From assembly GCA_030651375.1 (NCBI GenBank), contig JAUSFM010000016.1, positions 1-64,000 of the forward strand: a DNA stretch of 64,000 nucleotides. Reading direction: 5' to 3'. The notes under the pieces were generated by a model that was not told where the DNA came from, ran no database searches, and worked only from the letters and a program-made list of their open reading frames with translations. How positions within the stretch are numbered: the stretch's first letter is position 1; each line of letters opens with the position of its first letter. Source of the stretch: Candidatus Woesearchaeota archaeon. Lineage in GTDB: Archaea > Nanobdellota > Nanobdellia > Woesearchaeales > UBA12501. This document shows, one piece after another, positions 1 through 64,000 of the stretch. A program made the translations under genes and the position numbers.

Positions 1-1826
1 TTCTTGACAGTTATATTGTGGAAGGAAATGAAACTACTTCCATTAACATAAATACCGAAACCACTCGGAGACAACCCCGGCCAACCCTGACCAGCAAGCC
101 ACAACGTTGACAAATTAACAAAGCTGCTGTTGGTTGATACATTGATTAAGACGTTTGACGTGCCATTGATGTTTGAAAGAGTCACGTTGTCGTAATCAGA
201 GGTTATGTTCGTGCTGTTGATAATTTGCAAAGCGTTGTGTGTCGCGTTGATAATATTAAAGTTACTCATGTTAACCCTTGATGTATTGAAAATCAACAAC
301 CCATGCAAACCTGCACGAGTTGAGTTGAAGCCATCAAGCGTTGCGTTCAACACACGATCAAGGGCGTAATCAGCCGCTGAACTGTTGAAGGTTGACACGC
401 TAACGTTGTGCAAGTTGATATCATTCGACTGATTGAAGATAATGCCCTTCATCGACACGTTGTAGACATGTTCGCCCTTGAGCGTCGTATTGCTGCCGTT
501 GATGAATTCAAGGCCGACTGCCGTGCTGTTCGTCCAGGTGTTGTTCTTCAATGAGAGGTTGAATGAGTTGTTCGCCAGCAAGAGCCAGTTTGTTGCGAAC
601 GTCATGTTATTGTTGCGCATTTCGCTGTCTCCCGTCATGTTCATAAGCACGTCACCCGTGCAATTGGCAATTTCGTTGTCAACGAGCGTGTTTCTTCCTC
701 CCTGCTCAACGTGAACACACCAGCCGCCATTAGTGGTATTAGCAAGGACATTGTTAGTGGCGGTTGCATTGAAAACACCAGTCAGGAAAAGAAGGGCATT
801 TGTCGTGTTGGTGGTAAATCCAGAGGAAGTGAAGTTGTTCTCAAGGATGGTGTGGTTTGTACTATTGGCAAGCCAGAGACCAGTTGTGGCATTGCCGAAG
901 CTGTTATTGGCAATGTAGTGGCCAGTTCCGTTGCTTCTGATATTAGCCAGTACGGAGTTGTGTGAGAAGCGGTTGCTGTATAGGACAACCCGGTTGGTTG
1001 AGATGTTTATTCCAGCACCAGCACTCACGTTGACATTAGTTGCTCCTGCGATAGTGATGTTGACAAAGGAGATATTGATGTTGGCGCCATTTTTGGCCCA
1101 GATGACATCGTGGAGATTGTTTCCTTGATTCGCAGCACCGCTCGTGTTGCCGGTGATATTGCTAAATTCTGAATTCATGATGGTGATGTTGTTTGAGTCG
1201 CCGGCAATGTGCACACCGCCAAAGTTGGTGTCGCGAACTTGGAAGTTGTTAATGACGACATTACTGCTGTTAGTAATGTTGACGGCAAGAGTTTCGTTTG
1301 TTTCAGCAGCAGTTTGGTTTGTGTCTCCAATGCCGATAAGGGTACAGTTTTCAATAGTAACGACAGAATTTGTCCCATTGATATGTATCCAGTTTCTCAA
1401 GCTTGCATTGCCGCCGGTCGCGTTAATAGTAAAATTCGCACCATGTCCGGTGGTGTTTCCAGTGTTGTTGCCGCTGCAGGCAATGTTGAGGCTGGCGTTG
1501 CTTGATGAGTTGATGATAATAAGACTGTTTTCATAGACATACGTACCTCCAGAACATATTTTAAGAACACTAATATTGCCGTAAATAAAATTGTTACTGT
1601 TGTTCATCAGCGGCCGTGTTCCTGCAGTCAGGTCATCACAATCGCGCGGGTGTGTCGCATTAGGAGTAGTGTCATCAAAATTGTCGCCGTCGGCATCAGC
1701 AGCAAAAACGTGCATGGCTGCGCCCAAGAGAATAATCATCGTGCAGAGGAGGAGAAGTGTTTTGAAAAAGACTGAACCGTTGTTGTTGCTAAATAAAGAA
1801 ATTTTTGCACGCTTCGAAAATTTCAT
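1..1826 (-). CDS. Large secreted parallel beta-helix (NosD-like) surface protein, 3' end outside window
   Basis: The frame is open from the ATG at 1826 to the window edge: 608 residues with no stop, so the C-terminus is missing. Residues about 18-43 form a hydrophobic signal peptide or anchor. An acidic DADGDNFDD segment follows at about 44-52 and resembles a calcium-binding loop. The rest is a low-complexity repeat of short Asn/Ser/Thr/Ile/Val strands with dozens of N-x-S/T sequons, as in parallel beta-helix proteins of the NosD/pectate-lyase type. The likely role is a heavily N-glycosylated cell-surface or adhesion protein; no catalytic motif is seen. A TATA-like ATTTAAATATC lies near 1905 and a GAGG ribosome site 8 nt before the ATG. 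Family assignment rests on repeat style, not on a specific homolog. Confidence 0.8.
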   Translation of the reverse strand, partial: MKFSKRAKISLFSNNNGSVFFKTLLLLCTMIILLGAAMHVFAADADGDNFDDTTPNATHPRDCDDLTAGTRPLMNNSNNFIYGNISVLKICSGGTYVYENSLIIINSSSNASLNIACSGNNTGNTTGHGANFTINATGGNASLRNWIHINGTNSVVTIENCTLIGIGDTNQTAAETNETLAVNITNSSNVVINNFQVRDTNFGGVHIAGDSNNITIMNSEFSNITGNTSGAANQGNNLHDVIWAKNGANINISFVNITIAGATNVNVSAGAGINISTNRVVLYSNRFSHNSVLANIRSNGTGHYIANNSFGNATTGLWLANSTNHTILENNFTSSGFTTNTTNALLFLTGVFNATATNNVLANTTNGGWCVHVEQGGRNTLVDNEIANCTGDVLMNMTGDSEMRNNNMTFATNWLLLANNSFNLSLKNNTWTNSTAVGLEFINGSNTTLKGEHVYNVSMKGIIFNQSNDINLHNVSVSTFNSSAADYALDRVLNATLDGFNSTRAGLHGLLIFNTSRVNMSNFNIINATHNALQIINSTNITSDYDNVTLSNINGTSNVLINVSTNSSFVNLSTLWLAGQGWPGLSPSGFGIYVNGSSFISFHNITVK

Positions 1827-1845
1827 GACATCAACCTCTTTTTTG

Positions 1846-1860
1846 TTCCAATGGTTGGAA
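1846..1860. promoter_or_regulatory. 15-bp palindrome in the leader of the surface-protein gene
   Basis: TTCCAA and TTGGAA arms are separated by 3 nt, 20 nt before the ATG at 1826 and just upstream of the ribosome site. It could be an operator or an mRNA hairpin that controls translation. Function is inferred from position only. Confidence 0.4.
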
Positions 1861-2001
1861 CTTGTATGATAACGAATATGTTATGGACTATTCAAGAAGT
1901 TTTGATATTTAAATGTTGTTATTTTGGAAAAAAATAAGAGGGAAAAAAGAAAGATTATTTTCTTGTTTACACTTTGAAGTGAAAATGAAGTGAAAAAAAG
2001 A

Positions 2002-2862
2002 TCAGTCGCCAATAGTTTTGTAGAGAATTGCGTTGCGCTCGAGCAGTTCTTTTATTTCTTGTTTTCTGCCGCCCAGCCCTTTCCCATCAAGTAACACAAT
2101 GCGGGCGTTTGATTTTGTTATGGCCTGCTTGATAAGTTCTCCGGTTAGCCCCTCAACAGCATATTTTGCGCAGAGATGGCCAAGCGCGTAGTTTGATTGC
2201 TCCATGCATTTCAAGAAATTTGGTGCATAATGCGGCCCGCCGATGCCAAACGCAGGCACAAAACGTTTTTCCAGCGCAGGAATGTCCGCATTGAACAGGG
2301 AAAGAAGCGCTGCTGCAGTCTTTTTGCCAAAAATCGAATTATTCCATGATGTTTCATCCGAACCGATTTCAACAAAAATGGTTGGCACATCCAGCGCAGG
2401 CCCGTGATGCGTTGCTTCCATGACCACTTCATGTGTTGGAACATCAGTACATTGGATTTTCAGTTGTTCCCAGAGAAAACGAAGCACCTGTGGATTGGTC
2501 GGACATAGTTTTCCTGCATCGCCGCCCAATAACGAATGCCCAAAGTTGCCTGGTGCATGGACGCAGATGCTTTGAACGCCTTTTTCACTGCGGTGCGTGG
2601 TTGGAAACAGTAGAAGATCGGTTTTCCAGGAAATACCTGCGTTGTTGAGGGTTTCTGCAATTTTTTCATCGTAGTGCTCGCAGAAGATGCATTTAGTATC
2701 GGTCGTGAACATATATATAGTGTTCGTAGCAGTTTTTAGGAGCCAAACTGGCTGATTTTCATATATAATAGGTGTTTTCTGCCACGATGCCTGCGTAAGA
2801 AGGCCTGTTTGGATGTTCAGCCCAGCAAAGTCAGGCGTTGTAATGAGCACGGCGATGTTCAT
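2002..2862 (-). CDS. dtdA: D-aminoacyl-tRNA deacylase (archaeal DtdA/DTD2 type)
   Basis: This 286-residue protein hydrolyses D-aminoacyl-tRNAs, keeping D-amino acids out of translation in the cytoplasm. It carries family signatures in order: HAPGN near residue 102, an EATHHGP segment near 149-155, FVEIGSDE shortly after, and GIGGPHYAP near 206-214. These belong to the archaeal/plant DTD2 (GEK1) family, not the bacterial Dtd fold. Length is normal. I chose the ATG at 2862 over an in-frame TTG at 2886, because homologs begin at the MNIAVL strand. It is a single gene; the sequence beyond its stop is T-rich on the coding strand and probably terminates it. Confidence 0.9.
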   Translation of the reverse strand: MNIAVLITTPDFAGLNIQTGLLTQASWQKTPIIYENQPVWLLKTATNTIYMFTTDTKCIFCEHYDEKIAETLNNAGISWKTDLLLFPTTHRSEKGVQSICVHAPGNFGHSLLGGDAGKLCPTNPQVLRFLWEQLKIQCTDVPTHEVVMEATHHGPALDVPTIFVEIGSDETSWNNSIFGKKTAAALLSLFNADIPALEKRFVPAFGIGGPHYAPNFLKCMEQSNYALGHLCAKYAVEGLTGELIKQAITKSNARIVLLDGKGLGGRKQEIKELLERNAILYKTIGD

Positions 2863-3134
2863 GGAGGGTGAGAAGTGCTGGGACAATAAAAGGTTTTTGA
2901 TTCTATTAAATAAGTATTTTTCACCACATTTTAATATGTTTTTTTCGCTTAAAAAAGAAAAATATTTAAATAAGCTTATAAATAGATATAAAAATAAGTA
3001 TCAATTGAAAAACACGACGAAAATGAAAAAACACAACCTTTAAATATAAGTAAAAATATAACATAAAAAAAGATAGAAAAAAGAAATCAAAAAATACTTA
3101 TTTAATCTATTTCACCACACAGCGAGGCACGGCG
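2863..3134. other. AT-rich intergenic region with a 14-bp inverted repeat
   Basis: This gap holds the divergent promoters of dtdA (minus) and the AbrB-like gene (plus). AAATAAGTATTTTT at 2908-2921 is the exact reverse complement of 3090-3103, and TTTCACCACA occurs directly repeated at 2919-2928 and 3110-3119. No convincing gene is visible. A GAGG ribosome site precedes the start at 3135. Confidence 0.45.
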
Positions 3135-3350
3135 ATGACTGATATCCGCAGAAAGCTTTACCGGCGCGGCAGCAGCTATGAAACCACCATTCCTATGCCC
3201 CTTCTCTTTGCCCTTGACCTTACCAAAAAACAGAACGTCATTTTCACCTACGACAAGCACGCCAACCGATGGTATCTCGGCTTTGAAGAAGCAGAAACAC
3301 AGCCACCGATACGAAACGGAAACGACGAACGTGATCGGCGGAGGCGCTAA
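3135..3350 (+). CDS. AbrB/MazE/SpoVT-like swapped-hairpin protein
   Basis: This is a 71-residue protein. Residues 1-50 (RGSSYETTIPMPLLFALDL followed by a VIFTYD strand) match the swapped-hairpin AbrB fold, where an arginine-rich N-terminal strand contacts DNA. The short tail is Arg/Asp-rich. Members act as small transcription regulators or antitoxins; no toxin partner is adjacent, so a regulatory role is more likely. The stop abuts the ATG of the next gene (3351), indicating co-transcription with a membrane protein. A GAGG ribosome site lies 7 nt before the ATG. Confidence 0.7.
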   Translation: MTDIRRKLYRRGSSYETTIPMPLLFALDLTKKQNVIFTYDKHANRWYLGFEEAETQPPIRNGNDERDRRRR

Positions 3351-3950
3351 ATGATTCACGCAATCAAAAAATACATCAAGCAGGAACTCAAGAAGGGATA
3401 CTCACTGCCTATTGTCAAGGAAGAGCTGAAACACAAGGGATTTTCTGATGATGAAATCGCCAGCGCACTCTATGAGACCACCACACCGCGTATTTCATTC
3501 CTCCATCTGCTAGTGCTCATCCTTGGCCTTGTCACACTTGATTCAATTTTGGGCACAGTGTTTCTTGCCGTGCCACTCGGCATGGTTTCGGTCATTGGTA
3601 GATATCTTATCCTATTTCTAATCCCGCTCCTGCTCGGCTTGCTTAATTATTGGATTATCGGCCAAGCAGTGGTTGATGACCTTGAAAAAAATCTGGCAGG
3701 CATTGTCACACCGCTGCCACTGGTTTTTCTCCTGCATAATTTCTTGAGCTTCAACAATCTCCTCGTGCCGCTCGGTGCAGGAATCGCAGCACTCTGGTAC
3801 GCAGCAGCGCATCTTATTCCTTTTATTATTGAGAACATCGAAGAAAAAGACCACCCGTGGGTATGGCTCGTTCTCGCCGCAGCATGCATTGGCGTAACGC
3901 TGCTTGCAACACAGCTCATTAACGTATTTGCATTTGTCAGGTTCAACTAA
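3351..3950 (+). CDS. Membrane protein with four to five predicted helices, unknown function
   Basis: This 199-residue protein has a soluble N-terminal helical segment (residues 1-45, Lys/Glu-rich) like the short helical domains that often precede archaeal membrane proteins. Hydrophobic segments follow at about 48-75, 82-110, 118-150 and 170-195. No catalytic residues or transporter signature are evident. It is directly downstream of the AbrB-like gene with no gap, so the pair probably forms an operon. The A-rich spacer 3951-4034 contains the ribosome site of the next gene. Confidence 0.7.
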   Translation: MIHAIKKYIKQELKKGYSLPIVKEELKHKGFSDDEIASALYETTTPRISFLHLLVLILGLVTLDSILGTVFLAVPLGMVSVIGRYLILFLIPLLLGLLNYWIIGQAVVDDLEKNLAGIVTPLPLVFLLHNFLSFNNLLVPLGAGIAALWYAAAHLIPFIIENIEEKDHPWVWLVLAAACIGVTLLATQLINVFAFVRFN

Positions 3951-4034
3951 ATCAACTAAAAAAATCAAAAAAAGAAACACAAAAACAAACGATACCAAAA
4001 AAAACGAAAATAAAAAAACAAAAAAAAGGAGAAG

Positions 4035-5339
4035 ATGGAACTCGTGATTCACGGCGGCGCACAGGAAGTTGGACGGAGTTGTGTAGAGCTGATTACAGAA
4101 AAATATACGCGCATACTATTCGACGCAGGGCTCAAGATGGCAGAACACGGCTCTGAATTCCCGGAAAGCGTCACCAATCTTTCAGAGATAGATGCGGTCC
4201 TGCTCAGCCACGCGCACCTCGACCACTGCGGTGCACTGCCCTACTTCGACCACAACGGGCTTGAATGCCCCATCTATGCAACCGGAGCAACAAAAGCACT
4301 CACAAAACTTATCCTTGAAGACGCATTCAAAGTCGGCCAGCTCACCCATCAAGAACTTGGCTATTTCCAGGACGATGTGCGTGCGGCAATTGCCTGCATG
4401 AGCAACATGAAGTCCCGCCAAAAAGGGATAGTAAATGAAGTGCGTTTTTCCCTGCACAGCATCAATCATATTCCTGGTGCAGCGGCCATTCTCGTCGAGG
4501 CAGAAGGCAAACGCATTCTCTACACTGGTGACATAAAAATGGACGAGACGCAGCTCCAGCCTGCAACAGATCTTGGCAGTGCGCAAGAAAATATTCATAC
4601 GCTTATCTGTGAATCAACCTATGGGGACAGGGAACATCCAGACCGAAAAAAAACAGAGAAGGAATTTATTAACGAGATAAAAACAACGATTGCCCGCGGC
4701 GGTTCGGTATTGATTCCAGTATTTGCCATCGGCAGGGCACAGGAAATCCTGTTGGTCATCGGAAACGCGTACGACCAAGGCCTGATTCCGGCAAACGTGC
4801 CGTATTACCTTGATGGTATGGCTGCTGCTGCAACAAAAATAACAATCGAGTATCCTGAATCAATAAAACAATCCGCACGCCTTGCTCAATGCTTTCGCCG
4901 CGCGCAAAAAATAACGAATCCTCGAGAGCGAATTGCCGCAGTGAGAAAACAAGGCATTTTTATCACGACATCAGGCATGCTAACCGGCGGGCCGATTATT
5001 GAGTACCTCAAATGCCTCAACAATTCGCGCAACGCGCTTCTTCTTACTGGTTATCAGGGCGAGCACACGAACGGACGGCTTCTCGAAGAAGAAGGAATGG
5101 TGTTTATCGATGGCTGGAAAACACGAGTGCATTGCAGCTGGAAAAAATTCGACTTCAGCGCGCATGCCGGCTTGAGCGAATTGAAACGGCTCATCCGCAC
5201 CATTCATCCGAAACAAGTTGCATTCGTCCACGGCGATCCTGCTGCCATCAAAAATATTGCAGTATGGGCCAGCGCCATGGACATCACCACTCATGCGCCA
5301 AATATGTGTGATAAAATCCATATACCGTTGGGGGGTTGA
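4035..5339 (+). CDS. Beta-CASP metallo-beta-lactamase RNA nuclease (aCPSF2-like)
   Basis: This 434-residue zinc-dependent RNase lacks KH domains. Metallo-beta-lactamase motifs are clear: HAHLDHCG at 59-66, the His of INHIPGAA at 145, and Asp of YTGDIK at 166. Beta-CASP motifs follow: ESTYGD (E193), FSAHAG in the C-terminal third and VHGD near the end. Family members act as endo- and/or 5'-3' exoribonucleases in RNA processing. The architecture fits aCPSF2 rather than aRNase J, but the boundary between these groups needs a phylogeny. AAAGGAG sits 5 nt before the ATG. The KH-containing relative FttA is encoded at 51325-53217. Confidence 0.88.
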   Translation: MELVIHGGAQEVGRSCVELITEKYTRILFDAGLKMAEHGSEFPESVTNLSEIDAVLLSHAHLDHCGALPYFDHNGLECPIYATGATKALTKLILEDAFKVGQLTHQELGYFQDDVRAAIACMSNMKSRQKGIVNEVRFSLHSINHIPGAAAILVEAEGKRILYTGDIKMDETQLQPATDLGSAQENIHTLICESTYGDREHPDRKKTEKEFINEIKTTIARGGSVLIPVFAIGRAQEILLVIGNAYDQGLIPANVPYYLDGMAAAATKITIEYPESIKQSARLAQCFRRAQKITNPRERIAAVRKQGIFITTSGMLTGGPIIEYLKCLNNSRNALLLTGYQGEHTNGRLLEEEGMVFIDGWKTRVHCSWKKFDFSAHAGLSELKRLIRTIHPKQVAFVHGDPAAIKNIAVWASAMDITTHAPNMCDKIHIPLGG

Positions 5340-5356
5340 CACGGTCAACCCCTTTT
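5332..5356 (+). terminator. Hairpin plus T-tract overlapping a stop codon
   Basis: GGGGTTGAC and GTCAACCCC form a perfect 9-bp stem with a 3-nt loop, followed by TTTT. The stop codon of the nuclease gene (5337-5339) is inside the left arm. It looks like a factor-independent terminator or a 3'-end stabilising hairpin. Confidence 0.55.
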
Positions 5357-5570
5357 ATGTTCCTCATTCAGTAACCCATTGGTTCAGCTTAGAAAAAAAG
5401 AAACAAAGAGCACGGGAAAAAGTAGGTGATGGACGGAAACAGCAGCCGGCGAACAAAAACCCGTTGGGCGGGTTTCAAAGGATGCTGTTTCCTTTTATAT
5501 TCCTTACTATTCATCAAATAGCGAAGAGAAAAAAAAAAGAAAGCGAAAACGTAAAAAATGAGGTGAATCC

Positions 5571-5678
5571 ATGAAACCAACAGACTATCCGATGGATTAC
5601 ATTGAGAATTTGACGTTTCGGATGCTGAAGAAGATGAGCGAAAAAGAAGAAGAGCAAGAAGATGAAAAAAACAATTAA
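5571..5678 (+). CDS. Small hypothetical protein, 35 residues
   Basis: A short ORF starts MKPTDYPMDYIENLTFRMLK and ends in a highly charged Glu/Lys/Asp tail. Support comes from GAGGTGA 5 nt before the ATG, one of the best ribosome sites in the region. The first 22 residues could form an amphipathic helix; no domain is recognised. The 392-bp gap around it (5340-5734) otherwise holds only the hairpin at 5332 and A-rich sequence. Confidence 0.45.
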   Translation: MKPTDYPMDYIENLTFRMLKKMSEKEEEQEDEKNN

Positions 5679-5734
5679 CCAATAGGCTAATAGAGACTGA
5701 TGAATCACGACGGCAATGAACAGACGAAACGACA

Positions 5735-8431
5735 ATGACGCATTTTTATGCACAGGAGTTTGGAACCGTTTTAGCTAATTTGCAGACGACAAAAAAGGGG
5801 ATTACCAGCGATGAGGCGCAGAGACGGATTGCCCAATATGGGATGAATGAGATACAAGAAGGGGAACAGGTTTCGCCGCTAAAGATTTTTCTTTCGCAGT
5901 TCAGCAGCCTTATTATCTGGATTTTAATAACCGCAATGGCTATCTCTGCCATGCTCGGTGAGATAACTGATGCAGTGGTTATCGGCGTTATTCTTATCGC
6001 AAACGCAGTTATCGGATTTGTGCAGGAATACCGAGCTGAACGCGCCATTGCAGCATTAAAACAACTTGCTGCACCAAGGGCAATCGTGGTACGAGACGGC
6101 GTGGAAAAAGAAATTGATGCGCGATACTTGGTGCCGGGTGATGTTATTTTGCTCGTCAGTGGAGATAAGGTTCCTGCTGATGCTCGGCTCATAGAGGCAA
6201 TTGATATAAAAACACAGGAAGCGTCATTAACCGGTGAGTCAAATCCCATAAACAAAAGTGCCGGTGCCCTGTGCAGTGAAACAACACTGGTTGCCGACTG
6301 CAAAAACGCGTTGTTTGCCGGCACGATGGTAGTGAATGGAAAAGCCAGAGCCGTGGTCTGTGCAACAGGCATGCGCACAGAAATCGGAAAAATTGCGCAT
6401 CTTCTTCAAACAGTTACGCCCGAGCCAACGCCGCTGCAGAAAAAAATGAAAGAGCTTGGCAGATGGATTAGTATTATCACGCTGGGAATCTGTGCAGTTG
6501 TTTTTCTTGCAGGCATAGTACAAGGAAAGCCAGTTCTTGAGTTTTTCATTGTTGCGGTGTCACTGGCAGTTGCAGCAATTCCCGAAGGGCTTCCGGCAGT
6601 AGTAACTATTTCTCTTGCGATGGGTGTCCGCCGCATGGTTAAAAAAAATGCACTCGTCAGAAACCTCCCGTCGGTTGAGACGTTGGGAAGCACCACCGTC
6701 ATCTGCACGGACAAAACAGGCACGCTCACACACAATGAGATGACGGTGAAGCGAATATACGTCGATGGAAAAGATATCGAGGTTGGTGGCGCCGGATACA
6801 AACCTGATGGAACAATATCGCAAAAAACACTGAATATGCACCTGCTCCTGAAAATGGGGGCGTTGAACAATGACGCAAAACTAAATGAGCAGGAATGGAA
6901 AATTATCGGCGACCCCACTGAGGGCGCATTGCTCGTCAGTGCCTTGAAGGCACAACTTGATTACAAGCTTCTGAATCTCCAATGTAAACGCATTGAGGAA
7001 ATTCCGTTTACCTCGGAACGGAAAATGATGACCACGGTGCATGAAATTGACGGCAGATGGTATGTGTATGTGAAAGGAGCGCCGGATATGATTCTTGAAA
7101 AATGTGCCTACGTTCAAACCGAGAACAAAAAAATAAAAATGGATCGAGGAGAAAAGCATACGATTCTTGAAAAAAACAAACAGTATGCATCCAGCGCATT
7201 GCGCGTGCTCGGGTTTGCGTACAAAGAGATAAAAAAAGAGAGTAAAAATAATCAGCCGCGCAAAGAACTTGAAAAGGATCTCATCTTTGTCGGCTTGCAG
7301 GCCATGATCGACCCGCCGCGCGAAGAGGTGCGTGAGGCTATCCGCAAATGTATGACCGCTGGCATAAAAATAATTATGGTCACGGGCGACCACAAGGAAA
7401 CTGCGGTTGCCATTGCCCGAGAGTTGGGGCTTGATGGCCGGGCGATTTCAGGCGCGGAGATTGACACCATTGATCTTGACAAAGAAGTAGAAAACATTCA
7501 CGTCTATGCGCGGGTTGACCCGCGGCACAAGCTGAAAATTGTGGAGGCGCTGAAGAAAAAGGGCCACGTCGTTGCCATGACTGGCGACGGGGTGAATGAT
7601 GCACCAGCGCTGAAAAAAGCAGATATCGGTATTGCAATGGGCATCACCGGCACTGATGTGTCAAAAGAGGCATCAGACATGATTCTTACCGACGATAATT
7701 TTGCGTCGATTGTCAATGCGGTAGAAGAAGGCCGCGGCACGTACGATAATATCCGCAAATATTTTGCGTATTTGATATCAGGAAATATTTCTGAAGTGCT
7801 GATTATTTTTGGAAGCATTATCCTCGGATTGCCGCTTCCTCTGACTGCCACTCAGTTGTTGTTCATCAATCTGGTAACCGACGGCATGCCGGCGGTTGCG
7901 CTCAGCGCTGATCCATTTGAGCCAAATGCTATGTACCGCCAGCCACGGAAAAAAAATGAGCCAATTCACAAAGGGCTGAATGTATTTATCGTACATTATT
8001 CAATTATTGTAGCCATCACCGCACTGGTGGTGTTTAGCTGGTTTTATTTCAAGCGCGGCGACCTTGCACAGGCAAAGACCGCAGCATTTTTGGTGATATG
8101 CATGAGTGAATTGTATCAGGCGTTTGCATGCCGCTCACTGAGGTATACTGCATGGAGCGTCGGACTGACAAAAAACAAGTATTTGCTTCTTGCCGTGTTC
8201 AGTTCTCTGGCACTGATTTTCGCAGCGCTCTTTATTCCGCCATTCGGTGCACTCTTGCAAATAGTGCCGCTTGCAATCAGTGATATCATCATTATTTCGC
8301 TGGTGTCAAGCATTGGCGCACTGGTGATTGAAGTGTCCAAAATCATTAAAAACAGTGCCGGCCAAAGCGGTCAAACAAGTCAAATCAATCTGCACAACAA
8401 GTATCAGAACAATCTGCAGAATCAGGCGTGA
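5735..8431 (+). CDS. P-type Ca2+-transporting ATPase (P2A/SERCA-like)
   Basis: This 898-residue cation pump spans the membrane and exports Ca2+ at the expense of ATP. Domain order is intact: N-terminal cation-ATPase domain, actuator with TGES near 166, phosphorylation motif DKTGTLT with D326, nucleotide-binding domain, hinge TGDGVNDAP near 615, and six C-terminal helices. Ion-site residues match the SERCA type: PEGLP in helix 4, GNISEV in helix 5 and NLVTDGMPA in helix 6. This favours Ca2+ over H+ or Na+/K+. The C-terminal tail is polar and Gln/Asn-rich. The start follows no strong ribosome site. The HIT gene starts 4 nt after its stop. Confidence 0.92.
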   Translation: MTHFYAQEFGTVLANLQTTKKGITSDEAQRRIAQYGMNEIQEGEQVSPLKIFLSQFSSLIIWILITAMAISAMLGEITDAVVIGVILIANAVIGFVQEYRAERAIAALKQLAAPRAIVVRDGVEKEIDARYLVPGDVILLVSGDKVPADARLIEAIDIKTQEASLTGESNPINKSAGALCSETTLVADCKNALFAGTMVVNGKARAVVCATGMRTEIGKIAHLLQTVTPEPTPLQKKMKELGRWISIITLGICAVVFLAGIVQGKPVLEFFIVAVSLAVAAIPEGLPAVVTISLAMGVRRMVKKNALVRNLPSVETLGSTTVICTDKTGTLTHNEMTVKRIYVDGKDIEVGGAGYKPDGTISQKTLNMHLLLKMGALNNDAKLNEQEWKIIGDPTEGALLVSALKAQLDYKLLNLQCKRIEEIPFTSERKMMTTVHEIDGRWYVYVKGAPDMILEKCAYVQTENKKIKMDRGEKHTILEKNKQYASSALRVLGFAYKEIKKESKNNQPRKELEKDLIFVGLQAMIDPPREEVREAIRKCMTAGIKIIMVTGDHKETAVAIARELGLDGRAISGAEIDTIDLDKEVENIHVYARVDPRHKLKIVEALKKKGHVVAMTGDGVNDAPALKKADIGIAMGITGTDVSKEASDMILTDDNFASIVNAVEEGRGTYDNIRKYFAYLISGNISEVLIIFGSIILGLPLPLTATQLLFINLVTDGMPAVALSADPFEPNAMYRQPRKKNEPIHKGLNVFIVHYSIIVAITALVVFSWFYFKRGDLAQAKTAAFLVICMSELYQAFACRSLRYTAWSVGLTKNKYLLLAVFSSLALIFAALFIPPFGALLQIVPLAISDIIIISLVSSIGALVIEVSKIIKNSAGQSGQTSQINLHNKYQNNLQNQA

Positions 8432-8435
8432 CCCT

Positions 8436-9335
8436 ATGCAGCTCAGCCCGGAACAACAGCAGGCACTTGAACAGCAGAAAGCGCAATGCCCGTTCTGCAA
8501 AATAATTAAAGGCGAGATTCCAGCAAAAAAAGTATTTGAGGATGAGCTGTTTGTCATTGTTCTTGACATTAACCCAGCGGCGCGCGGCCATATGCTGCTT
8601 GTGCCAAAGGAACATTATCCCATTATGCCGGTGATTCCGCCGCCGGTGCTTGCAAAATTGTTTGAGTTGACGCAGGAAGCGAGCAGGCTGTGTTACACTG
8701 CGATGGTTACTCATGGCAGCACGGCATTCATTGCCAACGGCGCTGCGGCAGGCCAGCAGAGCGCGCATTTTCTGATGCACGTGATTCCACGCGAAAAAAA
8801 TGACGGGCTGGGCACGTTTGATGTCCCAAAAAAAAGCATGGCAGAAGACCCCAAGTTCACTGAAGCGCTGCGGCACAACATCAGTGCCCTGATGCGTCAG
8901 CAGTTTGGCAGCGCCCGTGACATTCCGCCTCCCCAGCCGCCAAAAAAAGAGTATATCAAGGGAATTATTGAGATGAATAAGCCGTTGCTAGAGTTGGTGC
9001 TGGGCCAGCCGGCGCAGTTCAAGAAGCTGGTTGAACAGAACCAGCAGCTTAAGGAGTTGTTCCGCGACAAAAATGTTGATGAGATAATGAAGGAGATACA
9101 GCACGAACATGCAACAAAGCGTGAGCACGACGATATGAAAAAGAAAAGTGACGCACTGGGGCAAGAAGAGAAAAAAAATCACCAGACAGAAAAGGCGCTT
9201 GACGCTGAATTTGAAGAAGTCAAAAAAGCGCTGGGCAGTGAAAAGAACGAAGAGAAAAAAGAGGATAGAAGCGAAAAAACAAAAAAGAAAGAAGAAAAAG
9301 CAGATCTTGACACGATTGCCAAACTCTTTGCGTGA
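8436..9335 (+). CDS. HIT-domain protein with charged C-terminal extension, nucleophile His missing
   Basis: This 299-residue protein has a HIT (histidine triad) domain at about 10-130: a CPFCKII zinc-like start, RGHMLLVPKEH, then the C-terminal GQQSAHFLMHVIPR. In active HIT hydrolases the last motif is His-x-His-x-His; here it is His111-Phe-Leu113-Met-His115, so the middle, nucleophilic His is Leu. Residues 160-299 are very Lys/Glu-rich and probably coiled coil. It may bind nucleotides without hydrolysing nucleotidyl bonds. I chose the ATG at 8436, just after the ATPase stop; upstream in-frame sequence belongs to the ATPase in another frame. It is followed by a second HIT gene. Confidence 0.85.
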   Translation: MQLSPEQQQALEQQKAQCPFCKIIKGEIPAKKVFEDELFVIVLDINPAARGHMLLVPKEHYPIMPVIPPPVLAKLFELTQEASRLCYTAMVTHGSTAFIANGAAAGQQSAHFLMHVIPREKNDGLGTFDVPKKSMAEDPKFTEALRHNISALMRQQFGSARDIPPPQPPKKEYIKGIIEMNKPLLELVLGQPAQFKKLVEQNQQLKELFRDKNVDEIMKEIQHEHATKREHDDMKKKSDALGQEEKKNHQTEKALDAEFEEVKKALGSEKNEEKKEDRSEKTKKKEEKADLDTIAKLFA

Positions 9336-9340
9336 AAACA

Positions 9341-9850
9341 ATGGCATGCACGTACTGCGAACCGGAAAAAGAAAAAAAAGGAATGTGTTATGAAGATACA
9401 AATATGATCGTTTTTATCGAGCAGCAGCCTGCAGCGCAGGGGCATCTGGTTATAGTGCCAAAAAAACATACCGCAACAATACGCGACTGCATACCAGATG
9501 TTGCCCAGAAATTACTGCGCGCAGCATCCGCATGCTCAACCGCAGTTTTTGAGCTGGTTGGCGCGCATGGAACAAATATTCTCTGCACCGAAGGGCTTGA
9601 TGACCATTTCGCCGTGCACGTCATTCCGCGCAAAAGTGAGGATGGGCTTGATTTCCGCTGGCAGCCAAAACAGCTGGCACCGGAAGAGATGGACAATGTT
9701 ATGGAACGGCTGAAAGAAAAAGCGTTTTACATCGGCAAAAAAAACCAGCAAGCGATGGTGCCTGATGCGGAAGAAATGAAAAAAGAAACCGAAGAATTCT
9801 TTGACGAGGAAGAAGATTACATGATTAAGCATATTCAGAGAATACCGTGA
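9341..9850 (+). CDS. HIT-domain protein, nucleophile His missing
   Basis: This 169-residue HIT protein begins ACTYCEPE and has QGHLVIVPKKH in the middle. Its terminal triad reads His89-Phe-Ala91-Val-His93: the central nucleophile is Ala. Residues 115-169 are an acidic helical tail. The ATG at 9341 is 5 nt after the upstream stop; a GTG at 9332 would overlap that stop. It is a divergent paralog in operon with the preceding HIT gene, and both lost the same catalytic position, so they may act as a pair in nucleotide sensing. That role is inference. Confidence 0.82.
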   Translation: MACTYCEPEKEKKGMCYEDTNMIVFIEQQPAAQGHLVIVPKKHTATIRDCIPDVAQKLLRAASACSTAVFELVGAHGTNILCTEGLDDHFAVHVIPRKSEDGLDFRWQPKQLAPEEMDNVMERLKEKAFYIGKKNQQAMVPDAEEMKKETEEFFDEEEDYMIKHIQRIP

Positions 9851-9877
9851 AGAAGCAACGAGTTAACGAAAGGGAGA

Positions 9878-11233
9878 TTACCGAAATGGCATCTTCAATC
9901 CTTTCATTTTCTTCATCATTTTTTCCATGTTGCCTTCGCTGCCCTTGAGCATCTTCATCATCTTCTTGCCGTTCTTGTATTGTTTCAGCATATCCCGAAC
10001 ATCGCCGACTGACCGTCCGGAGCCTTTGGCAATGCGCTCAAGCCGGTTGCCGCTGATGGTTTCCGGATCCTCAAGCTCTTCCTTGGTGCAGGAATCCATG
10101 ACAAATTTCCAAGTATCAAGTTTGCCTTCCTGCATGTCCATCATTTCTTTGGGCAGCTTCACCTGGCCGAAGCCAGGAATCATCTCGATAATTTTTGAGA
10201 GCGGACCCATTTTTCTGACTGCTTTCAGCTGCTCATAAAGATCAACGAGATTAAATTCGCCTTTAAGAAACTTTTTGCCGAGGTCTTGTGCCTGCTCTTC
10301 GCTGATTGATTCTTTTGCTTTTTCAAGCAGCGCCTCAATGTCGCCCATGCCGAGCATTTTCCCCACAAAATTTTTCGGCCTGAATTTTTCAAGGTCATCA
10401 ATTTTTTCGCCGACACCGATGAAGCCGACCTTTGCGCCGGTGACTGCACACGCTGCAAGGGCTCCTCCGCCTCTCGCGCTGCCTTCCATTTTCGTGATGA
10501 TAACGCTATCAACGGCGGATGTTTCATGGAATGTTTTTGCCTGTTTTTCCGCCGCCTGCCCGATGTCAGCGCTGATGACGAGCCATGAATGCTGGGGTTT
10601 GACAGCATCGGCAAGTTGTTTCAGCTCGCCAATTAATTCGTCGGACAGCGCATCCCTGCCGGCAGTATCAATGATGACAAGCTCATAGTTTTTCAGCTCA
10701 TCTTTGAATTGGTTGTAGATTTTGACGGGATTTTTTTCTTTGGGGTTGCCAAAGACCGGAATTTCAATCTGGGCGCCGAGCTGCTGCAGTTGCGCATAGG
10801 CAGCAGGCCGCCAAGTGTCAGTCGAAACAAGAGCAACGGTATGGCCACGCTTTTTGTAGAATTTTCCCAGCTTTGCGGCAGTGGTTGTTTTGCCGTTGCC
10901 AAACAAGCCAACAAGCATGATGGTGGTTGGCTTGATGTTTTCATCAAGGGAAACTTTGATTTCTTCTTCGCCCAAGAACGCGACAAGTTCGTCATACACA
11001 ATCTTGATGAGCCATTCTTTTTTTGATAGTGCGCCCGGCGGCTCTTCCTTCAATGCCCGATCCTTTATTTTTTTGGTGAGCTCAAACACCAGCTTGACGT
11101 TGATGTCGGACGTGAGAAGCGCTTTTTGGATGTCTTTGACTAACTCGTTAATCAGCTTGTCATCAACAAACAGCGCACTGCTGATTTTGTTGAGCGTATT
11201 CTTCAGGCTTTCGCCCAGCTTCTCGAGGACCAT
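9878..11233 (-). CDS. srp54: Signal recognition particle 54 kDa protein
   Basis: This 451-residue GTPase binds signal sequences and SRP RNA, and docks with FtsY (21247-22611) to target membrane and secreted proteins. The N domain spans 1-95. The G domain has the P-loop GLFGNGKTT at 109-117, DTAGRDALSDE and TKMEGSARGGGA. The M domain runs from about 300, and the C-terminus is rich in Met and Lys (MMKMLKGSEGNMEKMMKKMKG). Length is typical for archaeal SRP54. The P-loop has Asn where most homologs have Gln. It converges with the HIT genes and diverges from the ABC transporter. Confidence 0.96.
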   Translation of the reverse strand: MVLEKLGESLKNTLNKISSALFVDDKLINELVKDIQKALLTSDINVKLVFELTKKIKDRALKEEPPGALSKKEWLIKIVYDELVAFLGEEEIKVSLDENIKPTTIMLVGLFGNGKTTTAAKLGKFYKKRGHTVALVSTDTWRPAAYAQLQQLGAQIEIPVFGNPKEKNPVKIYNQFKDELKNYELVIIDTAGRDALSDELIGELKQLADAVKPQHSWLVISADIGQAAEKQAKTFHETSAVDSVIITKMEGSARGGGALAACAVTGAKVGFIGVGEKIDDLEKFRPKNFVGKMLGMGDIEALLEKAKESISEEQAQDLGKKFLKGEFNLVDLYEQLKAVRKMGPLSKIIEMIPGFGQVKLPKEMMDMQEGKLDTWKFVMDSCTKEELEDPETISGNRLERIAKGSGRSVGDVRDMLKQYKNGKKMMKMLKGSEGNMEKMMKKMKGLKMPFR

Positions 11234-11320
11234 GACAAACAGGTTTTATCTGGGGTTTATAAAATATTCGGCGGATTTCACAACAAACTTTAAAAACTCC
11301 TGTACCGTAAATCTTTATTA

Positions 11321-12379
11321 ATGGATACACCGGGAAAAAAGAGTGATAGCGTAGCTACTCCTATGCCTGTTTCTATGCTGCAATCTCTGGGGCTTCCTAT
11401 CATCAAGCTCGAAAATGTTTCAAAAAGATTCTCCACGCATACCGTGCTGAACAACATCACGCTTTCAGTGTACAAAGGTGAAATTTTTGGCATCATCGGC
11501 GTGTCCGGCGCAGGAAAAACCACCCTGCTTGAACTGCTCATCGGTTTCCTGAAGCCGGACGATGGCACCATCAGACTGCACATGGGCGGCTTGCTCGGCG
11601 ATGCCAACGAATCGGAAAACTATGCGTCACTGCAGGAACATCCGAATGTGGCAAAGAGTTTGTTCGGCTTTGCAACGCAGAAGCCCTCATTTTACGACGA
11701 CCTCACGGTACGGGAAAATTTGGATTACTTCGGCGAAATGTACGGCATTCGCGACGCCGTACTGCAGAGAAACATCCAGACAGTACTCGACCTTGTTGGC
11801 CTCACCCAGCAGGAGCACGCGTTTTCCGGCGAGCTTTCCGGCGGCATGCAGAAGCGCTTGGACATTGCCTGCGCGCTGGTGCACAACCCGAAAATTTTGA
11901 TTCTCGACGAGCCAACCGCTGACCTTGATATCATCCTCCGCAAACACTTTTGGGAGCTGGTCAGGAGAATCAACCGCAACGGCACGACAATTATTCTCGC
12001 CTCTCATTTTCTTGATGAAATCGAAAACTTGTGCAGCCGCATTGCCGTGCTCCACAACCAGCAGATTGTGAGGGAGGGGAGTGTTGATGAGCTCAAGAAA
12101 TTGTATGCAAAAAATCAGGAGCTTCATCTCGTCGTCAAGAGCCGCGATTACCGCACTCTTATCGCCTACCTACAACAACAGAGCCGCTTCAGCGTCACCC
12201 GGATGACGCGCGAAGGCCAGCAGCTGGTCATCCATTCACCGCAGGCCGAAGAGCTGCTGCACCATGTGATCCATGTCGTTGAAAAAAATAATGACCAAGT
12301 GATGGATATTTTCCTCAACAAGCCAAACCTCAACGAAGTGTTTGAGCTGATAACCAAAAACGCGTTTAACGAACAATAA
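11321..12379 (+). CDS. ABC transporter ATP-binding protein
   Basis: This 352-residue ATPase energises the membrane protein encoded next. Walker A is GVSGAGKTT at about 60-68, the Q-loop lies near FATQKPSFYDDLTV, the signature LSGGMQKRLD near 170, Walker B LILDEPTADLD after it, and the H-loop ASHFLDE. Residues 270-352 form an extra C-terminal domain found in ABC-2 exporters of drugs, lipids or polysaccharides. The permease gene begins 45 nt downstream. Substrate cannot be told. A TATA-like element lies about 30 nt before the ATG. Confidence 0.9.
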   Translation: MDTPGKKSDSVATPMPVSMLQSLGLPIIKLENVSKRFSTHTVLNNITLSVYKGEIFGIIGVSGAGKTTLLELLIGFLKPDDGTIRLHMGGLLGDANESENYASLQEHPNVAKSLFGFATQKPSFYDDLTVRENLDYFGEMYGIRDAVLQRNIQTVLDLVGLTQQEHAFSGELSGGMQKRLDIACALVHNPKILILDEPTADLDIILRKHFWELVRRINRNGTTIILASHFLDEIENLCSRIAVLHNQQIVREGSVDELKKLYAKNQELHLVVKSRDYRTLIAYLQQQSRFSVTRMTREGQQLVIHSPQAEELLHHVIHVVEKNNDQVMDIFLNKPNLNEVFELITKNAFNEQ

Positions 12380-12424
12380 CAAAGACGACAAAATAACAAC
12401 GTGGCCAGGAATTGGTAATGAACC

Positions 12425-14539
12425 ATGAACCTTCAAAAACTGCACAAGATTATTGAGAAAAATATGAAGCTTCTCCTGCGCAGCAAGAGCTCTGCAGTGA
12501 TTATTATTTTCGGCCCGATTGTGCTCATCACCCTACTCGGGCTTGCGTTTGGCAACACCCAGCAGTACACGCTCAACGTCGGTGTGTATTCGTCGGATTA
12601 TAATGCGTTTTCTGAATCACTCCTTGCAAAGCTCAATCAGAGAGGGTATGGAGTGATACGGGAACCCGCTGAAACCATTTGTATCGAGCATGTCAAAACA
12701 AAGGACTCAAACGTGTGCATGGTGTTTCCAAAAGACCTTGAAGTGAAGCAGGATGTGATTCAAGATATTACGTTCCATGTTGATTTTTCAAATATTAATT
12801 TGGTGTATAGCATCATTTCAGCGATTTCTTCAGGTGTTGATGATAAGGCAAAAGAGGTGAGCATTTCACTGACGCAGGACCTGCTCAACCGGCTGCAGCG
12901 CACCGAGGCAATTGTTGACGAGCGCGTGCCCACCCTCGTTGGGCTCACCCAGAAAAGCGACACGATCAAGCAAGAAACCGAGCGCATGTTTCTGACGATG
13001 AATAATTTGAACCTCACACTGGAAAGTAACGCAAGCCTTGTCCAGGTTGAAACTGAAATTGCATTCCTCCGCAACCTTGCGTATGAGTCAATCCGGGAAA
13101 CAAATGATCTTGTGGATGTGCTGGATGCAGAAGTGAAGACGCTGCATGGCAACAAAACCGGTGCGGAGCACTACCTCGATACTGCCGACGAGCAGTTTGC
13201 ACAATTTCGCAGTGATTTGTCGGATTCAGATGCAAAAATGCAGCAGCATATCGGCGGCCTGCGCACGTATGTTGCTGATGTTAACAACAAACTCGGTGCA
13301 GTGCAGAACACTCGCGGTTCAGTCCTCACCTCCTTAACAAACATCAAGACTGATTTACAGAGCAGCGTTGGCATGCTCAATGATCTCCAAACATCGCTGA
13401 ATGAGATGAAACGGCTGACCACGACGGTTGAGATTACCAATGCCGAAAAAATTGTTAACCCGCTCACCACGCACATCGTGCCGATAACTGAAGAAGAAAC
13501 CCATTTTAATTATCTCTTCCCAACACTCCTTGTGTTGGTGATTATGATTACCAGCATCCTGTTGGCGTCGACGATAATTATGGTTGAGAAAAAATCAAAA
13601 TCATTCTTCCGTAACTACATCACGCCGACCAGTGAGACCTTGTTTTTGTTCGGCACGTACCTGACGACACTTATTATTATGGTTATGCAAGTCAGCATTT
13701 TCCTGCTTATTTCGTCGCTGTTTTTTGACACTGCGATCGTGCCATCGCTCTTCAAAACCCCCATTTTATTGTTTTTTATTGTGAGCTTTTTTATTCTGGT
13801 CGGCACCCTTATTGGCATTTTCTTCAAGTCAGAAGAGCTCACCACGCTCGCGTCAATCACGGTTGCCAGTGTCATGCTCTTTTTTTCAAGCACTATTCTG
13901 CCGCTGGAAAGCATGCCACCTTTTTTCAAAACCTTGGCCTCGCTCAATCCGTTTGTGTTGAGCGAGAGCCTGCTCAAAGAAGCCATCTTGTTCAACCTCG
14001 ACCTTGCCACGCTGATGGACAAAATGTACCTGCTGATTTTGTACAGTATTATCATTGCGGTGTTTTGCGTCAAGCTTCAGCAGTGGCTCCGTGATGACAT
14101 GTTTTACAACCTGCACAAATCGCGCCGGTTTGTTGAGCTGCGCGGCATGCGAGTGTTCAGCAGATTTTCAAAAGCAGGCGCGAATGCCCGACTGCGCATC
14201 AAACGGGCCATGCATCCGCAAGTTGGGCTAAAACAAAACCCGCTCCGGGCAATGTTTGGTTTCCTGACACTCGGCCTATTCCAAAAATCTCCTGCATCGC
14301 CCCAGTTGGCAAACAAGGACAGCCAAGTTGAACAGGATCTTATGCATGACCTTGATCCGTTCAGTAGCCCAGCGGAAAATAGTGTGCAGGATAAACGCAT
14401 TGAGGGAGCTGAAAAAGTGCCAGAAAAAAGAGCACTCCTCCCATCGCTGTCAGCCCCCCCTCCTCCGCCCCCGGAGCTCTCGGTAAAAAAAGGTTCGGCA
14501 GAAACAAGCAAACTGCGGGAAAAGCTGAAGAAGTTGTGA
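12425..14539 (+). CDS. ABC-2 type permease with large extracytoplasmic domain
   Basis: This 704-residue partner of the preceding ATPase has a transmembrane helix at about 20-42. A long extracytoplasmic region (45-360) includes a heptad-like coiled coil from about 140 to 330. Five hydrophobic segments lie between about 362 and 555, as in ABC-2/YhgE-Pip-like exporters. Residues 560-704 are a basic, then acidic, cytoplasmic tail with a six-proline run near 680. It probably exports a surface polymer, lipid or peptide. The coiled-coil ectodomain is unusual compared with simple ABC-2 subunits and may reach the cell surface layer. Confidence 0.85.
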   Translation: MNLQKLHKIIEKNMKLLLRSKSSAVIIIFGPIVLITLLGLAFGNTQQYTLNVGVYSSDYNAFSESLLAKLNQRGYGVIREPAETICIEHVKTKDSNVCMVFPKDLEVKQDVIQDITFHVDFSNINLVYSIISAISSGVDDKAKEVSISLTQDLLNRLQRTEAIVDERVPTLVGLTQKSDTIKQETERMFLTMNNLNLTLESNASLVQVETEIAFLRNLAYESIRETNDLVDVLDAEVKTLHGNKTGAEHYLDTADEQFAQFRSDLSDSDAKMQQHIGGLRTYVADVNNKLGAVQNTRGSVLTSLTNIKTDLQSSVGMLNDLQTSLNEMKRLTTTVEITNAEKIVNPLTTHIVPITEEETHFNYLFPTLLVLVIMITSILLASTIIMVEKKSKSFFRNYITPTSETLFLFGTYLTTLIIMVMQVSIFLLISSLFFDTAIVPSLFKTPILLFFIVSFFILVGTLIGIFFKSEELTTLASITVASVMLFFSSTILPLESMPPFFKTLASLNPFVLSESLLKEAILFNLDLATLMDKMYLLILYSIIIAVFCVKLQQWLRDDMFYNLHKSRRFVELRGMRVFSRFSKAGANARLRIKRAMHPQVGLKQNPLRAMFGFLTLGLFQKSPASPQLANKDSQVEQDLMHDLDPFSSPAENSVQDKRIEGAEKVPEKRALLPSLSAPPPPPPELSVKKGSAETSKLREKLKKL

Positions 14540-14633
14540 ATTGGAGGATACTTTATAAATTCAAGCGTGTTTTTCAGATAGATTTAAATAGAGGGAAAAA
14601 ACACAACGGGCTATACAGAGGGGGAGAACGACC

Positions 14634-14924
14634 ATGGTACAGCGAAAAGGCTCACGAAGGCGTAAAACAAGGCATAAGCTTCTCAAACCGCTCCGCAGCA
14701 AAGGAAAAATGAGCGTTGTCAAGTTCCTCCAGCAGTTCAAAGAAGGAGACAAGGTCGTTCTCAAGGCCGAGCCGGGCTACCAGAAAGGTGCCTATCATTT
14801 CAAGTTCCACGGACGATTCGGTATAGTAACGGGCCAACAAGGCAAATGTTACACCGTTGCGATGAGCGATCAGGGAAAGCAGAAGAATTTGATTGTGCAC
14901 CCGGTTCATCTGAAGCGGCTCTAA
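14634..14924 (+). CDS. rpl21e: Large-subunit ribosomal protein L21e
   Basis: The 96-residue protein matches L21e over its length: Arg-rich start, FKEGDKVVLKAEPGYQKG and the SH3-like core FHGRFGIVTGQQGKCY. It binds 23S rRNA in the 50S subunit. It leads the conserved archaeal cluster L21e-Rpo4-DUF655, here intact at 14634-16017. A TATA-like TTTAAATAG lies upstream, and a GGGGGAG ribosome site 7 nt before the ATG. Confidence 0.96.
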   Translation: MVQRKGSRRRKTRHKLLKPLRSKGKMSVVKFLQQFKEGDKVVLKAEPGYQKGAYHFKFHGRFGIVTGQQGKCYTVAMSDQGKQKNLIVHPVHLKRL

Positions 14925-14968
14925 AAAATAGAGAATAAGAATAATAAAAGATAAAAGTAGGATACCTC

Positions 14969-15430
14969 ATGACCACACTCAAAATCATCAGCGAAACACC
15001 AATCATGCTCGCGCAGCTCAAGGAAGATTTGGCGCGCATCAAGCAGCGTGACGGAGAATTAAATTTTCGTGCCAGCAAAACTGAAGAGTACCTAAACCAG
15101 TTTGTCGGCTTGAGCGGCGAAAAGGCAGAGGAAATTGCAAAAAAGATTGAGTCGTTGGACATACCACGCCTCAAGCCCGAGCATATTGCCAAGATAGTTG
15201 ACTTGATGCCAAACTCGCTTGATGAAATGAAAACAATTCTGAGCTCATATACGATCACGGTCAGCGCTGAAAACGTGGCGGCGATTGTAGAAGCAGTCAA
15301 GCCGTATCTTGCTGAAAACAAGGCAACCATTGACGCGTATGTGCCGCCTGCTGCGCCAGTTCCTGAAGTGGCAGAAAAAATAGAAGAAGCAACAGTCGCA
15401 GTATCTGCTGAACCGCCGGCTGCTGAATAA
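14969..15430 (+). CDS. rpo4: DNA-directed RNA polymerase subunit Rpo4 (RpoF)
   Basis: This 153-residue protein is the archaeal Rpb4 counterpart. With Rpo7 it forms the stalk of RNA polymerase, which helps open-complex formation and binds nascent RNA. The HRDC-like helical core is at 30-115 (SGEKAEEIAKKIESL, KPEHIAKIVDLMP, DEMKTILSSY). The last 35 residues are Ala/Glu/Pro-rich and extend beyond the usual length. It sits between L21e and DUF655, the standard archaeal order. Confidence 0.92.
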   Translation: MTTLKIISETPIMLAQLKEDLARIKQRDGELNFRASKTEEYLNQFVGLSGEKAEEIAKKIESLDIPRLKPEHIAKIVDLMPNSLDEMKTILSSYTITVSAENVAAIVEAVKPYLAENKATIDAYVPPAAPVPEVAEKIEEATVAVSAEPPAAE

Positions 15431-15447
15431 GTTCCGAGAGGTGAGTT

Positions 15448-16017
15448 ATGGAACCTGAACACCGCGCCAAAGAGGAGTATGCCATTGTTCTTGATTTTCT
15501 CCAGCATGGATACCCATTTGACAAGCGGCCGAGCCATAAGAAAACACCAATCGCACAAGCCATTGGCAAAGACCATTTTACCCTTCTTGAATTAGTGCCA
15601 AAACCAGGCATTTTCCTGCAGCCGTATGAAGAAGTCTATATCGGCATCGACAAGCGCGACAAGGTGCACCATATCAATGGAAAGCTTGAGATAACCCGGC
15701 TGACCGGAACAGCAAGCCAGGAACTCCACCATGTGGTTGAAAAGATGGTGATGGACCACGAACAGCAGTTTATCAAATTTTTTAACACCGCAGCGCCTTT
15801 AACCACGCGCATGCACCAGCTGGAGCTTCTTCCCGGACTCGGCAAGAAACACATGTGGGAAATCATTGAAGCGCGGGACGAAAAGCTGTTCGACAACTTC
15901 GACGACTTGAAAAAACGAGTTAAGCTCATGCCGGAGCCAAAGAAAATTCTCGTACTCCGTATAATTTCTGAACTGGAAGGGCGAGAGAAGCATAATTTGT
16001 TTGTGGGAAGAATGTAA
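15448..16017 (+). CDS. DUF655 RNA-binding-like protein
   Basis: This 189-residue archaeal DUF655 member has an N-terminal beta-barrel-like region (YAIVLDFLQHGYPF, KDHFTLLELVPKPG, YEEVYIGIDKRDKVHHI). A helix-hairpin-helix follows near 127-160 (LLPGLGKKHMWEIIEARDEKLFDNFDDL), which suggests nucleic-acid binding. It lies 17 nt after rpo4, with GAGAGGTGAG just before the ATG. The family is nearly always beside rpo4 and often KsgA; ksgA is not adjacent here. Exact function is unknown. Confidence 0.88.
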   Translation: MEPEHRAKEEYAIVLDFLQHGYPFDKRPSHKKTPIAQAIGKDHFTLLELVPKPGIFLQPYEEVYIGIDKRDKVHHINGKLEITRLTGTASQELHHVVEKMVMDHEQQFIKFFNTAAPLTTRMHQLELLPGLGKKHMWEIIEARDEKLFDNFDDLKKRVKLMPEPKKILVLRIISELEGREKHNLFVGRM

Positions 16018-16041
16018 ACTGCAACCAGTATTTTTTTATTT

Positions 16042-16590
16042 TCAAATAAACAATTTCAACAAGACTTCTGCAAAGTTCATGAACAAAAAAATGTTCCAGG
16101 CAAGATGGGTAACTAGATAAATAATTCTTTTATGCATCTGGCCAGTCTGAAAGAACAAAACGAGCAGGAAAAAAAGAGCGTTGATGATAACGACGTGCGC
16201 AATGCCAAGCCAGACAATGCCCAGTGATTTGACGAGCGAAAGAGCCCACAACAGTGCAGGGGACAGAACAATATTCAAGGCGTTGTTGATTGACATATTG
16301 GTGGTGATAAAATTATGCACCAGCAGAGTCAGGAACATGAAAAAAACGCCTGCCTTGGTGCCGAAGGCATAGAAGCACAAAAACGACGTAAGGGTAATAA
16401 GCTCAATTGCAACCACGCGGTTCTGGAAATACATCCATACCAGCGCGATGAACGCGTTCAGCGCAAGAAACACCGCCATAACCATTATTTTTTTGAAAAA
16501 CAGCAGCACGCCAATGCCGAGCAGCACAAGAATAATCCATTTGATATACTGCTTGAAAAAGTCTTTGATGAAAGTGCCGATTTTTTTCAT
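16042..16590 (-). CDS. Membrane protein of unknown function
   Basis: This 182-residue hydrophobic protein has about six segments (13-30, 32-48, 50-75, 78-98, 110-150, 160-180). No family is recognised. The N-terminus is short and basic. The ATG at 16590 diverges from the nuclease-like gene at 16664. It converges with DUF655. Confidence 0.65.
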   Translation of the reverse strand: MKKIGTFIKDFFKQYIKWIILVLLGIGVLLFFKKIMVMAVFLALNAFIALVWMYFQNRVVAIELITLTSFLCFYAFGTKAGVFFMFLTLLVHNFITTNMSINNALNIVLSPALLWALSLVKSLGIVWLGIAHVVIINALFFLLVLFFQTGQMHKRIIYLVTHLAWNIFLFMNFAEVLLKLFI

Positions 16591-16663
16591 GGAACAAAGA
16601 AAGAGGCCGAAGTATTTATGTATTGTGGAAAAACTTTATTAAACACACTATGTTCCACCTAGT

Positions 16664-17086
16664 ATGCCCATCCCCACCCTCACCGTCCTCGCCATCCTTG
16701 TCATTGCTCTCATCTTCCTCGCCATCGGCTATTTCTTGGGCCAGAAAATCGGTGCCCATGTTGCCAACAAAAAGTGGGAAAACAAGCTCGGTGACATCCG
16801 GAATGATGCTATCAAGCGCTCCCGTGCCGTGTTGTCCGGCCAGTTCACCGAACAGCTCGCCCCCTATCTGCCAAACTTTGTACACTCCCCGTCAGAGGTG
16901 CGATTCATCGGCAAGCCAGTTGATTTTATTGTCTTCAAAGGAATGGATGAACAGAACATCAGCGAAGTGGTGTTTGTCGAGGTAAAAACCGGCACGTCAA
17001 AACTGAATAACCAGCAGAAAAACTTGAAAGAAACCATCCAGAAAAAACGCGTGCGATGGGAAGAATATAACCCAACGAACAAATAA
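16664..17086 (+). CDS. Membrane-anchored endonuclease-like protein (Holliday-junction-resolvase related)
   Basis: This 140-residue protein has one N-terminal transmembrane helix (5-27) followed by a restriction-endonuclease-fold domain. The core reads RFIGKPVDFIVFKG at about 86-99 and VVFVEVKTG at about 106-114, giving the D...ExK catalytic set. It matches the group described as predicted endonucleases distantly related to archaeal Holliday junction resolvase (COG4741). Substrate is unknown; the anchor suggests action at the membrane. Its stop abuts the thioredoxin reductase stop on the other strand. Confidence 0.78.
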   Translation: MPIPTLTVLAILVIALIFLAIGYFLGQKIGAHVANKKWENKLGDIRNDAIKRSRAVLSGQFTEQLAPYLPNFVHSPSEVRFIGKPVDFIVFKGMDEQNISEVVFVEVKTGTSKLNNQQKNLKETIQKKRVRWEEYNPTNK

Positions 17087-18025
17087 TTAATTCTTTCCAG
17101 TCGTCAAATATTTATACGCTTCCAGCGCAGCGGTTGCGCCCATGCCGGCTGAAATAACGGTCTGTTTGTAGGGCGTGATGGTCATATCGCCAGCCGCAAA
17201 CAGTCCTGGTGTTTTTGTTTTGCAGTGAAGGTCAACAACAATTTCGCCGGCAGGGTTCGTTTCAACCAGCCCGGCAACTAAGGAGCTGTCGGTTTCGTAA
17301 CCGATCTCAATAAACACGCCTTGCACTGAAAGCTCTTTTCGTTTTTTTGTGGTGGCGTCCTCAACAACAAGGGCGTTGACAAATTTTTCTCCCTTGATTT
17401 CAACCGGAGCGTGGTTGAGGAGTTCAGTTATTTTCTTTTCCTTGCGCATTTTTTGCACGGTGACTGGATCCGCACGATATTCGCCACGACGGTGGACAAT
17501 GAATACTTTTTTCGCAATGGTTGCCATTTCAAGCGCCGCCTCAACCGCAGCATTGCCGCCGCCGATAATGACAACATCCTTGTTCGGAAACAGCGGGCCA
17601 TCGCAGGTCGTGCAGGTTGTTGCGCCGCGGCCCATCCATTCCTTTTCACCGTGGATGTTGAGCTTGCGCTGTTTTCTGCCGAACGTGAGAATGACGGATT
17701 TGGTGGTTAGTTTGGTGCCATCTTCAAGAAGAACTGAGAAGCCATTTTTTTCTCTCGTAACCCGAGTCGCTTTTTCCGAAAGCACTTCGGCGCCCCAGGT
17801 CTTTGCCTGTTTTTCGAAAATGTTCATCAGCGCAGTGCCTGTGCCTTTTTCATAGCCAGGATAATTCTGGATATCATTGGTCAGCGTTGTTTCGCCGCCC
17901 GGCCGTGGGCCAACCAGAAGAACTGTTTTGAGCATTTTTCTGCCAGTGTACATCGCTGCAGTCATGCCTGCAGCGCCACCGCCGACGATAACCACGTCGT
18001 ATACTGCTCCTTTTTTTGGTGCCAT
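17087..18025 (-). CDS. trxB: Thioredoxin reductase (NAD(P)H-dependent flavoprotein)
   Basis: This 312-residue FAD enzyme passes electrons from NAD(P)H to thioredoxin-like proteins. The FAD-binding GGGAAG is at 15-20, the redox pair C138-T-T-C141 is followed by DGPLF, the second Rossmann motif GGGNAA is at 155-160, and FAAGDMT lies near 277. Length is normal. The frame stays open upstream to 18658, but that part overlaps aif2g antisense and is not coding; I start at the ATG at 18025. A 20-bp palindrome overlaps this start codon. Confidence 0.93.
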   Translation of the reverse strand: MAPKKGAVYDVVIVGGGAAGMTAAMYTGRKMLKTVLLVGPRPGGETTLTNDIQNYPGYEKGTGTALMNIFEKQAKTWGAEVLSEKATRVTREKNGFSVLLEDGTKLTTKSVILTFGRKQRKLNIHGEKEWMGRGATTCTTCDGPLFPNKDVVIIGGGNAAVEAALEMATIAKKVFIVHRRGEYRADPVTVQKMRKEKKITELLNHAPVEIKGEKFVNALVVEDATTKKRKELSVQGVFIEIGYETDSSLVAGLVETNPAGEIVVDLHCKTKTPGLFAAGDMTITPYKQTVISAGMGATAALEAYKYLTTGKN

Positions 18026-18044
18026 GCCACCTGTGCAGGTGGCA
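18025..18044. promoter_or_regulatory. Palindrome overlapping the thioredoxin reductase start codon
   Basis: TGCCACCTG and CAGGTGGCA are exact 9-bp arms around a 2-nt centre. On the minus strand it ends with AGGTGGCATG, so the arm contains the only ribosome-site-like sequence. It could be an operator or an RNA hairpin that blocks initiation. Confidence 0.45.
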
Positions 18045-18125
18045 GGCTTTATTAAGTTTATTTTTTTAATTACTCCAAACAAGTTGAGCAAACCTTTATA
18101 AACGAGGGGCTTTTTTGAACGTACT

Positions 18126-19421
18126 ATGGGAACAAAGGCAAAAAAAGCAGACGAGACCACCGCATCAAACTCACCAAACTCTGATGCAGTGCTGAACAGC
18201 CCGCCTGCCATGAACATCGGCCTTGTTGGCCACGTTGACCACGGCAAAACCACGCTCACCGAACGGCTTTCGGGAAAGTGGACTGACACGCATTCTGAAG
18301 AATTAAAACGCGGAATCACCATACGCCTCGGATATGCTGATGTCATTATTCGAAAATGCCCAACGTGCCCTGAACCAAGAGGGTACACCACTAAGGAAAC
18401 CTGCCCTGCATGCAATGGTCCCACAGTTCCGGTGCGCAAGATAAGTATCGTTGATGCACCGGGCCACGAGAGCCTCATGGCAACCATGCTCGCCGGCGCA
18501 ACCATTATGGACGGTGTACTCTTGCTTGTTGCGGCAAATGAAACCTGCCCCCAACCGCAAACCCGCGAGCACCTTATGGCGCTGACCATTATGGGCATAA
18601 AAAATGTTATTGTCGTCCAGAATAAAATTGACCTGATTAAACACGACGCTGCGGTCAAAAATTACCAGGAGATTAAGGCATTTCTGAAAGGAACGCCGTT
18701 TGAAAACGCTCCGATTCTTCCGGTTTCGGCAAAACATAACGTCAATATCGATGTGCTTCTGCACCACATTATCACGGTGCTTACGGTACCGAAACGTGAT
18801 GAAACAAAAGAGCCGCTTCTCTATGTCGCACGTTCCTTTGATATCAACAAGCCGGGCAGCGACCCTGAAAAAGTAGTGGGCGGTGTGCTCGGCGGCGCGC
18901 TTGCACAGGGAAAACTAAAAAAAGGCGAAATGGTAGAAATTCGCCCGGGCAGAAAAATCGAAAAAGAAAATAAAGTTATCTATGAGCCCTTGACGACCAG
19001 TATTTCTGAATTGAAAACGGGCGGCACAAGCGTTGAGGACATAAAGCCCGGCGGCTCGGTCGGTGTCATGACAACGCTTGACCCGAGTATTGTCAAATCA
19101 GACGCACTTGCGGGCAATGTGGTTGGACGGCCGGGAAACATGCCGCCGGTCTGGTACGACGTGACACTTGATGTCAAATTACTCAAGCGAGTGGTCGGTG
19201 CAAAAATCGCAGAAGAAGTTGACCCGCTCCGCATGGGTGAACCGCTCATGCTGAATGTCAATGCCGCAGCAACCGTCGGCGTGATTACAGAGCTTAGCAA
19301 AAACAAATGTGTCTGCAAATTAAAAATTCCCGTGTGTGCTGACGTTGGGCAACGCATTACAATCTCACGCAGAATGGCAAACCGATTCCGACTCATCGGC
19401 TTCGGTGTGATTAAAGGATAG
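18126..19421 (+). CDS. eif2g: Translation initiation factor aIF2 gamma subunit
   Basis: This 431-residue GTPase delivers initiator Met-tRNA to the small ribosomal subunit. G1 is GHVDHGKTT at 35-43, DAPGHES is near 110 and NKIDLI near 165. The zinc knuckle of the family is present as CPTC...CPAC at about 75-96. Beta-barrel domains II and III follow. The first 28 residues are a Lys/Ala/Ser-rich extension not needed for the fold. A TATA-like CTTTATAAAC ends about 25 nt before the ATG, implying a leaderless message. Alpha and beta subunits are not in the window. Confidence 0.96.
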   Translation: MGTKAKKADETTASNSPNSDAVLNSPPAMNIGLVGHVDHGKTTLTERLSGKWTDTHSEELKRGITIRLGYADVIIRKCPTCPEPRGYTTKETCPACNGPTVPVRKISIVDAPGHESLMATMLAGATIMDGVLLLVAANETCPQPQTREHLMALTIMGIKNVIVVQNKIDLIKHDAAVKNYQEIKAFLKGTPFENAPILPVSAKHNVNIDVLLHHIITVLTVPKRDETKEPLLYVARSFDINKPGSDPEKVVGGVLGGALAQGKLKKGEMVEIRPGRKIEKENKVIYEPLTTSISELKTGGTSVEDIKPGGSVGVMTTLDPSIVKSDALAGNVVGRPGNMPPVWYDVTLDVKLLKRVVGAKIAEEVDPLRMGEPLMLNVNAAATVGVITELSKNKCVCKLKIPVCADVGQRITISRRMANRFRLIGFGVIKG

Positions 19422-19423
19422 AA

Positions 19424-19864
19424 TTAATCAAATCGCGTGTTCCAGCGGTACCAGCTCGATGAGATGCACGCAACAACCGAAGAAACAATCGTGCCGGGCA
19501 CCACAAAATTTCTGATAAGATCAAGCATTGCAGTGATAGTTACCCCCTTGTCAACTGTCATCAGCGCACCGAGAAAGCCACCAATCATGCCGCCCAAGAA
19601 ACCAAGCCATGCGCCGGCAACAATGCTTGTTTTCGTCGGGCCGATGAAACTCAGCGCCGCTTCTTTGCATTTTTTTACCGACAACAAGCCGGCCCATGCG
19701 GCAATAAATACCAGCACAGCCCATTGGACGTAGGATGTGAAAAACAACTGGAGAAACGCAAGCCGCTCATACACCATGACCGGCACACTCAACGCGTTGT
19801 AAAAGATGATAAGAAGTAAGGGAACGCGGATGATGTCGAGATAGATGCGCAAGCGAAGGTCCAT
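19424..19864 (-). CDS. Membrane protein with Gly-rich helix pair
   Basis: This 146-residue protein has hydrophobic segments at about 12-30, 45-63, 80-105 (GAWLGFLGGMIGGFLGALMT) and 112-132. The Gly-zipper-like third segment resembles small DUF5518-type archaeal membrane proteins, but I cannot assign a family. Its leader, AAAAAAGAGGAACTATG, is identical to that of the unrelated gene at 37622. It converges with aif2g, with only 2 bp between stops. Confidence 0.65.
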   Translation of the reverse strand: MDLRLRIYLDIIRVPLLLIIFYNALSVPVMVYERLAFLQLFFTSYVQWAVLVFIAAWAGLLSVKKCKEAALSFIGPTKTSIVAGAWLGFLGGMIGGFLGALMTVDKGVTITAMLDLIRNFVVPGTIVSSVVACISSSWYRWNTRFD

Positions 19865-19949
19865 AGTTCCTCTTTTTTAATTCTTAGGGGTGTTATTGTT
19901 TTTAAATGTTGCCACAAATTATTTAAAGAAAAAGAGTGTTCTAAAGGGT

Positions 19950-20279
19950 ATGACAACCGACATCAGCCATCCCGTACGGAATGCGTTTCAGGAACTGGGG
20001 CACCGAGCACGCGTTGCGGCGACCAGCGCCTATGTTGCGCTTCCTTTTCTGATGGCGAGTGTGCCGAGTGTTGCGTATGGGCATGAGACAGGAGAGGCGC
20101 ATTCGCATATAGGTGATCATTGGGTAGCGGTTAGTATTGCCGCAGGTCTTGCCGGTACAGTTATCTATAAGGGGACTAATTACGCTACGAGAGCTCGTTC
20201 ACCGACTGCCCGATTTGTTGCTCATGCAGCCACTGTAGCCACTCTTAGTGCTATGGCCATTGCTGCAAATTATTTGTAA
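19950..20279 (+). CDS. Small membrane protein with SVAYGHETG motif, paralog 1
   Basis: This 109-residue protein has a hydrophobic segment at about 25-40, then SVAYGHETGEAHSHIGDH, then two more hydrophobic segments (52-70 and 88-108). The His cluster directly after the first hydrophobic segment resembles metal-binding N-termini of exported proteins. A paralog lies at 20918-21238; the block around the motif is about 86% identical at DNA level (77 of 90 bases by my alignment), while the rest has diverged. A TATA-like TATTTAAAG lies about 27 nt before the ATG. Function is unknown. Confidence 0.6.
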   Translation: MTTDISHPVRNAFQELGHRARVAATSAYVALPFLMASVPSVAYGHETGEAHSHIGDHWVAVSIAAGLAGTVIYKGTNYATRARSPTARFVAHAATVATLSAMAIAANYL

Positions 20280-20377
20280 ATTAATGAGAGAATTTTTTCT
20301 TTCACAACCCAATATTTCCCATAACCTTCTCCTTGTCAAACAATTGCTTTAAATAGAAAAAGAGTTTGTGTTCTGGT

Positions 20378-20689
20378 ATGCCCTACACTCTTGTTTTTGA
20401 TGAGGTGATGAAAAAACAGCTCGTCAAAGCGGCAAAGAACCAGCAGCTGAAAGAAATGTTGACGGCTATGTTTGACGAAATTGAGCAAAAGGGTCCTGAC
20501 GCTGGTGTGCTCGTTGATTCTCATTTGTTTATCTATGAAATGAAGAGCAAACATCCGCCCGTTCGGCTCTATTTCAAACATCACCTTGCGACAAACGAAA
20601 TGTATGTTTTTGAGTTTGAAATGAAAACAAGCCCTAAAAAACAAAAAAAGACGATTAACAAACTACGGTTTAAGGCAGGAAATCTTTAG
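20378..20689 (+). CDS. RelE/ParE-like toxin candidate
   Basis: This 103-residue basic protein has a RelE-superfamily layout: YTLVFDEVMKKQL strand-helix, a second helix (LKEMLTAMFDEIEQKG), then strands LFIYEMKS, VRLYFKHH and MYVFEFEMK, and a Lys-rich end. RelE-fold members cut ribosome-bound mRNA, while ParE-like ones hit gyrase; residues do not decide between them. A TATA-like CTTTAAATAG lies about 27 nt before the ATG at 20378. The antitoxin-like gene is on the opposite strand, overlapping its stop by 4 bp, instead of upstream in an operon. Confidence 0.6.
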   Translation: MPYTLVFDEVMKKQLVKAAKNQQLKEMLTAMFDEIEQKGPDAGVLVDSHLFIYEMKSKHPPVRLYFKHHLATNEMYVFEFEMKTSPKKQKKTINKLRFKAGNL

Positions 20690-20838
20690 AATCCGACATC
20701 TTTTCGGGTGAACTTTTTTCCGTCAGCAAGATTTCGCTCAAATTCACATAACCGCTGGTATAATGAGGTCTGGCGAAGTGTTTCAAGCTCGGTCTGCATC
20801 TGCTTATATTCCTGTTTTGGAATAGTTACTGTTTCCAT
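20686..20838 (-). CDS. Antitoxin-like protein, 50 residues
   Basis: The ORF from the ATG at 20838 encodes METVTIPKQEYKQMQTELET and continues to 50 residues with a helical, charged middle and a KKFTRKDVGF end. The start (VTIPKQEY + helix) is typical of archaeal RelB-like antitoxins. It is tail-to-tail with the RelE-like gene. Its TATA element is one arm of the inverted repeat at 20862-20895, which it shares with the paralog gene on the plus strand. Confidence 0.6.
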   Translation of the reverse strand: METVTIPKQEYKQMQTELETLRQTSLYQRLCEFERNLADGKKFTRKDVGF

Positions 20839-20861
20839 ATTATATAAGAATGTTCATCTTC

Positions 20862-20895
20862 TTTATATACTTTTCGCCACCAAAAAGTATATAAA
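20862..20895. promoter_or_regulatory. Inverted repeat containing two divergent TATA elements
   Basis: TTTATATACTTTT (20862-20874) is the exact reverse complement of 20883-20895, with an 8-nt spacer. Each arm holds a TATA box, one placed about 25-30 nt before the antitoxin start at 20838 and the other before the paralog start at 20918. The symmetry would let one bound dimer control both genes. Confidence 0.6.
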
Positions 20896-20917
20896 AGCAT
20901 GTTAGTTTCTCATAAAA

Positions 20918-21238
20918 ATGGACATCGGCCAAAGAACAATAGAAATTGCACGCGACGTTGGACACCGTGTACAACAGGCAGCAACAAGCGCCTATGTTAC
21001 ACTTCCGATTCTGATGGCGAGTGCACCGAGTGTTGCGTATGGGCATGAGACGGGACAGGCGCATCAACATCCGGTTTCACCGTATGAACTTGTATTCTTA
21101 ATCGGAGGCATTAGTTTAGGAACAGATCTTATCAAACTTGGTTGCACATCTGATTATAATAGAAAATCTGCTGGAGCGTGCATTAGTACAGGAGTTGCTT
21201 TGCTTGTTGGAACACTAGCATATGCTTCATCGCATTAA
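20918..21238 (+). CDS. Small membrane protein with SVAYGHETG motif, paralog 2
   Basis: This 106-residue paralog of the protein at 19950 has a hydrophobic segment at about 24-42, SVAYGHETGQAHQHP, and further hydrophobic segments at about 55-75 and 85-103. The His residues of the cluster (H-x5-H-x-H pattern) are kept in both paralogs. The message appears leaderless from the TATA arm at 20883-20895. It ends 8 bp from the ftsY stop on the other strand. Function is unknown; secretion with metal binding is a guess. Confidence 0.6.
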   Translation: MDIGQRTIEIARDVGHRVQQAATSAYVTLPILMASAPSVAYGHETGQAHQHPVSPYELVFLIGGISLGTDLIKLGCTSDYNRKSAGACISTGVALLVGTLAYASSH

Positions 21239-21246
21239 GAAATAAG

Positions 21247-22611
21247 TCACAGCCCAATACTTCCCATAACCTTCTCTTTATCAAACACTTCCAAATCATC
21301 GTACTTCTGGCCAGTGCCAAAATAAGAAATTGGTTTCTTGGTGATGTACGAAACAGAGAGCGCTGCACCACCTTTTTCATCAACATCTGCCTTTGTCAGA
21401 ATGATACAATCAAATGAAATCGCCTCATTAAACGTCCGTGCCTGTTCAACGCAGTCGTTGCCCGTGATGCTTTCGCCGACAAAAATCTTGAGGTCAGGTT
21501 TCGCAACCCGCACAATTTTTTTCATTTCGTCAATCAGGTTGGTGTTGCTGTGCATCCGGCCGGCGGTGTCAATCAGCACAACGTCAATGCTTTTTGCGTG
21601 GGCGTATTTTACCGCGTCGAATGCGACGGCAGCAGGATCCGCACCATAATCGTGCTTGATAACTTTGACGCCCAGCTTTTCGCCGTGCTCCTCAAGCTGC
21701 TGAATGGCAGCGGCACGGAACGTATCCGCAGCCGCAATGACAATTGTCAGATTATGTTTCTTCAACAAGTGCGCCAGTTTTGCAATCGTGGTTGTTTTTC
21801 CGCTGCCGTTGATGCCGACGAACGAAATGATGAATGGCTTTTCTTTTTTCTGCTTGATGCGAGCGAACAAATCAATAGAAGGGAGGTCAAAAAGGTCTGA
21901 TACAGAGTGTTTGAGTGTTTTCTGGATATGCTCTTCAAGTTTGCCACGCGGGATGCGTTGTGCCACGAGACTTTTTTTCAGGTCATCGCGGATTTTGTCG
22001 ATGACTTCGACCGCGACGTTGTTTTCCAAGAGCGCAATTTCAAGATCGCTAAAGACGTCTTCAAATTTGTCGTCTGACAGCGTGGTGGTCGTGATGGATT
22101 CTTTGAAGCGGGTGAAAAAGCCTTTTTCTTTGGATACTTCTTCGGTTTCTTCAGATTCTTTTGGTTCTTCTTCACGCTCTTCTGATTCAGCTTCTTCCTC
22201 TTCTTCAGATTCTTCTTGTTCTCCTTCTTCAGCTTTTGTTGGTTCTTCTTTTTCTTCTTTAAAGATGCTTTCTTTCAGCCGTGAGAAAAATCCTTTCTTT
22301 TCTTCTTTTGGAGTTTCTTTTGTTTCTTCAGCAACTTCTTTTTCTTTTGGCAGTTCTGTGATTTCTTCAAGTAGTGCTTGTTTTTGTTCTTCTTGTACTG
22401 GTTTTTCTTTTTGAGGTTTTTTCTCTTTTTTAATTTTTATCAGCGTTTCTTTTTTCTGCCCCTTTATGTTTTCTTTTGCCTTTTCCTTTGTTGCCGGCTT
22501 TTTTTCTGTTTTCTTTTCTTTTTTTTCTATAGTTTTCTCTGATTTTTCATCTACGTCTTGTGTAAACTTTTTCAGCGCGTCCTTCAGTTTATCTTTTAGA
22601 AATCCGAACAT
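21247..22611 (-). CDS. ftsY: Signal recognition particle receptor FtsY
   Basis: This 454-residue SRP receptor GTPase pairs with SRP54 at the membrane. Residues 1-175 form an extremely Lys/Glu/Ser-rich A domain, longer than usual and probably flexible. The NG domain follows with GINGSGKTTT at about 263-272, DTAGRMHSN and TKADVDEKGGAALS. The P-loop GSGKTTT and the closing GTGQKYDDLEVFD are canonical. Its ATG at 22611 overlaps the prefoldin gene end by one base, in an aIF6-prefoldin-FtsY operon. Confidence 0.95.
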   Translation of the reverse strand: MFGFLKDKLKDALKKFTQDVDEKSEKTIEKKEKKTEKKPATKEKAKENIKGQKKETLIKIKKEKKPQKEKPVQEEQKQALLEEITELPKEKEVAEETKETPKEEKKGFFSRLKESIFKEEKEEPTKAEEGEQEESEEEEEAESEEREEEPKESEETEEVSKEKGFFTRFKESITTTTLSDDKFEDVFSDLEIALLENNVAVEVIDKIRDDLKKSLVAQRIPRGKLEEHIQKTLKHSVSDLFDLPSIDLFARIKQKKEKPFIISFVGINGSGKTTTIAKLAHLLKKHNLTIVIAAADTFRAAAIQQLEEHGEKLGVKVIKHDYGADPAAVAFDAVKYAHAKSIDVVLIDTAGRMHSNTNLIDEMKKIVRVAKPDLKIFVGESITGNDCVEQARTFNEAISFDCIILTKADVDEKGGAALSVSYITKKPISYFGTGQKYDDLEVFDKEKVMGSIGL

Positions 22612-23057
22612 TATTCTTCACTCTGTGCCAGGGCCCGAAGCTCTTTCTGCATGCCAGTGAGATGGTGGCGAATCAGCTGCACTTGTTCAGCGAGCTGCAT
22701 TTTTGCCGTGCCGATTTCATTGATTTGGTCTTGAATCAATTTGATGGTGTCAGGAATGGTCTTCGCCACAGCGATGTTTGCACCAACATTGACGAGCAGT
22801 TTTTCCGGTTCTTTGACACTAGCACGCATGAACACACCGCCGGAGACTGGAACAAACACATCGGTTCCTGATTTTACGGTGGTGAGCTCTTCAAGCCCGT
22901 CTTTCACGCCGGACAATTCAGTTAATTGGCCATCAAATGTCTCAATTTGTTTTTCAAATTGCTGCATCTGCTGAAGGAGCATTTTGAGGTGCATGAATTT
23001 TTTTTGGGTTTCTTCTTTGGTTTCCAGTTTTGGTTGGGATTGTGGTTCTTTGCTCAT
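22611..23057 (-). CDS. pfdA: Prefoldin alpha subunit
   Basis: This 148-residue protein has two long coiled-coil helices (about 12-58 and 100-145) joined by beta-hairpins (VFVPVSGGVFMRASV, KLLVNVGANIAVAKT), as expected for prefoldin alpha. The complex holds unfolded proteins and passes them to chaperonins. Its ATG overlaps the aIF6 stop (ATGA). The partner beta subunit is not in this window. Confidence 0.93.
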   Translation of the reverse strand: MSKEPQSQPKLETKEETQKKFMHLKMLLQQMQQFEKQIETFDGQLTELSGVKDGLEELTTVKSGTDVFVPVSGGVFMRASVKEPEKLLVNVGANIAVAKTIPDTIKLIQDQINEIGTAKMQLAEQVQLIRHHLTGMQKELRALAQSEE

Positions 23058-23740
23058 TGGTTCACCTTGAGGTACCCGAGCGCTTCGTCGGCATTCGTGA
23101 TTTCAGGTCCACCGCTGGCGTCGCTGGCGACAAACCCTTTGCTGTTGGCGATGATGCCTGAGCGCACGTACGGGCTTGCCATGCTCATGGTGCCGGTCTG
23201 GCAGGAGATGCCGAGCAGTGTTTCAACTTCTTTAATTTCTTCTTCAGTTGCATCACGGTGGATAAGGCATCCTTGATTGGTAGCAACTGCGCATGAGCCG
23301 ACGACCGTGAGGCCTGCAATGGTTCCAGGGTGGAGTGGGACATTGAGCGCCTGCCGAATTTCTTTTTTGGTGTCAGCGCCAAAATCAGTGCTGGCGAGGC
23401 AGCCGGTGTCGTTACAGAGCACCAAGTTGCCCAATGCAGTAAGCTTTGAGTTTATAACCTTTACGTTGATACCCAACGATTTCAGGTAGTCGACTTCTTC
23501 AGGAAATGCGATTTTTGGAACGAGCAGGCAATTGTTGTTGCCGGCGCAAAAAACCCCGACAAGGGACGTGCCGCATATTCTGATGGTGTACGCAGGCACC
23601 TGCAACGCTGCGCTGATTTTTCGCACGAGGTGTGGAGGAACATCAGCACCGAGAAGACAATAGGTGTCAGTTGCAAAGCCATACAGGCCAATGTTCGGGT
23701 TGCCCTCCACTGAGGCGACAACAATGTGTTTAGTGAGCAT
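23054..23740 (-). CDS. eif6: Translation initiation factor aIF6 (anti-association factor)
   Basis: This 228-residue factor binds the large ribosomal subunit and prevents premature joining of subunits. The fivefold pentein repeat is visible as recurrent NPNIGLYGFATDTYCLLG-, GNLVLCNDTGCLAS-, VGSCAVATNQGCLIH- and SGIIANSKGFVAS-like blocks. The start is the ATG at 23740 (MLTKHIVVAS). A TATA-like TATTTAAACC lies about 30 nt upstream. Gene order aIF6-pfdA-ftsY matches other archaea, but the usual L31e/L39e upstream and L18Ae (LX) between are absent. Confidence 0.95.
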   Translation of the reverse strand: MLTKHIVVASVEGNPNIGLYGFATDTYCLLGADVPPHLVRKISAALQVPAYTIRICGTSLVGVFCAGNNNCLLVPKIAFPEEVDYLKSLGINVKVINSKLTALGNLVLCNDTGCLASTDFGADTKKEIRQALNVPLHPGTIAGLTVVGSCAVATNQGCLIHRDATEEEIKEVETLLGISCQTGTMSMASPYVRSGIIANSKGFVASDASGGPEITNADEALGYLKVNQ

Positions 23741-23796
23741 GGCTAAAAAGAACAAGGGAGGGTTTAAATAGGTTGCGGATTACAAGGGTAACGAAG

Positions 23797-24615
23797 CTAC
23801 GAAGCTTCAGCAGAATCAGGATCAGGAGCTGCGTCAATAACCGCTTTTTCAATTTCCTTGTCAATATTTTCTTTGATAACTTTGATGCTTATTTCGCCGA
23901 AATGTTCCGGCTGGTCAAGGTCAAGCTTGCGCTGTGTTGAGAGATGGAGCAAGGGAATGAATGTGTAAATCTTAGCGATTTTTGAGGTGTCCGGAAGAAT
24001 GCTGGTAAAAGTGACTTTTTTTTCAGCGTCAAGGCGGAAGAGCACGAGCAGTTTCATGTAAATCTGTGTCATGAGCTCGTTGAGGTCCATCTTTTTTTCC
24101 GGGATTTCGAGCTTGAGCTGGCGTGGGATTCGCAGCATGCGCCGCTCTTCGACGTCAAGCGCCCGCTTCAGCGCATCAAGCAGATCATAGATGGAAACCT
24201 TGCGTTTTCTTGGCTGGGGAGTTCTTGGAATCAGGCGCAGCTGGTGATACTTGGCGCGATCAAACATGAACGGCATGCCCGGATCTTCAGTGAGCAGTTC
24301 ATCCTCGCTGCCGTCGATAAGGTTGTCAAACTGGGCAACATCTTCAGTAAGAAACCGCTGTGACTTAATCCGGAGAAGAATGGCTGCGGCGAGCACGACT
24401 TTTCCAGAGATGCGCAAGTCCGCTTTTTTCATCTCTTTGACCATCTCGATGTACTTGTTGGCAAGCACAGAAATGTCAATGTCCCAAGGATCAATGTTTT
24501 CTTGTTTAACTAATTCGAGAAGAAGACTTTGCCACGTAATTTCGTCTTGATGAAAAAGGATGTTAAAAATTTGCTGTTCCATGGGCTTTTTGACGCTTTT
24601 TTCCTCCTTTGACAC
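23797..24615 (-). CDS. scpA: Segregation and condensation protein A (kleisin)
   Basis: This 272-residue kleisin bridges SMC heads in the chromosome condensation complex. The N-terminal domain shows LLLELVKQENIDPWDIDISVLANKYIE and VVLAAAILLRIKSQRFL, classic ScpA signatures. The C-terminal winged-helix region lies after about 190. The start is uncertain: GTG at 24615 sits about 25 nt after a TATA-like TTTATAAACC and fits a leaderless message; the next choice is the ATG at 24582. No scpB or smc gene is nearby. Confidence 0.9.
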   Translation of the reverse strand: MSKEEKSVKKPMEQQIFNILFHQDEITWQSLLLELVKQENIDPWDIDISVLANKYIEMVKEMKKADLRISGKVVLAAAILLRIKSQRFLTEDVAQFDNLIDGSEDELLTEDPGMPFMFDRAKYHQLRLIPRTPQPRKRKVSIYDLLDALKRALDVEERRMLRIPRQLKLEIPEKKMDLNELMTQIYMKLLVLFRLDAEKKVTFTSILPDTSKIAKIYTFIPLLHLSTQRKLDLDQPEHFGEISIKVIKENIDKEIEKAVIDAAPDPDSAEAS

Positions 24616-24724
24616 TAAAAGTTGAAGCAGCTGAGGTTTATAAACCTGTCGGTTTTTTGAGGGGTGTTTTGAGGAGTGAGATGGATGACAATCCTTTTAT
24701 ATTCTCACGGAAAAGAAAAGGCCC

Positions 24725-25300
24725 ATGAACCGCTGCCATTGGGTCGATGTCAACAATCCGCTGTATGTGGAATACCACGACGAAGAATGGGGCGTGCCGG
24801 TGTATGATGATGGAAAGCTGTTTGAGATGCTCATTCTCGAAGGCGCGCAGGCAGGCCTGTCATGGAGCACGGTGTTGAAGAAGCGTGAAAACTATCGCAA
24901 GGCTTTTGACTGCTTTGATGCCAGAAAAGTGGCGGCGTACGGCGATGCAAAAATAACATCACTGCTCACCAACGAGGGAATTATCAGGAATAAACTAAAA
25001 ATAACCTCCGCGGTGCGCAATGCAAAAATATTTTTGGATATTGCAAAAGAATTCGGTTCGTTTAGCCAGTACATCTGGTCGTTTGTTGATTCAAAACAAA
25101 TAACGAATGCAGTTAAAACATTCAAAGAACTGCCGGCAAAAACCGAGCTTTCCGATAGGATTTCAACTGATCTCAAAAAACGCGGGATGAACTTTGTCGG
25201 CTCGACCATTATCTACGCCTTTTTGCAGGCGGTGGGCGTGGTGAATGACCATGAAGTTGGGTGCTTTAGGTATAGAGAAATTAGTAATCAGAGAAAATGA
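24725..25300 (+). CDS. tag: DNA-3-methyladenine glycosylase I
   Basis: This 191-residue base-excision enzyme removes 3-methyladenine from alkylated DNA. Family features: the zinc-site residues Cys4 and His18, with NDHEVGCF supplying His and Cys near the C-terminus; ILEGAQAGLSWSTVLKKRE containing catalytic Glu39; and KRGMNFVGSTIIYAFLQAVGVVNDH. Length matches bacterial Tag, so it is probably of bacterial origin by ancient transfer (inference). The start ATG follows a TATA-like TTTATATTC by about 25 nt. Confidence 0.95.
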   Translation: MNRCHWVDVNNPLYVEYHDEEWGVPVYDDGKLFEMLILEGAQAGLSWSTVLKKRENYRKAFDCFDARKVAAYGDAKITSLLTNEGIIRNKLKITSAVRNAKIFLDIAKEFGSFSQYIWSFVDSKQITNAVKTFKELPAKTELSDRISTDLKKRGMNFVGSTIIYAFLQAVGVVNDHEVGCFRYREISNQRK

Positions 25301-25303
25301 AGC

Positions 25304-25693
25304 TTACCTACTTGGGTCATATGCGTCAAATCGTGCGCATGCTAGTGCGTATTTTCCTAAGGTCATGCCAATATCTGCCTTGTCGCGTATATATTGAAGT
25401 ACCTCATTTGGTACGTGTGGGTCTCCGCTACCCCGCGAAGATATAATAATTCTGGCATCGAATCCTATGGCTGCGTGTTGAGGCTCAAGACGTTGTGGTT
25501 CGATTCGAACATTGATGCAGACATATCCATCAGGAACAACACGATTCACAATGCCCATCAATTCTGGAACGACAGTACGCGCGAGTTCTCGTTGGAGACG
25601 ATCATATTCATCATTCACTCGCCAGGCGCCACGCTTATAATCAGCTATGCGCTCAACAAGCGATGCCTCGGTTGCGACTGTTGGTTCTGCCAT
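25304..25693 (-). CDS. Hypothetical protein, 129 residues
   Basis: This soluble protein has helix-rich residues 10-55 and a beta-rich middle (YVCINVRIEPQRL, AAIGFDARIIISSRG). No domain is recognised and no membrane segment is present. It converges with tag (3 bp between stops). A TATA-like AATATTTAT upstream supports its own promoter. Confidence 0.55.
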   Translation of the reverse strand: MAEPTVATEASLVERIADYKRGAWRVNDEYDRLQRELARTVVPELMGIVNRVVPDGYVCINVRIEPQRLEPQHAAIGFDARIIISSRGSGDPHVPNEVLQYIRDKADIGMTLGKYALACARFDAYDPSR

Positions 25694-25798
25694 ACCTTGA
25701 GATGGTGGATGGTTGTTAATAAATATTATTGTCCTTCCCTATCCTCCTTTAAAAACCACGCAACCTTTAAATATCCTCACCTTTCTTTTCCCTCGTAC

Positions 25799-25871
25799 GG
25801 GCCCGTAGTTTAGTGGCTATAACGCCTCGTTTACACCGAGGAGGTCATGAGTTCGAGTCTCATCGGGCCCA
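25799..25871 (+). tRNA. tRNA-Val (anticodon TAC)
   Basis: The acceptor GGGCCCG pairs with CGGGCCC and the discriminator is A. The anticodon stem CCTCG/CGAGG encloses the loop TTTACAC, giving anticodon TAC for GTA codons. The T-arm is ATGAG-TTCGAGT-CTCAT, and there is no intron. CCA is not encoded. A TATA-like TTTAAATATC is about 30 nt upstream. The 3' end is repeated at 25980. Confidence 0.96.
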
Positions 25872-25874
25872 TTA
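25858..25874 (+). repeat. First copy of a 17-bp direct repeat at the tRNA-Val 3' end
   Basis: TCTCATCGGGCCCATTA covers the 3' side of the T-stem, the acceptor strand and 3 flanking bases. An exact copy is at 25980-25996, 122 bp away, an arrangement typical of attachment sites next to tRNA genes. Confidence 0.8.
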
Positions 25875-25979
25875 TTCGGTAGTCGGTGGCAATATATCGT
25901 AGATGCGCGAAGCGCCCAGGCCTCGGAGAGGCCGCTTTGCTCAAGCTTTTTGCGCCGCAGCGCAAAAAGGTTGTTTGAT
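25875..25979. other. GC-rich spacer with three consecutive perfect hairpins
   Basis: Three stems follow each other: GCGC-GAA-GCGC (25905-25915), GGCCTC-GGA-GAGGCC (25919-25933) and a 10-bp CTTTTTGCGC-CGCA-GCGCAAAAAG (25946-25969). The segment lies between the two 17-bp repeats and is more GC-rich than the flanks. It may be a structured RNA or the scar of an excised element; no ORF is present. Confidence 0.5.
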
Positions 25980-25996
25980 TCTCATCGGGCCCATTA
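25980..25996 (+). repeat. Second copy of the 17-bp tRNA 3'-end repeat
   Basis: An identical TCTCATCGGGCCCATTA without the rest of the tRNA. It could be the far end (attR-like) of a lost or minimal integrated element. Confidence 0.75.
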
Positions 25997-26056
25997 AATA
26001 AGATACAGAGTAAAATTAAAATACTACCTCTGTTTTTTTAGTCATGTGCTGAGAGT

Positions 26057-26428
26057 ATGTATCTGATACACCAATCCCCATCATCACGGAGAGTCCCGTA
26101 TGTGCTTGCTGCTGGCCTTGCTGTTGCTGCAATAGCCTGCATGGAAAAAGCTGTTTCATTCTACTCTACAGCACGAACGCTGGTGCCAACAGATGAGCAC
26201 GTGCAGCATTCTCTTGAGGCCATTTTGAGATGGCGTGATGCCGCAGGACAGCGGATTGAAACGGTTGACGTTCTTCTGAAAACACAGGCGTATGACTATG
26301 CACGCGATACTATCCAAGCGCCATATTTAACGGGTGCGGCAGCGACTGGGGCAGGTGCAGCAGCCTGCTTGCTTATCGCGGTGTATGTGGTCGCAGGAAA
26401 AAATAAAAGAATAAAAAATAGAAAATAA
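26057..26428 (+). CDS. Hypothetical protein with two membrane helices
   Basis: This 123-residue protein has a hydrophobic segment at about 14-30, a soluble central part (35-90), a second Ala/Gly-rich segment at 91-113 and a Lys/Arg tail. The positive tail suggests that both ends face the cytoplasm. No family is recognised. It lies just downstream of the tRNA-Val repeat region. Confidence 0.55.
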   Translation: MYLIHQSPSSRRVPYVLAAGLAVAAIACMEKAVSFYSTARTLVPTDEHVQHSLEAILRWRDAAGQRIETVDVLLKTQAYDYARDTIQAPYLTGAAATGAGAAACLLIAVYVVAGKNKRIKNRK

Positions 26429-26438
26429 AAATAGAAAG

Positions 26439-26765
26439 TTAATTGCACTGCGTGTTCAGGTCACCAAGCTCTTTTTCCAAATCTTTGACTTCACGATCGA
26501 GTTTCAGCACCTTGAATTTTTGCAGGCGCTGTTGAAGAGCCGCAGTTTCCATGAGCAGTTCCTTCTGCTCTTTTCCAAGGATTTGCTTTTTGGTTGCCCA
26601 AGTCGCGTTCAGTGTCGGAATAGCATCGCATCCAGTCAGAGCCTGCTCGTTTGTTTCCCCCGCACTGTTTTGCACGGCACTTGGGTGAGAGGGATCGTCA
26701 CTCGTTGCGCACGCAGAGAGGAACACTGCAGCCAACACCAGAAGAATTATCATTGTTTTTTTCAT
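26439..26765 (-). CDS. Lipoprotein-like protein with C-terminal coiled coil
   Basis: This 108-residue protein has an N-terminal hydrophobic segment ending in the lipobox-like LSAC (Cys19), then a Ser/Pro/Thr linker and a coiled coil at 60-105. It is probably lipid-anchored and faces the outside. Its ATG overlaps the HAD gene's stop (ATGA), so the two are co-translated. The function is unknown. Confidence 0.65.
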   Translation of the reverse strand: MKKTMIILLVLAAVFLSACATSDDPSHPSAVQNSAGETNEQALTGCDAIPTLNATWATKKQILGKEQKELLMETAALQQRLQKFKVLKLDREVKDLEKELGDLNTQCN

Positions 26766-27475
26766 GCTTTCACCTTTTTATCGCTTAAGCGTTGTATGAG
26801 TTTTTCAGCGTCAGTCACTTTTTTGACGAAATAATCAGGAATTTCGTAGTCATCTGCCGGCTTTGCTTTCGCGTACCTGCCCTGCAATACCCGAACGGTG
26901 GTCATGCCGAGCTGGTTGGCAATTTTTATTTCATCAGCAATCTTGTCGCCAATGCAGATAACATCTGCCGGAGCCATGTTCATTTTTTTGAGGAAATCCT
27001 CAAAGCATTCGCGCTTGGTCAGCTCGAGCGTGCTGTATTGGTCAACGCCAATGAAGTGGAATAGTGGGCGCAGCTTGAGCGCGTCAATTTTTTTGTTCTG
27101 GCGCTCATACCCACCAAAGGTAACCAGTCCCAGCTTATATTTTTTTCGCAGGCGCAGCAGCATAGTGCGGACACCGGGGAACAATTTGATTGAGGTAATG
27201 CCAAGAGCAGGAAGAAAATAGATTTTTTCTGCACGCGAACATATGGCACCGGCGCTTTTTCCAGCACCAAGCTGTTTACAGACGAGGTGCGTTGCTTTTA
27301 TTACATTGGGCTCCTGTTTGAGGATTTTTTGGTAGGTGGTGAACACTTTTTTCGGGGAACAGTTCAGAAGAGGAGCAATCTCAGTGCTAATGTGCTTCAC
27401 CACGCGGGCAAACACTGTGCCGGTGCAGTCATACAACGTGTCGTCCAAGTCAAATATAATGCCGCTGATGTTCAT
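26762..27475 (-). CDS. HAD-superfamily hydrolase
   Basis: This 237-residue protein is likely a phosphatase. Motif I is DLDDTLYD (nucleophile Asp near residue 9), motif II LVTFGG, and motif IV IGDKIADEI. The middle cap is helical. The closest pattern is the phosphoglycolate-phosphatase/YjjG-like group; substrate is not determinable. I chose the ATG at 27475 (MNISGIIFDLDD), since upstream frame contains unlikely sequence. First gene of a pair with a lipoprotein. Confidence 0.85.
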   Translation of the reverse strand: MNISGIIFDLDDTLYDCTGTVFARVVKHISTEIAPLLNCSPKKVFTTYQKILKQEPNVIKATHLVCKQLGAGKSAGAICSRAEKIYFLPALGITSIKLFPGVRTMLLRLRKKYKLGLVTFGGYERQNKKIDALKLRPLFHFIGVDQYSTLELTKRECFEDFLKKMNMAPADVICIGDKIADEIKIANQLGMTTVRVLQGRYAKAKPADDYEIPDYFVKKVTDAEKLIQRLSDKKVKA

Positions 27476-27591
27476 GTGGCCTCTTTTTTGTGTTTTTTGC
27501 TGTTTTTTGTTTTTTCTGTTTTTGAGATTTATAAAGTTGTTTGTCACGTGCGGCAACAAACTTTAAATACCCTTCGCGCACCGAGAAGAGT

Positions 27592-28122
27592 ATGAAGAGT
27601 GTAAAAAGAGGATTGCAGCTGGATACGCCGACACTTCCCGGCCATCGCGTGGTGGCACTGCCCGCGCCGTGGGGCCGCAGGATTCTCGCGTTTCTCATCG
27701 ACCTTATCATTCTCAACATATTCGTGACCGGCTCGTTTCAGAATGTGATTAGAAAATTGCTGCCGGCAGACGCATCGTATCACACGATTCAGTCAGCGCT
27801 TGAAAACCAGCCAGCACTGGCAACGGCCATTTTTTTCGTTGCGCTGCTCTCCGGCATTTTTGCTGTACTCTATTTTTCCATTCTGGAAAGCCAGTTGGGA
27901 TATACCGTCGGAAAACTGTTCATGCAGATTCGCGTTGCGCCGCTATACCATGAGCCGCTGACGTTCTGGAAATGTATGGTGCGCAGCCTCATGATGATTC
28001 CAGTATTCCCGTTCATTATCTTATGGATTGCTGACCCGCTGTATGCCTTGTTTTCGCCGCTCCGGCAGCGATTGCTGGAGCAGTGGAGCAAAACAATGAC
28101 TGTGAGTTATGTCGTCGTATAA
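27592..28122 (+). CDS. RDD family membrane protein
   Basis: This 176-residue protein has the RDD signature GRRILAFLIDLIILNIF at about 23-42 and the second conserved block QLGYTVGKLFMQIRV near 100. Three hydrophobic stretches follow the RDD pattern. RDD proteins are small membrane proteins, some linked to ion transport. The ATG at 27592 comes about 28 nt after a TATA-like CTTTAAATAC. sppA begins 13 nt downstream, so they form an operon. Confidence 0.82.
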   Translation: MKSVKRGLQLDTPTLPGHRVVALPAPWGRRILAFLIDLIILNIFVTGSFQNVIRKLLPADASYHTIQSALENQPALATAIFFVALLSGIFAVLYFSILESQLGYTVGKLFMQIRVAPLYHEPLTFWKCMVRSLMMIPVFPFIILWIADPLYALFSPLRQRLLEQWSKTMTVSYVVV

Positions 28123-28135
28123 AGGAGGGATTCAT

Positions 28136-29071
28136 ATGGAAAAACAATCACCAAAAACACCGTGGCTGACTATCATTCTTGTGCTCGTGGTGTTGAGCAT
28201 CTTCAGCGTGATTATCGCCGGCGGCATCGGCATGTTTCTCGGCATGGGCGGCAGTGAAACACCCGGCACGGGCAATGTCGCAATCATTCCGATTGAAGGC
28301 CCGATTGTCACCACACCAAGCACTGGACTGGGGCAACGCGAATCGGTATCGGATGATGTTATTGGCCTGATTGAAAAAGCACAAAAAGATGTCAGCATAA
28401 AAGCGATTGTCTTTTCCATTAATTCTCCGGGCGGCAGCCCGGTAGCATCGGATGAAATTGCAACAGCAATCAGACAGACAAATGCAAACAAGACAACAGT
28501 TGCGCTGATTCGTGACCTCGGTGCATCGGGCGCGTTTTGGATTGCAACTGCGACAAATCATGTTGTTGCGAATCCGGCATCATTCACCGGCTCCATTGGT
28601 GTCATTGGCTCGTATCTCGAATTTGGAAACTTCCTCGATGACCACAATGTGACCTACCGGCGGCTCACCGCAGGAAAATACAAAGACATGGGCAGCCCGT
28701 TCAAAACAATGACCGCGGAAGAACAGCAACTCTTCCAGCAAAGTCTCGATGAGTTGCACACGCTGTTCATCAATGCGGTTGCGGAAAACCGAAAGCTTTC
28801 ACCAGAAACTGTGCGCACACTTGCGACTGGCCAGTTTTACACTGGTATACAGGCAAAGAAATATGGGCTGGTTGACGATCTTGGAGGTATACAAGAAGTG
28901 CGTGCATACCTGAAACAGCAACTGAAGACCGACGTCAAATTTGTGTCCTTCAAAAAGCCGAAGGGATTGTTTGAGCGGCTGGCAAGCAGCTTTTCAAATC
29001 TCGGCTTTAGTGTGGGGCAGGGAATTGGGGCGAGCTTGAAGGAAGAACCGAACACCAAGATGATGGTTTAA
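28136..29071 (+). CDS. sppA: Signal peptide peptidase SppA (S49 protease)
   Basis: This 311-residue membrane-anchored serine protease degrades leftover signal peptides. A transmembrane helix is at 10-36. Conserved S49 blocks: FSINSPGGSPVASDEI near 93-108, GASGAFWIA with nucleophile Ser131, FTGSIGVIG near 150, and AGKYKDMGSP supplying the catalytic Lys (about 181). The length is that of the short archaeal/Gram-positive form. AAAGGAGGGA lies 6 nt before the ATG at 28136. Confidence 0.93.
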   Translation: MEKQSPKTPWLTIILVLVVLSIFSVIIAGGIGMFLGMGGSETPGTGNVAIIPIEGPIVTTPSTGLGQRESVSDDVIGLIEKAQKDVSIKAIVFSINSPGGSPVASDEIATAIRQTNANKTTVALIRDLGASGAFWIATATNHVVANPASFTGSIGVIGSYLEFGNFLDDHNVTYRRLTAGKYKDMGSPFKTMTAEEQQLFQQSLDELHTLFINAVAENRKLSPETVRTLATGQFYTGIQAKKYGLVDDLGGIQEVRAYLKQQLKTDVKFVSFKKPKGLFERLASSFSNLGFSVGQGIGASLKEEPNTKMMV

Positions 29072-29113
29072 GTTTTTATTTAATTTATTTTTTTAATTCT
29101 TTTTGGTTAGTTT
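29072..29113 (+). terminator. T-rich terminator after sppA
   Basis: T-tracts (TTTTTATTTAA, TTTTTTTAATTCTTTTT) directly follow the sppA stop, as in archaeal intrinsic terminators. The convergent regulator gene ends at 29115. Confidence 0.5.
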
Positions 29114-29114
29114 T

Positions 29115-29516
29115 CTACTTCAGTTCTTCATCAATCTCTTTCGCAATGTTCAGAAGCTCAAGACAGGATTCGTTGATGTCTTTCCGGAGCTGTTCAACAA
29201 CGGCTTCGAGGTTTGCCACGCGGAGAATGTAACCGCCTGGAGTGTGAATGATTAAGCCAGTACCAGCAAGTTTGTGCAAATGGAACACAACGGTGCCGCG
29301 GCTCAGGTTCGTGCGCACGGCGAGCTCATCTGATGTCAGCGCGCGGTGGCGCTTTGCGTTTTTCAGCAGTTCAAGAAAGACACGGAAGCATGATTTTTCC
29401 TTGTCACGCTGGCCAAACAGGCCGAGAGAGCTTCCAAACCATTGCAGCTCGTCGTTAATATTGCGCGCCGGAGGCTGATGGATTCTCACAATGGTGATGC
29501 GCTGCTGGCGGATCAT
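29115..29516 (-). CDS. Winged-helix transcription regulator, probable heat-shock repressor
   Basis: This 133-residue protein has a winged helix-turn-helix at about 45-105: TSDELAVRTNLSRGTVVFHLHKLAGTGLIIHTPGGYILR, an ArsR-like layout. A C-terminal amphipathic helix (107-133) probably dimerises. It is divergent from grpE-dnaK, and two palindromic operators lie between them, so autoregulation and control of chaperones is the simplest reading. The ATG at 29516 is preferred; upstream frame has no ATG and contains an operator. A TATA-like TTTATATAG lies about 30 nt upstream. Confidence 0.82.
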   Translation of the reverse strand: MIRQQRITIVRIHQPPARNINDELQWFGSSLGLFGQRDKEKSCFRVFLELLKNAKRHRALTSDELAVRTNLSRGTVVFHLHKLAGTGLIIHTPGGYILRVANLEAVVEQLRKDINESCLELLNIAKEIDEELK

Positions 29517-29556
29517 GGTTTTCAAGGTATTTAAAGGGACGCCCCTATATAAAAGT

Positions 29557-29573
29557 GTTGATTTCAAGTCAAC
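29557..29573. promoter_or_regulatory. Operator 1 of the grpE-dnaK/regulator intergenic region
   Basis: GTTGATTTCAAGTCAAC, a near-perfect palindrome (GTTGA arms pair with TCAAC). It abuts the upstream side of the regulator's TATA element (29545-29555). Confidence 0.75.
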
Positions 29574-29600
29574 GAAAGGTTTATATATGACCTCTGATTT

Positions 29601-29617
29601 GTTGATTTAAAGTCAAC
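29601..29617. promoter_or_regulatory. Operator 2 of the grpE-dnaK/regulator intergenic region
   Basis: GTTGATTTAAAGTCAAC, identical to operator 1 except for the central base, 44 bp away (about four helical turns). It lies where grpE transcription should start, downstream of the TATA element TTTATATATG at 29580-29589. Binding here would block initiation. Confidence 0.75.
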
Positions 29618-29636
29618 TGAAAGTGGGACGAAACAT

Positions 29637-30206
29637 ATGGAACAAAAAAAACACGAACAGAAAAATGAATCAAAGCAAGAGAAGCACGAAAACAAAGAAC
29701 AGAAACATGCCCCTGAGCACACCCCTGATACCACGCCTCCGACCCCTGACAATATCAATACCCCTGACCTCGTCAACGACCTTACCAACACGGTCAAGCG
29801 CGTGCAAGCAGAATTTGAAAACTACAAGAAACGGGTACTGCGAGATCAAGACGCAAGCCAGAAGCACGCGGTCGCCAGCTTCATCAAAAAAATAATCCCT
29901 ATCATTGACACATTTGAGCTTGCACTGAAACACACTGATAACCACAACGATTTTGTCACGGGCATGACACTCGTGCATGAACAACTCAACGCGGTGCTCA
30001 AGCAGGCAGGTGTTGAAAAAATACAAAAAAATATTCCGTATAATCCTGAACTGCATCATGCGCTCCTCGCCGAGGAAAGCGACCAGCCGGAACAGACGGT
30101 CCTGAACGAAATCCTACCGGGCTACATGCTGTATGGTATGGTGCTGCGGCCGGCACAGGTAACAGTTGCAAAAAAAAGAGCACAAAAAAATGAAAAAAAG
30201 CAGTAA
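29637..30206 (+). CDS. grpE: GrpE nucleotide exchange factor
   Basis: This 189-residue co-chaperone releases ADP from DnaK. The N-terminal 45 residues are charged and Pro-rich. A long helix follows (about 50-95; VKRVQAEFENYKKRV), then the family core with IIPIIDTFELAL and the beta-wing region NPELHHALLAEESDQPEQTVLNEILPGYMLYGMVLRPAQVTV. It is first in the chaperone operon. The 3' end overlaps the next gene by 17 nt. Confidence 0.94.
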   Translation: MEQKKHEQKNESKQEKHENKEQKHAPEHTPDTTPPTPDNINTPDLVNDLTNTVKRVQAEFENYKKRVLRDQDASQKHAVASFIKKIIPIIDTFELALKHTDNHNDFVTGMTLVHEQLNAVLKQAGVEKIQKNIPYNPELHHALLAEESDQPEQTVLNEILPGYMLYGMVLRPAQVTVAKKRAQKNEKKQ

Positions 30207-30747
30207 CGAAAAAAGAGAAAAAATAACGATTGCCAAAGACACCCCAACCGAAGAAATCCTGAAACTATCCCCGGCATGCCGCTGCGGCGGATGCGAACAC
30301 GGATGCACCGTTGGTTCAGGAATCTTCCTCGACCATGAAATCATTCCGCTCGCGAAATTCCTCAACATCAGCGAAGAGGAGCTCAAGGAAAAACGCCTTG
30401 AAAAAGTTGAAAAGTTCAACACCACAAAATATCGGCCGAAAACAGAAAAAGGATGGTTTAAAAAATATGGAAAATGCACGTTTTACGACGAGAAAAAAGG
30501 GTGTACCATCCATGCGGTCAAGCCGTTTGAATGCAGAATTTCATCCGGCTGCAATGGTGTCGGAGAGGACATCATCGCGTGGTTCAATCTGAACCATTTC
30601 GTCAATGAGCATGATCCTGAATCCCTGCGCCAATACGCGCAGTATTTGAAAAGCGGCGGGAAGATGATTCCGGGTGGCGAGCTGGAAAAGCTTGTGCCGG
30701 ACAAGAAAAAAAGAAATGCGATATTAAACTACAAGATACTCAGGTGA
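30190..30747 (+). CDS. YkgJ-like cysteine-cluster protein
   Basis: This 185-residue protein has about eight conserved cysteines: [10 protein letters not shown] at about 29-38, YGKC near 96, KKGC, FEC and SSGC near 118. The pattern CxxC...C...C suggests a zinc or iron-sulfur centre, as in YkgJ (DUF/CxxCxxCC) proteins. No catalytic residues are clear. It is nested between grpE and dnaK with overlap upstream and a 5-nt gap downstream. I chose the ATG at 30190; an earlier TTG at 30166 is less likely. A second, shorter member is at 48701-49171. Confidence 0.72.
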
Positions 30748-30752
30748 AAAAA

Positions 30753-32630
30753 ATGGCAAAACAACACACACAAGGAAAAGCAATCGGCATTGATTTAGGA
30801 ACAACCTTTTCAGCAGTCGCGGTTATGGAAGGCGGAAAGGCAACGATTATTCCTAATTCAGAAGGCGACCGAACAACGCCCAGCGTTGTTTCAATCAAGG
30901 GCAACGACCGCATTGCGGGAAAAGTGGCGCGAAACCAGGCTATCATAAATCCGGGCAACACGATTCGCAGCATCAAGCGCCACATGGGCGAAAAAGGTTT
31001 CGTCGTGGCAATTGAAGGCGAAGATTTTACACCGCCGCAGATTTCTGCAATGATTCTCCAGAAAATGAAGCGCGATGCAGAAGCATATCTTGGCCACCCA
31101 GTTAATGATGCAGTTATTACCGTGCCTGCGTACTTCAATGACAGCCAGCGCCAGGCAACGAAAGATGCTGGCGCGATTGCAGGGCTGAATGTTATTCGCA
31201 TTATTAACGAGCCAACCGCAGCAGCGCTTGCGTACGGCCTTGATAAGGGCCATGACCATACGATTCTCGTATTCGACTTCGGCGGCGGAACATTCGACGT
31301 GTCCGTGCTGGAACTCGGCGACGGTGTCTTCGAAGTAAAAGCAACCTCGGGTGATAACCACCTCGGCGGCGATGACATTGACGACGCTATTATCGACTGG
31401 CTTGCGGTTGATTTCAAAAAAGAAACAGGAATTGACCTGCGCAATGATCCAGTCGCGCACCAGCGCCTGAAGGAGGCGGCAGAGCGCGCGAAGATTGAAT
31501 TGTCCGCGGCGCAAACCGCAACAATAAACCTGCCGTTTATCACGGCGGACAAAAACGGCCCGAAGCACCTCACCAAAAATTTGAGCAGGGCGCTGTTTGA
31601 AAAAATAAACGAGCCGATTTTCAAGCGGCTTGAAGGCCCGACCAAGCAGGCATTGCGCGATGCAAAGATGGAAACCGTTGACAAAGTTATTTTTGTCGGC
31701 GGCTCAACCAGGATTCCTGCAGTGGAACAATTGGTGAAAAACCTGCTCGGCAAAGAAGGTGACAAGTCGGTCAATCCCGATGAAGCAGTTGCCATTGGCG
31801 CTGCAATTCAGGCAGGTATTCTCGGCGGAGAAATCAAGGACGTATTGTTGCTTGATGTCACGCCCTTGAGCCTTGGCATTGAAACCCTCGGTGGCGTGTT
31901 TACGAAACTCATCGAGCGCAACACCACGATTCCGACCAAAAAAAGCCAGGTGTTCAGCACTGCTGCGGACAATCAGACCGCAGTTACCATCAACGTTCTC
32001 CAAGGAGAGCGCAGCATGGCGGCTGACAATAAACCCCTTGGCAAATTTGACCTGATGGGCATTCCACCGGCGACGCGCGGCATTCCCCAAATCGAAGTCA
32101 CGTTTGACATTGACGCTAACGGCATTGCCAGCGTCAGCGCCAAAGATCTGGGCACGGGCAAGGAACAAAAAATTACGGTCACCGGCTCGGGCAACCTGTC
32201 CAAAGACGAAATCGAGCGCATGCGCAAGGAAGCAGAAGCAAATGCTGCTGACGACGAGAAAAAGCGCAACGAAATCGAAACAGTCAATCAGGCGGATTCG
32301 TTTGTGTACACCACTGAAAAAACAATGAAAGACTTCGAAGGCAAAGTGGATGAAAAAACACTCACGCCATTGAAGTCAACGGTTGAGGAATTGAAAAAAC
32401 TGCTTGAGCCGGCGAACAAAGACTTCGATGCTATCAAGAAGCGGCTTGATGAAGCGACCAAGCTGATGCAGGAAGCGGCAACGGAACTGTACAAGAAAGC
32501 AGGGCCGGCGCCGGACTTTTCCAATATGGGCGGTGCTGCAGGCGGTGCCAGCGGTGGCCACGGAAAAAAGAAGAAAGGCAAAGATGACGAAGCCGTGGAT
32601 GCCGACTTTAAAGCATCGGATGAGAAATAA
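30753..32630 (+). CDS. dnaK: Chaperone DnaK (Hsp70)
   Basis: This 625-residue Hsp70 has the phosphate motif [13 protein letters not shown] near 12-25, [22 protein letters not shown] and the substrate domain after about 390 ([22 protein letters not shown]). The C-terminal lid is normal and ends in a Gly-rich then Lys/Asp tail. The ATG at 30753 with AGGTG upstream is preferred to a GTG 9 nt earlier. DnaK in archaea is generally taken as bacterial in origin; here grpE and dnaJ are nearby, with dnaJ 3.6 kb downstream. Confidence 0.96.
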
Positions 32631-32660
32631 ATTTTAATTTTTTTCCTTTTTATCTTTTTA
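32631..32660 (+). terminator. T-rich terminator after dnaK
   Basis: A run of T-tracts (seven, five and five T separated by short breaks) directly follows the dnaK stop. The next gene has its own promoter at about 32690, so this ends the chaperone operon. Confidence 0.6.
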
Positions 32661-32692
32661 CGGCATCGTCCGCAAGCTCAAACCAAAAGATA

Positions 32693-32744
32693 TATAAACT
32701 AAAACGTACACGTATAAACTAAAATGGACACGTATAAACTAAAA
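32693..32744. repeat. 20-bp tandem repeat spanning promoter and start codon
   Basis: TATAAACTAAAA occurs at 32693, 32713 and 32733, exactly 20 bp apart. The first copy contains the TATA element, and the ATG (32724) is inside the second. It could be an operator array for the HTH protein encoded here, or slippage. Confidence 0.6.
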
Positions 32745-33278
32745 ATCACAAAACTGAATTTTACGAGGCTGGAGCAGGCGATTTTTTCCCTGCTCTGCGT
32801 GCGCGCCGGTGAACTGTTAAGCCAGCGGGACATAGCCAAAGTACTGCGAGTCTCCCCGACCGCTGTTTCAAAACCGCTCAAAAAATTAAAAAAGTACTCC
32901 CTCATCAAAATCAAAAAAACAAAAACCATCAATTTTATCTCGCTCAACCGGGAAGAACAATGGGTGATGCAGCTTAAGCGGGCTGAAAACCTGAAAAACA
33001 TATACCTTTCAAGAGTCTTGCCGTATCTGGAAGAAGAGCTTCCTGGCGGGACGATCGTTCTTTTCGGGAGTTATTCACGGGGTGACGACACCACCACCTC
33101 TGACCTTGATCTTGCAGTGATTGGGAGAAAAGACAAACTGCTTCATCTTGAACCCTACGAAAAAATATTCGCACGGCAAATAAACATCAACTTTTATGAT
33201 TCTTGGAAAGATATTGGTATTCACCTTAAAAATAATCTCTTGAATGGCATTGTATTAACGGGAAGTGTTGACTTATGA
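32724..33278 (+). CDS. HTH-MNT nucleotidyltransferase (antitoxin-like), module 1
   Basis: This 184-residue protein has an N-terminal winged helix (about 12-75: LLSQRDIAKVLRVSPTAVSKPLKKLKK) fused to a minimal nucleotidyltransferase. The MNT motif is GSYSRG at 115-120 with SDLDL (Asp127, Asp129). In HEPN/MNT pairs, the MNT protein counteracts the HEPN RNase, often by nucleotide addition. Its stop overlaps the HEPN gene start (ATGA). The HTH may repress its own promoter through the 20-bp repeats. Start is leaderless, TATA being about 28 nt upstream. Confidence 0.85.
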   Translation: MDTYKLKITKLNFTRLEQAIFSLLCVRAGELLSQRDIAKVLRVSPTAVSKPLKKLKKYSLIKIKKTKTINFISLNREEQWVMQLKRAENLKNIYLSRVLPYLEEELPGGTIVLFGSYSRGDDTTTSDLDLAVIGRKDKLLHLEPYEKIFARQININFYDSWKDIGIHLKNNLLNGIVLTGSVDL

Positions 33279-33709
33279 GGCCGTTAAAATCTTTCGATGA
33301 ATTCATAAAACAAGGCACTGTACGAAAAAGTATGCCTGATAAGGAACGTGCATCAAGCTTACTCTTTCAAGCTGAAAGAAAATTATGCTCTATTCACGAG
33401 CATGTCGAAAAAATCGGCATTAAAAATGAAAATGCGGATGATTATATTGAATACTCATATGATATTCTCATGTGTTTGGTGCGCGCAAAAATGTTTTCCG
33501 AAGGGTATCACTCATCCGGTCACGGTGCCCACGAAGCCGAAGTTGCGTATGCACGCTTGATAGGCCTTAATGAACAGGAAGTCGCTTTTTTAGATGGCAT
33601 TCGCTATTTTAGAAATGGCATTCTTTATTATGGAAAATCAGTTGATGAAGAATACGCTAAAAAAGTTATTCAATTTTTAGAAAAAATGTATCAAACATTA
33701 AAAAAATAA
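33275..33709 (+). CDS. HEPN domain protein (toxin-like), module 1
   Basis: This 144-residue helical protein has a HEPN fold: four-helix pattern and the motif region R113-N-G-I-L-Y-Y-G. The common RNase motif is R-x4-6-H; here tyrosines stand where His is expected, so activity may be altered. It overlaps the MNT gene by 4 nt. A second, diverged pair is at 47722-48692 with the same RN-x3-YYG form. Confidence 0.78.
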   Translation: MRPLKSFDEFIKQGTVRKSMPDKERASSLLFQAERKLCSIHEHVEKIGIKNENADDYIEYSYDILMCLVRAKMFSEGYHSSGHGAHEAEVAYARLIGLNEQEVAFLDGIRYFRNGILYYGKSVDEEYAKKVIQFLEKMYQTLKK

Positions 33710-33728
33710 GATGGGTGAGGAAACTATT

Positions 33729-35171
33729 ATGACACACTGGAAATGGGAATTTCAACGGTACATGGACATTGTCAAGATTCACGGCTTTGCGCCGAAATTC
33801 GCCGAGATGGCCGAGCGCTGTGCGTATGTGAGCAGGAAGGGCTGTATTGATTTTTACTGGGACGGCGATGTTGCGGACAAGGTTTCCCTAAATCTGATGA
33901 AACAAGCGCAGGATTCTTCTTCTTTTACCAGACAATGGACTGCCGATGCGGAAAAAAAATGTGCGACGTGGGAAAAATTCACTGAGTCTATTGCAAAAAA
34001 AGACCTGAAAAAACTGTCCAATCAAGAATTGTTCGATATTTTTGAAAAATTCGATCAGGTTCACCTTGCAGCCGGTTCATTTGCTGTCTTGATACGAATG
34101 ATCGTTCACCGTGTGGTTGGTGAATTTGAAAAAATCATACAACAAAAAGCTGGTACTGATGCGCCTAACCTTGTCGCCACCCTCACTTCCACACCCAAGG
34201 AAAGTTTCAACGGCGAGGAAGAAAAAGAATTCTTCAAGCTTGCTTTTGCAATTCTCAAAAAAGAAAGTCCTCCAAATCTTTCTGAAGTATCGCTGAAAAA
34301 AATAGAGAAACATCTGCAAAAATACTGCTGGATCCCTTGCGGCTATTTCGATGAGGCGCCGCACGATACTGGATATTATCTCCACCGCCTGCGGCGCATT
34401 GCGCGCGACCAGAAAGCCGCACATGCAGCGTTTGAGAAAATAGAGACCTTAGGAACAAAACTTAAACAGGAGCAAAAAAAGATTCTGAAAACGCTGCAGC
34501 TTGACGAAAAAAACATCCGGCTGATAAACTGTCTTCAGGAATGTGTTTATTACAAGGATTTTGTCCGCGGCGCGCTCAACAAGGGATATTACCTGCTCTA
34601 TCCCTACTTTGCTGAACTGGGTAGCCGGTGCGGCCTCTCAATGCTTGATGTCAAATTCCTGTTCAAGGATGAGCTGAAGGAAGCGCTGTTGAAAAACAAA
34701 AACTTCACTGATCTTATCAAGAAACGCAAGGACTTTTATGTGCTCACCAACGAGCACGGCGTGCTCCAAACCTTTTTCGGCGCAGAAGCGGAAAAGATGG
34801 CTGCTGAAATTGAGGGGCGCACGGAAAAAGAAGTCACTGAACTGAAAGGAATGTGCGCCAACAAGGGCTATGCAAAAGCACGCGCCCGCATTGTGCGTGA
34901 CCCGAAAGACATCCAGAACGAAACGCACGATTTCATTCTTGTCGCTTCGATGACCACGCCGGAATTTGTCGTGGCAATGCAAAAATGCCTTGCCATCGTG
35001 ACGGATGAAGGCGGAATTACCTGCCACGCAGCCATTGTCGCGCGGGAAATGAACAAGCCCTGCATCATTGGCACCAAGACAGCAACCAAAGTTTTCAAGC
35101 ACGGTGATATTATTGAAGTAGACGCTGACAAAGGCATTGTCCGCAAGCTCGTTGAAAAGCGAAAGGCATAA
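33729..35171 (+). CDS. PEP-synthase-like protein with phosphohistidine swivel domain
   Basis: In this 480-residue protein only the C-terminal domain is recognisable: about 385-478 is the PEP-utilising enzyme mobile domain, with TDEGGITCHAAIVARE carrying the phosphorylated His. Residues 1-380 are mostly helical and show neither the ATP-grasp motif nor the TIM-barrel of PpsA. It could relay phosphate or regulate a partner. The ATG at 33729 is favoured by GTGAGG 8 nt upstream; another ATG is at 33711. Confidence 0.75.
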   Translation: MTHWKWEFQRYMDIVKIHGFAPKFAEMAERCAYVSRKGCIDFYWDGDVADKVSLNLMKQAQDSSSFTRQWTADAEKKCATWEKFTESIAKKDLKKLSNQELFDIFEKFDQVHLAAGSFAVLIRMIVHRVVGEFEKIIQQKAGTDAPNLVATLTSTPKESFNGEEEKEFFKLAFAILKKESPPNLSEVSLKKIEKHLQKYCWIPCGYFDEAPHDTGYYLHRLRRIARDQKAAHAAFEKIETLGTKLKQEQKKILKTLQLDEKNIRLINCLQECVYYKDFVRGALNKGYYLLYPYFAELGSRCGLSMLDVKFLFKDELKEALLKNKNFTDLIKKRKDFYVLTNEHGVLQTFFGAEAEKMAAEIEGRTEKEVTELKGMCANKGYAKARARIVRDPKDIQNETHDFILVASMTTPEFVVAMQKCLAIVTDEGGITCHAAIVAREMNKPCIIGTKTATKVFKHGDIIEVDADKGIVRKLVEKRKA

Positions 35172-35196
35172 AAAGCAGAGGCATACGTGAACAATC

Positions 35197-36249
35197 ATGG
35201 ACCAATTCGAAAAAATCATCGCGCTCATCAAGCACTTCCGCAAGGAATGCCCGTGGGACAATAAACAGCCCATTCATACGTTTGTCAAGGGCGTGCACGA
35301 TGAGGCAGAAGAGTTGCTGCGCGCATCAGAGAACAATGATGCAGGCGCGCTGAGGGATGAAGTTGCTGATGTATTGTGGGATGCGCTGTTTGTGACGGCG
35401 ATTGCTGAAGAGAAAGGATTGTTTACGCTCAAGGATGTGCTCGAGCACCAGCACGAAAAAATGACCAGACGGCATCCACATGTCTTTGAAAAGAAAAAAC
35501 TCACGCCGGAAAACGTTGAAAAACTTTGGCAAGAGGTTAAGAAAGCCGAGCGGGAAGAAAAAATAAAGCACCAAAAAGTCGTGACGCCCATTGACCCAAC
35601 CGTTCCTCTGAAAACAAAAGCAGTCATCTTTGATTGGGACGGCGTGATTGTTGACAGCTTCGAATTTGTGAAAAAGACGTACAAACAGCTTGAAAAAGAA
35701 TTGAATATTATGCTCATCAAAGATTGGAAAAACCCCGGACTGTTTCTCGAGGTCGACTGGAAAAAATCCTACCTGAAAAATGGATACACCCAGAGCGATA
35801 TTGAAAAAGCAGAAGCATTGTTCAAAAAAGAACAAAAAGTTCATCCGCTGGAATTTTTTTCCCCGATGCGCGTGATGATTCCGACGCTGGCAAAACAGTT
35901 CAAGCTCGCGATTGTGTCAAATAATTACACTGACTGGATTAAGTCAAAACTAAAAGATGAAGGCCTCTTGCATCATTTTGATGAGGTTATCGGCGTTGAC
36001 AAAATGTCGGCGATGAAGCCCGACCCTGCGGCAATTATCATGTGCCTCAAACTGCTGGGCGTCAAGCCAAAAGATGCATTTTATATCGGTGACATGGATG
36101 GCGACATCATTGCGGGAAAGAGTGCCGGCGTGAAAACAATTGCGGTGACGTATGGCTACCATCCGCGGGAACGGCTGGAAAAAACAAAGCCACAATATAT
36201 GGTTGACTCGCCAGAAAAACTCCTTGAAGCGATTCATCAGCTGCATTAG
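35197..36249 (+). CDS. MazG-like pyrophosphohydrolase fused to HAD hydrolase
   Basis: This 350-residue fusion has residues 1-125 as a MazG domain (CPWD near 18-21, HDEAEELL with the acidic EE pair, DEVADVLWD at 54-62), which usually hydrolyses NTPs to NMP and PPi. Residues 140-350 are a HAD domain with nucleophile Asp146 in DWDGVIVD, motif II VSNNY and motif IV IGDMDGD. The combination suggests stepwise clean-up of nucleotides or phosphates, e.g. NTP to NMP to nucleoside. The fusion is unambiguous; the substrate is inference. Confidence 0.85.
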   Translation: MDQFEKIIALIKHFRKECPWDNKQPIHTFVKGVHDEAEELLRASENNDAGALRDEVADVLWDALFVTAIAEEKGLFTLKDVLEHQHEKMTRRHPHVFEKKKLTPENVEKLWQEVKKAEREEKIKHQKVVTPIDPTVPLKTKAVIFDWDGVIVDSFEFVKKTYKQLEKELNIMLIKDWKNPGLFLEVDWKKSYLKNGYTQSDIEKAEALFKKEQKVHPLEFFSPMRVMIPTLAKQFKLAIVSNNYTDWIKSKLKDEGLLHHFDEVIGVDKMSAMKPDPAAIIMCLKLLGVKPKDAFYIGDMDGDIIAGKSAGVKTIAVTYGYHPRERLEKTKPQYMVDSPEKLLEAIHQLH

Positions 36250-36256
36250 GTGAACC

Positions 36257-37369
36257 ATGGCAAAAGATTACTACAAAATCCTTGGTGTTGGCAAAAACGC
36301 AACCAAAGAGGAAATTAAAAAGGCCTACAAGCAGCTCGCCAAGAAATACCATCCTGATATGAATAAGGCGGCTGATGCAGAATCAAAGTTCAAGGAAATC
36401 AACGAGGCAGCTGCAGCGCTTGGTGACGATGAAAAACGCCAGCAGTATGACCAGTACGGCACTGCAGACTTTTCTGGGATGGGTGCTGGGCCTGATGTGT
36501 CTGATTTCATGCGCGGCGCGGATTTTTCATTTGATTTCGGCGATATTTTTGAACGGTTCTTTGGTGGAGGAGGGGGTGGAAGTAGGCAGCGGCGAAGCAA
36601 AGGCTCTGATTTGTTATATCAAATGGAAATCACGCTTGAAGAGGTTGTGTTTGGCGTTGAAAAAGAAATTCTCGTGCCCCGCAAGGAACTCTGCGACAGC
36701 TGCAAGGGTTCAGGCGCACGATCTGCACGTGACATCGAAACGTGTACCGTCTGCCATGGAAGGGGTGTTGCAACGCAGATGCGGCGCACGCCCATCGGAA
36801 TTTTCCAGACGTCAGGGCCGTGCCGCGAATGTGGAGGTGATGGAAAGATAATCAAGGCATCCTGCGAAGCGTGCGACGGCGAAGGGCTGGTGAAAAAAAC
36901 ACGAAAAATAAAAGTTGCTATTCCAAAAGGAATTGCTGAAGGCATGCGCCTGCGTGTTTCCGGCGAAGGTGAATCCGGCCCAACCGGGCAGCATGGTGAC
37001 TTGTATGTGGGCATCCGTGTGGCGGCGCATGAGTTCTTCGAGCGCCAAGAAGATGATGTCTATGTCGAAATTCCCATTGGCTTTGTGCAGGCGGTATTCG
37101 GCGGCGAGGCAGAAGTGCCTACATTGTATGGCAGAGTAAATATGAAAATTCCTGCGGGGACGCAGACGCACACGCTGTTTAACCTGAAAGGCAAAGGCAT
37201 GCCGATACTGCGCACCGACGATACTGGTGACCAGAAAGTGAGGGTGATTGTGCAGACACCCCAGAAGCTGACAAAAAAACAAAAAGATTTGCTACAGAAA
37301 TTTGCTGCTGATGGCGGCGACGCGGTTGAAGAAAAAAGTTTCTTTTCACGACTAAAAGAAAAGTTCTAA
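36257..37369 (+). CDS. dnaJ: Chaperone DnaJ (Hsp40)
   Basis: This 370-residue type I DnaJ has a J domain at 3-70 with HPD at 32-34, a Gly/Phe-rich linker (residues 80-115), and four zinc motifs [24 protein letters not shown] and CEACDGEG between about 143 and 215. C-terminal substrate domains follow. It activates DnaK ATPase. An AGGTGA ribosome site lies 5 nt before the ATG; the MazG-HAD stop is 7 nt upstream. Confidence 0.96.
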
Positions 37370-37376
37370 TCAATAA

Positions 37377-37622
37377 TTAACCGACCAATAACACACAGAC
37401 GCTATCCGGCTGTTTTGCTGCAACGCATTTGCAAAAAGGAATGTTAACACTGTCATCAGTCGGATTCCCTGCAACACACATGGATTTAAGGTCCGTCATT
37501 TTATCTCGGTACTGCTGTGTTTGGTGGAGTGTTTTGTTGAACTCAAACGCCATGACTAGCCCAATAACAGAAAAGGCTACGACCAGTATCAGCAAAATGC
37601 GCATGAAGGTTTCGGTTTTCAT
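37377..37622 (-). CDS. Small membrane-anchored Cys-containing protein
   Basis: This 81-residue protein has a transmembrane segment at about 8-27 and then a short outside part with four Cys (SMC, FCKC, SVC), likely disulfide-bonded. Leader AAAAAAGAGGAACTATG is identical to that of the membrane protein at 19864. It converges with dnaJ, 7 bp between stops. Confidence 0.6.
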   Translation of the reverse strand: MKTETFMRILLILVVAFSVIGLVMAFEFNKTLHQTQQYRDKMTDLKSMCVAGNPTDDSVNIPFCKCVAAKQPDSVCVLLVG

Positions 37623-37711
37623 AGTTCCTCTTTTTTAAAGTACAGAGACGTGTTTGTTTTTAAAGTTTTGCTTACAACAATCTTTTTAAACCTGCGGCGC
37701 GCAGCGATGCT

Positions 37712-38923
37712 ATGGTTGAAAAGGTTTTCCTTACGGGCCATCAGGAGTTTGATCTTTCTCGAAGACTGGTACGGACGATTTATGACGACGGCTTCTTTCC
37801 GAATGTGGTTATCGGCATTTGGAAAGGTGGAACCCCCGCAGGAATCACGTTGCATGATAGTTTTAAGGCGCTTGCACACATTCACGGATTTGATGCGCCG
37901 CGGTATCATGGCGCAGTAAAGGCAGAAGCAGATGGCACGGTTCAAATCAAAAATATGCGGTCAGTGCTTGAAGAAATTCATGATAATGACCGCGTACTTA
38001 TCGTTGGTAATGTCTCAAAAGGAGGCAGCACTATTGATGCGATTGTGAATGGCTTACGCAGTGATGGAAGAACCGGCCTGCACATCCAAAGCGCAGTGCA
38101 GGTTTTTCGCCGTGACCATCAGGGAAAACAGCCGGATTATGTTGCTATGGAAACTGATGTGCCAGTCGTATTTCCATACCAGATGGAGCACCTCACTGAC
38201 GACGAAATCGAACAGCACCGGCCTGAAGTTGCCGGCTTCCTCTTACGCGATAGCGGTATGCTGGTGCCGTCGGCACCGCCCGGCCTTGTTGAAGGGAACA
38301 TGTTGTTTGTCCTTGACGACCATATTTATCCGATGGCACGGGAACTTGCGCTGAAAGCGTATCTTGATGGAGTACGGCCATCATACCTCGTGGGAGTATG
38401 GCGAGGCGGAACACCTGTGGGCATTGCAATGTATGATGTCTTTTGTGCGCTGGCACAGCGAAAAGGTTTTGCCATGCCAAACTACCATAATGTGGTTAAA
38501 ACTGAATCGTATGAAGGGGTGGGTAGGGCAGGCAGCGTAAGCGTCGCGAACATGGGAGCAATACTTGAGGATCTCACGGTGCATGATCAGGTGTTGATTT
38601 GTGAAGATGTGTTTGAGCGCGGCTTAACCAGTGTTGCGCTGACAACTCCCTTCCACGAGGCAGGAATTGGCCATTCTTTTTATGTTCTCTTTGATAAGCC
38701 AAAAAATAGAGCGGCAAAAACAAAGCCTGATGGCGCGCTCTACACGACTGATTTGTGGGTGGTTATGCCGCATGAGACTGAAGAATGGCTGCCGAAAACA
38801 CCGGAGCGCTTGCAGAATAGTCCAGAACATCAACGCAACCTGATAAGATATCGTGGCGAACTTGCCCCCCTATTTATTCCGCAAGTAATTTCCTCACCCG
38901 TTCCTGCCCACCGATCTTCTTGA
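37712..38923 (+). CDS. Tandemly duplicated phosphoribosyltransferase-like protein
   Basis: This 403-residue protein consists of two PRTase domains (1-165 and about 195-370). Both contain a repeat of GIWKGGTPAGI / GVWRGGTPVGI (33-45, 227-239). The PRPP loop is VLIVGNVSKGGST in copy 1 (95-107) and VLICEDVFERGLT in copy 2 (294-306). Copy 2 keeps acidic residues (ED) expected to bind PRPP-Mg; copy 1 has GN, so it may be inactive or regulatory. It resembles hypoxanthine/xanthine PRTases (Gpt/HprT-like). Its last 50 bp overlap the NMN-adenylyltransferase gene tail-to-tail. Confidence 0.8.
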   Translation: MVEKVFLTGHQEFDLSRRLVRTIYDDGFFPNVVIGIWKGGTPAGITLHDSFKALAHIHGFDAPRYHGAVKAEADGTVQIKNMRSVLEEIHDNDRVLIVGNVSKGGSTIDAIVNGLRSDGRTGLHIQSAVQVFRRDHQGKQPDYVAMETDVPVVFPYQMEHLTDDEIEQHRPEVAGFLLRDSGMLVPSAPPGLVEGNMLFVLDDHIYPMARELALKAYLDGVRPSYLVGVWRGGTPVGIAMYDVFCALAQRKGFAMPNYHNVVKTESYEGVGRAGSVSVANMGAILEDLTVHDQVLICEDVFERGLTSVALTTPFHEAGIGHSFYVLFDKPKNRAAKTKPDGALYTTDLWVVMPHETEEWLPKTPERLQNSPEHQRNLIRYRGELAPLFIPQVISSPVPAHRSS

Positions 38924-39470
38924 GATAGTTCGCAACTGCAGGTGGCACAAGATGTTCCCATGGCTCTTTTTTTGCCATGCGATTTCGGATTTCCGTACCC
39001 ATGATGCTGTCAATCCGATGATGCGTTTTGATTTTGCAGCCGGCTGCACTGAAAAGTTCTTCGAGATGCTTGTTTTCAGCAACATAAACAATATCAAAAT
39101 GCGGAACAAAAGTTTTGATGTGCTCAACATATTTACTGTGCCATATGATATCCGGCACGGGAGTGATATCGACATTTTTAATGCCGGCTTCCGTGAGTGC
39201 AGCGCGAATCATTTCTCGGCGCTCGTCAGCAGAAAACGGATTCTCTTTGGTGCCGATGTGCTGGGCGCTGCCGACGACAATATGGAGTGTTTTCACTTCT
39301 TTGAGCATTTCCTTGATGAGTGCAAGGTGTCCGTTGTGGAACGGCTGGAACCGTCCGATGTAGAGTCCTTCCATGGTGGCATCGTAGATAATCTGGCACT
39401 GGCTGCAGAGGAACACAGTATGGCTGTACTGCGGAAATGGCCCGCCGGCTAATTCTCTGGTACACAGCAC
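38874..39470 (-). CDS. Nicotinamide-nucleotide adenylyltransferase-like protein with zinc-ribbon extension
   Basis: The core nucleotidyltransferase starts at Met (39374): GRFQPFHNGH is the HxGH-type signature, followed by HIVVGSAQ, FSADERREMI and the C-terminal IMGTEIRNR motif; these fit archaeal NadM, which makes NAD from NMN and ATP. Upstream, the frame is coding-like and encodes CVLC...CSQC, a probable zinc ribbon. The start is unclear: GTG at 39470, or a non-AUG codon nearer a GGTGAT ribosome site at 39492-39497. The core alone would begin at 39374. Confidence 0.82.
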   Translation of the reverse strand: MLCTRELAGGPFPQYSHTVFLCSQCQIIYDATMEGLYIGRFQPFHNGHLALIKEMLKEVKTLHIVVGSAQHIGTKENPFSADERREMIRAALTEAGIKNVDITPVPDIIWHSKYVEHIKTFVPHFDIVYVAENKHLEELFSAAGCKIKTHHRIDSIMGTEIRNRMAKKEPWEHLVPPAVANYLKKIGGQERVRKLLAE

Positions 39471-39566
39471 ACAAGCAATAGGAGTGATAATATCACCTTT
39501 GGAGTGAAGCGTCGTGAAGAACTATTTATGCGTTTCTATTTATGTGCCGGTATACGGCCTCTACGC

Positions 39567-40553
39567 CTAATTCCCCTTCGGATTCTGCTTGTCGTCTTGG
39601 TATTGTGCAGTAACGCTGCACCATTTTTTGGTATTGACCCAGAAGCCGTCAACACAGTCCCATTTCGTGCCAGCAACGCATTGAGCTGTATCAACTTTCT
39701 TGTCGCACGTTGTCCGGCGCTTGTTGCATCGTTCACCATCGACATCACAGCCGTTCTCGCAGTGATCAAGCTTGGTGTAGAAATATTCGTCCTTGAATCC
39801 CATGCATTGGTAGAGGTCATCTTTCACGCAGAGGTTCGCATATCCGTAGAAGCAGCGGCAGTGGCCCAGCGTGTAATTTTCGGCAAACTGTTCGCCCCAG
39901 CGCGGCTCGTATTTTTTCGGCGGCCTGCCGAGCAAGCGGTTGACGCTCTCAACAACGCCTGTGGTTTCTGCAGTGCGCTCGTCAAGTTTTTCCTTGTTGT
40001 CAACTGGGTTGCGTATCTTGAGCGGTGTGGTTTGGCAGCCGTATTGGCAGGTCAGCGTAAAGGCCCAGTGGCCGTTGACGCAGCGGTACACGTCATCGCC
40101 GATGCACTTGTTCGCGCTTCCTTTGATTCGGGGGGAAACCCTGCCGCCGCCTTCGAACTCTTTCCACTCAACACATTCCTTGCAGCCGGTTTCGTCGCAG
40201 CCGTATTTACATTTTTGCACTTTGGTTGGCTGGCCGTTTTTGCACTCGTAAAAAATGCCCTTGAAGCACATATTGCTGGTGCAGCTGATTTTCAGGAAGG
40301 GAACAAAGTCAGAGGCATTAAGCGCTCCAAGGTCTTGTGCGTCGAGCGGATAGCCGAGCACAAGGGTTGGCTTGATGTTTTGGGAGCGGAACTTTGCAAC
40401 AATCTCACCTTGGGTTGTGTTTTCCGTGCTGTTTTCAAGCCCGAGAATCAGCGTGCCGGTGAGGGACGATGAGGAGAAGGCAACAACGGCAACAAAGAGC
40501 AGAGCAACGAGGAAGATGCCGGCTAGGTGTTCTCTGATGGACCTCTTTTTCAT
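39567..40553 (-). CDS. Secreted Cys-rich repeat protein
   Basis: This 328-residue protein has a signal peptide (about 10-30), then a region starting SLTGTLILGLEN. From about 90 on it has four Cys-rich repeats of the form C-x4-5-[YW]-x-C ... C-x2-GC (CFKGIFYEC..CKYGC; CIGDDVYRC..CQYGC; CVKDDLYQC..CENGC; CVAGTKWDC..C). Four N-x-S/T sites lie in the first half. Likely a disulfide-rich cell-surface protein; no enzymatic motif. The sequence on the opposite strand in another frame is also open but is not coding. Confidence 0.75.
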   Translation of the reverse strand: MKKRSIREHLAGIFLVALLFVAVVAFSSSSLTGTLILGLENSTENTTQGEIVAKFRSQNIKPTLVLGYPLDAQDLGALNASDFVPFLKISCTSNMCFKGIFYECKNGQPTKVQKCKYGCDETGCKECVEWKEFEGGGRVSPRIKGSANKCIGDDVYRCVNGHWAFTLTCQYGCQTTPLKIRNPVDNKEKLDERTAETTGVVESVNRLLGRPPKKYEPRWGEQFAENYTLGHCRCFYGYANLCVKDDLYQCMGFKDEYFYTKLDHCENGCDVDGERCNKRRTTCDKKVDTAQCVAGTKWDCVDGFWVNTKKWCSVTAQYQDDKQNPKGN

Positions 40554-40599
40554 ACAGTTACCATCGCGGGTTGATTATATATAGTTTTCTACCGGGTGC

Positions 40600-40743
40600 C
40601 TACAGATTTTCAATTTCGCGCTGCACGTTAAAGAAATCCTGTTCTTTGACCACCGTTGCCTGCGCGCAGTACGGGCACGCTTTTGGCTCGCGAGTCATGA
40701 AGAATTGATAATTGCATCGTCCGCAGCGGAACTTTTCTTTCAT
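40600..40743 (-). CDS. Zinc-ribbon protein, 47 residues
   Basis: The ORF from the ATG at 40743 encodes MKEKFRCGRCNYQF and then ACPYC, giving two CxxC pairs at 8-11 and 25-28, the form of a rubredoxin-like zinc ribbon. It ends FFNVQREIENL. GGTGATGG precedes the ATG at a good distance; an ATG at 40749 is too close to it. Small zinc ribbons of this type are common in archaea; role unknown. Confidence 0.6.
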   Translation of the reverse strand: MKEKFRCGRCNYQFFMTREPKACPYCAQATVVKEQDFFNVQREIENL

Positions 40744-40789
40744 ATCCATCACCTTTTTTGATATGCTGGCTTTAATATGCGTTTTTAAT

Positions 40790-40899
40790 TTAAAAATTTT
40801 GTTGTAAAAACAGGAAAAATAAAAAAATACATAAAAAATAAAAAAAAGACATAAAAAAGAGGTAAAAAAGAGATTAAAAAAAAGATAAAAAAATAAAGC
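40790..40899 (-). terminator. T-rich region after rpl15e
   Basis: The minus strand downstream of the L15e stop is nearly pure A/T with many T-tracts of 5 to 8. It probably ends the L15e transcript. It contains no gene. Confidence 0.5.
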
Positions 40900-41475
40900 T
40901 TATTTGCTCGTTCGGTTGTGTGCACGCAGGCTTGGCCGCAGTTTTTCCGCGCCCTTGCCTTTGTTGGTCAGCAGTCCACGGCTTCGCTTGCCTGAAGTAG
41001 TTAAGCCACGCCAGACGCGTCCGCGCTGTTTGACCAGATTGCGCAATTTCAAGTCAGCAAGAATATTGGGATGCGACCGGTCAACAAGGATAACTTCAGT
41101 CCAGTTATATTTTCCATCTTTTGCAAGTGGATACGAACTAAGCACTTCGCAGTTTGCGTAGTGGCGGTGCGCGCGCTGTTCTGCAATCCATTGGAAGGTC
41201 TTGGCAACAATCATGTGCCGGCGCGCGTGTTTCGAACGCCTGCCGCCCACCATGAATGGACGAAAACGCACGCGCTTTTGGAGGCGCACGCGGACAACAA
41301 TAAATCCTTGTTTTGCCTTGTAGCCGAGGCTGCGCGCACGGTCAATGCGTGTCGGATGCTCAAGGCGAAGCGTAGAAGGTTCTTGACGCCACGCAATCAG
41401 GCGCTGGCGCATAAGTGCAGGCATATTTTTTTTGGGCTGTTCCCATGCCTTTCGCATATATTTTAAGTATCCCAT
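40900..41475 (-). CDS. rpl15e: Large-subunit ribosomal protein L15e
   Basis: This 191-residue L15e homolog contains the conserved blocks RLEHPTRIDRARSLGYKAKQGFIVVRVR, RRSKHARRHMIVAKTFQWIAEQRAHRHYANCEVL and DRSHPNI. It binds 23S rRNA in the 50S subunit. Highly basic. It is a single-gene unit with a TATA-like TTTATAAGG about 90 nt upstream. Confidence 0.97.
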   Translation of the reverse strand: MGYLKYMRKAWEQPKKNMPALMRQRLIAWRQEPSTLRLEHPTRIDRARSLGYKAKQGFIVVRVRLQKRVRFRPFMVGGRRSKHARRHMIVAKTFQWIAEQRAHRHYANCEVLSSYPLAKDGKYNWTEVILVDRSHPNILADLKLRNLVKQRGRVWRGLTTSGKRSRGLLTNKGKGAEKLRPSLRAHNRTSK

Positions 41476-41567
41476 AGTGTGGCCTCCGTTATTGTACTGT
41501 GTCTATTTCGCGGATTCAGGGAAGCCATTCCCCACATCTCCGATGATTGATGGACGAGAGAGGGGGT

Positions 41568-42314
41568 TTATAAGGTTTTTGCTTTTATGACGAGCATAAG
41601 AATGCCGACGAGAATCGGCTGGTGTACGAGGTAAATCCACAGCGCTTTTCTGCCAATCCAGACGAAGGCAGCCGGTAGTCGGTGGTTGGCAGTCGGGACA
41701 GAGAGCCAGTGATATTTTCTTTCTCCTTTTGGATACAGCCATTTTCCCAGAAAAATTCCAAGCAACACAATGCCAAACCATGGCACAACGGGAAAATAAT
41801 CAACCGTGGAAAAGCCGGGGTACGTGATGCCGAGCCAGAGGAAAAAAGGGTGGGAAACAGATATTGATTTTATGAGCGAGCTTGCAAATAAAAAACCAAC
41901 ACCAACAAAGCCGGCAAAGAAAGGGGAAATAAACAAAAATGGCAAGGATAACAAGGTGGAAACAGCAATCAAATGCAAGATGCCGAAACGAACGTATGCT
42001 TCTGGCACCGCAAGCCATGTGCCGAGCGTCACGAGCAATGCAACGACCATCACATATCCGGCGCGCTTCAGAAATTTTTTGAAGATAAACAAAAAGGGTT
42101 TCTCACGAACGTGGCTGAAACTAATCGTCAGCGAAATGCCGACGAGCAGTAAAAAAGATGACGCAATCATGCGCTGAAAAACGAGCCAGCCGCCCGCATA
42201 CATCGAATGTTGGCTGATGCCCAAAAAATCAAGGTCGAAAAAGAAGTGATAGATGATCATGCTTACGACAGCAGCGCCGCGCAAGACATCGAGTTCGGGA
42301 TAACGAGAGGACAT
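41568..42314 (-). CDS. DUF1624 (acetyltransferase-like) membrane protein
   Basis: This 248-residue protein begins SSRYPELDVLRGAAVVSMIIYHFFFDL, the DUF1624/heparan-alpha-glucosaminide-acetyltransferase-like start, with the conserved D-x-LRG and a His in helix 1. About eight hydrophobic helices follow. Known relatives move acyl groups across membranes; the role here is unknown, perhaps modification of surface sugars. The ATG at 42314 is taken over a GTG 6 nt earlier. Confidence 0.78.
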   Translation of the reverse strand: MSSRYPELDVLRGAAVVSMIIYHFFFDLDFLGISQHSMYAGGWLVFQRMIASSFLLLVGISLTISFSHVREKPFLFIFKKFLKRAGYVMVVALLVTLGTWLAVPEAYVRFGILHLIAVSTLLSLPFLFISPFFAGFVGVGFLFASSLIKSISVSHPFFLWLGITYPGFSTVDYFPVVPWFGIVLLGIFLGKWLYPKGERKYHWLSVPTANHRLPAAFVWIGRKALWIYLVHQPILVGILMLVIKAKTL

Positions 42315-42360
42315 GCGCACTGAAATAAAAGAAGTGTTTATATTATTTTCTGTATCTATT

Positions 42361-42801
42361 CTAACGACTATAATAATGCATCAAGCCGCTTAAACGTTCC
42401 AGATTCAATGGTAATTCATCATCGTTAGGAAAAGGATGGCGCACTAACTTTCCATCTCGCATGAATGCGTATACTTTATCTGCCAATGCTGATGGTATCT
42501 CTCCTAAACAACCGTTCCTTGCTATATATGCAGCATAGTCCTGTACTGCACGAACATCTGCGGGCGTGTTAAGATGTCTAAAAATAATCGTATTAGCAGC
42601 AGTTCCTACTGATATAGCATGCCCTAATGATAAAACTGCATTATTTCGGTCATCACAAACACCCAAACATCCGTCAATAGAACTATCCACTGCCGGGCTT
42701 GAGACTCCCTCTTTTTTTCCAGCTTCCCATGCATCTCCGAGTAGGTTGGTGTCAGTATATTTCCAGCAGCTTGCACATACATCGAGATGGACGTTGCTCA
42801 T
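42361..42801 (-). CDS. Hypothetical protein, 146 residues
   Basis: The soluble protein has CASCW near residue 9-13, two Cys in GCLGVC near 44-49 and a Cys at about 98. It is otherwise helical. I do not recognise it. The gene is a single unit between elp3 and the DUF1624 gene. Confidence 0.5.
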   Translation of the reverse strand: MSNVHLDVCASCWKYTDTNLLGDAWEAGKKEGVSSPAVDSSIDGCLGVCDDRNNAVLSLGHAISVGTAANTIIFRHLNTPADVRAVQDYAAYIARNGCLGEIPSALADKVYAFMRDGKLVRHPFPNDDELPLNLERLSGLMHYYSR

Positions 42802-42851
42802 CTTTTTGAGGAATCAGCGTGAGTATTTAAGCTTTTTCGTGTTTACAAACC

Positions 42852-44594
42852 TTAAATCGTCTTCACCACATACGGCCCTTCTTTGGTGTAGCCGAGTTTT
42901 TTGAAATATTCTCTCGTCCCAATGGCACTGATGACGACAATTTTATCCTTGCCATGTTGTTTCGCGATTTCTTCTGCGCGGTGCATGAGCTGTTTGCCAA
43001 TGCCGACGTGCTGGACATCCCCTTTAGAGCCCATCGATGTCACTTTTCCAAACACGTGAATCTCACGAATCAGCGCGGATGCAGGAGTAATTTCAGGCCG
43101 CAAAAAATGTCCGGGAAACCGGAGCCGGACAAAGCCGATGAGCAGGTCGTGGGCGGTAGCAATGCTGCTGATGAAAAATTCTTTTCCGCCCGTTGCGTCG
43201 TATTCGATGATTTCAAAACCAACATCTGCTTCAGAAACAATAACACCGGCGCGGCCAGCTTCTCTGCAGCGGATACAGCGGCAGTGAATATCTTTTTTCT
43301 TGCACAATACTTCAACATACTGTCTCAAATTTGTTTTATCAACGCCCGCTTCAACACGTGTGCTGGGAATATCGCGCTGCACGCGCATAATTCTGCAATA
43401 CTTCGGCACGCTGCGCTTGAACTCGCTGATGATTTCAGCAGCTTCTCCCGTTGACACCGGCGCGTATTTTCCTGCTTTCCATTGGAGGTACAGCGCCGTG
43501 CCGGGCAACACGAGGCACGGATATATTTTCAGCATGTCCGGGCGATATTCAGGATTCTCAAACAGTTCTTTAAGTCCCTTCAATTCATCCTCTGCAGTCG
43601 TTGTTGTTCCATCGCCCCGCGGCAGGCCAAGCATGTAATGAAAGTTCAGCTTAAACCCGAGATCTTTTAATTCGCGAATTGATTGTTTGGTATCGGCAAG
43701 CGTGTGGCCGCGATTCACTCGTTTTAATACGTCGTCATACACCGACTGCACACCCAGTTCAATGCGGGTGCAGCCCAATGCAAGCATCTCATTGCCGTGA
43801 GAAGCAAAACCCCAGTCTGGCTTGGTTTCAATCGTCAGGCCGACACAGCGGATGTGGGCAGTCTCATTTTTTTCCTGCTCGTGTTCAAGAGTTGTTGCTG
43901 TTTTTTTCAGCGCGCTGATTTTTTCCTTGATATGCCTATTTCGGTCTGGATCGCCAACCGGGTTTGGCAATTCAAAAAAATCTTTGAACCCCTCAAAATC
44001 AAACACTCCCTTGGGAAAAAACAAGTCAGAAAAATCATTCATTGCGCGAAAAATGTTTGTGACCACTTCATGCTGATAGGGCACATCCATTGCTGGAAAC
44101 GTGCCGCCTTGAATTATCACTTCCGCCTTTTCAGGCTCGTGGCCGGTAACCAGATATTGCTCAAGCCGGTTAAACACAATTTCATACGCGTCGTATTCCG
44201 CGCGAATTGCGCGCATGGTGGATGGCTCTCGTCCAGTATAGGATTGCGGCACATCGCCAAATACGCTCTTGGGCCCGCCCGGGCACATTGTGCATTTTCC
44301 ATGCGGGCAGTAATAGGGCTTGGTCATCACTGCAATAGGCGCAACGCCGCTCAAGCTTCGCATTGGTTTTTTTTGGAGGTATTTTTTTAATTCAGCAAGG
44401 TCGCTTTGCTGTGCGTGCAGAAGAATCTCAATCATGGAGGGGGATTTGGTCATTCCATATTTTTTAGCAGCGTCTTTTTTAAGCCGTTCAAGCGCTTTCA
44501 TATCTGGCTTCTGCTGTTTAATGGCTTCAATAAGTTCGCTAAATAGCTGGCCAAATGCACGCGTTTTTTGTTCGACAACCAAAGCAGGTTCCAT
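42852..44594 (-). CDS. elp3: Elp3, tRNA uridine-34 carboxymethyl-forming radical SAM acetyltransferase
   Basis: This 580-residue enzyme builds carboxymethyluridine at the wobble base of tRNAs from acetyl-CoA using radical SAM chemistry. The cluster-binding motif CPHGKCTMC (Cys96, 101, 104) is followed by PGGPKS and GREPSTMRA. The TIM-barrel region runs to about 400. Residues 440-580 are the GNAT acetyl-CoA domain. In archaea Elp3 works alone. It diverges from pgk with promoters in the gap 44595-44698. Confidence 0.95.
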   Translation of the reverse strand: MEPALVVEQKTRAFGQLFSELIEAIKQQKPDMKALERLKKDAAKKYGMTKSPSMIEILLHAQQSDLAELKKYLQKKPMRSLSGVAPIAVMTKPYYCPHGKCTMCPGGPKSVFGDVPQSYTGREPSTMRAIRAEYDAYEIVFNRLEQYLVTGHEPEKAEVIIQGGTFPAMDVPYQHEVVTNIFRAMNDFSDLFFPKGVFDFEGFKDFFELPNPVGDPDRNRHIKEKISALKKTATTLEHEQEKNETAHIRCVGLTIETKPDWGFASHGNEMLALGCTRIELGVQSVYDDVLKRVNRGHTLADTKQSIRELKDLGFKLNFHYMLGLPRGDGTTTTAEDELKGLKELFENPEYRPDMLKIYPCLVLPGTALYLQWKAGKYAPVSTGEAAEIISEFKRSVPKYCRIMRVQRDIPSTRVEAGVDKTNLRQYVEVLCKKKDIHCRCIRCREAGRAGVIVSEADVGFEIIEYDATGGKEFFISSIATAHDLLIGFVRLRFPGHFLRPEITPASALIREIHVFGKVTSMGSKGDVQHVGIGKQLMHRAEEIAKQHGKDKIVVISAIGTREYFKKLGYTKEGPYVVKTI

Positions 44595-44698
44595 CTGCCC
44601 AAGAATCAGCGGAAGTCTTTTAAATCTTTCTCTCAGTAGGCAAGATTGCCTACTTTATCCTCTATAACTTTATAAATAGCCCGTTGCTCAAAGCGACT

Positions 44699-45934
44699 AT
44701 GCCATTTTTAAACGTCAACGAAGTGGACGTGGAAAACAAGCGTGTATTCGTCCGCGTCGGAATGGATATTTCGGTAGACAGCGAAGGAAACATCATTGAT
44801 GACCAACGGATTGTTTCCTGCATCCCGACGATTCAGCATCTGATTGACCGCAATGCAAAAATAATTCTCCTCATGCACATTGGCCGGCCAAAAGGTGTTG
44901 AAAAGCACCTCACGACCGACAATGTGGCAAAGCGATTATCACGCATGCTGTTCCGGCCCATTGAAAAACTCGACGCGTGCACTGGTGAAGAGGTGCAAAA
45001 AAAAGTGGAGCAAATGAAACCAGGTGACATCATATTTCTTGAAAACGTGCGTTTTCATGAAGGCGAAACAAAAAATGAAGACGGATTTGTGCAGGAACTC
45101 GCTGCATTGGGCGATGTGTATGTAAACGAGTGTTTTTCCGTGTCGCACCGCGAGCACGCATCCATGGTGGGCGTGCCGAAATATATGTTGAGCTGCGGCG
45201 GATTGTGCCTGCGCCGCGAAATAGACATGCTGAAAAAAATAATGAAAGAGCCGGAAAAACCGTTTGTCGCACTACTGGGCGGCGTCAAAGGGGACAAAAT
45301 CAACGCGCTGAAAAACCTTATCACCAAGGCAGACAAAATTTTGATTGGTGGTGGGCTGGCGTTTTTGTTTCTCAAACTGCGCGGCTTTTCTATCGGCAGG
45401 TCAAAAGTTGATGCTGAATGGCTGAGCGAAGCAGTGCGGGATGAAATTCTTGAACTTGCGCTCAATGAAAAAATTGTGCTGCCGGTTGACGTCATCGCGG
45501 CAAAAGAGCCAACCGGCCATGCAGAAGAAACAATTATGGACACGCGGAAAATCCATTCAGATTTTATGGGGCTTGACATCGGGCCGCGCACCATTGAACT
45601 GTATAAGCAGATTCTTGCTGGAGCAAAAACGGTCATCTGGGCTGGGCCCATGGGATTGTTTGAAATTGAAAAATATGAAAAAGGAACGCGGGAAATGGCG
45701 CGATATTTAGGCGAGCTTAGTGAACAAGGAGTTACCACAGTCATCGGTGGCGGTGAATCGGCGTTTGCTGTCGAGAAATTTAAGGTTATTGACAAAATGA
45801 CGCACGTCTCAACCGGCGGCGGCGCGTTTCTGGCGTTTGTGGCAAACGAATCACTGCCGGCAATCGATGTGTTGACGCAATCAAAAACAAAGGCAATCAA
45901 CAACCAGCCGCCTGCCCTTGAGGTGAAACAATGA
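44699..45934 (+). CDS. pgk: Phosphoglycerate kinase with altered substrate motifs
   Basis: This 411-residue enzyme interconverts 1,3-bisphosphoglycerate/ADP and 3-phosphoglycerate/ATP. Most motifs are present: HIGRPKG, ENVRFHEGE, HREHAS, GGGLAFLFL and STGGGAFLAF. Differences are notable: the usual RVDFNVP reads RVGMDIS (residues 19-25), GGAKVSDK reads GGVKGDK with one residue fewer (194-200), and NGPMG is AGPMG. The ATG is about 28 nt after TTTATAAATA, so the message is likely leaderless. gap overlaps its end by 4 nt. Confidence 0.9.
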   Translation: MPFLNVNEVDVENKRVFVRVGMDISVDSEGNIIDDQRIVSCIPTIQHLIDRNAKIILLMHIGRPKGVEKHLTTDNVAKRLSRMLFRPIEKLDACTGEEVQKKVEQMKPGDIIFLENVRFHEGETKNEDGFVQELAALGDVYVNECFSVSHREHASMVGVPKYMLSCGGLCLRREIDMLKKIMKEPEKPFVALLGGVKGDKINALKNLITKADKILIGGGLAFLFLKLRGFSIGRSKVDAEWLSEAVRDEILELALNEKIVLPVDVIAAKEPTGHAEETIMDTRKIHSDFMGLDIGPRTIELYKQILAGAKTVIWAGPMGLFEIEKYEKGTREMARYLGELSEQGVTTVIGGGESAFAVEKFKVIDKMTHVSTGGGAFLAFVANESLPAIDVLTQSKTKAINNQPPALEVKQ

Positions 45935-46962
45935 GCGTGAAGATAGCAATCAACGGGTATGGCACCATTGGAAAAAGAATTGCTGATGCTGTTGCTTCAC
46001 AAGATGACATGAAAATTATTGGCGTGGTGAAAACAACGCCGTCATTCGAGTTGGATGATGCACAACGATTAGGGTTTCCGATATTTGCGAACAATAAGGA
46101 AAATTATCGTTTGTTCCAGGAAAAAGGAATTCCCGTCCAAGGCACAGTTGAGGAATTGCTGGATTCATGCGATATCGTGGTTGACTGCACGCCGGGAAAA
46201 ATGGGCAAAGAAAACAAGGAAAAACTGTATCTGCCAAAAAATAAAAAAGCAATTTTTCAGGGCGGGGAAAAAGCGAATGTGGTTGACTGTTCGTTTAACG
46301 CATCAAACAATTATCAGCAGGCGCTCGGAAAACAATTCGTACGAGTTGTGTCCTGCAATACCACCGGGCTTTCGCGAAACTTGGGGGCTTTGAAAAAAGC
46401 ATTCGGCATTGCATCAGCGCGCGTGACGCTCATTCGCCGCGGCGCTGACCCATTTGACGACGATACCGGCCCGATGAATGCCATTGTGCCGGATCCGGTG
46501 ACGATTCCGTCCCACCACGGCCCTGATGTCAAAACAATTATTCCTGACCTTGATATTGTGACCACGGCGCTGATTGTACCGACGACGCTGATGCATGTGC
46601 ATACGCTGAATGTGCGATTGAATACACCGACGACTGCGGAGAAAGTGATTGAGATTCTTTCACAAACACCGCGCATCATTCTTGTTGACGCCGATAAACG
46701 GATTACCTCCACCGCAAAGATTATGGAAATGGCGCGCGACCTTGGAAGAAAACGAAGCGACTTATTTGAATTGGTGGTATGGAAAAACAGCGTCAGCGTT
46801 CTTAATGGCAATGAATTATTTTTCATGCAGGCCGTGCATCAGGAAAGCATTGTGGTGCCTGATAATATTGACTGCATACGGGCGATGATGGGGCTGACGG
46901 ATGATGCGCTCACGAGCATGAAGAAGACGGATGAGGCGATGGGAGTTAAGAAGTGGTGGTGA
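45931..46962 (+). CDS. gap: Type II (archaeal) glyceraldehyde-3-phosphate dehydrogenase
   Basis: This 343-residue archaeal-type GAPDH acts in the lower pathway shared by glycolysis and gluconeogenesis. Rossmann start INGYGTIGKRIADAV, catalytic SCNTTGL with Cys142, and the later HHGPDV. Start overlaps pgk (ATGA), forming a two-gene operon that links the adjacent reactions. Length is normal and motifs are intact. Confidence 0.95.
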   Translation: MSVKIAINGYGTIGKRIADAVASQDDMKIIGVVKTTPSFELDDAQRLGFPIFANNKENYRLFQEKGIPVQGTVEELLDSCDIVVDCTPGKMGKENKEKLYLPKNKKAIFQGGEKANVVDCSFNASNNYQQALGKQFVRVVSCNTTGLSRNLGALKKAFGIASARVTLIRRGADPFDDDTGPMNAIVPDPVTIPSHHGPDVKTIIPDLDIVTTALIVPTTLMHVHTLNVRLNTPTTAEKVIEILSQTPRIILVDADKRITSTAKIMEMARDLGRKRSDLFELVVWKNSVSVLNGNELFFMQAVHQESIVVPDNIDCIRAMMGLTDDALTSMKKTDEAMGVKKWW

Positions 46963-46968
46963 GTTGGT

Positions 46969-47628
46969 TCAATACATTTTTTCAACGTCTCTGATTCTAT
47001 GTGTTGTTTTTAGTTTTGCAACAGCTTCAAATAAGATAGGAATAGGTCTATACACAGTCATAAAAATATCAGCACCCATAGTATCCTCATATATTTCGAT
47101 CCGCGCGATATCTTCTTGAGCATCAAAAGAAGGAGCCGAGACAAAAAATAATGCAAGTCTTGGAGTTACGCAATAATGCCGATTTGGTAGCATTAATGAT
47201 TGGAAGATAGGAAAATGAAAAGAGGGAACAGAATGATAGGCGTCATACTCAGACCTTAAAAACAAAAAAGAGTAGCGTATTTTAACATCAGGTAGTGACT
47301 CTGCTAAGTGAGAATAAAGGTTAGCTAAGAAAGATTGTGCTTGGTTGGTACAAGAAATATGCCAGTTGGTGCCTGCTTCTGCATTTCTTTCAAGTGTAGC
47401 AAGTTTTTGAGGATCAGGATATATCTGATCAAATGCCTTTTCAGCATACAGCTGTTCGACACCCATTTTTACGAGAACATCAACTACGTCTTCCCGTGAA
47501 AGTGCCGGACTCTGAAGCGAAGCGTCTAATGATGCGTGCGCTTCTGCGATTTCCCTGGTTCTATCCTGTGCTTGCAAAAGAAGCGCCTGTTCTGTAAGTG
47601 AGGCGAGGTCGTAGTCTGGTTGAGTCAT
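46969..47628 (-). CDS. Hypothetical protein, 219 residues
   Basis: The N-terminal half (1-85) is helical and Ala/Glu/Gln-rich; the C-terminal half is more beta-rich (IRYSFLFLRSEYDAYHSV, CVTPRLALFFVSAP, RIEIYEDTMGADIFMTV). No domain is recognised. It converges with gap. A TATA-like sequence lies upstream at about 47655. Confidence 0.5.
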   Translation of the reverse strand: MTQPDYDLASLTEQALLLQAQDRTREIAEAHASLDASLQSPALSREDVVDVLVKMGVEQLYAEKAFDQIYPDPQKLATLERNAEAGTNWHISCTNQAQSFLANLYSHLAESLPDVKIRYSFLFLRSEYDAYHSVPSFHFPIFQSLMLPNRHYCVTPRLALFFVSAPSFDAQEDIARIEIYEDTMGADIFMTVYRPIPILFEAVAKLKTTHRIRDVEKMY

Positions 47629-47721
47629 AGTGGACGAAAGAAAAGAGGTCGGATTTAAGCTTTTCTATCAGTCCGTCACCAATCGAAACATTTATATAGA
47701 GCCGGTAATTATGTTTACCAC

Positions 47722-48273
47722 ATGGAAAGAAAATTTACCATAAATGAGCAGGGAGTCTTGGGCACCATCAGCGCGTACCCAACACGATCATTCTCCGCAC
47801 GAGAGATAGCGCGCTTGCTGGGAATCAGCCACCCGACCGTCCTGAAAGTAGTACGGCACCTTGCACAGGAAGAGTTAGTAATAAAACAACTTAAAAAAAA
47901 CCTGTCAGGAAGTAAGCCATCAGTGGCGTGGAAAGCAAACCAACAAAGTAAAAAATATAGCGCGTATAAACGGATACAAAATCTTTATGAGCTGCACCGC
48001 TCAGGTGTAATTGAAGAGATTGCTTCTCAAACAGCACCGAATGCCATTATTCTTTTCGGCTCGTATGGAAGAGGCGAAGATACTGAAGAGAGTGATATAG
48101 ACCTTTTTGTTGTAAGCAGAGAAAAACAGCTTGATCTTAGAAGATACGAAAAAAAACTTAAAAGAAAAATAAATATCACCTTTGAAAAAAATCCGGCTGC
48201 ACTTTCAAAAGAATTTTTAAATAATGTAGTGAATGGTATCGTCATGTATGGTTATTTTGAGGTACCATCATGA
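47722..48273 (+). CDS. HTH-MNT nucleotidyltransferase (antitoxin-like), module 2
   Basis: This 183-residue protein has a winged helix at 20-60 (SAREIARLLGISHPTVLKVVRHLAQ) plus MNT domain with GSYGRG at 113-118 and SDIDL (Asp125, Asp127). It is a diverged paralog of the protein at 32724 and shares its NGIVxxG C-terminal end. TATA-like TTTATATAG is about 30 nt upstream, and a weak palindrome GGTAA...TTACC overlaps the predicted start of transcription. It overlaps the HEPN gene by 4 nt. Confidence 0.85.
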   Translation: MERKFTINEQGVLGTISAYPTRSFSAREIARLLGISHPTVLKVVRHLAQEELVIKQLKKNLSGSKPSVAWKANQQSKKYSAYKRIQNLYELHRSGVIEEIASQTAPNAIILFGSYGRGEDTEESDIDLFVVSREKQLDLRRYEKKLKRKINITFEKNPAALSKEFLNNVVNGIVMYGYFEVPS

Positions 48274-48692
48274 TAGTTCAACAGATTACACCAGACAAAC
48301 AGAAGGCAAAAAGTTTATTGTTACGAGCAAGAGAATTTAGTCACGCAGTTGAGTTATTAAAAAATAATGGTGAGGCATCAGTCCTTATAACGATGGAATA
48401 TGACATTCTGCATGCACTTTCGGGAGCAATACTTGCATGTGATGGCGAAAAAATAACGGATAAAGACCATCATCAGAGCCTTATTTTCCACATAACAAAA
48501 AAGTATATGAGCGAGATACTGCCTGCACAGAAAAATATTTTTGATGAATTGCGAAAAACAAGGAATGACATTAATTATTATGGTCAAAAAGATAAAGGAG
48601 TGTTGATTGATTTTTATGAAAGAAACAAAGAACAGATTTTTAAATTACGCCAGATTTTGCAAACGATTTTACAGAAAAAAATTGAGGGATAA
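48270..48692 (+). CDS. HEPN domain protein (toxin-like), module 2
   Basis: This 140-residue HEPN protein has the motif region R98-N-D-I-N-Y-Y-G, again with Tyr where the RNase His is usual. Four-helix pattern. Overlap with the MNT gene implies coupled translation. The two HEPN proteins in this window share architecture and motif but little other sequence. Confidence 0.76.
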   Translation: MIVQQITPDKQKAKSLLLRAREFSHAVELLKNNGEASVLITMEYDILHALSGAILACDGEKITDKDHHQSLIFHITKKYMSEILPAQKNIFDELRKTRNDINYYGQKDKGVLIDFYERNKEQIFKLRQILQTILQKKIEG

Positions 48693-48700
48693 TCAAGCAA

Positions 48701-49171
48701 TTATACCCCTTTCCACCGCGTCAGTTTCGTTCCCAGTTCTTCGTCAGTTGCAATAAACACCTTCCATCCAATCTTCTCAAACTGCTCAAAGAAGGGCACA
48801 AGAATGTCACTCTCGGCAATGCCGCATTCACACCCCACTTTAACAATTTTGTAATCATCATCAAAAACAAACGGCGCATTTCTACAGACAGAAGGGCGAT
48901 TTTTATAGACCGTGCATCGGTTATTTTTATCCAGCGCAGGACAGCCGCCGTCAATATTGAGAAGGTAGCCGCCGCCCATCCGCTGCTTGAGTTTTCCGTT
49001 TGCGCGCAACTCTTTTTCTTTTTCTCCGACAACAGTTTTCATTTCTTTTTCTGTTAGAATAAGAGAATAATTCTTGCAGCAGAAAGCACCGCATTGTTTG
49101 ATACAACGCTCTCCAAGAATTTTATTCGCCTCGTCTCTGATGGCGAGCACGCGCGGGTCCATGGGTATCAT
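48701..49171 (-). CDS. YkgJ-family cysteine-cluster protein
   Basis: This 156-residue protein has CIKQCGAFCCKNY (residues 23-35; C-x3-C-x3-CC), then GGCPALDKNNRC, PSVC and GCEC. This is the zinc/iron-sulfur chelating cysteine pattern of the YkgJ family. It is 8 nt downstream of map, an apparent operon; association with methionine removal is only positional. Confidence 0.78.
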   Translation of the reverse strand: MIPMDPRVLAIRDEANKILGERCIKQCGAFCCKNYSLILTEKEMKTVVGEKEKELRANGKLKQRMGGGYLLNIDGGCPALDKNNRCTVYKNRPSVCRNAPFVFDDDYKIVKVGCECGIAESDILVPFFEQFEKIGWKVFIATDEELGTKLTRWKGV

Positions 49172-49179
49172 CGTATGAA

Positions 49180-50100
49180 TTACTCAACTTTTGTCGTCGC
49201 AATCGGCTTGTCCCCAACAATAACCGTGTGCTCGTGCTGGCTGATGAATCCCTTGTTTTTGTCAACGAGCGGTGCATAGCACTTGACGGATTCAATCCGC
49301 TGGAGCTCCATTAATGCGAAGTTGACTTTCGGCTTCCCAAATAATCGTGTGAGCCAGCGGGTGGTAAAGGGAAGCCCCTTGTACGTTTCAATATGCTTGA
49401 GAATTTCACGCGTGAACGCACTCCGCACGGGCTTTTTCGCAACCTGCATAAAAATTTCTGCTTCTCCAAGTTCTTCAATCATGCCGGCACCCATTGATGC
49501 AAATGGCTCGACCGCGAGGAGCTGGCCGTCTTGGAGTTTTGTTTGTGCGCCGGTGTTGAAATTAGGAACTGACGGACTGGAGTGAACCGTGTAGATGTCC
49601 AATCCGTGGCCAGAAAGATTTTTTACGGGCTTGAAGCCGAATGATTCGATTGTTTCTGCGATGACGCCACCAATGTCTGAAACAGAAACACCCGGCTTCA
49701 TCATCGGAATAACTTTGTCTCTCGCTTTTTTTGATGCCTCAAGCAGATTTTTGTAGCGGCCATCGTTGGAGAGATCAACGGTGAGTGCATTGTCTGCCAT
49801 GCAGCCCTTGATGTGCACGCCGCAGTCCAGTTTTACAACCATACCTTCTTTGAAAATTGTTTTGTCTTCATCGGTGGGGCAGTTATGCGCTGCGGTTTGA
49901 TTGAAAGATACCTGCACGGGAAACGCCAATCCTGATTCTTCTTCTCCGTTGAGCAATTGTTTGATTTTTTCTTCGACTTTGTCAGAAACTTCAAGCAGGG
50001 ATTCACCTACTTTGACGAGTTTTTTTCCGTACTGCAGCGCTTCGCCCGCAATTCTCCCTGCTTTCAGAACGTGCGGTTTTGTTTCAGGAGTGACGATCAT
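49180..50100 (-). CDS. map: Methionine aminopeptidase, type II
   Basis: This 306-residue metalloprotease removes the initiator Met. Substrate-site NQTAAHNCPTDED with His near 72; metal ligands Asp in KLDCGVHIKGCMAD, His in LSGHGLD, Glu in AVEPFAS, and Glu in SQHEHTVIV near the end. The type II insertion (about 200-260) is present. Length is normal. A TATA-like ACTTTAAATA lies upstream. Confidence 0.95.
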   Translation of the reverse strand: MIVTPETKPHVLKAGRIAGEALQYGKKLVKVGESLLEVSDKVEEKIKQLLNGEEESGLAFPVQVSFNQTAAHNCPTDEDKTIFKEGMVVKLDCGVHIKGCMADNALTVDLSNDGRYKNLLEASKKARDKVIPMMKPGVSVSDIGGVIAETIESFGFKPVKNLSGHGLDIYTVHSSPSVPNFNTGAQTKLQDGQLLAVEPFASMGAGMIEELGEAEIFMQVAKKPVRSAFTREILKHIETYKGLPFTTRWLTRLFGKPKVNFALMELQRIESVKCYAPLVDKNKGFISQHEHTVIVGDKPIATTKVE

Positions 50101-50221
50101 ATGTGCTACAGAATGGGGCGATTATTTAAAGTTTTAGCCCCTTTTTCCCCCTTTTAAACCTTTCGCTTGATATCACTAATGAGTAGAAAGGTTTTTATAC
50201 CTCTCCCGTTCATCGCAGGGT

Positions 50222-50362
50222 ATGGATCCGATTCTGTGCAAACGATGCGGCGACCACATCCGCAGCCTCAACAAGCTCCGCAAGTGGTGTGTTGACTGTC
50301 GTACGACATTGACGAACGAGCGGGCGCGACTCAGGAATAAGGCGCAGCGGATGAGAAAGTAA
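50222..50362 (+). CDS. Zinc-finger-like protein, 46 residues
   Basis: The ORF MDPILCKRCGDHIRSLNKLR continues with KWCVDCRTTLT and an Arg-rich end. CxxC pairs at 6-9 and 24-27 form a likely zinc ribbon that binds nucleic acid. TTTTTATACC is about 28 nt before the ATG, so it is leaderless. The lipoprotein gene starts 1 nt after its stop. Confidence 0.6.
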   Translation: MDPILCKRCGDHIRSLNKLRKWCVDCRTTLTNERARLRNKAQRMRK

Positions 50363-50363
50363 T

Positions 50364-50984
50364 ATGGGACTTGTCTCAAGAATTCTTTTGGCACTTACAC
50401 TCGTTGGAACACAGGGATGTTTGGATAACCAAGAAAGACCTACTCGTTTGGAATATCGTTCATGTGTTTCGCTTCCTTCGGTCATGTATCAATTATTGGA
50501 TCAAACATTAAATGATGGCAATTTTGTTATCAGCACGGGAAGTTTGAACACGACAATGAATGCGCCCCCCTCTCGCCCAATAGTTGAGGGAAACAACGAA
50601 CGAGGAGAGCATGTTCTCGTTCAATGCATCGACTATTCGATCAAGATTTGTGATGTTGATCCGCATTTTGGTCCTTTTCCGGAGTATGACGGATGGAGCT
50701 GCACGATCTTATATGATGATTCTGATTCTACACGACAAAGCACCAAGATCATCCCAGAAAAAGGGTTCAGCGCCTATGCTCGTGGTGGAAGCCCGTTTGT
50801 TGGTTTTTCTCGCGTCGGTGAAGGGTGCAGTGATCTAAGTAACCCACTAACTGACTATTGTGCCAATGAGTGTGAATCATTTCTTGACAAAGCGGTGAAT
50901 GGGCTGAAACTGGCACATCGTGCTGCAATGGAGGCAGCCGGCCAAGGAGAAGATTCCTTGAAGGATGAAGTGTGTAATCCCTAA
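50364..50984 (+). CDS. Lipoprotein-like protein
   Basis: This 206-residue protein has an N-terminal hydrophobic segment with lipobox-like GTQGC at Cys19, then a polar domain with about seven further cysteines, e.g. VQCIDYSIKICD and YCANECESF. The remaining sequence shows no known domain. It is probably exported, lipid-anchored and disulfide-stabilised. Follows the zinc-finger gene directly. Confidence 0.6.
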   Translation: MGLVSRILLALTLVGTQGCLDNQERPTRLEYRSCVSLPSVMYQLLDQTLNDGNFVISTGSLNTTMNAPPSRPIVEGNNERGEHVLVQCIDYSIKICDVDPHFGPFPEYDGWSCTILYDDSDSTRQSTKIIPEKGFSAYARGGSPFVGFSRVGEGCSDLSNPLTDYCANECESFLDKAVNGLKLAHRAAMEAAGQGEDSLKDEVCNP

Positions 50985-51060
50985 AGATTTTAAACGACAA
51001 TAAACAGTGAGACCACAAACTATTTAAAACACAATTCCCCTTCTTTTAGTTGGTGATAGT

Positions 51061-51297
51061 ATGGGTTATCGCACTGGCGTGATTGAGCGTGTTCCACGCG
51101 AAAGCAATGGCAAAGTGGTTGATGGCACCATTATTGATGATGATGGCACGCCGTTAAAATTCCGCTGGCCTGCAGAATGGAAACACGGCAACATGGGCAT
51201 GAAAGGTGCACGCGTACGTTATCTGATGAGCGGCAACAGGGTACGTGGATTAAAGAAGGGATTTACCGGCACGCATCTGGCGTCGCGGCATGATTGA
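51061..51297 (+). CDS. Small beta-rich protein, unknown function
   Basis: This 78-residue protein, GYRTGVIERVPRESNGKVVDG..., has a strand pattern and basic/aromatic residues (FRWPAEWK, RVRYLMSG) that suggest a small OB-like or SH3-like nucleic-acid-binding barrel. This is a guess. A TATA-like CTATTTAAAAC is about 30 nt upstream. It converges with fttA. Confidence 0.5.
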   Translation: MGYRTGVIERVPRESNGKVVDGTIIDDDGTPLKFRWPAEWKHGNMGMKGARVRYLMSGNRVRGLKKGFTGTHLASRHD

Positions 51298-51324
51298 AAC
51301 ACGCAGATAATTCTTTATTTTTAT

Positions 51325-53217
51325 TTATTTCAGCCTTACAACTTCCAGATTTCTTGGGGCAACCGTCTCAATCGGATATTGTTTGTGGATGCTGCTGGCA
51401 AGGTCAAGAATTCTCGAATTTTCGCCGTGGTTCAAAATGATTTTTTTCGGCCGCGGGTCGCACTTGTGCACGAAGTTCATCAGCTGGCGGCGGTCGCAGT
51501 GCCCTGAAATTTCAAGCTTGCTGATTTCCATTTTGCATTCGACAATTTCCTGTGTTTTGCCGTCACGGAACATGAATTCGCGCTCGCCGTTTTGAATGCG
51601 CCGGCCCATACTGCCTTCGGATTGATACGATGTGAAGATAAGGGCGTTGCGCGCTGAACCTGCAAGGTTTCTGAAGTATTGTACTGACGGGCCGCCGACC
51701 ATCATGCCGGAAGTTGCGAGGATGACGCAGGAACCGGTGTCTTCCAAAATTTGCGTGCGCTCTTTCTGCGAGCCGACGCGCTTGAAGATTGGTGATAAGA
51801 ACGGATTGCTGTCTTTGTGGAAAATTTGCTTGCGCACCAGCGCGTTGAGGAATTCTGGATACGCCGTGTGAATGCCAGTCATGTCCCACACAATGCCGTC
51901 AACAAACACAGGGATTTCCTCAATTTCTTTGTTGCGCACGAGTTTTTCAAGGAGGAGCATAATTTCCTGGGCGCGCCCGCAGCCCAGCACTGGGATGAGC
52001 ACTTTTCCTCTGCGCTCAATGGCGCGCTTGATGACATCCTTGGTAATTTCGTCTGCTTCGTGCTCTGATGGAAGCACGTTGTCTCTGCCGCCGTAGGTCG
52101 CTTCAAGGAGCATAGTTTCAAGTCGTGGGAAATACGTCGCCGCAGGATCAAGAAGATGTGTTCTGCCGTATTTGATGTCGGCAGTGTAGAGGAAATTGTG
52201 CAGGCCGTTGCCGATGTGGATGTGCGTCATGGCGCTACCGAGAATGTGGCCGGCGTCGTAGAACGTGATGCGGATGTCAGGCGTGATGTCAGTCACTTCT
52301 TCGTAATCAAGGCATATCATATTCATGACCATCTTTTTGACTTCTTCAGCAGTGTACAATGGATCTTTTCCTTCGTTTTTCATTATCTTGATGAAGTCCA
52401 ATGTTTGGAGAACAGTGATGTCTCGTGTCGGTGAGGTGCAGTAAATTGGACCGTCATAACCGAACTTGAACAGGTACGGAATCATGCCACAGTGATCGAG
52501 GTGCGCGTGCGAAAGAATGACTGCGTCAATTTCATCGAGTTTTACTTCCGGCGCGTCGAGGTACGGATAGGAACCTTGGTCCATGCGTGCAGGGTCAATG
52601 CCGCAGTCCAGCAGGATTCTTGATTCAGGTGTTTGGAGCAGGAAGCAGCTTCTGCCAACTTGCCGCCCAGCGCCGAGCACGGACAGGCGAACCCATTCAT
52701 CTTTTTTCTCGCGAATCCAGCCGTCGTACACGCGGTGGCCAGTCTTGTTGAGGAATTTTCTCCGTGCTTCGGAATGTTCGTAGAGAAAGTGTCGGATTTT
52801 TTCAATGATTTCTGACTTGATAGCAGGCGTCCGGCGGATGAGCGGTACCCACATTGTTTTTTCGCGGATTTCCCGCAGCACTGATCCTTGTTTGCCGATG
52901 GCAATGCCGGGCTTTTCAGTTTCAATCACCACTTGGCTTCTGGACGCGTCAAAGAAGATGTTGTCAATCTCTGCCTCTGCTGGCATGACTTTTTCAATAA
53001 TCTCTCTGGCTTGATCCTGATCAAGCGTGACTGATGGATCGGGGCGCAGCTCAATGCGCTTTTTGAACATGCTCACGACATTGCGGATAGTGCCCTGATT
53101 ATCAAGGAAGTATTCTTTATCCTTGGTGTAGAGCATGATGTTTGCTCCTTCAAAACACGCGTCGCTGATTTTATCGGGGGGCAGATTTGCCAGAATTTCT
53201 TTTAAGATATTTGCCAT
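51325..53217 (-). CDS. fttA: Transcription termination factor FttA (aCPSF1)
   Basis: This 630-residue KH-KH-metallo-beta-lactamase-beta-CASP protein cleaves nascent RNA at U-rich sites and terminates archaeal transcription. KH motif GIAIGKQGSV is at 104-113; HAHLDHCG with His237-His242; DIKYG; ATYGGRD; SGHCD; NHGE near the C-terminus. Length fits the family. A GGAG ribosome site is 8 nt before the ATG at 53217. The many T-rich tails in this window agree with an FttA/U-tract termination system. Confidence 0.96.
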   Translation of the reverse strand: MANILKEILANLPPDKISDACFEGANIMLYTKDKEYFLDNQGTIRNVVSMFKKRIELRPDPSVTLDQDQAREIIEKVMPAEAEIDNIFFDASRSQVVIETEKPGIAIGKQGSVLREIREKTMWVPLIRRTPAIKSEIIEKIRHFLYEHSEARRKFLNKTGHRVYDGWIREKKDEWVRLSVLGAGRQVGRSCFLLQTPESRILLDCGIDPARMDQGSYPYLDAPEVKLDEIDAVILSHAHLDHCGMIPYLFKFGYDGPIYCTSPTRDITVLQTLDFIKIMKNEGKDPLYTAEEVKKMVMNMICLDYEEVTDITPDIRITFYDAGHILGSAMTHIHIGNGLHNFLYTADIKYGRTHLLDPAATYFPRLETMLLEATYGGRDNVLPSEHEADEITKDVIKRAIERRGKVLIPVLGCGRAQEIMLLLEKLVRNKEIEEIPVFVDGIVWDMTGIHTAYPEFLNALVRKQIFHKDSNPFLSPIFKRVGSQKERTQILEDTGSCVILATSGMMVGGPSVQYFRNLAGSARNALIFTSYQSEGSMGRRIQNGEREFMFRDGKTQEIVECKMEISKLEISGHCDRRQLMNFVHKCDPRPKKIILNHGENSRILDLASSIHKQYPIETVAPRNLEVVRLK

Positions 53218-53230
53218 ATATTATTCTCCA

Positions 53231-53248
53231 ACTCACGAGAACGTGAGT
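53231..53248. terminator. Hairpin between fttA and psmB
   Basis: ACTCACG and CGTGAGT are exact 7-bp arms around AGAA. It lies after psmB and in the leader region of fttA, so it could stabilise the psmB 3' end or regulate fttA. Nearby, CATCACTCAC and the psmB tail share similar sequence, suggesting a small duplication. Confidence 0.4.
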
Positions 53249-53315
53249 GATGCTGAATTTGATACTAAATTAAATGAATATTAAATGAATAAAAGATTTG
53301 TACGAGAGTGAGATG

Positions 53316-53954
53316 TTACTGAATTTTATACGGAATTTCGCCGGTTTCAACCAACTTGAATCCGTCTTGGGTGATGGTGGTGATGTCAAAGCCGCAGCCG
53401 GATGCCGAGTCACGCTGAACCGCTGCATTGAGCGCTTTTTTCGCCAGCGCAATGCCTTCATGTATGCTCATGTCTTTTTTGTACATTGCCTCAAGCACAC
53501 CGTACACGAAAATGCTGCCCGAGCCGTCAGAGCTGTAGTCATCCTCTTGTGTTACGCTGCCGTCAATGCCAATGTTGTAGAGATAGTACCCAGAATTGTC
53601 CTTGCCGCCGAGCAGGAAGCCGACAATGCCCGGGAGCATCGACATTTTTCTGATGTTGTAATAGGAAAGCCCGGCAAGCATGTTTGCTGCTTGTTTGACC
53701 GTGACATCTTGATGTGACTGGATTTTTTTGAGCTTGAGCTCTGCCCGAAAAATTTTGGTCAGGAGCTGGGCGTCTGACACAAGGCCGGCAATCGTGACTG
53801 CCATAGCGTCATCTACCTGGTGGATTTTCTGCGTGCGCTTGTCCACAATCATATGGCCGGCGGTTGCCTTCTTATCAGCAGCCATAACCACGCCATCTTT
53901 GCAGATAATGCCGATGGTTGTTGTTCCCGTCTTTTTAACGTTGGTATTATCCAT
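53316..53954 (-). CDS. psmB: Proteasome beta subunit
   Basis: This 212-residue precursor of the 20S proteasome catalytic subunit has propeptide MDNTNVKKTG and then TTTIGI, giving the N-terminal nucleophile Thr11 after processing. Asp and Lys of the catalytic set are in VVMAADKKATAG. The chain has normal length. The ATG at 53954 is preferred because AGGTG is well spaced; an in-frame GTG is 9 nt upstream. Alpha subunit is not in the window. Confidence 0.95.
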   Translation of the reverse strand: MDNTNVKKTGTTTIGIICKDGVVMAADKKATAGHMIVDKRTQKIHQVDDAMAVTIAGLVSDAQLLTKIFRAELKLKKIQSHQDVTVKQAANMLAGLSYYNIRKMSMLPGIVGFLLGGKDNSGYYLYNIGIDGSVTQEDDYSSDGSGSIFVYGVLEAMYKKDMSIHEGIALAKKALNAAVQRDSASGCGFDITTITQDGFKLVETGEIPYKIQ

Positions 53955-54118
53955 TAAGGACACCTAAGAATTCCTTCAGAACGTATCCGAGAAGGATAGT
54001 ATTCATTTGGGGTAGGTGGTATATAAGGTTTGCGGTTTGCAAGGCTGAAAACAACTGTTGGAAGTGGTTAGGTTTATATATGAGTGGGTATAAAAACGAG
54101 AAGTGTGGAGCTGAGAGA

Positions 54119-54436
54119 ATGAGTATACATGATAATCGGAGATGCCCTGTTAAAAGAGGAGACCCTCTTACGGAAAAATCATCTTCTTTAGATGTGAGAC
54201 TTCTCGCAGATGATTTGACAGAACATACGGGAATAACGTATAGAGCACGGTTTGCAAGTTATCCGGCGCAAGACCCGCGAAGACAAGCAGAGATTAGAGG
54301 GTTGAATTCTGCGTTGTATGATCAGATGAGTAGAGACAGGCAAAGAGCGAGTGAGAGCAAAATAGAGAGACCAGAAGAAAGATTGGTACAGCGAGCTTAT
54401 TCAGCAGTCCTGTCTTTATTTGGAGAATATAGATAG
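54119..54436 (+). CDS. Hypothetical protein, 105 residues
   Basis: This soluble, helical, Arg/Glu/Asp-rich protein has no recognised domain. Two ATGs are possible; I chose 54119, since the sequence before it (TTTATATA at about 54073 and TATAAAA at 54090) looks like promoter. Codons of the longer form (from 54080) would overlap the TATA elements. Confidence 0.45.
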   Translation: MSIHDNRRCPVKRGDPLTEKSSSLDVRLLADDLTEHTGITYRARFASYPAQDPRRQAEIRGLNSALYDQMSRDRQRASESKIERPEERLVQRAYSAVLSLFGEYR

Positions 54437-54492
54437 AAGAGAAAGGAAACATAACCACAACATTTAAATTCTGTTAAGTGAGATATCCTTCC

Positions 54493-54771
54493 ATGCTTGA
54501 CATCTACTGGTCAAAACTGTCAACCTTCGAGAAAGTTATATTTGTGCTCGGCTGGTTTTCTGTATTTAATGCCGTATTCTGGGTCGCGTTTATTGTGACG
54601 TACATTATCGGCAAGGAGCGCGGCGGCCGTTATAAAGAATTTTTCAACCCGCACACGCTGAAAGTGCCGTATGTGTTTGGGTGGATTCATCTCGTGCTGA
54701 TACTGCTCTGCCTCATTGTTTTTATAACGATGTTCTCGTTTATAGCAGCGATGATGAGAATGGTTTGGTAG
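54493..54771 (+). CDS. Membrane protein with two helices
   Basis: This 92-residue protein has transmembrane segments at about 14-40 and 62-88, with a short polar loop (GKERGGRYKEFFNPHTLKVPY). No family recognised. The ATG at 54493 is chosen; a GTG at 54478 is in frame. A TATA-like CATTTAAATT lies about 30 nt upstream. Confidence 0.6.
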   Translation: MLDIYWSKLSTFEKVIFVLGWFSVFNAVFWVAFIVTYIIGKERGGRYKEFFNPHTLKVPYVFGWIHLVLILLCLIVFITMFSFIAAMMRMVW

Positions 54772-54808
54772 AAAAGAAGAAATAATTTGTTGAATGATGT
54801 TTGTTGTT

Positions 54809-55246
54809 TTACTTTCTCGCCTTCTCAATTCTTCCTTTCAGAAGTGCGTCAAGTGATTGGTCATTTACTTTGATAACCTGCCAGCGGATTCCTGAAAGAT
54901 CTCCCTTTGAGCGCCCCATTTTGCCGCCGATACATTCAATGAGCACTTCGTCGTGTTCGTCCATCATCTTGATGGCGCCGTCGCCGGGTGCAAATGAAGT
55001 GACTTGCTTGCCGTTCTTAATCAGCTGGACACGCACGCATTTGCGCATTGCGGAGTTCGGCTGCTTTGCCTCGAGCTGGACTTTAGCGAGAATGATGCCT
55101 TTTGCTTGTGATGCTCCTTCGAGCGGGTCAGACTTGTACTTGAGCCCAAGTGCGCTGCGCTTGTACCACTTGTCATACCAGCGATGGATTGTTCTCCGTG
55201 CCTTGACTCTCTTGCCGGCACTCAAGCCGGTTGTTTTGTGACCCAT
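54809..55246 (-). CDS. rps12: Small-subunit ribosomal protein S12
   Basis: This 145-residue S12 is part of the decoding centre. The [18 protein letters not shown] loop and the later FAPGDGA region are conserved. The family motif near the 5' end ([13 protein letters not shown]) fits archaeal S12. In many archaea it follows rpl30e-nusA directly; here about 4.3 kb of other genes stand between. A TATA-like GCTTTATAAACC lies about 25 nt before the ATG. Confidence 0.96.
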
Positions 55247-55600
55247 ACGACGATGGAAAAGGAGGGGGTTTATAAAGCTTTTTGTGCTTTTGTTGCTGGA
55301 GGCGGTTCGTTTCAGCCGATAGAGTCAATGATGATTTTTTGTAAAACGAATGTGATTCAGCGTCAGCCAAAGACGGTAACGGCAAGAAACGAACTGGTAA
55401 GGAACTGTTTCGGTGCTGTAGCACTTTAAATCAGTTCATCAGAGGCGAAAAATTGGCGCCAATTTTTCGCCTCACGGGAAAAACAGAATGTGCAACAGGA
55501 GTTTTTCCTTGCCCGTAGCTTGCCTTCAGTGTGTAATTCGTTTCTGTATTGGCTGATTACTACGCAAAACAATATAAACTCTTGATATCTGCAACGCACT
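55247..55600. other. Divergent intergenic region between rps12 and nucS
   Basis: It holds the rps12 promoter on the left, the nucS TATA element (ATATAAAC) about 26 nt before 55601, the 32-bp palindrome at 55442, and an imperfect stem with CGGGAAAAAC/GTTTTTCC-CCCG arms just after it. No ORF with good support is seen. Confidence 0.5.
55442..55473. repeat. Perfect 32-bp palindrome
   Basis: The left arm GAGGCGAAAAATTGGC is followed directly by its exact reverse complement, with no spacer. It is 128 bp upstream of nucS and about 195 bp upstream of rps12. It could bind a dimeric regulator, form a cruciform or encode a hairpin RNA. Confidence 0.85.
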
Positions 55601-56347
55601 GTGGTCGACCGCCAACTTCTTCAGGAAATTGAAAAAATAAACAAAGCCCTCGAACGGGAAGAAATGCTCATCATCGGCGCGGACTGTGAGATTACCTATT
55701 CCGGCAGGGCAGAAACAAAACTGGCGCAGGGCGACCGTGTCATCATAATAAAAAGCGACAAGACGCTGCTCGTGCACCAGCCGCACGGCTCCAATCCTAT
55801 CAATTACATGAAAGAAAATTCCAGCCACCGCATCATTGTCGAAGATGAAATGGTCGTGCTGAAAAGCAAAAATGTGCCACTCAACGAATTTGTCGATGTG
55901 CTCATCAACAAGATTCACTTTTTCAACAGCGCCAAGCTTGCTGACGGCACAAAAATTGAGCTGACCGGCAATGAAAAAGACATGGCTGATATGATTGCGA
56001 AAAATCCGGCAATGATAGAAGCCGGGCTCCGGCTCGTTAAACAGGAAGAACAAACTGAATATGGTTTTATTGACGTGCTCTGCCACGACACAAACAAAAA
56101 TCTTGTCGTCATCGAATGCAAACGGTACAAGGCAGACTTCAAGGCAGTTGAACAATTAAAACGGTACGTCGAGAAAATAAAAAAAAGCAAGGGAATTGAA
56201 ACCGCACGCGGCATCCTCGCGGCGCCAAGCATTTCAGACAACGCAAAGGCAATGCTGGAAGAGAAAGGATTTTCTTTCTGCGCCATCGAGCCACCGCGGT
56301 ACAAGGAACGATTCAGAAAAGGACAGAAAAAGTTGGGAGAGTTTTAA
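55601..56347 (+). CDS. nucS: Endonuclease NucS/EndoMS
   Basis: This 248-residue mismatch-specific nuclease has an N-terminal beta-barrel DNA-binding domain (1-120) and a C-terminal RecB-like nuclease with GFID (Asp158), IECKR (Glu172, Lys174). In archaea, EndoMS cuts both strands at mismatched bases and can replace MutS-MutL in some lineages. Start is GTG at 55601, 26 nt after its TATA, so it is probably a leaderless message with a GTG start. Confidence 0.93.
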   Translation: MVDRQLLQEIEKINKALEREEMLIIGADCEITYSGRAETKLAQGDRVIIIKSDKTLLVHQPHGSNPINYMKENSSHRIIVEDEMVVLKSKNVPLNEFVDVLINKIHFFNSAKLADGTKIELTGNEKDMADMIAKNPAMIEAGLRLVKQEEQTEYGFIDVLCHDTNKNLVVIECKRYKADFKAVEQLKRYVEKIKKSKGIETARGILAAPSISDNAKAMLEEKGFSFCAIEPPRYKERFRKGQKKLGEF

Positions 56348-56389
56348 TCGGTATTCTGTCATCGAAAGAAAAAAGTCGTTCCGACACAA

Positions 56390-56475
56390 CCGGAAATCTT
56401 CCGGAAAAACAATAAAAATTCGGAAAAACACGTCTCGCTGCCGGAATTATTCCGGAATCGCCGGAAATCTTCCGG
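56390..56475. repeat. Three CCGGAA-N3-TTCCGG palindromes
   Basis: CCGGAAATCTTCCGG at 56390-56404 and again at 56461-56475; CCGGAATTATTCCGG at 56441-56455. They lie between nucS and the membrane-protein gene, 2 of them 20 bp apart. They may be operators or a hairpin-rich 3' end. Confidence 0.8.
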
Positions 56476-56521
56476 ATTTGACGACGAAAAGTTTATTAAG
56501 AAGATATGCGTACGAATCGTG

Positions 56522-56899
56522 ATGAACATGACAGCACAAAATAAACCAACCTATTTTGACCGGTTCGCTGAGTTTATTGTAGAAAAAGGCCCATCGCCCA
56601 ATTTTTGGTTTGTGGTGTTTATTATCTCATTTACCACGTTGATTATCTGGCTCATCCTGAAAGGGCTCGGCATCATTAATACGCCGTGGTGGCTTGCGCA
56701 TCTGCCGTATCTTGTAGGTGCAGGCTCGTTGATTTCGTTTATTGTCATGCTGGTTGAAAAAGGAATAGATATTGGAAAGATGATAGGAAGGTTTGACATG
56801 CGCCTCCATGCTGTTGAAAATGGGTTACACGAAGTAAAAAGTGACGTAAAAGAACTGCGAAATGACTACCGCACTCATCTGGTGAAATATCATGCGTGA
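56522..56899 (+). CDS. Membrane protein with C-terminal coiled coil
   Basis: This 125-residue protein has transmembrane segments at about 27-50 and 62-80. A heptad-like helix follows at 85-120 (MRLHAVENGLHEVKSDVKELRNDY). It could be a small sensor or holin-like protein; no family is recognised. It is just downstream of the palindrome array. It ends next to the 670-residue gene on the other strand. Confidence 0.55.
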   Translation: MNMTAQNKPTYFDRFAEFIVEKGPSPNFWFVVFIISFTTLIIWLILKGLGIINTPWWLAHLPYLVGAGSLISFIVMLVEKGIDIGKMIGRFDMRLHAVENGLHEVKSDVKELRNDYRTHLVKYHA

Positions 56900-58912
56900 T
56901 TATTCTACGGGCGCGAATCCTTCACGAATCAATGCATCATGGACGTAACTGTCGGCATTTTCTGAACTAAGACGGTTGAGATACGCACGAAAAGATTGGT
57001 TTATAGTTTCATTCGGGGGAAATAAGAGATACGCACCTTTAAAATACCGTTGGAAACTAAGATAGGTGTGTGCATCTGCCTGATGAGTACCAGTATGTGG
57101 ATGAATATAAGACGGCACACCAAGAATTTCAGGATGGTGAATAAGAAGAGGAGTGTACCGCACAAAAGCGAGGGCAACACGTACGTCGGCAAAAGTGGTA
57201 GGGTGAAAAGGGTGTTGAGAAATAAAAGTGCGGGTAGCCTCGAAATGTTTGACTAAAAAAGGCACGAGTGATTCATCATCAGAGTCACCAATTCTGAAAC
57301 GTATGTCAGATACAAGATCATCACCAAATCGCGCAGCTCGCTGAAGCAGGTACGTACCAACCGCATTGACGAGAGGTGAACTTCCTTCAGATTGGTCAAT
57401 CCTGACGGCACATTCATCGATGACTCCTCGTTCATTATGGAGCTTAGTTGCGTAGGCAGTATAGATTATGCCAAAGTCAGCAATGGTAAAAGGGGTATTC
57501 ACACTTTGAGCACTATAGAAAAAAATCTGAAGTGCAGCGTCAAGATTGCCCAAAGAAACATTCTGATCAGCCATTTTTTTCAGCCGAGGATCCGATCGAT
57601 CAAAAAGGAGAAGGTTAAGACCGGAAAAAATGCCGGGTTCAGCTGTTCTTGTTCCATACTGCTCAACCAGCTTGTCCAAATCTGCAGAGGGTAAACGATC
57701 GTAGTGGGTGTACCAAGTAGTGCACTCTGCTTCAAGATTAGCAAGCACATCATTCATAACTTGGTTGCGGCAGACCACACGAATCAGACTTTTTTGTTGC
57801 TCAAAAATGCTGACCAAGTTCAAGCCCTTCCACTGGACAGGCGTCTGGGTTGCATAACAGAGTTGTTCAAAGGGTGCCTCGATAGGTGGCCCGTTGCCAG
57901 AAGAACCGGTTAAATAATCCCAATAAAATGACATGGCGACACCGCACCAGTCAATGCCTTTGGGTATGCTCATGGGATACAGCATGCCGTTGTCATAAAA
58001 TCCAAGCACGCCCCGTGCCAGTTCTTCATGCAGGCGAAGCCGCGCACGCTGATTTTGGTGTGCACCCAATTCTTGTGAATCACTTTCAGGCATGCGCACA
58101 CCCATAATAATAGGGGCTTCAACAAGCTCACCGGTCGGTGGAAGATCTTCCCCAATGCCAGTTGTTTTGAGAAAAGAATTTTTCCCGACAACACCGCGCT
58201 GGTACAGCGCTGCAAGTTCGCGGGGCAAACGATCAAGTGAAACACCTTGTGAACGGAGGTAGCCTACCACCAAAATTTCTGGCGGCGCAATTATCCCCTT
58301 GTCTTTCAATTTCGGGTCATTCACCAGCCCAATGTGGTTGTCAACAAATTTCACACGAAAGAAGGAATTGTTACGAAGATCATCCTCGAGCGAAACGTGA
58401 AACTTCGTCCGTGCAGTGCAGTTGTAACCCCGTTCTTGCAACAGATCAATCATGCGGCCGTAATCATTTATGGGATCGCCGAACGCATGTTCGGGTTTTT
58501 TGGTTGTTAAAAAAGAAGTCAAATCGGCATCAGCCGGTGCTGAAAGCCGAAGTGCTTCACGCTGTTGCGCATACGTCTGCTGGAGTTCAGGCAACCGCTC
58601 AAGCGCCACGGGGTCGTTGAGTGCTGCCTCATACAGTTCGCTCCGGAGAAAAAAATCTGAAAAAGGAATACTATCCAGCGTGCCATCGTGAATGTCATCA
58701 ACAACTGTGTTGATAAATGCTGATTTCTCTTTGCGAACTGCATCAATTTTTTCTTCAAGTTGTTCAGCACGCGCACGTGCGGCTGCACGCGATGAGAGCC
58801 AGGTGTCAGAGCTCAACAGGTGGTGATTGCCAAAGAGACTGACACCGACATGGAGGGCGGCGGAAACAAGCAGAGGAATGCCGTACCGGCGAAAAAGCGA
58901 GTTCATAGGCAT
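56900..58912 (-). CDS. Large secreted/membrane-anchored protein, unknown function
   Basis: This 670-residue protein has a transmembrane or signal segment at about 12-27 and a coiled-coil segment at 42-65. The rest is mixed alpha/beta with a cysteine in DWCGVAMSFYWDYL near residue 325, which resembles a papain-like nucleophile followed by a helix, plus scattered His. This is not proof of protease activity. I recognise no homolog. It is followed upstream by an XRE-type regulator in the same direction. TATA-like TTTATAAAG lies upstream. Confidence 0.6.
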   Translation of the reverse strand: MPMNSLFRRYGIPLLVSAALHVGVSLFGNHHLLSSDTWLSSRAAARARAEQLEEKIDAVRKEKSAFINTVVDDIHDGTLDSIPFSDFFLRSELYEAALNDPVALERLPELQQTYAQQREALRLSAPADADLTSFLTTKKPEHAFGDPINDYGRMIDLLQERGYNCTARTKFHVSLEDDLRNNSFFRVKFVDNHIGLVNDPKLKDKGIIAPPEILVVGYLRSQGVSLDRLPRELAALYQRGVVGKNSFLKTTGIGEDLPPTGELVEAPIIMGVRMPESDSQELGAHQNQRARLRLHEELARGVLGFYDNGMLYPMSIPKGIDWCGVAMSFYWDYLTGSSGNGPPIEAPFEQLCYATQTPVQWKGLNLVSIFEQQKSLIRVVCRNQVMNDVLANLEAECTTWYTHYDRLPSADLDKLVEQYGTRTAEPGIFSGLNLLLFDRSDPRLKKMADQNVSLGNLDAALQIFFYSAQSVNTPFTIADFGIIYTAYATKLHNERGVIDECAVRIDQSEGSSPLVNAVGTYLLQRAARFGDDLVSDIRFRIGDSDDESLVPFLVKHFEATRTFISQHPFHPTTFADVRVALAFVRYTPLLIHHPEILGVPSYIHPHTGTHQADAHTYLSFQRYFKGAYLLFPPNETINQSFRAYLNRLSSENADSYVHDALIREGFAPVE

Positions 58913-58992
58913 TTGAAAAAGGCAGAGGTATTTAAACCTTTATAAAGAAACGTCTATAATTGCATAGAGAAGAATCCTCAAAACCCCTTTTT

Positions 58993-59490
58993 TTAGAGTA
59001 CTGCCATTGCTTCGGCAAACCGTTTCTTCACCACCAAATAATCCGCCACCAAACCCAACGGCGGACACAAAGAATCTAAACTGCGCACGGTTAAATCAGA
59101 TTTTGCTCGCTCATACTGGGAAACAGTGCGTGGTGAGAGCCCGCTTTTCCATGCTAATTTTTCGATAGTCAAACCAAGACGGTTTTTTTCCTGAAGAATA
59201 ACCCGACGGACATAATTATCAACAGGTTCGCCGGCAAGAAAATCGTGCACACCGAGATTTTCAGGCTGATCCGTTGGAACGTGATATAAAACCACAGGAA
59301 TGAGATCAACACTGTGCGCAATATTATGCAGAGATTGAAGATGGGGACTCCGCATTCGACCGTGCTTTTCTTCAAAATACAGCCTAAAATGAGAAGCGGA
59401 AAACGTCGTCATGCGCGCTATTTCTTCCCATGATTTGTGCACGACGTTTGGCAAATCACGAAACCGTTCGACAAAAGAAGGATGTGTCAT
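58993..59490 (-). CDS. Tandem HTH (XRE-like) transcription regulator
   Basis: This 165-residue protein has a Cro/CI-type HTH at about 105-155 (LTIEKLAWKSGLSPRTVSQYERAKSDLTVRSLDSLCPPLGL). An N-terminal repeat of similar form lies at about 18-70 (KSWEEIARMTTFSASHFRLYFEEKHGRMRSPHLQSLHNIAHSV). Such doublets occur in small archaeal regulators. It lies between nusA and the 670-residue gene, and may control that gene. Confidence 0.72.
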   Translation of the reverse strand: MTHPSFVERFRDLPNVVHKSWEEIARMTTFSASHFRLYFEEKHGRMRSPHLQSLHNIAHSVDLIPVVLYHVPTDQPENLGVHDFLAGEPVDNYVRRVILQEKNRLGLTIEKLAWKSGLSPRTVSQYERAKSDLTVRSLDSLCPPLGLVADYLVVKKRFAEAMAVL

Positions 59491-59518
59491 GGTGCATCAA
59501 AAGTGAGAAGTGTGGATA

Positions 59519-59947
59519 TTAGACTACCCGTATTTCCTTAACCTCAAAATACCTGCGAACATTCGTCTCAAGATTACGAAGATTCTGCGCGTTGCGGCCA
59601 ATCAACAGCCCTTTTGTTTTCATGTCTTGGCTTTCGAGATAGACAATCGCTTCTTCTTCCCGAATAGCATCAATGCGGAGAGGCATAATCATGTTCTTGA
59701 TGAATTCAAGCTTTTCCGGATGGTATTCAATGATGCGAATGCGTCGCTTGAATTTTTGCTCCAGAAGGTGAACCATTGCCCCTGCTTTTCCCACCGCCTT
59801 GCCAATCTGGCCGGGCTGCACCACAAATGTTAGAAGGGTAAGGTGTGTATCAACAAAACAATCTTTGGGCGACGCGCCGGTTACCTGCTCAAAAACAGCC
59901 ATGTACTGCATGAGAGAGATATCATATTTGATGGCGGTTGTCGTCAT
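59519..59947 (-). CDS. nusA: NusA-like KH protein
   Basis: This 142-residue archaeal NusA consists of two KH domains only, without the bacterial N-terminal and S1 domains. GxxG signatures are QIGKAVGKAG near 47-56 and LIGRNAQNL near 115-123. It is an RNA-binding factor tied to transcription and antitermination. Order rpoA2-rpl30e-nusA is standard in archaea. Confidence 0.93.
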   Translation of the reverse strand: MTTTAIKYDISLMQYMAVFEQVTGASPKDCFVDTHLTLLTFVVQPGQIGKAVGKAGAMVHLLEQKFKRRIRIIEYHPEKLEFIKNMIMPLRIDAIREEEAIVYLESQDMKTKGLLIGRNAQNLRNLETNVRRYFEVKEIRVV

Positions 59948-59955
59948 GGAAAATC

Positions 59956-60222
59956 CTATTTTTTCACGTCTTTTTTAACGCCTAACACAGAAATAGAAAA
60001 CTGTTTCTTGCAGATGATACCCAACTCTTCGTTTGGTACTGCAAGCTCTTCAACTTCGGTTGATGACAACTCTGCATATTTTTTCACGTCGGTTTTGACT
60101 GATGCCGGGCAATTTGAGGCAAGATATACTTTCTTGACACCGCCCTGTTTTATCTGTTTCAGCGTTTCTTTAGTGCCAACGTATGCTTTTCCTTCTTTGA
60201 CGAGTTTTTTGAAATCTTCCAT
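59956..60222 (-). CDS. rpl30e: Large-subunit ribosomal protein L30e
   Basis: This 88-residue protein has the L7Ae/L30e fold with KEGKAYVGTKETLKQIKQGGVKKVYLASNCP. It belongs to the RNA polymerase-ribosomal cluster. GGTGACACC directly precedes the ATG. Length is a little short for the family but full. Confidence 0.92.
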   Translation of the reverse strand: MEDFKKLVKEGKAYVGTKETLKQIKQGGVKKVYLASNCPASVKTDVKKYAELSSTEVEELAVPNEELGIICKKQFSISVLGVKKDVKK

Positions 60223-60254
60223 GGTGTCACCAGTAGGTATTTAGTTTTAGTTGA

Positions 60255-61400
60255 TTATTTTTTTACTTCAACAACAAGGCCGGGAAGGCCCGTGCCGACG
60301 GGAATAGGCTGGTTAATCATCACGTTCTCAACGACTGAAGTGAGTGTATCTTCTTCGCCGATGAGTGCCGCGTCAATGATGTGCTTGATGGGCGTTTCGA
60401 ACGACGCGCGTGCAAGGACCGAGGATTTCTCGCTCACAATGCCGTAGCGCGTGATGCCTTTGATGCTGCCAGCGGTGCACATCATGTCAGCAACAAGCAT
60501 GATGTGTCGCCTGTCAATGTTCAAGCCCTGGCTTTCAATGACTTTGAATATTTCGTTGATTGCTGCCTGGCGCGCTGCTTCAATGCCGAGCACACCGGCA
60601 ATTTCGTAGAGGTCATTGGACACGGTTCTGGTAGTGTCAACAAAGTCGAGTGAGAGTATTTTTCCGAGGTTGGTGCCGGCAGTAACGATAATAAATTCAT
60701 CGCCGCGCTTGACCGGCAGTACTTGGGTAATGCCCTTGATGCCCTGCAGGTACGCCTCTTTTATTTTTTCTTTGAGTTTGTACAGCTCATTGAGCCCTGC
60801 TTCTTTTCCAGACGCCTTGACAAAGATAGAACCATCTTTTTCCTTGACGGAAAGCTTGACTACTTTTTCAAGCGCCTTGATAAAGCCAGCGCGTGTCATG
60901 CCAATTTCACGGAGTTTGTTTTCATCGGGGCGAATTTCAATGGTGAATTCGAGCATGTTGATGATAAATTCTGAAACAACTTCTTCGACCGTGGTTTCTT
61001 TGATGACGAGCGCAATGCGCTTGATGTCCTTTCCTTCGCTGTACGGCGGCTTGAGGTAGATTTCCATCATCGGCGTGCTCAGATTTTTTCTGCCGTCGAG
61101 AATTTCAATAATTCTCGGCAGGCCGGTGGTGACGTTCATTTCCGCAACGCCGGCAAAGTGGAACGTGTTAAGGGTCATCTGGGTGCCGGGCTCGCCGATT
61201 GATTCTGCACTGATAACGCCGACGCTTTCACCGGGCTCAACTTTTGAATCTTCATATTCTTTGACTGTGGCATCGAATACTTGTTTGAGCTGTGTTTTTG
61301 TGGCGTTCGCCGGAAGATGCTTCTTCATATCGCTGATAATTTTTTTATTCAGCAGAGGAAGGTATTCTTCGCACAGTTCGTTCACAGTATCAGTCGTCAT
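60255..61400 (-). CDS. rpoA2: DNA-directed RNA polymerase subunit A'' (Rpo1C)
   Basis: This 381-residue C-terminal part of the largest RNA polymerase subunit includes the bridge-helix/trigger loop region [26 protein letters not shown] and clamp parts. The split between A' and A'' is normal for archaea. The ATG at 61400 with GAGG 6 nt upstream is preferred over the ATG at 61412. It is followed by rpl30e. Confidence 0.95.
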
Positions 61401-61414
61401 GGTGTTCCTCATTC

Positions 61415-64000
61415 TCAGTCTGCTTCAGTGCCGCAGATATGTTCGATGATTCGTTTCACATTGAGCTTGCCGCCCTCGCTCTTGGAAATGTCAATGCCGT
61501 CTTCGCCGTACAGGAACTGGATAATTCTTCCTGATGCGTCACGGACCGTGTGGTCGTATTCAACGCGCAGGTCCTGCATCGCATTGGCAAGCCGCCTGTA
61601 TAAATATCCTGATTTTGGAGTACGCAGTGCGGTATCCATGAGGCTGTCACGGCCGGTCATTGCTGCGAAGAAAAATTCGTGCGGCGCAAGGCCGGACTTG
61701 AAGCCGTTGCTGATAAAGCCGCGCGCTGCTGGCATGAGATCATCTTTTTTGAAACAGGAAAGTGTTCTGTTGGAAAAGCCCTTGCTGATTCTGTTGCCAC
61801 GCAGTGCCTGCTGGCCGACGCAAGCGCCAATTTGTGCCATGTTAATCGGCGTGCCGCGCGCACCGCTCTTCGCCATGGCAATGGTGCCGGTGGTGCCCGG
61901 TGCGTATTCAGTAACGAGATTACCGATTTTGTTACGCGCGGTGTTCAGCGCTTCGAGAATGCGAAGCTCGAGCGTTTCAATGAGTGTTTTTCCCGGGAAT
62001 GTCTCGATTTCCTTGTTGTGGTACCGTTTGATAAGCATGTCCGCCTCTTCTTCGGCTTGCGCCTTAATGGCATTGATTTTTTCAACTGCTTCCCGAGGAA
62101 GATCCATGTCGGAAATTGCCGTCGAGAAACCGTACTTGCTCAAGGTGAACACGGCAAGCTTGCACATTTTTGTCAGCACATCAAGCGTGAAGTGCTCGCC
62201 GTACTGCTTGTGCAGGTTGCGCAGCATAAGCCCTGCGCCGTGGCCAAGGTTTGCAGAGTCCATGACTCCCTTGAGGATTTTTCCTTTGCGGATAATGAGG
62301 TCGGGCTCTTCTTTTTTCTTGTTTCCTTTGGTGAAGCCGGAAAATCTGAAATCCGCAGGGAGCAGGCAGCTGAACACGTCTTTGCCCGTGACCATGTCTT
62401 TGTTCGGCAGGCGGGAAAAATCGTTGATGCCTGACGCGGAAAGCAAGTCAACAGCATCGCGGTGTTTCATGACCGTGTCGTCGTGGGTTAGCACATAGGA
62501 TCCTGAAATTGCGTCTTGAATGCAGCCGATAACGCTCAAGCCATACCGCGGGCTAATCATCTGCAGGTCAACCATCATAAGCATTTCTGTTTCAGCGCGT
62601 GCTTCTTCAGTTTGAGGAATGTGCAGGTTCATTTCGTCGCCGTCAAAATCCGCGTTGTACGGATGGCACACTGCTGGATTGAGGCGGAATGTTTTGTGCG
62701 GCAACACGCGAATGCGGTGCGCCATCATTGACATTCTGTGCAAACTGGGCTGGCGGTTGAAAACAGCAAGGTCACCGTCCATGAGGTGGCGCTCAACAAT
62801 GTATCCCGGCTGAATTTCTTCGAGCAGCTGCTCTTTTGTTTCGTCGGTGATTTTCTTTTTCTTGCCATCCGGCCGTGTAATATAATTGGCACCTGGATAG
62901 TTTTTCGGGCCGCGCTCAATAAATTGTTTGAGGTACTCCCGGTTCCATTCAGTGACGCGTTCAGGAACCGTCAGTTTGCTGGCAACAATTTTTGGAATGC
63001 CGACCTCATTCATCTTAATCATCGGATCAGGAGAGATGACGGTACGTGAAGAAAAGTTTGTGCGCTTGCCGGCAAGGTTGTGCCTGATGCGGCCTTCCTT
63101 GCTTGTAATGCGCTCGGTAATTGTTTTCAGCGGCTGGCCCGAGCGATGGCGTGCTGGCGGGAGCTGGGCAACATTGTTGTCGAAAAACGTGGTGATGTGG
63201 TATTGTAACAAATCCCAGAGATCTTCGATGATAATTTCAGGAGCACCGGCGTTGATGTTTTCAAACAGGCGTTGGTTGATACGGACAATGTCGCCGAGCT
63301 TGTGGGTTAAGTCATCCTCACTGCGCTCGCCACTTTCAAGAGTGATCGATGGGCGAATGGTGACGGGAGGGATTGCCATGACCGTGAGTATAATCCATTC
63401 CGGCCTGCTCACGTCAGAATTCAGGCCGAACATTCGGCAGTCGTCATCGCTCAATTTTTCAAGTCGTGTTCTGATTTCAATGGGTGAAAGCCGCTTGTCA
63501 TTTTCCATGTAGGTGTACGGCTTGTCGAGTGAAATTTTGTATTGTTTCGCCTTGCAGTGCGGGCATTTGCTGATTGTTTTCAGGCCGGCAATAATTTCCT
63601 TGATTCTTCGGCGCCGCGCTTCAAGGCCGCCTTGTGCTTCTGCTTCAGCCAGCACTTCAGTGTACTGGTCAACCTTGTTTTGTGGAATAAGCACTTTGCC
63701 GCACTCGCGGCACGCGCAGCGGAGCATGGTGAGGATGAGCGGGACAAATTTGATATGGATAATCGGCCGGGCAAGCTCAATGTAGCCGAAGTGGCCGATG
63801 CACTCTTTGAGTTTTGAGCCGCAGGTCTTGCATTTCAATCCGGGATCGATAACGCCGAGGCGAATGTCCATGAGGCCGCCGTCAACCGGGTAGCCCTCTT
63901 TGTCGTAGAGTTCCGGCGTGACAATCTTTGCAGAGGCCATGCTCTTGATCATTTTTGGCGAGAGCAGTCCGAAGGAAATGCTTTCAATTTCTTTGTAGGG
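61415..64000 (-). CDS. rpoA1: DNA-directed RNA polymerase subunit A' (Rpo1N), 5' end outside window
   Basis: The frame continues past the window edge; homology begins with FGLLSP, so 10 to 15 residues are missing. The catalytic Mg motif [12 protein letters not shown] is near 62640. Zinc-binding CKTC...C..H, CREC and CPHC motifs lie near the N-terminus. It is the largest catalytic subunit, feeding directly into rpoA2 (14-nt spacing to the preferred start). Confidence 0.97.

Follow-up and report, generated by a model that had tools for sequence, protein, structure and literature searches.

A putative RelE-like toxin gene and its putative antitoxin gene lie, in a genome of a Candidatus Woesearchaeota archaeon, between two copies of a segment composed of a small membrane-protein gene (P) and the 3′ end of ftsY. 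The two copies of P, P1 and P2, most likely represent both halves of an old duplication which the toxin pair created or maintained, rather than working partners of this pair. The movement of toxin-antitoxin pairs without a visible transposon is an open question, and long flanking duplications provide a footprint that can be counted across genomes.

The P gene and the 3′ end of ftsY are repeated on both sides of the toxin pair

The window, i.e. the whole 64,000-nucleotide stretch that we analysed, belongs to a genome of 1.30 Mb in 23 contigs. The region of interest reads aIF2-gamma (+), a 146-aa ORF (−), P1 (+), the toxin gene TOX (+), the antitoxin gene ANT (−), P2 (+) and ftsY (−), and the window also contains prefoldin-like and eIF6-like genes and TATA-box promoters. 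Together with aIF2-gamma and ftsY, these features identify the genome as archaeal, and its gene content suggests DPANN as the probable group. The gene ftsY (21247-22611, − strand), which codes for the SRP receptor GTPase (SRP54 Pfam domain, E = 1.9×10−73), terminates with 44 bp (21247-21290, −) reading VFDKEKVMGSIGL up to the stop codon. A displaced copy of these last 44 bp (14 codons including the stop), which the first-pass annotation had not mentioned, is found at 20302-20345 (−) between P1 and the TOX promoter. It reads LFDKEKVMGNIGL followed by the stop codon, is identical to the intact end at 39 of 44 positions (89%), and stops at 20345, immediately before the TOX promoter. Three of the five differences are silent, and the displaced end codes for GNIGL compared to GSIGL in the intact gene, several relatives having NIGL. 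No further match to the 44-bp ftsY end was found within the window. P1 (19950-20279, +) and P2 (20918-21238, +) contain a repeated block that recurs in the same order as the ftsY end, at closely similar offsets: the P blocks are 962 bp apart and the ftsY ends 945 bp. Since the ftsY end is repeated too, a segment containing the P gene and the ftsY 3′ end flanks TOX and ANT on both sides in the same order, P1 belonging to its left copy and P2 to its right copy.

No transposase-sized ORF was found between the repeats in the window. Integrases often target gene 3′ ends and the repeat starts right at the stop codon of ftsY, as site-specific integration with the 44-bp repeat as attachment site would have it, yet such an event is highly improbable: the 945-bp element contains no integrase, the repeat also takes in P upstream of the 44 bp, and other modules (see below) are located at unrelated targets, which include both the 3′ end of a gene and a promoter region.

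P1 and P2 share a tract of low silent divergence

P1 and P2, which code for proteins of 109 and 106 aa, respectively, exhibit 43% identity overall. Both genes are intact and share PSVAYGHETG followed by HSH or HQH, in agreement with the first-pass description of two paralogs having a SVAYGHETG motif and spaced histidines. The reported 90-bp block with 13 differing bases is exact and corresponds to the best ungapped window (20019-20108 compared to 20981-21070). A repeat scan of the window returned a 105-nt repeat (82%, 962 bp apart), while blastn aligned 78 bp at 89.7% (E = 2×10−21). We then compared codons at positions where both genes code for the same amino acid, M and W being set aside. Within codons 26-53 (20025-20108 in P1 and 20987-21070 in P2, both +), which span the signal or first membrane segment and HETGEAHSH, 20 of 22 such codons were identical, compared to 5 of 20 outside this tract, a chance level given the 6.7 expected from codon usage (Fisher P = 2×10−5; P = 3×10−4 by label permutation, corrected for scanning every window). 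The block is therefore more than a conserved peptide, and the observation that the rest of the genes diverged while the block stayed similar extends to silent sites. The check for gene conversion proposed along with that observation thus revealed a gene-conversion-like tract, and we read the silent-site pattern as that of recombination or gene conversion within an older pair. We also considered and rejected a lasting silent-site constraint on the block: P5, a third family member described below, shares codons with P1 and P2 at chance-like rates (6/25 and 9/27), and this lack of silent-site conservation against either gene makes a lasting constraint on the DNA unlikely.

Outside the tract the halves of P are saturated, while the ftsY fragment, which looks unselected, is still 89% identical. 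A duplication of a single age therefore needs either later recombination or an incoming diverged allele. In the latter case, a foreign segment carrying the toxin pair, a diverged P allele and the ftsY end would have integrated one-sidedly, by ftsY homology on one side and illegitimate joining on the other, leaving P1 and the displaced ftsY end as resident remnants. We regard this event as rather doubtful; it accounts for a divergence between P1 and P2 outside codons 26-53 far above that of the ftsY repeat, and for the resemblance of the displaced ftsY end to a coding allele in its mostly silent differences and its GNIGL, which resembles the NIGL of several relatives, but no donor with a toxin pair adjoining P was found, and 100% identical repeats such as that of locus L071 (see below) are left unexplained.

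TOX and ANT probably form a convergent toxin-antitoxin pair

TOX (20378-20689, +) codes for a putative 103-aa toxin of the RelE superfamily, an assignment based on an AlphaFold2 (AF2) model, Foldseek and a family alignment. The AF2 model reached a pLDDT of 90.9, and its top Foldseek match was E. coli RelE (E = 1.1×10−4, probability 1.00), YoeB and HigB2 being matched as well; the RelE-like toxin annotated between the paralogs is thus substantiated by a predicted RelE fold. Searches of the window TOX against Pfam, NCBIfam and PADLOC returned no significant family, and a single one of 19 family members weakly matched Gp49 among curated models. Sequence searches for TOX in the PDB and in plasmids returned nothing. 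TOX homologs were detected in 20 of 378 genomes of the class and 30 of 315 genomes of the order, two sets that overlap; their distribution is patchy and most share 50-67% identity.

ANT (20686-20838, −) codes for a putative 50-aa antitoxin and overlaps the 3′ end of TOX by 4 bp. A conserved ANT of about 50 aa was identified in 36 TOX loci, most other TOX matches being located at contig ends or broken, and in all 36 it is convergent with TOX. The two genes probably form a toxin-antitoxin pair. In the window (20378-20838) as in loci L038-L041, L071-L089 and L145-L159, the 3′ ends of the convergent genes overlap or lie a few bp apart, and a TATA box is mostly visible upstream of ANT.

The predicted fold of TOX and the presence of a small adjoining partner gene wherever the antitoxin is identifiable are shared with type II systems of the RelE/HigB/YoeB kind. 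Unlike these systems, in which toxin and antitoxin form one co-directed operon, TOX and ANT converge and their 3′ ends touch or overlap, and the window TOX matches none of the Pfam, NCBIfam or PADLOC families significantly. This layout is unusual for a type II pair and is open to antisense control. Convergent, 3′-overlapping transcripts are known from the type I systems Fst/RNAII and BsrG/SR4 (PMC3874152), whose layout TOX and ANT resemble. However, TOX is predicted to be a RelE-fold protein rather than a small hydrophobic peptide, and the ANT side encodes a conserved 50-aa protein.

P has almost no relatives and was not found beside other toxin pairs

Profile searches of the class with two profiles revealed a single relative of P1 and P2, namely P5, in one genome of 378. 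P5 belongs to a genome of another family, has the same size as P1 and P2, contains three hydrophobic segments and retains the pattern AT-x-YV-x-LP...MA..P..A; it has neither an adjoining toxin nor the His motif. P1 and P2 have no other relatives in their own genome, and no real match was found among 60 relatives, the family of genome G325, the genome_contigs set, viral contigs and phages. P is also absent from the ftsY loci of genomes of the same family. Weak matches at L005, L091-L094, L103 and L108 were rejected from ORF lists, as they overlap other genes, are interrupted or have no matching ORF. On these searches, P appears to be almost an orphan.

Hydropathy and charge profiles indicate an N-terminal hydrophobic segment ending with PSVA-YG or PAQA-G, followed by two membrane segments split by a basic loop; the end of the first segment is plausibly a signal-peptidase site or simply the end of a first membrane segment. 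In P1 and P2 this segment is followed by a His-rich outer stretch. An AF2 model of P1 built from three sequences had a pLDDT of 50 and agreed with the profiles on three helices only, which made it unsuitable for a fold search. P would thus most likely be a small exported protein whose hydrophobic export signal, or first membrane segment, is followed by a His-rich outer stretch and then by two membrane segments. With three hydrophobic segments each, P1 and P2 are probable membrane proteins, as annotated at first. Their annotation as metal binders was a guess: since the His motif is present in P1 and P2 but absent from P5, metal binding by these two proteins is possible and would not be a feature of the family.

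ANT and P2 are indeed divergent, with their starts back-to-back and 79 bp apart. The divergent core promoters of ANT (−) and P2 (+) contain a perfect 13-bp inverted repeat (20862-20895; TTTATATACTTTT at 20862-20874 and AAAAGTATATAAA at 20883-20895), whose arms resemble archaeal TATA boxes placed back-to-back, each as far from its start codon as is usual for such a box. We rejected this repeat as a conserved antitoxin operator, as the palindrome was not seen upstream of ANT in other loci. Regarding the shared regulation proposed in the first-pass annotation, the divergent ANT/P2 promoter therefore stands, while an upstream palindrome is not kept in the other loci.

That annotation had further pointed to an unfamiliar module linking a membrane/metal-binding duplicate to a toxin pair. 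In such a module P1, P2 and the toxin pair would cooperate, for instance if two metal-sensing membrane proteins controlled the toxin by way of the divergent promoter. Tight linkage and the 79-bp promoter region with its perfect inverted repeat are compatible with such a module, which we nevertheless judge very unlikely given that toxin pairs occur elsewhere without P, that P5, the sole other relative, lacks both a toxin and the His motif, and that the repeat consists of two TATA-like boxes not kept upstream of ANT. Searching related genomes for P beside a RelE-like toxin, as had been suggested, returned no such pairing outside this window; specifically, when the first 25 toxin loci were searched with P1 and P2 by tblastn, none had a P homolog next to TOX and ANT. 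A duplicated target segment accounts better for the position of P1 and P2 on either side of the toxin pair.

Direct repeats flank some of the other TOX/ANT pairs

We surveyed both flanks of each TOX/ANT pair for direct repeats (E up to 10−6) within 300 bp, using pseudo-positions from the same fetched loci as controls; the 300-bp threshold was set after the first cases had been seen. Flanking direct repeats were detected at 6 of 35 modules compared to 3 of 247 control positions, two of the three positive controls being the window itself. Exclusion of the window left 5 of 34 modules and 1 of 245 controls (Fisher P = 1.1×10−4), or 7 of 34 and 5 of 240 at 700 bp (P = 1.1×10−4). Leaving out the shortest repeats (22 and 33 bp), which may be due to chance, reduced the 300-bp counts to 3/34 and 1/245 (P = 0.006). 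The remaining 29 of the 35 modules have no detectable flanking repeat.

The repeat at L071 (79 bp, 100% identity) duplicates the promoter region of a glycosyltransferase gene together with its start codon. At L039 (133 bp, 75%) it is the end of a pfkB-like gene, on the 3′ side, that is repeated, and the displaced copy can still be read as protein. At L150, a 92-bp repeat (2241-2332 and 3512-3603, 99%) comprises a promoter and start codon, with the left copy located 0.66 kb from the pair. An intact gene copy accompanied by a displaced fragment thus recurs for ftsY in the window, the pfkB-like gene at L039 and the glycosyltransferase start at L071. No empty site, i.e. a relative with a single repeat copy, was found, and the glycosyltransferase-MTAP gene order at L071 is not conserved across the family concerned (that of G084). 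Judged from these sequences, the duplication is probably tied to the toxin pair. The copies of the L150 repeat lead into two unrelated-looking coding sequences (MNSNAPSL.. and MNDGKPSL..), recalling the constant and variable mosaic of P1 and P2.

Tandem duplications are common, and P and the ftsY 3′ end could have been duplicated in this way before a toxin pair landed by chance between the copies. The absence of flanking repeats at most TOX/ANT modules and a P/ftsY duplication that is not of one apparent age speak for such an order of events. We consider it unlikely, as the pair lies exactly at the joint of the copies, with the left ftsY fragment ending beside the TOX promoter, and as other members of the TOX family have flanking repeats at a higher rate than control positions do.

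Insertion of a cassette with target duplication

On balance, we think it somewhat probable that a TOX/ANT cassette inserted with a long target duplication that copied P, and that recombination later affected codons 26-53. A single P gene would originally have adjoined the 3′ end of ftsY. A selfish cassette of about 550-600 bp, containing two convergent genes each with its own promoter, would have entered the P/ftsY junction, and its insertion would have been accompanied by, or fixed along with, the direct duplication of some 370-400 bp comprising P and the last 44 bp of ftsY, giving the order P1 - ftsY 3′ fragment - toxin/antitoxin - P2 - ftsY. Since recombination between the repeats would also remove the antitoxin, the toxin pair would protect the duplication, and we infer that addiction selected against deletion between the repeats. 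The copies of P would then have diverged, except that a gene-conversion-like tract over codons 26-53 left one block with few silent differences. The mismatch in age within the P1/P2 mosaic is the weakest point of this account and limits our confidence in it.

That the insertion caused the duplication is suggested by analogy. PMC3874152 and PMC3031569, citing Nobusato et al. 2000 and Furuta et al. 2010, describe restriction-modification genes that have no linked mobile element and whose insertion is accompanied by long target duplications of variable size, about 100 bp. The toxin pairs share with them an addictive gene pair, the absence of a visible transposase and flanking direct repeats, long and variable, in which one side of the target is duplicated, a common footprint that makes cassette insertion with target duplication the simplest account. 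They differ in that the pair is here an archaeal toxin-antitoxin pair, that the duplication in the window is big enough for a whole gene and that no empty site was found. More tentatively, a minimal convergent toxin-antitoxin pair of about 550-600 bp without transposase may be an archaeal mobile element that inserts with long target duplications and by addiction keeps the resulting new gene duplicates, such as P1 and P2, which recombination would otherwise remove. If addiction does keep duplications, genomes would gain new paralogs through toxin pairs, as with the membrane-protein gene duplicated here.

Multiple copies and remnants of the pair

Two contigs carry two TOX/ANT copies each. The copies are 2.6 kb apart in L077 (3411-3851 and 6023-6469) and about 5.2 kb apart in L041 (1367-1630 and 6598-6903), where the first toxin is truncated. 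Remnant modules at L088 (3022-3253) and L089 (2530-2762) retain an intact ANT and the 3′ end of the toxin alone, suggesting that the toxin decays first. In L083 (1394-3652), many copies of a short noncoding motif, TAAAATTATTGTAAAG, surround a toxin pair.

What the first reader, a model, noticed from the sequence alone, without database searches (positions are those of the whole stretch)
20378..20838. Toxin and antitoxin candidates arranged tail-to-tail with overlapping stops
A RelE-like gene on the plus strand (20378-20689) and a 50-residue antitoxin-like gene on the minus strand (20686-20838) overlap by 4 bp at their 3' ends. Classic type II pairs are co-directional with the antitoxin first. 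Convergent messages would be able to base-pair or interfere, adding a control layer.
Basis: partly seen in the sequence, partly recalled or inferred. Interest (0 to 1): 0.72.

Follow-up and report, generated by a model that had tools for sequence, protein, structure and literature searches.

The report
Tail-to-tail archaeal toxin-antitoxin gene cassette
A small toxin gene and its antidote gene face each other, instead of following one another in the usual operon, and many related archaea keep this unusual layout in several toxin families, which suggests a different way of balancing poison and antidote.

Summary
A 103-aa RelE-fold protein (20378-20689, +) and a 50-aa antitoxin-like protein (20686-20838, -) converge and share 4 bp (TTAG). 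Among 48 distinct homologous loci (family A), all 42 with a recognised antitoxin are convergent. The layout recurs in other RelE-superfamily families of the phylum: B, 39 of 41; D, 30 of 30 fetched; C, two examples found through the antitoxin. Two B loci are classical operons. Control: 29 of 30 canonical ParE/RelE toxins from the same phylum follow a co-directional candidate antitoxin. Both genes usually carry their own TATA box about 30 bp before the start codon. Broken toxins keep intact antitoxins; no intact toxin clearly lacks one. Some convergent partners in B and D carry recognised antitoxin domains (RHH, AbrB/MazE); the family A antitoxin has no DNA-binding half. About one cassette in six sits between direct repeats, against none in controls. 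Best reading: a type II RelE-like module rebuilt as an inward-facing, two-promoter cassette, with dosage set by separate promoters instead of operon order. Pairing of the two messages is possible but unshown; terminator runs do not exceed chance. Toxicity, neutralisation and transcription are untested.

The parts
20378..20689 (+). Toxin candidate, 103 aa, RelE fold (family A)
   Evidence: frame; alignments; model, pLDDT 92.6; Foldseek: E. coli RelE 4fxe_E, E 7.5e-5, TM 0.81 by target length
20686..20838 (-). Antitoxin candidate, 50 aa: two helices and an extended tail; no DNA-binding half
   Evidence: alignments; profile match to family B antitoxins, probability 97.6%; model, pLDDT 90.3
20686..20689 (.). 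Shared 4 bp (TTAG) holding both stop codons
   Evidence: overlap lengths across families
20348..20355 (+). TATA box of the toxin (TTTAAATA), 30 bp before its ATG
   Evidence: Read; position conserved in relatives
20862..20869 (-). TATA box of the antitoxin (TATATAAA on the minus strand), about 31 bp before its ATG, with a GAAAA (BRE-like) stretch just upstream
   Evidence: Read; position conserved in relatives
19998..20345 (.). Left copy of a duplicated stretch (part of a small GHETG protein gene and a 3' fragment of ftsY); ends 32 bp before the toxin ATG
   Evidence: 19998-20102 is 82% identical to 20960-21064; 20302-20345 is 89% identical to 21247-21290
20960..21290 (.). Right copy of the same duplicated stretch, running into the 3' end of ftsY

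Best explanation
The pair is a type II (protein-protein) toxin-antitoxin module of the RelE superfamily, rebuilt as an inward-facing cassette. Shown: a RelE-fold protein and a small antitoxin-like protein are encoded tail to tail with a few shared bases; each usually has its own archaeal TATA box about 30 bp before its start codon; the layout is conserved across many genomes and recurs in three other RelE-superfamily families. Inferred: each gene is read from its own leaderless message; the toxin cuts mRNA at the ribosome like RelE; the 50-aa antitoxin wraps it with its two helices and tail. Because the family A antitoxin lacks a DNA-binding half, it should not autorepress as operon-type antitoxins do. 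Antitoxin excess is then set by a stronger antitoxin promoter (the A-rich stretch before the TATA box is richer at family A antitoxins) and not by being the first gene of an operon. The two messages converge, so their 3' ends could pair or the polymerases collide; this is possible but unshown.
For: Fold. Conserved convergence: family A 42 of 42 loci with a recognised antitoxin; B 39 of 41, 2 co-directional; D 30 of 30 fetched loci (held-out profile test 15 of 15 both ways); C, two loci found through the antitoxin or a weak toxin hit. Control: 29 of 30 PF05016 loci taken have a co-directional upstream candidate antitoxin. Recognised antitoxin domains on the convergent strand: PF04014 MazE/AbrB above cut-off in 3 of 3 family D antitoxins chosen for their AbrB-like head, PF01402 RHH above cut-off in 1 of 6 family B antitoxins tested. 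Family B toxins exceed the NCBIfam RelE/StbE cut-off in 3 of 3 tested. Two promoters: TATA score at least 7 of 8 in 21 of 28 toxins and 25 of 28 antitoxins (A), 14 and 15 of 17 (B), 20 of 28 and 25 of 30 (D), against 26-29% in shuffles. Decay asymmetry: 12 loci have a broken or start-less toxin beside an intact antitoxin, and no intact toxin clearly lacks an antitoxin. Toxin and antitoxin distances correlate (r 0.64, 0 of 2000 permutations).
Against: No member of family A scanned passes a Pfam or NCBIfam toxin or antitoxin cut-off. No toxicity, binding or transcription data exist. The BRE-like difference is significant only for family A (p 0.006) and not for B (p 0.21). Some B antitoxins look RHH-headed and three D antitoxins carry AbrB domains, so loss of DNA binding is not required for the layout. 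Among the few close toxin pairs pN/pS is about 0.5-0.6, so constraint on the toxin is moderate. One family A antitoxin without its toxin (L236) is followed by a co-directional small gene that could be another toxin.
Confidence: 0.74

Rival explanations
1. The module is an ordinary RelE-type system, and tail-to-tail packing is only genome compaction with no regulatory meaning.
For: Convergent overlaps are more frequent in Archaea than in Bacteria, and four tetramers allow a 4-bp convergent overlap (PMC2174442, passages read). T-run terminators do not exceed the synonymous-codon null. Overlap length varies: mostly -4 and -12, some -23 to -26 or longer, and a few small gaps.
Against: Chance packing would not keep the same partner on the opposite strand in 42 of 42, 39 of 41 and 30 of 30 loci while canonical toxins of the same phylum stay co-directional in 29 of 30.
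Confidence: 0.3
2. The minus-strand message itself, not its protein, is the antitoxin: a type I-like antisense RNA that pairs with the 3' end of the toxin mRNA.
For: Geometry like BsrG/SR4 (PMC3874152, passage read) or txpA/RatA (recalled). The coding overlap gives some complementarity.
Against: The minus frame is under protein selection (899 of 903 pairs pN<pS), is related to antitoxin proteins and overlaps the toxin frame by as little as 4 bp or not at all.
Confidence: 0.06
3. The RelE-fold protein is a domesticated, non-toxic protein and the small ORF its regulator, with no toxin-antitoxin function.
For: No curated toxin family is reached by family A.
Against: Patchy occurrence (28 of 371 genomes), frequent decay of the toxin with retention of the antitoxin, direct repeats at cassette edges and a shared layout with families that do reach RelE/StbE or ParE cut-offs.
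Confidence: 0.1
4. The true antitoxin is an unnoticed co-directional gene upstream of the toxin and the convergent ORF is a bystander.
For: This is the classical order, and 2 family B loci have it (L144, L147).
Against: In family A most toxins carry their own TATA box (21 of 28), and flanks share few genes: 29 matching flank combinations among 138 flanks of families A and B, some of them copies within one genome.
Confidence: 0.03

Closest known systems
RelBE / YefM-YoeB / DinJ-YafQ type II modules
   Same: RelE fold of the toxin; antitoxin of family B matches the C-terminal half of Phd/YefM (positions 36-72 of 74, below cut-off); family B toxins reach the RelE/StbE cut-off
   Different: Those are co-directional bicistronic operons with autorepression (established knowledge); here the genes converge, each has a promoter-like box, and the family A antitoxin has no DNA-binding half
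M. tuberculosis relBE2-asrelE2 ('type IIb', PMC9325379; passages read)
   Same: A RelE-type toxin gene faced by a convergent transcript
   Different: There relB2 and relE2 form an operon and the convergent transcript is a separate antisense RNA; here the convergent gene is the antitoxin itself
Type I modules with convergent toxin mRNA and antisense RNA (BsrG/SR4, Fst; PMC3874152, passage read)
   Same: Inward-facing promoters and overlapping transcripts
   Different: The antitoxin there is RNA; here it is a conserved protein
Reversed-order modules (hipAB/HipE in PMC8262856, passages read; higBA recalled)
   Same: Departure from antitoxin-first order
   Different: They remain co-directional operons
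Pyrococcus horikoshii aRelE-aRelB (1wmi, in the list)
   Different: Weak fold match here (TM 0.52-0.60); its gene layout was not examined

Membership tests
RelE/ParE superfamily (window toxin) | RelE fold | tested here: met
   pLDDT 92.6; 43 of the first 44 Foldseek rows are toxin or toxin-antitoxin entries by title (the other is titled hypothetical protein HP0892)
RelE/ParE superfamily (window toxin) | Match to a curated toxin family above its cut-off | tested here: not met
   none for family A; families B and C do reach cut-offs
RelE/ParE superfamily (window toxin) | Ribosome-dependent mRNA cleavage | not testable with these tools
   No assay; catalytic residues were not mapped on the model
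Type II toxin-antitoxin module | Adjacent genes for a toxin protein and an antitoxin protein, inherited together | tested here: met
Type II toxin-antitoxin module | Co-directional operon with shared promoter | tested here: not met
   42 of 42 family A loci with a recognised antitoxin are convergent; TATA boxes at both ends in most
Type II toxin-antitoxin module | Antitoxin protein binds and neutralises the toxin | not testable with these tools
   Only monomers could be modelled
Phd/YefM antitoxins (window antitoxin) | Match to PF02604 with the N-terminal DNA-binding half | tested here: not met
   PF02604 is not among the 9 families listed for the 31 family A members; family B matches only positions 36-72 of 74, below cut-off
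Type I toxin-antitoxin module | Antitoxin is a non-coding antisense RNA | tested here: not met
   The minus frame is under protein selection and is related to antitoxin proteins

The most novel reading that the evidence does not exclude
A large class of mobile type II toxin-antitoxin cassettes in DPANN archaea has abandoned the operon: RelE-superfamily toxins and exchangeable antitoxins (bare helices, RHH-headed or AbrB-headed) face each other between two promoters; balance is set by promoter strength and by pairing or collision of the two converging messages; and the cassette inserts as a discrete unit whose ends are the promoters, leaving long target duplications.
Probability: 0.35. Interest if true: 0.82.

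Novelty: new variant of a known kind. Interest (0 to 1): 0.68.

Why it matters
Textbook control of type II modules rests on a shared operon: antitoxin first, coupled translation, autorepression. A conserved layout without the shared operon, in several toxin families of one archaeal phylum and with an internal control (two co-directional relatives), makes it directly testable whether operon coupling is needed to keep a toxin safe. It also means that genome screens which demand co-directional pairs would miss these modules.

Tried and rejected
Terminators inside the partner gene: T-runs looked striking (35 of 41 antitoxin and 31 of 41 toxin downstream stretches of family A), but permuting synonymous codons gives as many; rejected as evidence. 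In family B they were fewer (8 of 30 and 21 of 30).

A stronger antitoxin promoter in general: holds for family A (p 0.006), not for B (p 0.21); kept only as an inference.

Viral carriage: no relatives of A or B toxins found in viral contigs. Plasmids: none for family D; three cyanobacterial RelE/StbE relatives at about 40% identity for B.

Empty insertion site: looked downstream of ftsY in relatives of the window and beside the neighbouring gene in relatives of G148; gene order is not kept, so no empty site was found.

Family A toxin related to B by sequence: no (profile probability 1.1%).

Defence libraries: no useful PADLOC hit for A or B (one chance-level CARF match to the antitoxin, E 0.039).

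Literature: seven full-text searches listed no convergent type II pair in the titles and abstract starts shown. Passages only were read of PMC9325379, PMC3920265, PMC4803016, PMC2701414, PMC8262856, PMC2174442, PMC7157771 and PMC3874152. The library holds open-access papers only, so absence is not proof.

Full report
Observation. The toxin frame runs from ATG 20378 to TAG 20689 on +, the antitoxin frame from ATG 20838 to TAA 20686 on -, sharing TTAG at 20686-20689. Neighbouring genes (FtsY by Pfam; aIF2 gamma, a prefoldin and eIF6 named from recall of their translations) mark an archaeon. Named homologous loci come from MAGs titled Woesearchaeota, Nanoarchaeota, Pacearchaeota and Diapherotrites, plus one titled 'uncultured archaeon' and one 'bacterium'.

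Proteins. The window toxin has no toxin match in Pfam or NCBIfam and no useful PDB match by sequence. With an alignment of 32 relatives AlphaFold2 gives a confident model (pLDDT 92.6): strand, two helices, four strands, helix. Foldseek ranks E. coli RelE first (4fxe_E, E 7.5e-5, TM 0.81 by target length), followed by PfiAT, HigB2 and YoeB entries. The antitoxin alignment (31 sequences) gives two helices between extended ends. It matches by profile the antitoxins of family B (probability 97.6%, E 3e-12), and those match PF02604 Phd/YefM only over about positions 36-72 of 74, below the cut-off. So the small antitoxin looks like the toxin-binding end of a YefM-type antitoxin without its DNA-binding half (inference).

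Conservation of the layout, family A. Toxin searches covered 145 relatives (13 with a match), 371 genomes of the phylum (28 with a match) and a scan of genome contigs (37 loci). Removing copies of one place leaves 48 distinct loci. In 42 an antitoxin is recognised, and all 42 are convergent. Three toxins run off a contig end. Two broken toxins have no recognised partner. One intact toxin (L057/L013, genome G014) has only a marginal convergent candidate (E 0.016, with a TATA-like box). Stop-to-stop gaps are -12 in 21, -4 in 10, other overlaps in 9, and small gaps in 2. labels two antitoxins partial: L041 runs into a contig end, and L099 was split by the search but is a full 50-aa frame.

Other families. 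B: toxins like YafQ/YoeB, in 38 of 371 genomes. Of 41 loci with an antitoxin, 39 are convergent (30, 9; exactly 4 shared bp in 20 of the 30) and 2 (L144, L147) are classical operons. Two broken B toxins have no recognised antitoxin (L166, L168). Several B antitoxins look like RHH proteins at the N end; RHH_1 passes its cut-off in one of six tested (L135), and these stay convergent. In a toxin tree the two co-directional rows are sisters (96/93), but most forks are open, so the direction of change cannot be told. C: a ParE-type toxin above the PF05016 cut-off (L165) and a relative (L226), both convergent; they were found through the antitoxin or a weak toxin hit, so they say nothing of frequency. 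D: 71 of 318 genomes, including two places in the window's own genome. The 30 loci fetched, the best-scoring of a longer list, are all convergent. Seventeen partners were found by motif and 13 by inspection; a profile from half of them finds the held-out half, 15 of 15 both ways. Three D antitoxins with an AbrB-like head pass the PF04014 cut-off and are still convergent.

Control. PF05016 toxins in 193 genomes of the same phylum: of the 30 loci taken, best scores first, 29 have a co-directional upstream candidate antitoxin, often visibly AbrB or RHH type by eye (one, L180, is a fragment beside a broken toxin). Some have open frames on the opposite strand, but none resembles these antitoxins by inspection. 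The layout is therefore a property of certain cassette families and not of the phylum or of the method.

Coding and decay. pN is below pS in 465 of 465 toxin pairs and 899 of 903 antitoxin pairs of family A, and in 325 of 325 and 489 of 496 of family B. Twelve family A loci have a toxin that is broken or lacks a standard start (L046 only lacks the start) beside an intact antitoxin. Four family A antitoxins (L234-L237) have no convergent toxin; one of them (L236) is followed by a co-directional small gene that may be a different toxin. An intact toxin without an antitoxin is not seen, except possibly L057. This is the decay pattern expected of a toxin and its antidote; the toxin gene is twice as long, which explains part of it.

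Promoters. The 60 bp before both genes hold a TATA-like octamer mostly at -33 to -27. Scores of at least 7 of 8 occur in 21 of 28 toxins and 25 of 28 antitoxins (A), 14 and 15 of 17 (B), 20 of 28 and 25 of 30 (D), against 26-29% in shuffled sequence. The spacing suggests leaderless messages (inference; the archaeal TATA/BRE consensus is recalled). The two co-directional B toxins lack such a box by eye and start two bases after the antitoxin stop. The A-rich stretch before the TATA box is richer at antitoxins in family A (p 0.006) but not significantly in B (p 0.21).

Mechanism. I favour separate dosage: a steady, stronger antitoxin promoter and a weaker toxin promoter, with toxin freed when antitoxin synthesis or stability falls. 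In family A no autorepression by the antitoxin is expected, because no DNA-binding half is present. Complementary 3' ends follow from the geometry but their effect is unknown; T-run terminators give no support.

Mobility. Direct repeats flank 12 of 63 cassettes of families A and B and 4 of 29 of family D, against 0 of 30 PF05016 loci and 0 of 277 random units of the window (A and B against PF05016, Fisher p 0.006). At L051 a 79-bp identical repeat starts 36 bp before the antitoxin ATG. In the window a stretch with part of a small GHETG gene and the 3' end of ftsY is present on both sides, the left copy ending 32 bp before the toxin ATG. No empty site was found. Toxin and antitoxin distances correlate (r 0.64), as expected if the pair moves or is inherited as a unit.

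Known or new. Seven literature searches and passages of eight papers showed no convergent type II pair; the nearest are the Mtb relBE2 operon with a separate antisense RNA and type I pairs. I file this as a new variant of the type II kind, of the RelE superfamily by fold, failing one usual defining feature of type II modules: the shared operon.

Noticed in passing
window 19998-20345 and 20960-21290: A stretch carrying part of a small 'MASxPSVAYGHETG' protein gene and a 3' fragment of ftsY is duplicated on both sides of the cassette; the left copy ends at the toxin's TATA box.
   Followed up: partly
L051 1319-1397 and 1999-2077; L134 1141-1277 and 1940-2076; L146, L241, L262: Direct repeats of about 30 to 137 bp (94-100% identical) flank other cassettes; in L051 and L134 the right copy begins 36 bp before the antitoxin start. 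Mechanism of insertion unknown.
   Followed up: partly
L243, L257, L267 (family D); L135, L137, L139, L142, L145, L160 (family B): Antitoxins with AbrB/MazE heads (above cut-off) or RHH-like heads (above cut-off only in L135) keep the convergent layout, so the antitoxin head seems to be exchanged while orientation is kept.
   Followed up: partly
L251 (own genome G000:C14:37391-37699) and G000:C15:159698-159979: The window's own genome holds two toxins of a second family (D); the first has a convergent antitoxin-like ORF one base away, the second was not examined.
   Followed up: partly
L236 881-1322 (minus strand; genome G391): A family A antitoxin without its usual toxin overlaps a co-directional 70-aa gene that looks like a DUF4258-type protein (recalled): a possible re-pairing with another toxin.
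   Followed up: no
L138 (G214:C7): Two family B cassettes lie in tandem, both convergent inside, with different antitoxins.
   Followed up: no
L111 1799-1966 and L117 1795-1962 (minus strand): Family A antitoxins with a seven-residue insertion in the first helix, one coiled-coil heptad long.
   Followed up: no
Family A loci with a 12-bp overlap (21 of 42): The last residues of the toxin (often LKS, SES or LES) are the antisense reading of the antitoxin's conserved Leu-Gly-Phe-stop, so one protein end dictates the other.
   Followed up: no
L132 (G248:C16): A family B toxin is interrupted by a single TGA while its antitoxin is intact; decay, sequencing error or recoding cannot be told apart.
   Followed up: no

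Follow-up and report, generated by a model that had tools for sequence, protein, structure and literature searches.

A 17-bp palindrome beside grpE-dnaK as the very probable heat-shock control element of a large group of tiny archaea

In the 64,000-nucleotide stretch of a Candidatus Woesearchaeota genome analysed here (the window), a gene for a small winged-helix protein is transcribed away from a grpE-dnaK operon, and the short region between them carries the same 17-bp sequence twice. What do these two copies do, and which protein reads them? Both copies are exact and lie 44 bp apart (start to start), as a first-pass annotation of this DNA had reported, and both are near-perfect palindromes that fit GTTGAYTTNAARTCAAC (Table 1), a property that is an addition to that annotation. 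Its matching nAAAG extension after both copies turned out to be off register by one base (GTCAAC is followed by GAAAG at site 1 and by TGAAAG at site 2), and we have rejected the AAAG as a part of the operator, being out of register and, after site 1, belonging to the BRE of the grpE promoter. When up to three mismatches were allowed, a scan of the window found the two sites and one weak match only; in the shuffled window five matches were never reached. From composition, 0.0017 exact copies of GTTGAYTTNAARTCAAC would be expected in the 1.3-Mb genome, and the two that were found are both at the regulator/grpE region.

Table 1. Features of the regulator/grpE intergenic region and of the neighbouring genes (positions in the window)
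Feature	Position	Strand	Basis or remark
Winged-helix regulator gene, 133 aa, ATG at 29516	29115..29516	-	Divergent from grpE
Regulator TATA box (TTTATATA on the - strand); predicted start ~29523	29546..29553	-	Sequence
Operator 1 (site 1), GTTGATTTCAAGTCAAC	29557..29573	.	Sequence match; kept in relatives
BRE of the grpE promoter, GAAAGG	29574..29579	+	Sequence; cgaaa-TTTATATA core shared with targets in relatives
TATA box of the grpE operon, TTTATATA	29580..29587	+	Sequence
Operator 2 (site 2), GTTGATTTAAAGTCAAC	29601..29617	.	Sequence match; similar placement in target promoters of relatives
grpE	29637..30206	+	Pfam GrpE 7e-36
Cysteine-cluster protein (CxxCxxCC domain), between grpE and dnaK	30190..30747	+	Pfam PF03692; synteny
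dnaK (Hsp70)	30744..32630	+	Pfam HSP70 1.5e-236

Archaeal transcription starts lie about 26 bp from the TATA box, and this spacing has been used here to predict starts. Site 1 is placed between both core promoters, abutting the regulator TATA box (with an overlap of about 3 bp with the predicted BRE of the regulator) and lying flush against the grpE BRE on its other side, while site 2 spans the predicted start of grpE transcription at ~29610, about 26 bp from the centre of the grpE TATA box. The annotated arrangement, with one site adjoining the regulator TATA and the other over the (predicted) grpE start, could be confirmed from the sequence, and Pfam matches likewise bore out the identities of grpE and dnaK and of the adjacent 133-aa protein as a winged-helix-turn-helix (wHTH) protein. 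The gene order regulator, grpE, CxxCxxCC gene, dnaK was the same in most of the relatives' loci that were read. The CxxCxxCC protein is putatively Zn/Fe-chelating, and its gene holds this place in the operon across Woesearchaeota.

Besides the two exact copies, a search of the same genome with up to two mismatches gave one site with a single mismatch and one with two; the reversed control pattern gave one match. The 1-mismatch site sits over the predicted start of a gene for a CDC48-type AAA+ ATPase. The 2-mismatch site (C3:258335) is located within a coding sequence and was dismissed as a chance match. A motif scan upstream of hsp20, thermosome and proteasome genes had been suggested as a check. 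Hsp20 was not detected in this genome, so that this part could be followed only in relatives, where it came out positive (see below); the thermosome of the genome, its one Cpn60-family protein, has no operator site, and no proteasome gene was found at the exact sites examined.

Relatives were collected by an alignment-based search of genome contigs, which yielded 282 of them, mostly Candidatus Woesearchaeota by the names in public records (a single-protein query had given no match). In a sample of 99 relatives the consensus GTTGAYYTNARRTCAAC occurs exactly 67 times, in 55 genomes, against 0.56 occurrences expected by composition, and its reversed control does not occur at all in the same 99. 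An unbiased search, in which all gapped 5+5 palindromes were counted upstream of 79 regulators with 20 shuffles as control, ranked GTTGA-N7-TCAAC first at the regulator promoter, with 55 of the 79 loci; the highest count of any palindrome in the shuffles was 5. The site at the regulator-grpE promoter is conserved not only across the order but also in other families of its class. Confinement of the motif to this genome among its relatives, which the first-pass annotation had named as an outcome that would refute its proposal, was thus not what was found. At several sites a second, weaker or degenerate copy is found 20 bp away (9 counts, suggesting a recurring spacing), and the 44-bp pair of the window recurs, among the sites read, only at the grpE of genome G058.

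The genes behind the sites make up a consistent set. About 36 of the 67 exact sites are at the promoter of the regulator itself. The other 31, in 30 places, precede grpE (16), groES-groEL (6), hsp20 (5, two of which lead a grpE operon and one groES-groEL) and cdc48 (3), and a chaperone or Cdc48 gene adjoins the site in all 30. Representative genes of this regulon were confirmed by Pfam, and GroEL by NCBIfam; the other names were read from translations. The archaeal heat-shock circuit that had been proposed for the window is supported by these neighbours, which make a response to heat plausible. One of the cdc48 genes behind an operator (L145:2612-5017, in genome G093) is split by a LAGLIDADG-bearing intein.

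Which protein would bind the site? The 133-aa regulator has a Pfam HTH_11 match above the cut-off, and its AlphaFold2 model (mean pLDDT 78) consists of a wHTH followed by a long C-terminal helix, through which the protein could dimerise. Relatives of the regulator are present in 80 of the 99 genomes, and their HTH segment LSRGTVVHHL, the recognition helix, hardly varies, R73, T75 and H79 being fixed, which matches the invariance of the operator core. In a sample of 281 genomes of the class, about 100 have a strong regulator match, and all 43 genomes with an exact site also have the regulator (Fisher p <1e-18, a value that ignores species kinship and is no more than a guide). Outside the order the site is present in ten genomes; in nine of them it lies between the regulator and grpE-dnaK, and L221 has one copy before the regulator and one before grpE-dnaK. 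The adjacent wHTH protein had been annotated as the natural binder, and this co-occurrence argues for it. Among the 55 motif-positive genomes of the order sample the regulator was not detected in three (G042, G045 and G096), which are 77-93% complete metagenome-assembled genomes (MAGs); G382, of the same genus as G045, does have it. Conversely, the exact site is missing in 28 of the 80 regulator-positive genomes, some of which have sites with one mismatch only.

A second subfamily of this wHTH regulator, about 26-31% identical to P0001, is encoded in relatives divergently from groES-groEL or hsp20(-cdc48) (L224, L227, L228, L231, L232, L233 and L175). Since such paralogs exist beside chaperone genes, and one of their promoters (L175) contains an exact site, the palindrome might be bound by them or by some other factor, the adjacent regulator having a different role. 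We hold this to be very improbable: the remaining paralog promoters that were read have no site, in many motif-positive genomes the first subfamily is the only one present, and the site goes with the promoter of this subfamily's own gene. A search among the paralog promoters for a shared operator of their own found none.

Promoter geometry gives an idea of how the regulator might act. In 27 of the 28 target promoters scanned, the centre of the site lies 17-40 bp, mostly 31-40 bp, downstream of the TATA centre; with starts predicted about 26 bp from the TATA box, the site usually falls on the start or immediately downstream of it, a position from which a bound protein would exclude RNA polymerase, as reported for Phr. 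The exception is the hsp20 of genome G035 (L148), whose sole site is just upstream of the BRE, as is site 1 in the window. This promoter, the flush position of site 1 upstream of the grpE BRE and the same 44-bp pair at the G058 grpE are what would be expected if the protein were an activator recruiting TFB/TBP from site 1, in the manner of Ptr2-type activators; this seems quite improbable to us, as most targets have a single site in the repressing position. The inverted repeat could also function at the level of the transcript, as a leader hairpin or RNA thermometer, and would indeed fall within the 5' leader in about half of the targets. This last alternative is scarcely credible, given that site 1 and several target sites lie ahead of the predicted start, in part or in whole.

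We therefore consider it very likely that the palindromes are operators of the adjacent 133-aa wHTH protein and that this protein is an autoregulating repressor of a regulon of Hsp70, GroEL, Hsp20 and Cdc48. We infer the protein as the binder, its action as a repressor and heat as the signal, with repression and release by heat suggested by the promoter geometry and by the nature of the regulon. Dimers of the winged-helix protein would bind both palindromes; at site 1 the protein would overlap the BRE/TATA of its own gene and repress it, and at site 2 it would sit on the transcription start of the grpE-CxxCxxCC-dnaK operon and keep RNA polymerase out. It would also repress cdc48 in its own genome, and groES-groEL and hsp20 in relatives. 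Under protein-damaging stress, such as heat, DNA binding would be lost and the entire chaperone set expressed.

Could the signal be something other than heat? The regulator might read the operator but respond to redox, metal or another stress, with residue C43 and the CxxCxxCC protein taking part in the sensor. Along this line, C43 is nearly invariant, and most relatives retain the CxxCxxCC-domain gene between grpE and dnaK. We regard such a signal as unlikely, since Hsp70, GroEL, Hsp20 and Cdc48 are the classical proteotoxic-stress set and some relatives (L013, L028) have leucine in place of C43.

A regulator gene and chaperone genes with one common operator are the mark of an archaeal autoregulated heat-shock repressor circuit, and this is what was found here. 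A 2022 review counts only Phr and HSR1 as known heat-shock regulators of archaea (PMC9133787), and a 2023 paper places key heat-shock proteins outside their regulons (PMC10653856). Phr of Pyrococcus furiosus is an autoregulating archaeal wHTH protein with its operator on the transcription start and with hsp20 and an AAA+ ATPase gene among its targets (PMC9133787, PMC10653856). The system described here has all of this in common with Phr (for autoregulation and the start, as predicted), but its conserved site, GTTGAYYTNARRTCAAC, is without the architecture of the 29-bp Phr operator, made up of TTTA, TGGTAA and AAAA elements (PMC9133787), and neither Hsp70 nor GroEL is reported in the Phr regulon. 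HSR1 of Archaeoglobus fulgidus is likewise autoregulating, has an inverted-repeat operator and shows links to both hsp20 and an AAA+ ATPase (PMC9133787, PMC10653856). The regulator of the window would share these three traits; the operator sequences differ, CTAAC-N5-GTTAG in HSR1 versus GTTGA-N7-TCAAC here. The annotated distinctness from Phr sites hence holds against the published operators of both regulators. Compared with the known archaeal heat-shock regulon, the hsp20/AAA+ core is common, while Hsp70 and GroEL are added here under another operator.

The layout is also reminiscent of bacteria, where the repressor HrcA is often encoded beside grpE-dnaK, has a palindromic operator near the start (CIRCE, TTAGCACTC-N9-GAGTGCTAA) and controls a dnaK and groESL regulon. 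The regulator gene by grpE-dnaK, the palindrome near the start and the dnaK and groESL operons are common to both, but the regulon here also includes the archaeal cdc48 and hsp20, and the regulator gave no match to the HrcA family in Pfam or NCBIfam. Among solved structures, Sulfolobus tokodaii ST1889 (PDB 2d1h, E=1e-7) comes closest by profile, and it ranks 7 by fold (probability 1.00); the alignment begins only at residue 33, the N-terminal segment not being common to both, and no functional account of ST1889 was found in the literature searched. The profile of 30 relatives, compared with all PDB chains (E<=1), retrieved 45 sequences with no chain named Phr among them, and Phr was absent from the top 50 by fold.

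No description of the operator was found in the literature searched, the coverage of which was partial. The circuit is of a known kind, an autoregulated repressor and its operator, in a group where none seems to have been described. We think that it probably represents a family of heat-shock repressors apart from both Phr and HSR1, with an operator of its own that brings together the Hsp70 system, the group I chaperonin, Hsp20 and Cdc48 in Woesearchaeota and related Nanoarchaeota. If true, DPANN archaea would have their first predicted heat-shock regulon, and grpE-dnaK the first operator to be reported from archaea. An operator, a candidate protein and a target set are hereby defined in a very large and mostly uncultured archaeal group, and the archaeal control of Hsp70/GroEL systems, which archaea share with bacteria, together with that of the archaeal Cdc48 becomes directly testable. 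The 17-mer can be used for regulon prediction in MAGs and is a ready binding probe.

Two features of the neighbourhood of the locus can be added. In L147 (1672-2031) and L170 (3114-3479) the CxxCxxCC gene after grpE is replaced by a gene of 119-121 aa with the pattern NDGDxFxxNExSIxFxPxxFxxDFK. Just past the 3' end of the regulator gene, at 28109-29071, there is a gene for an S49 (SppA-like) protease, which is found in the same place in L007.
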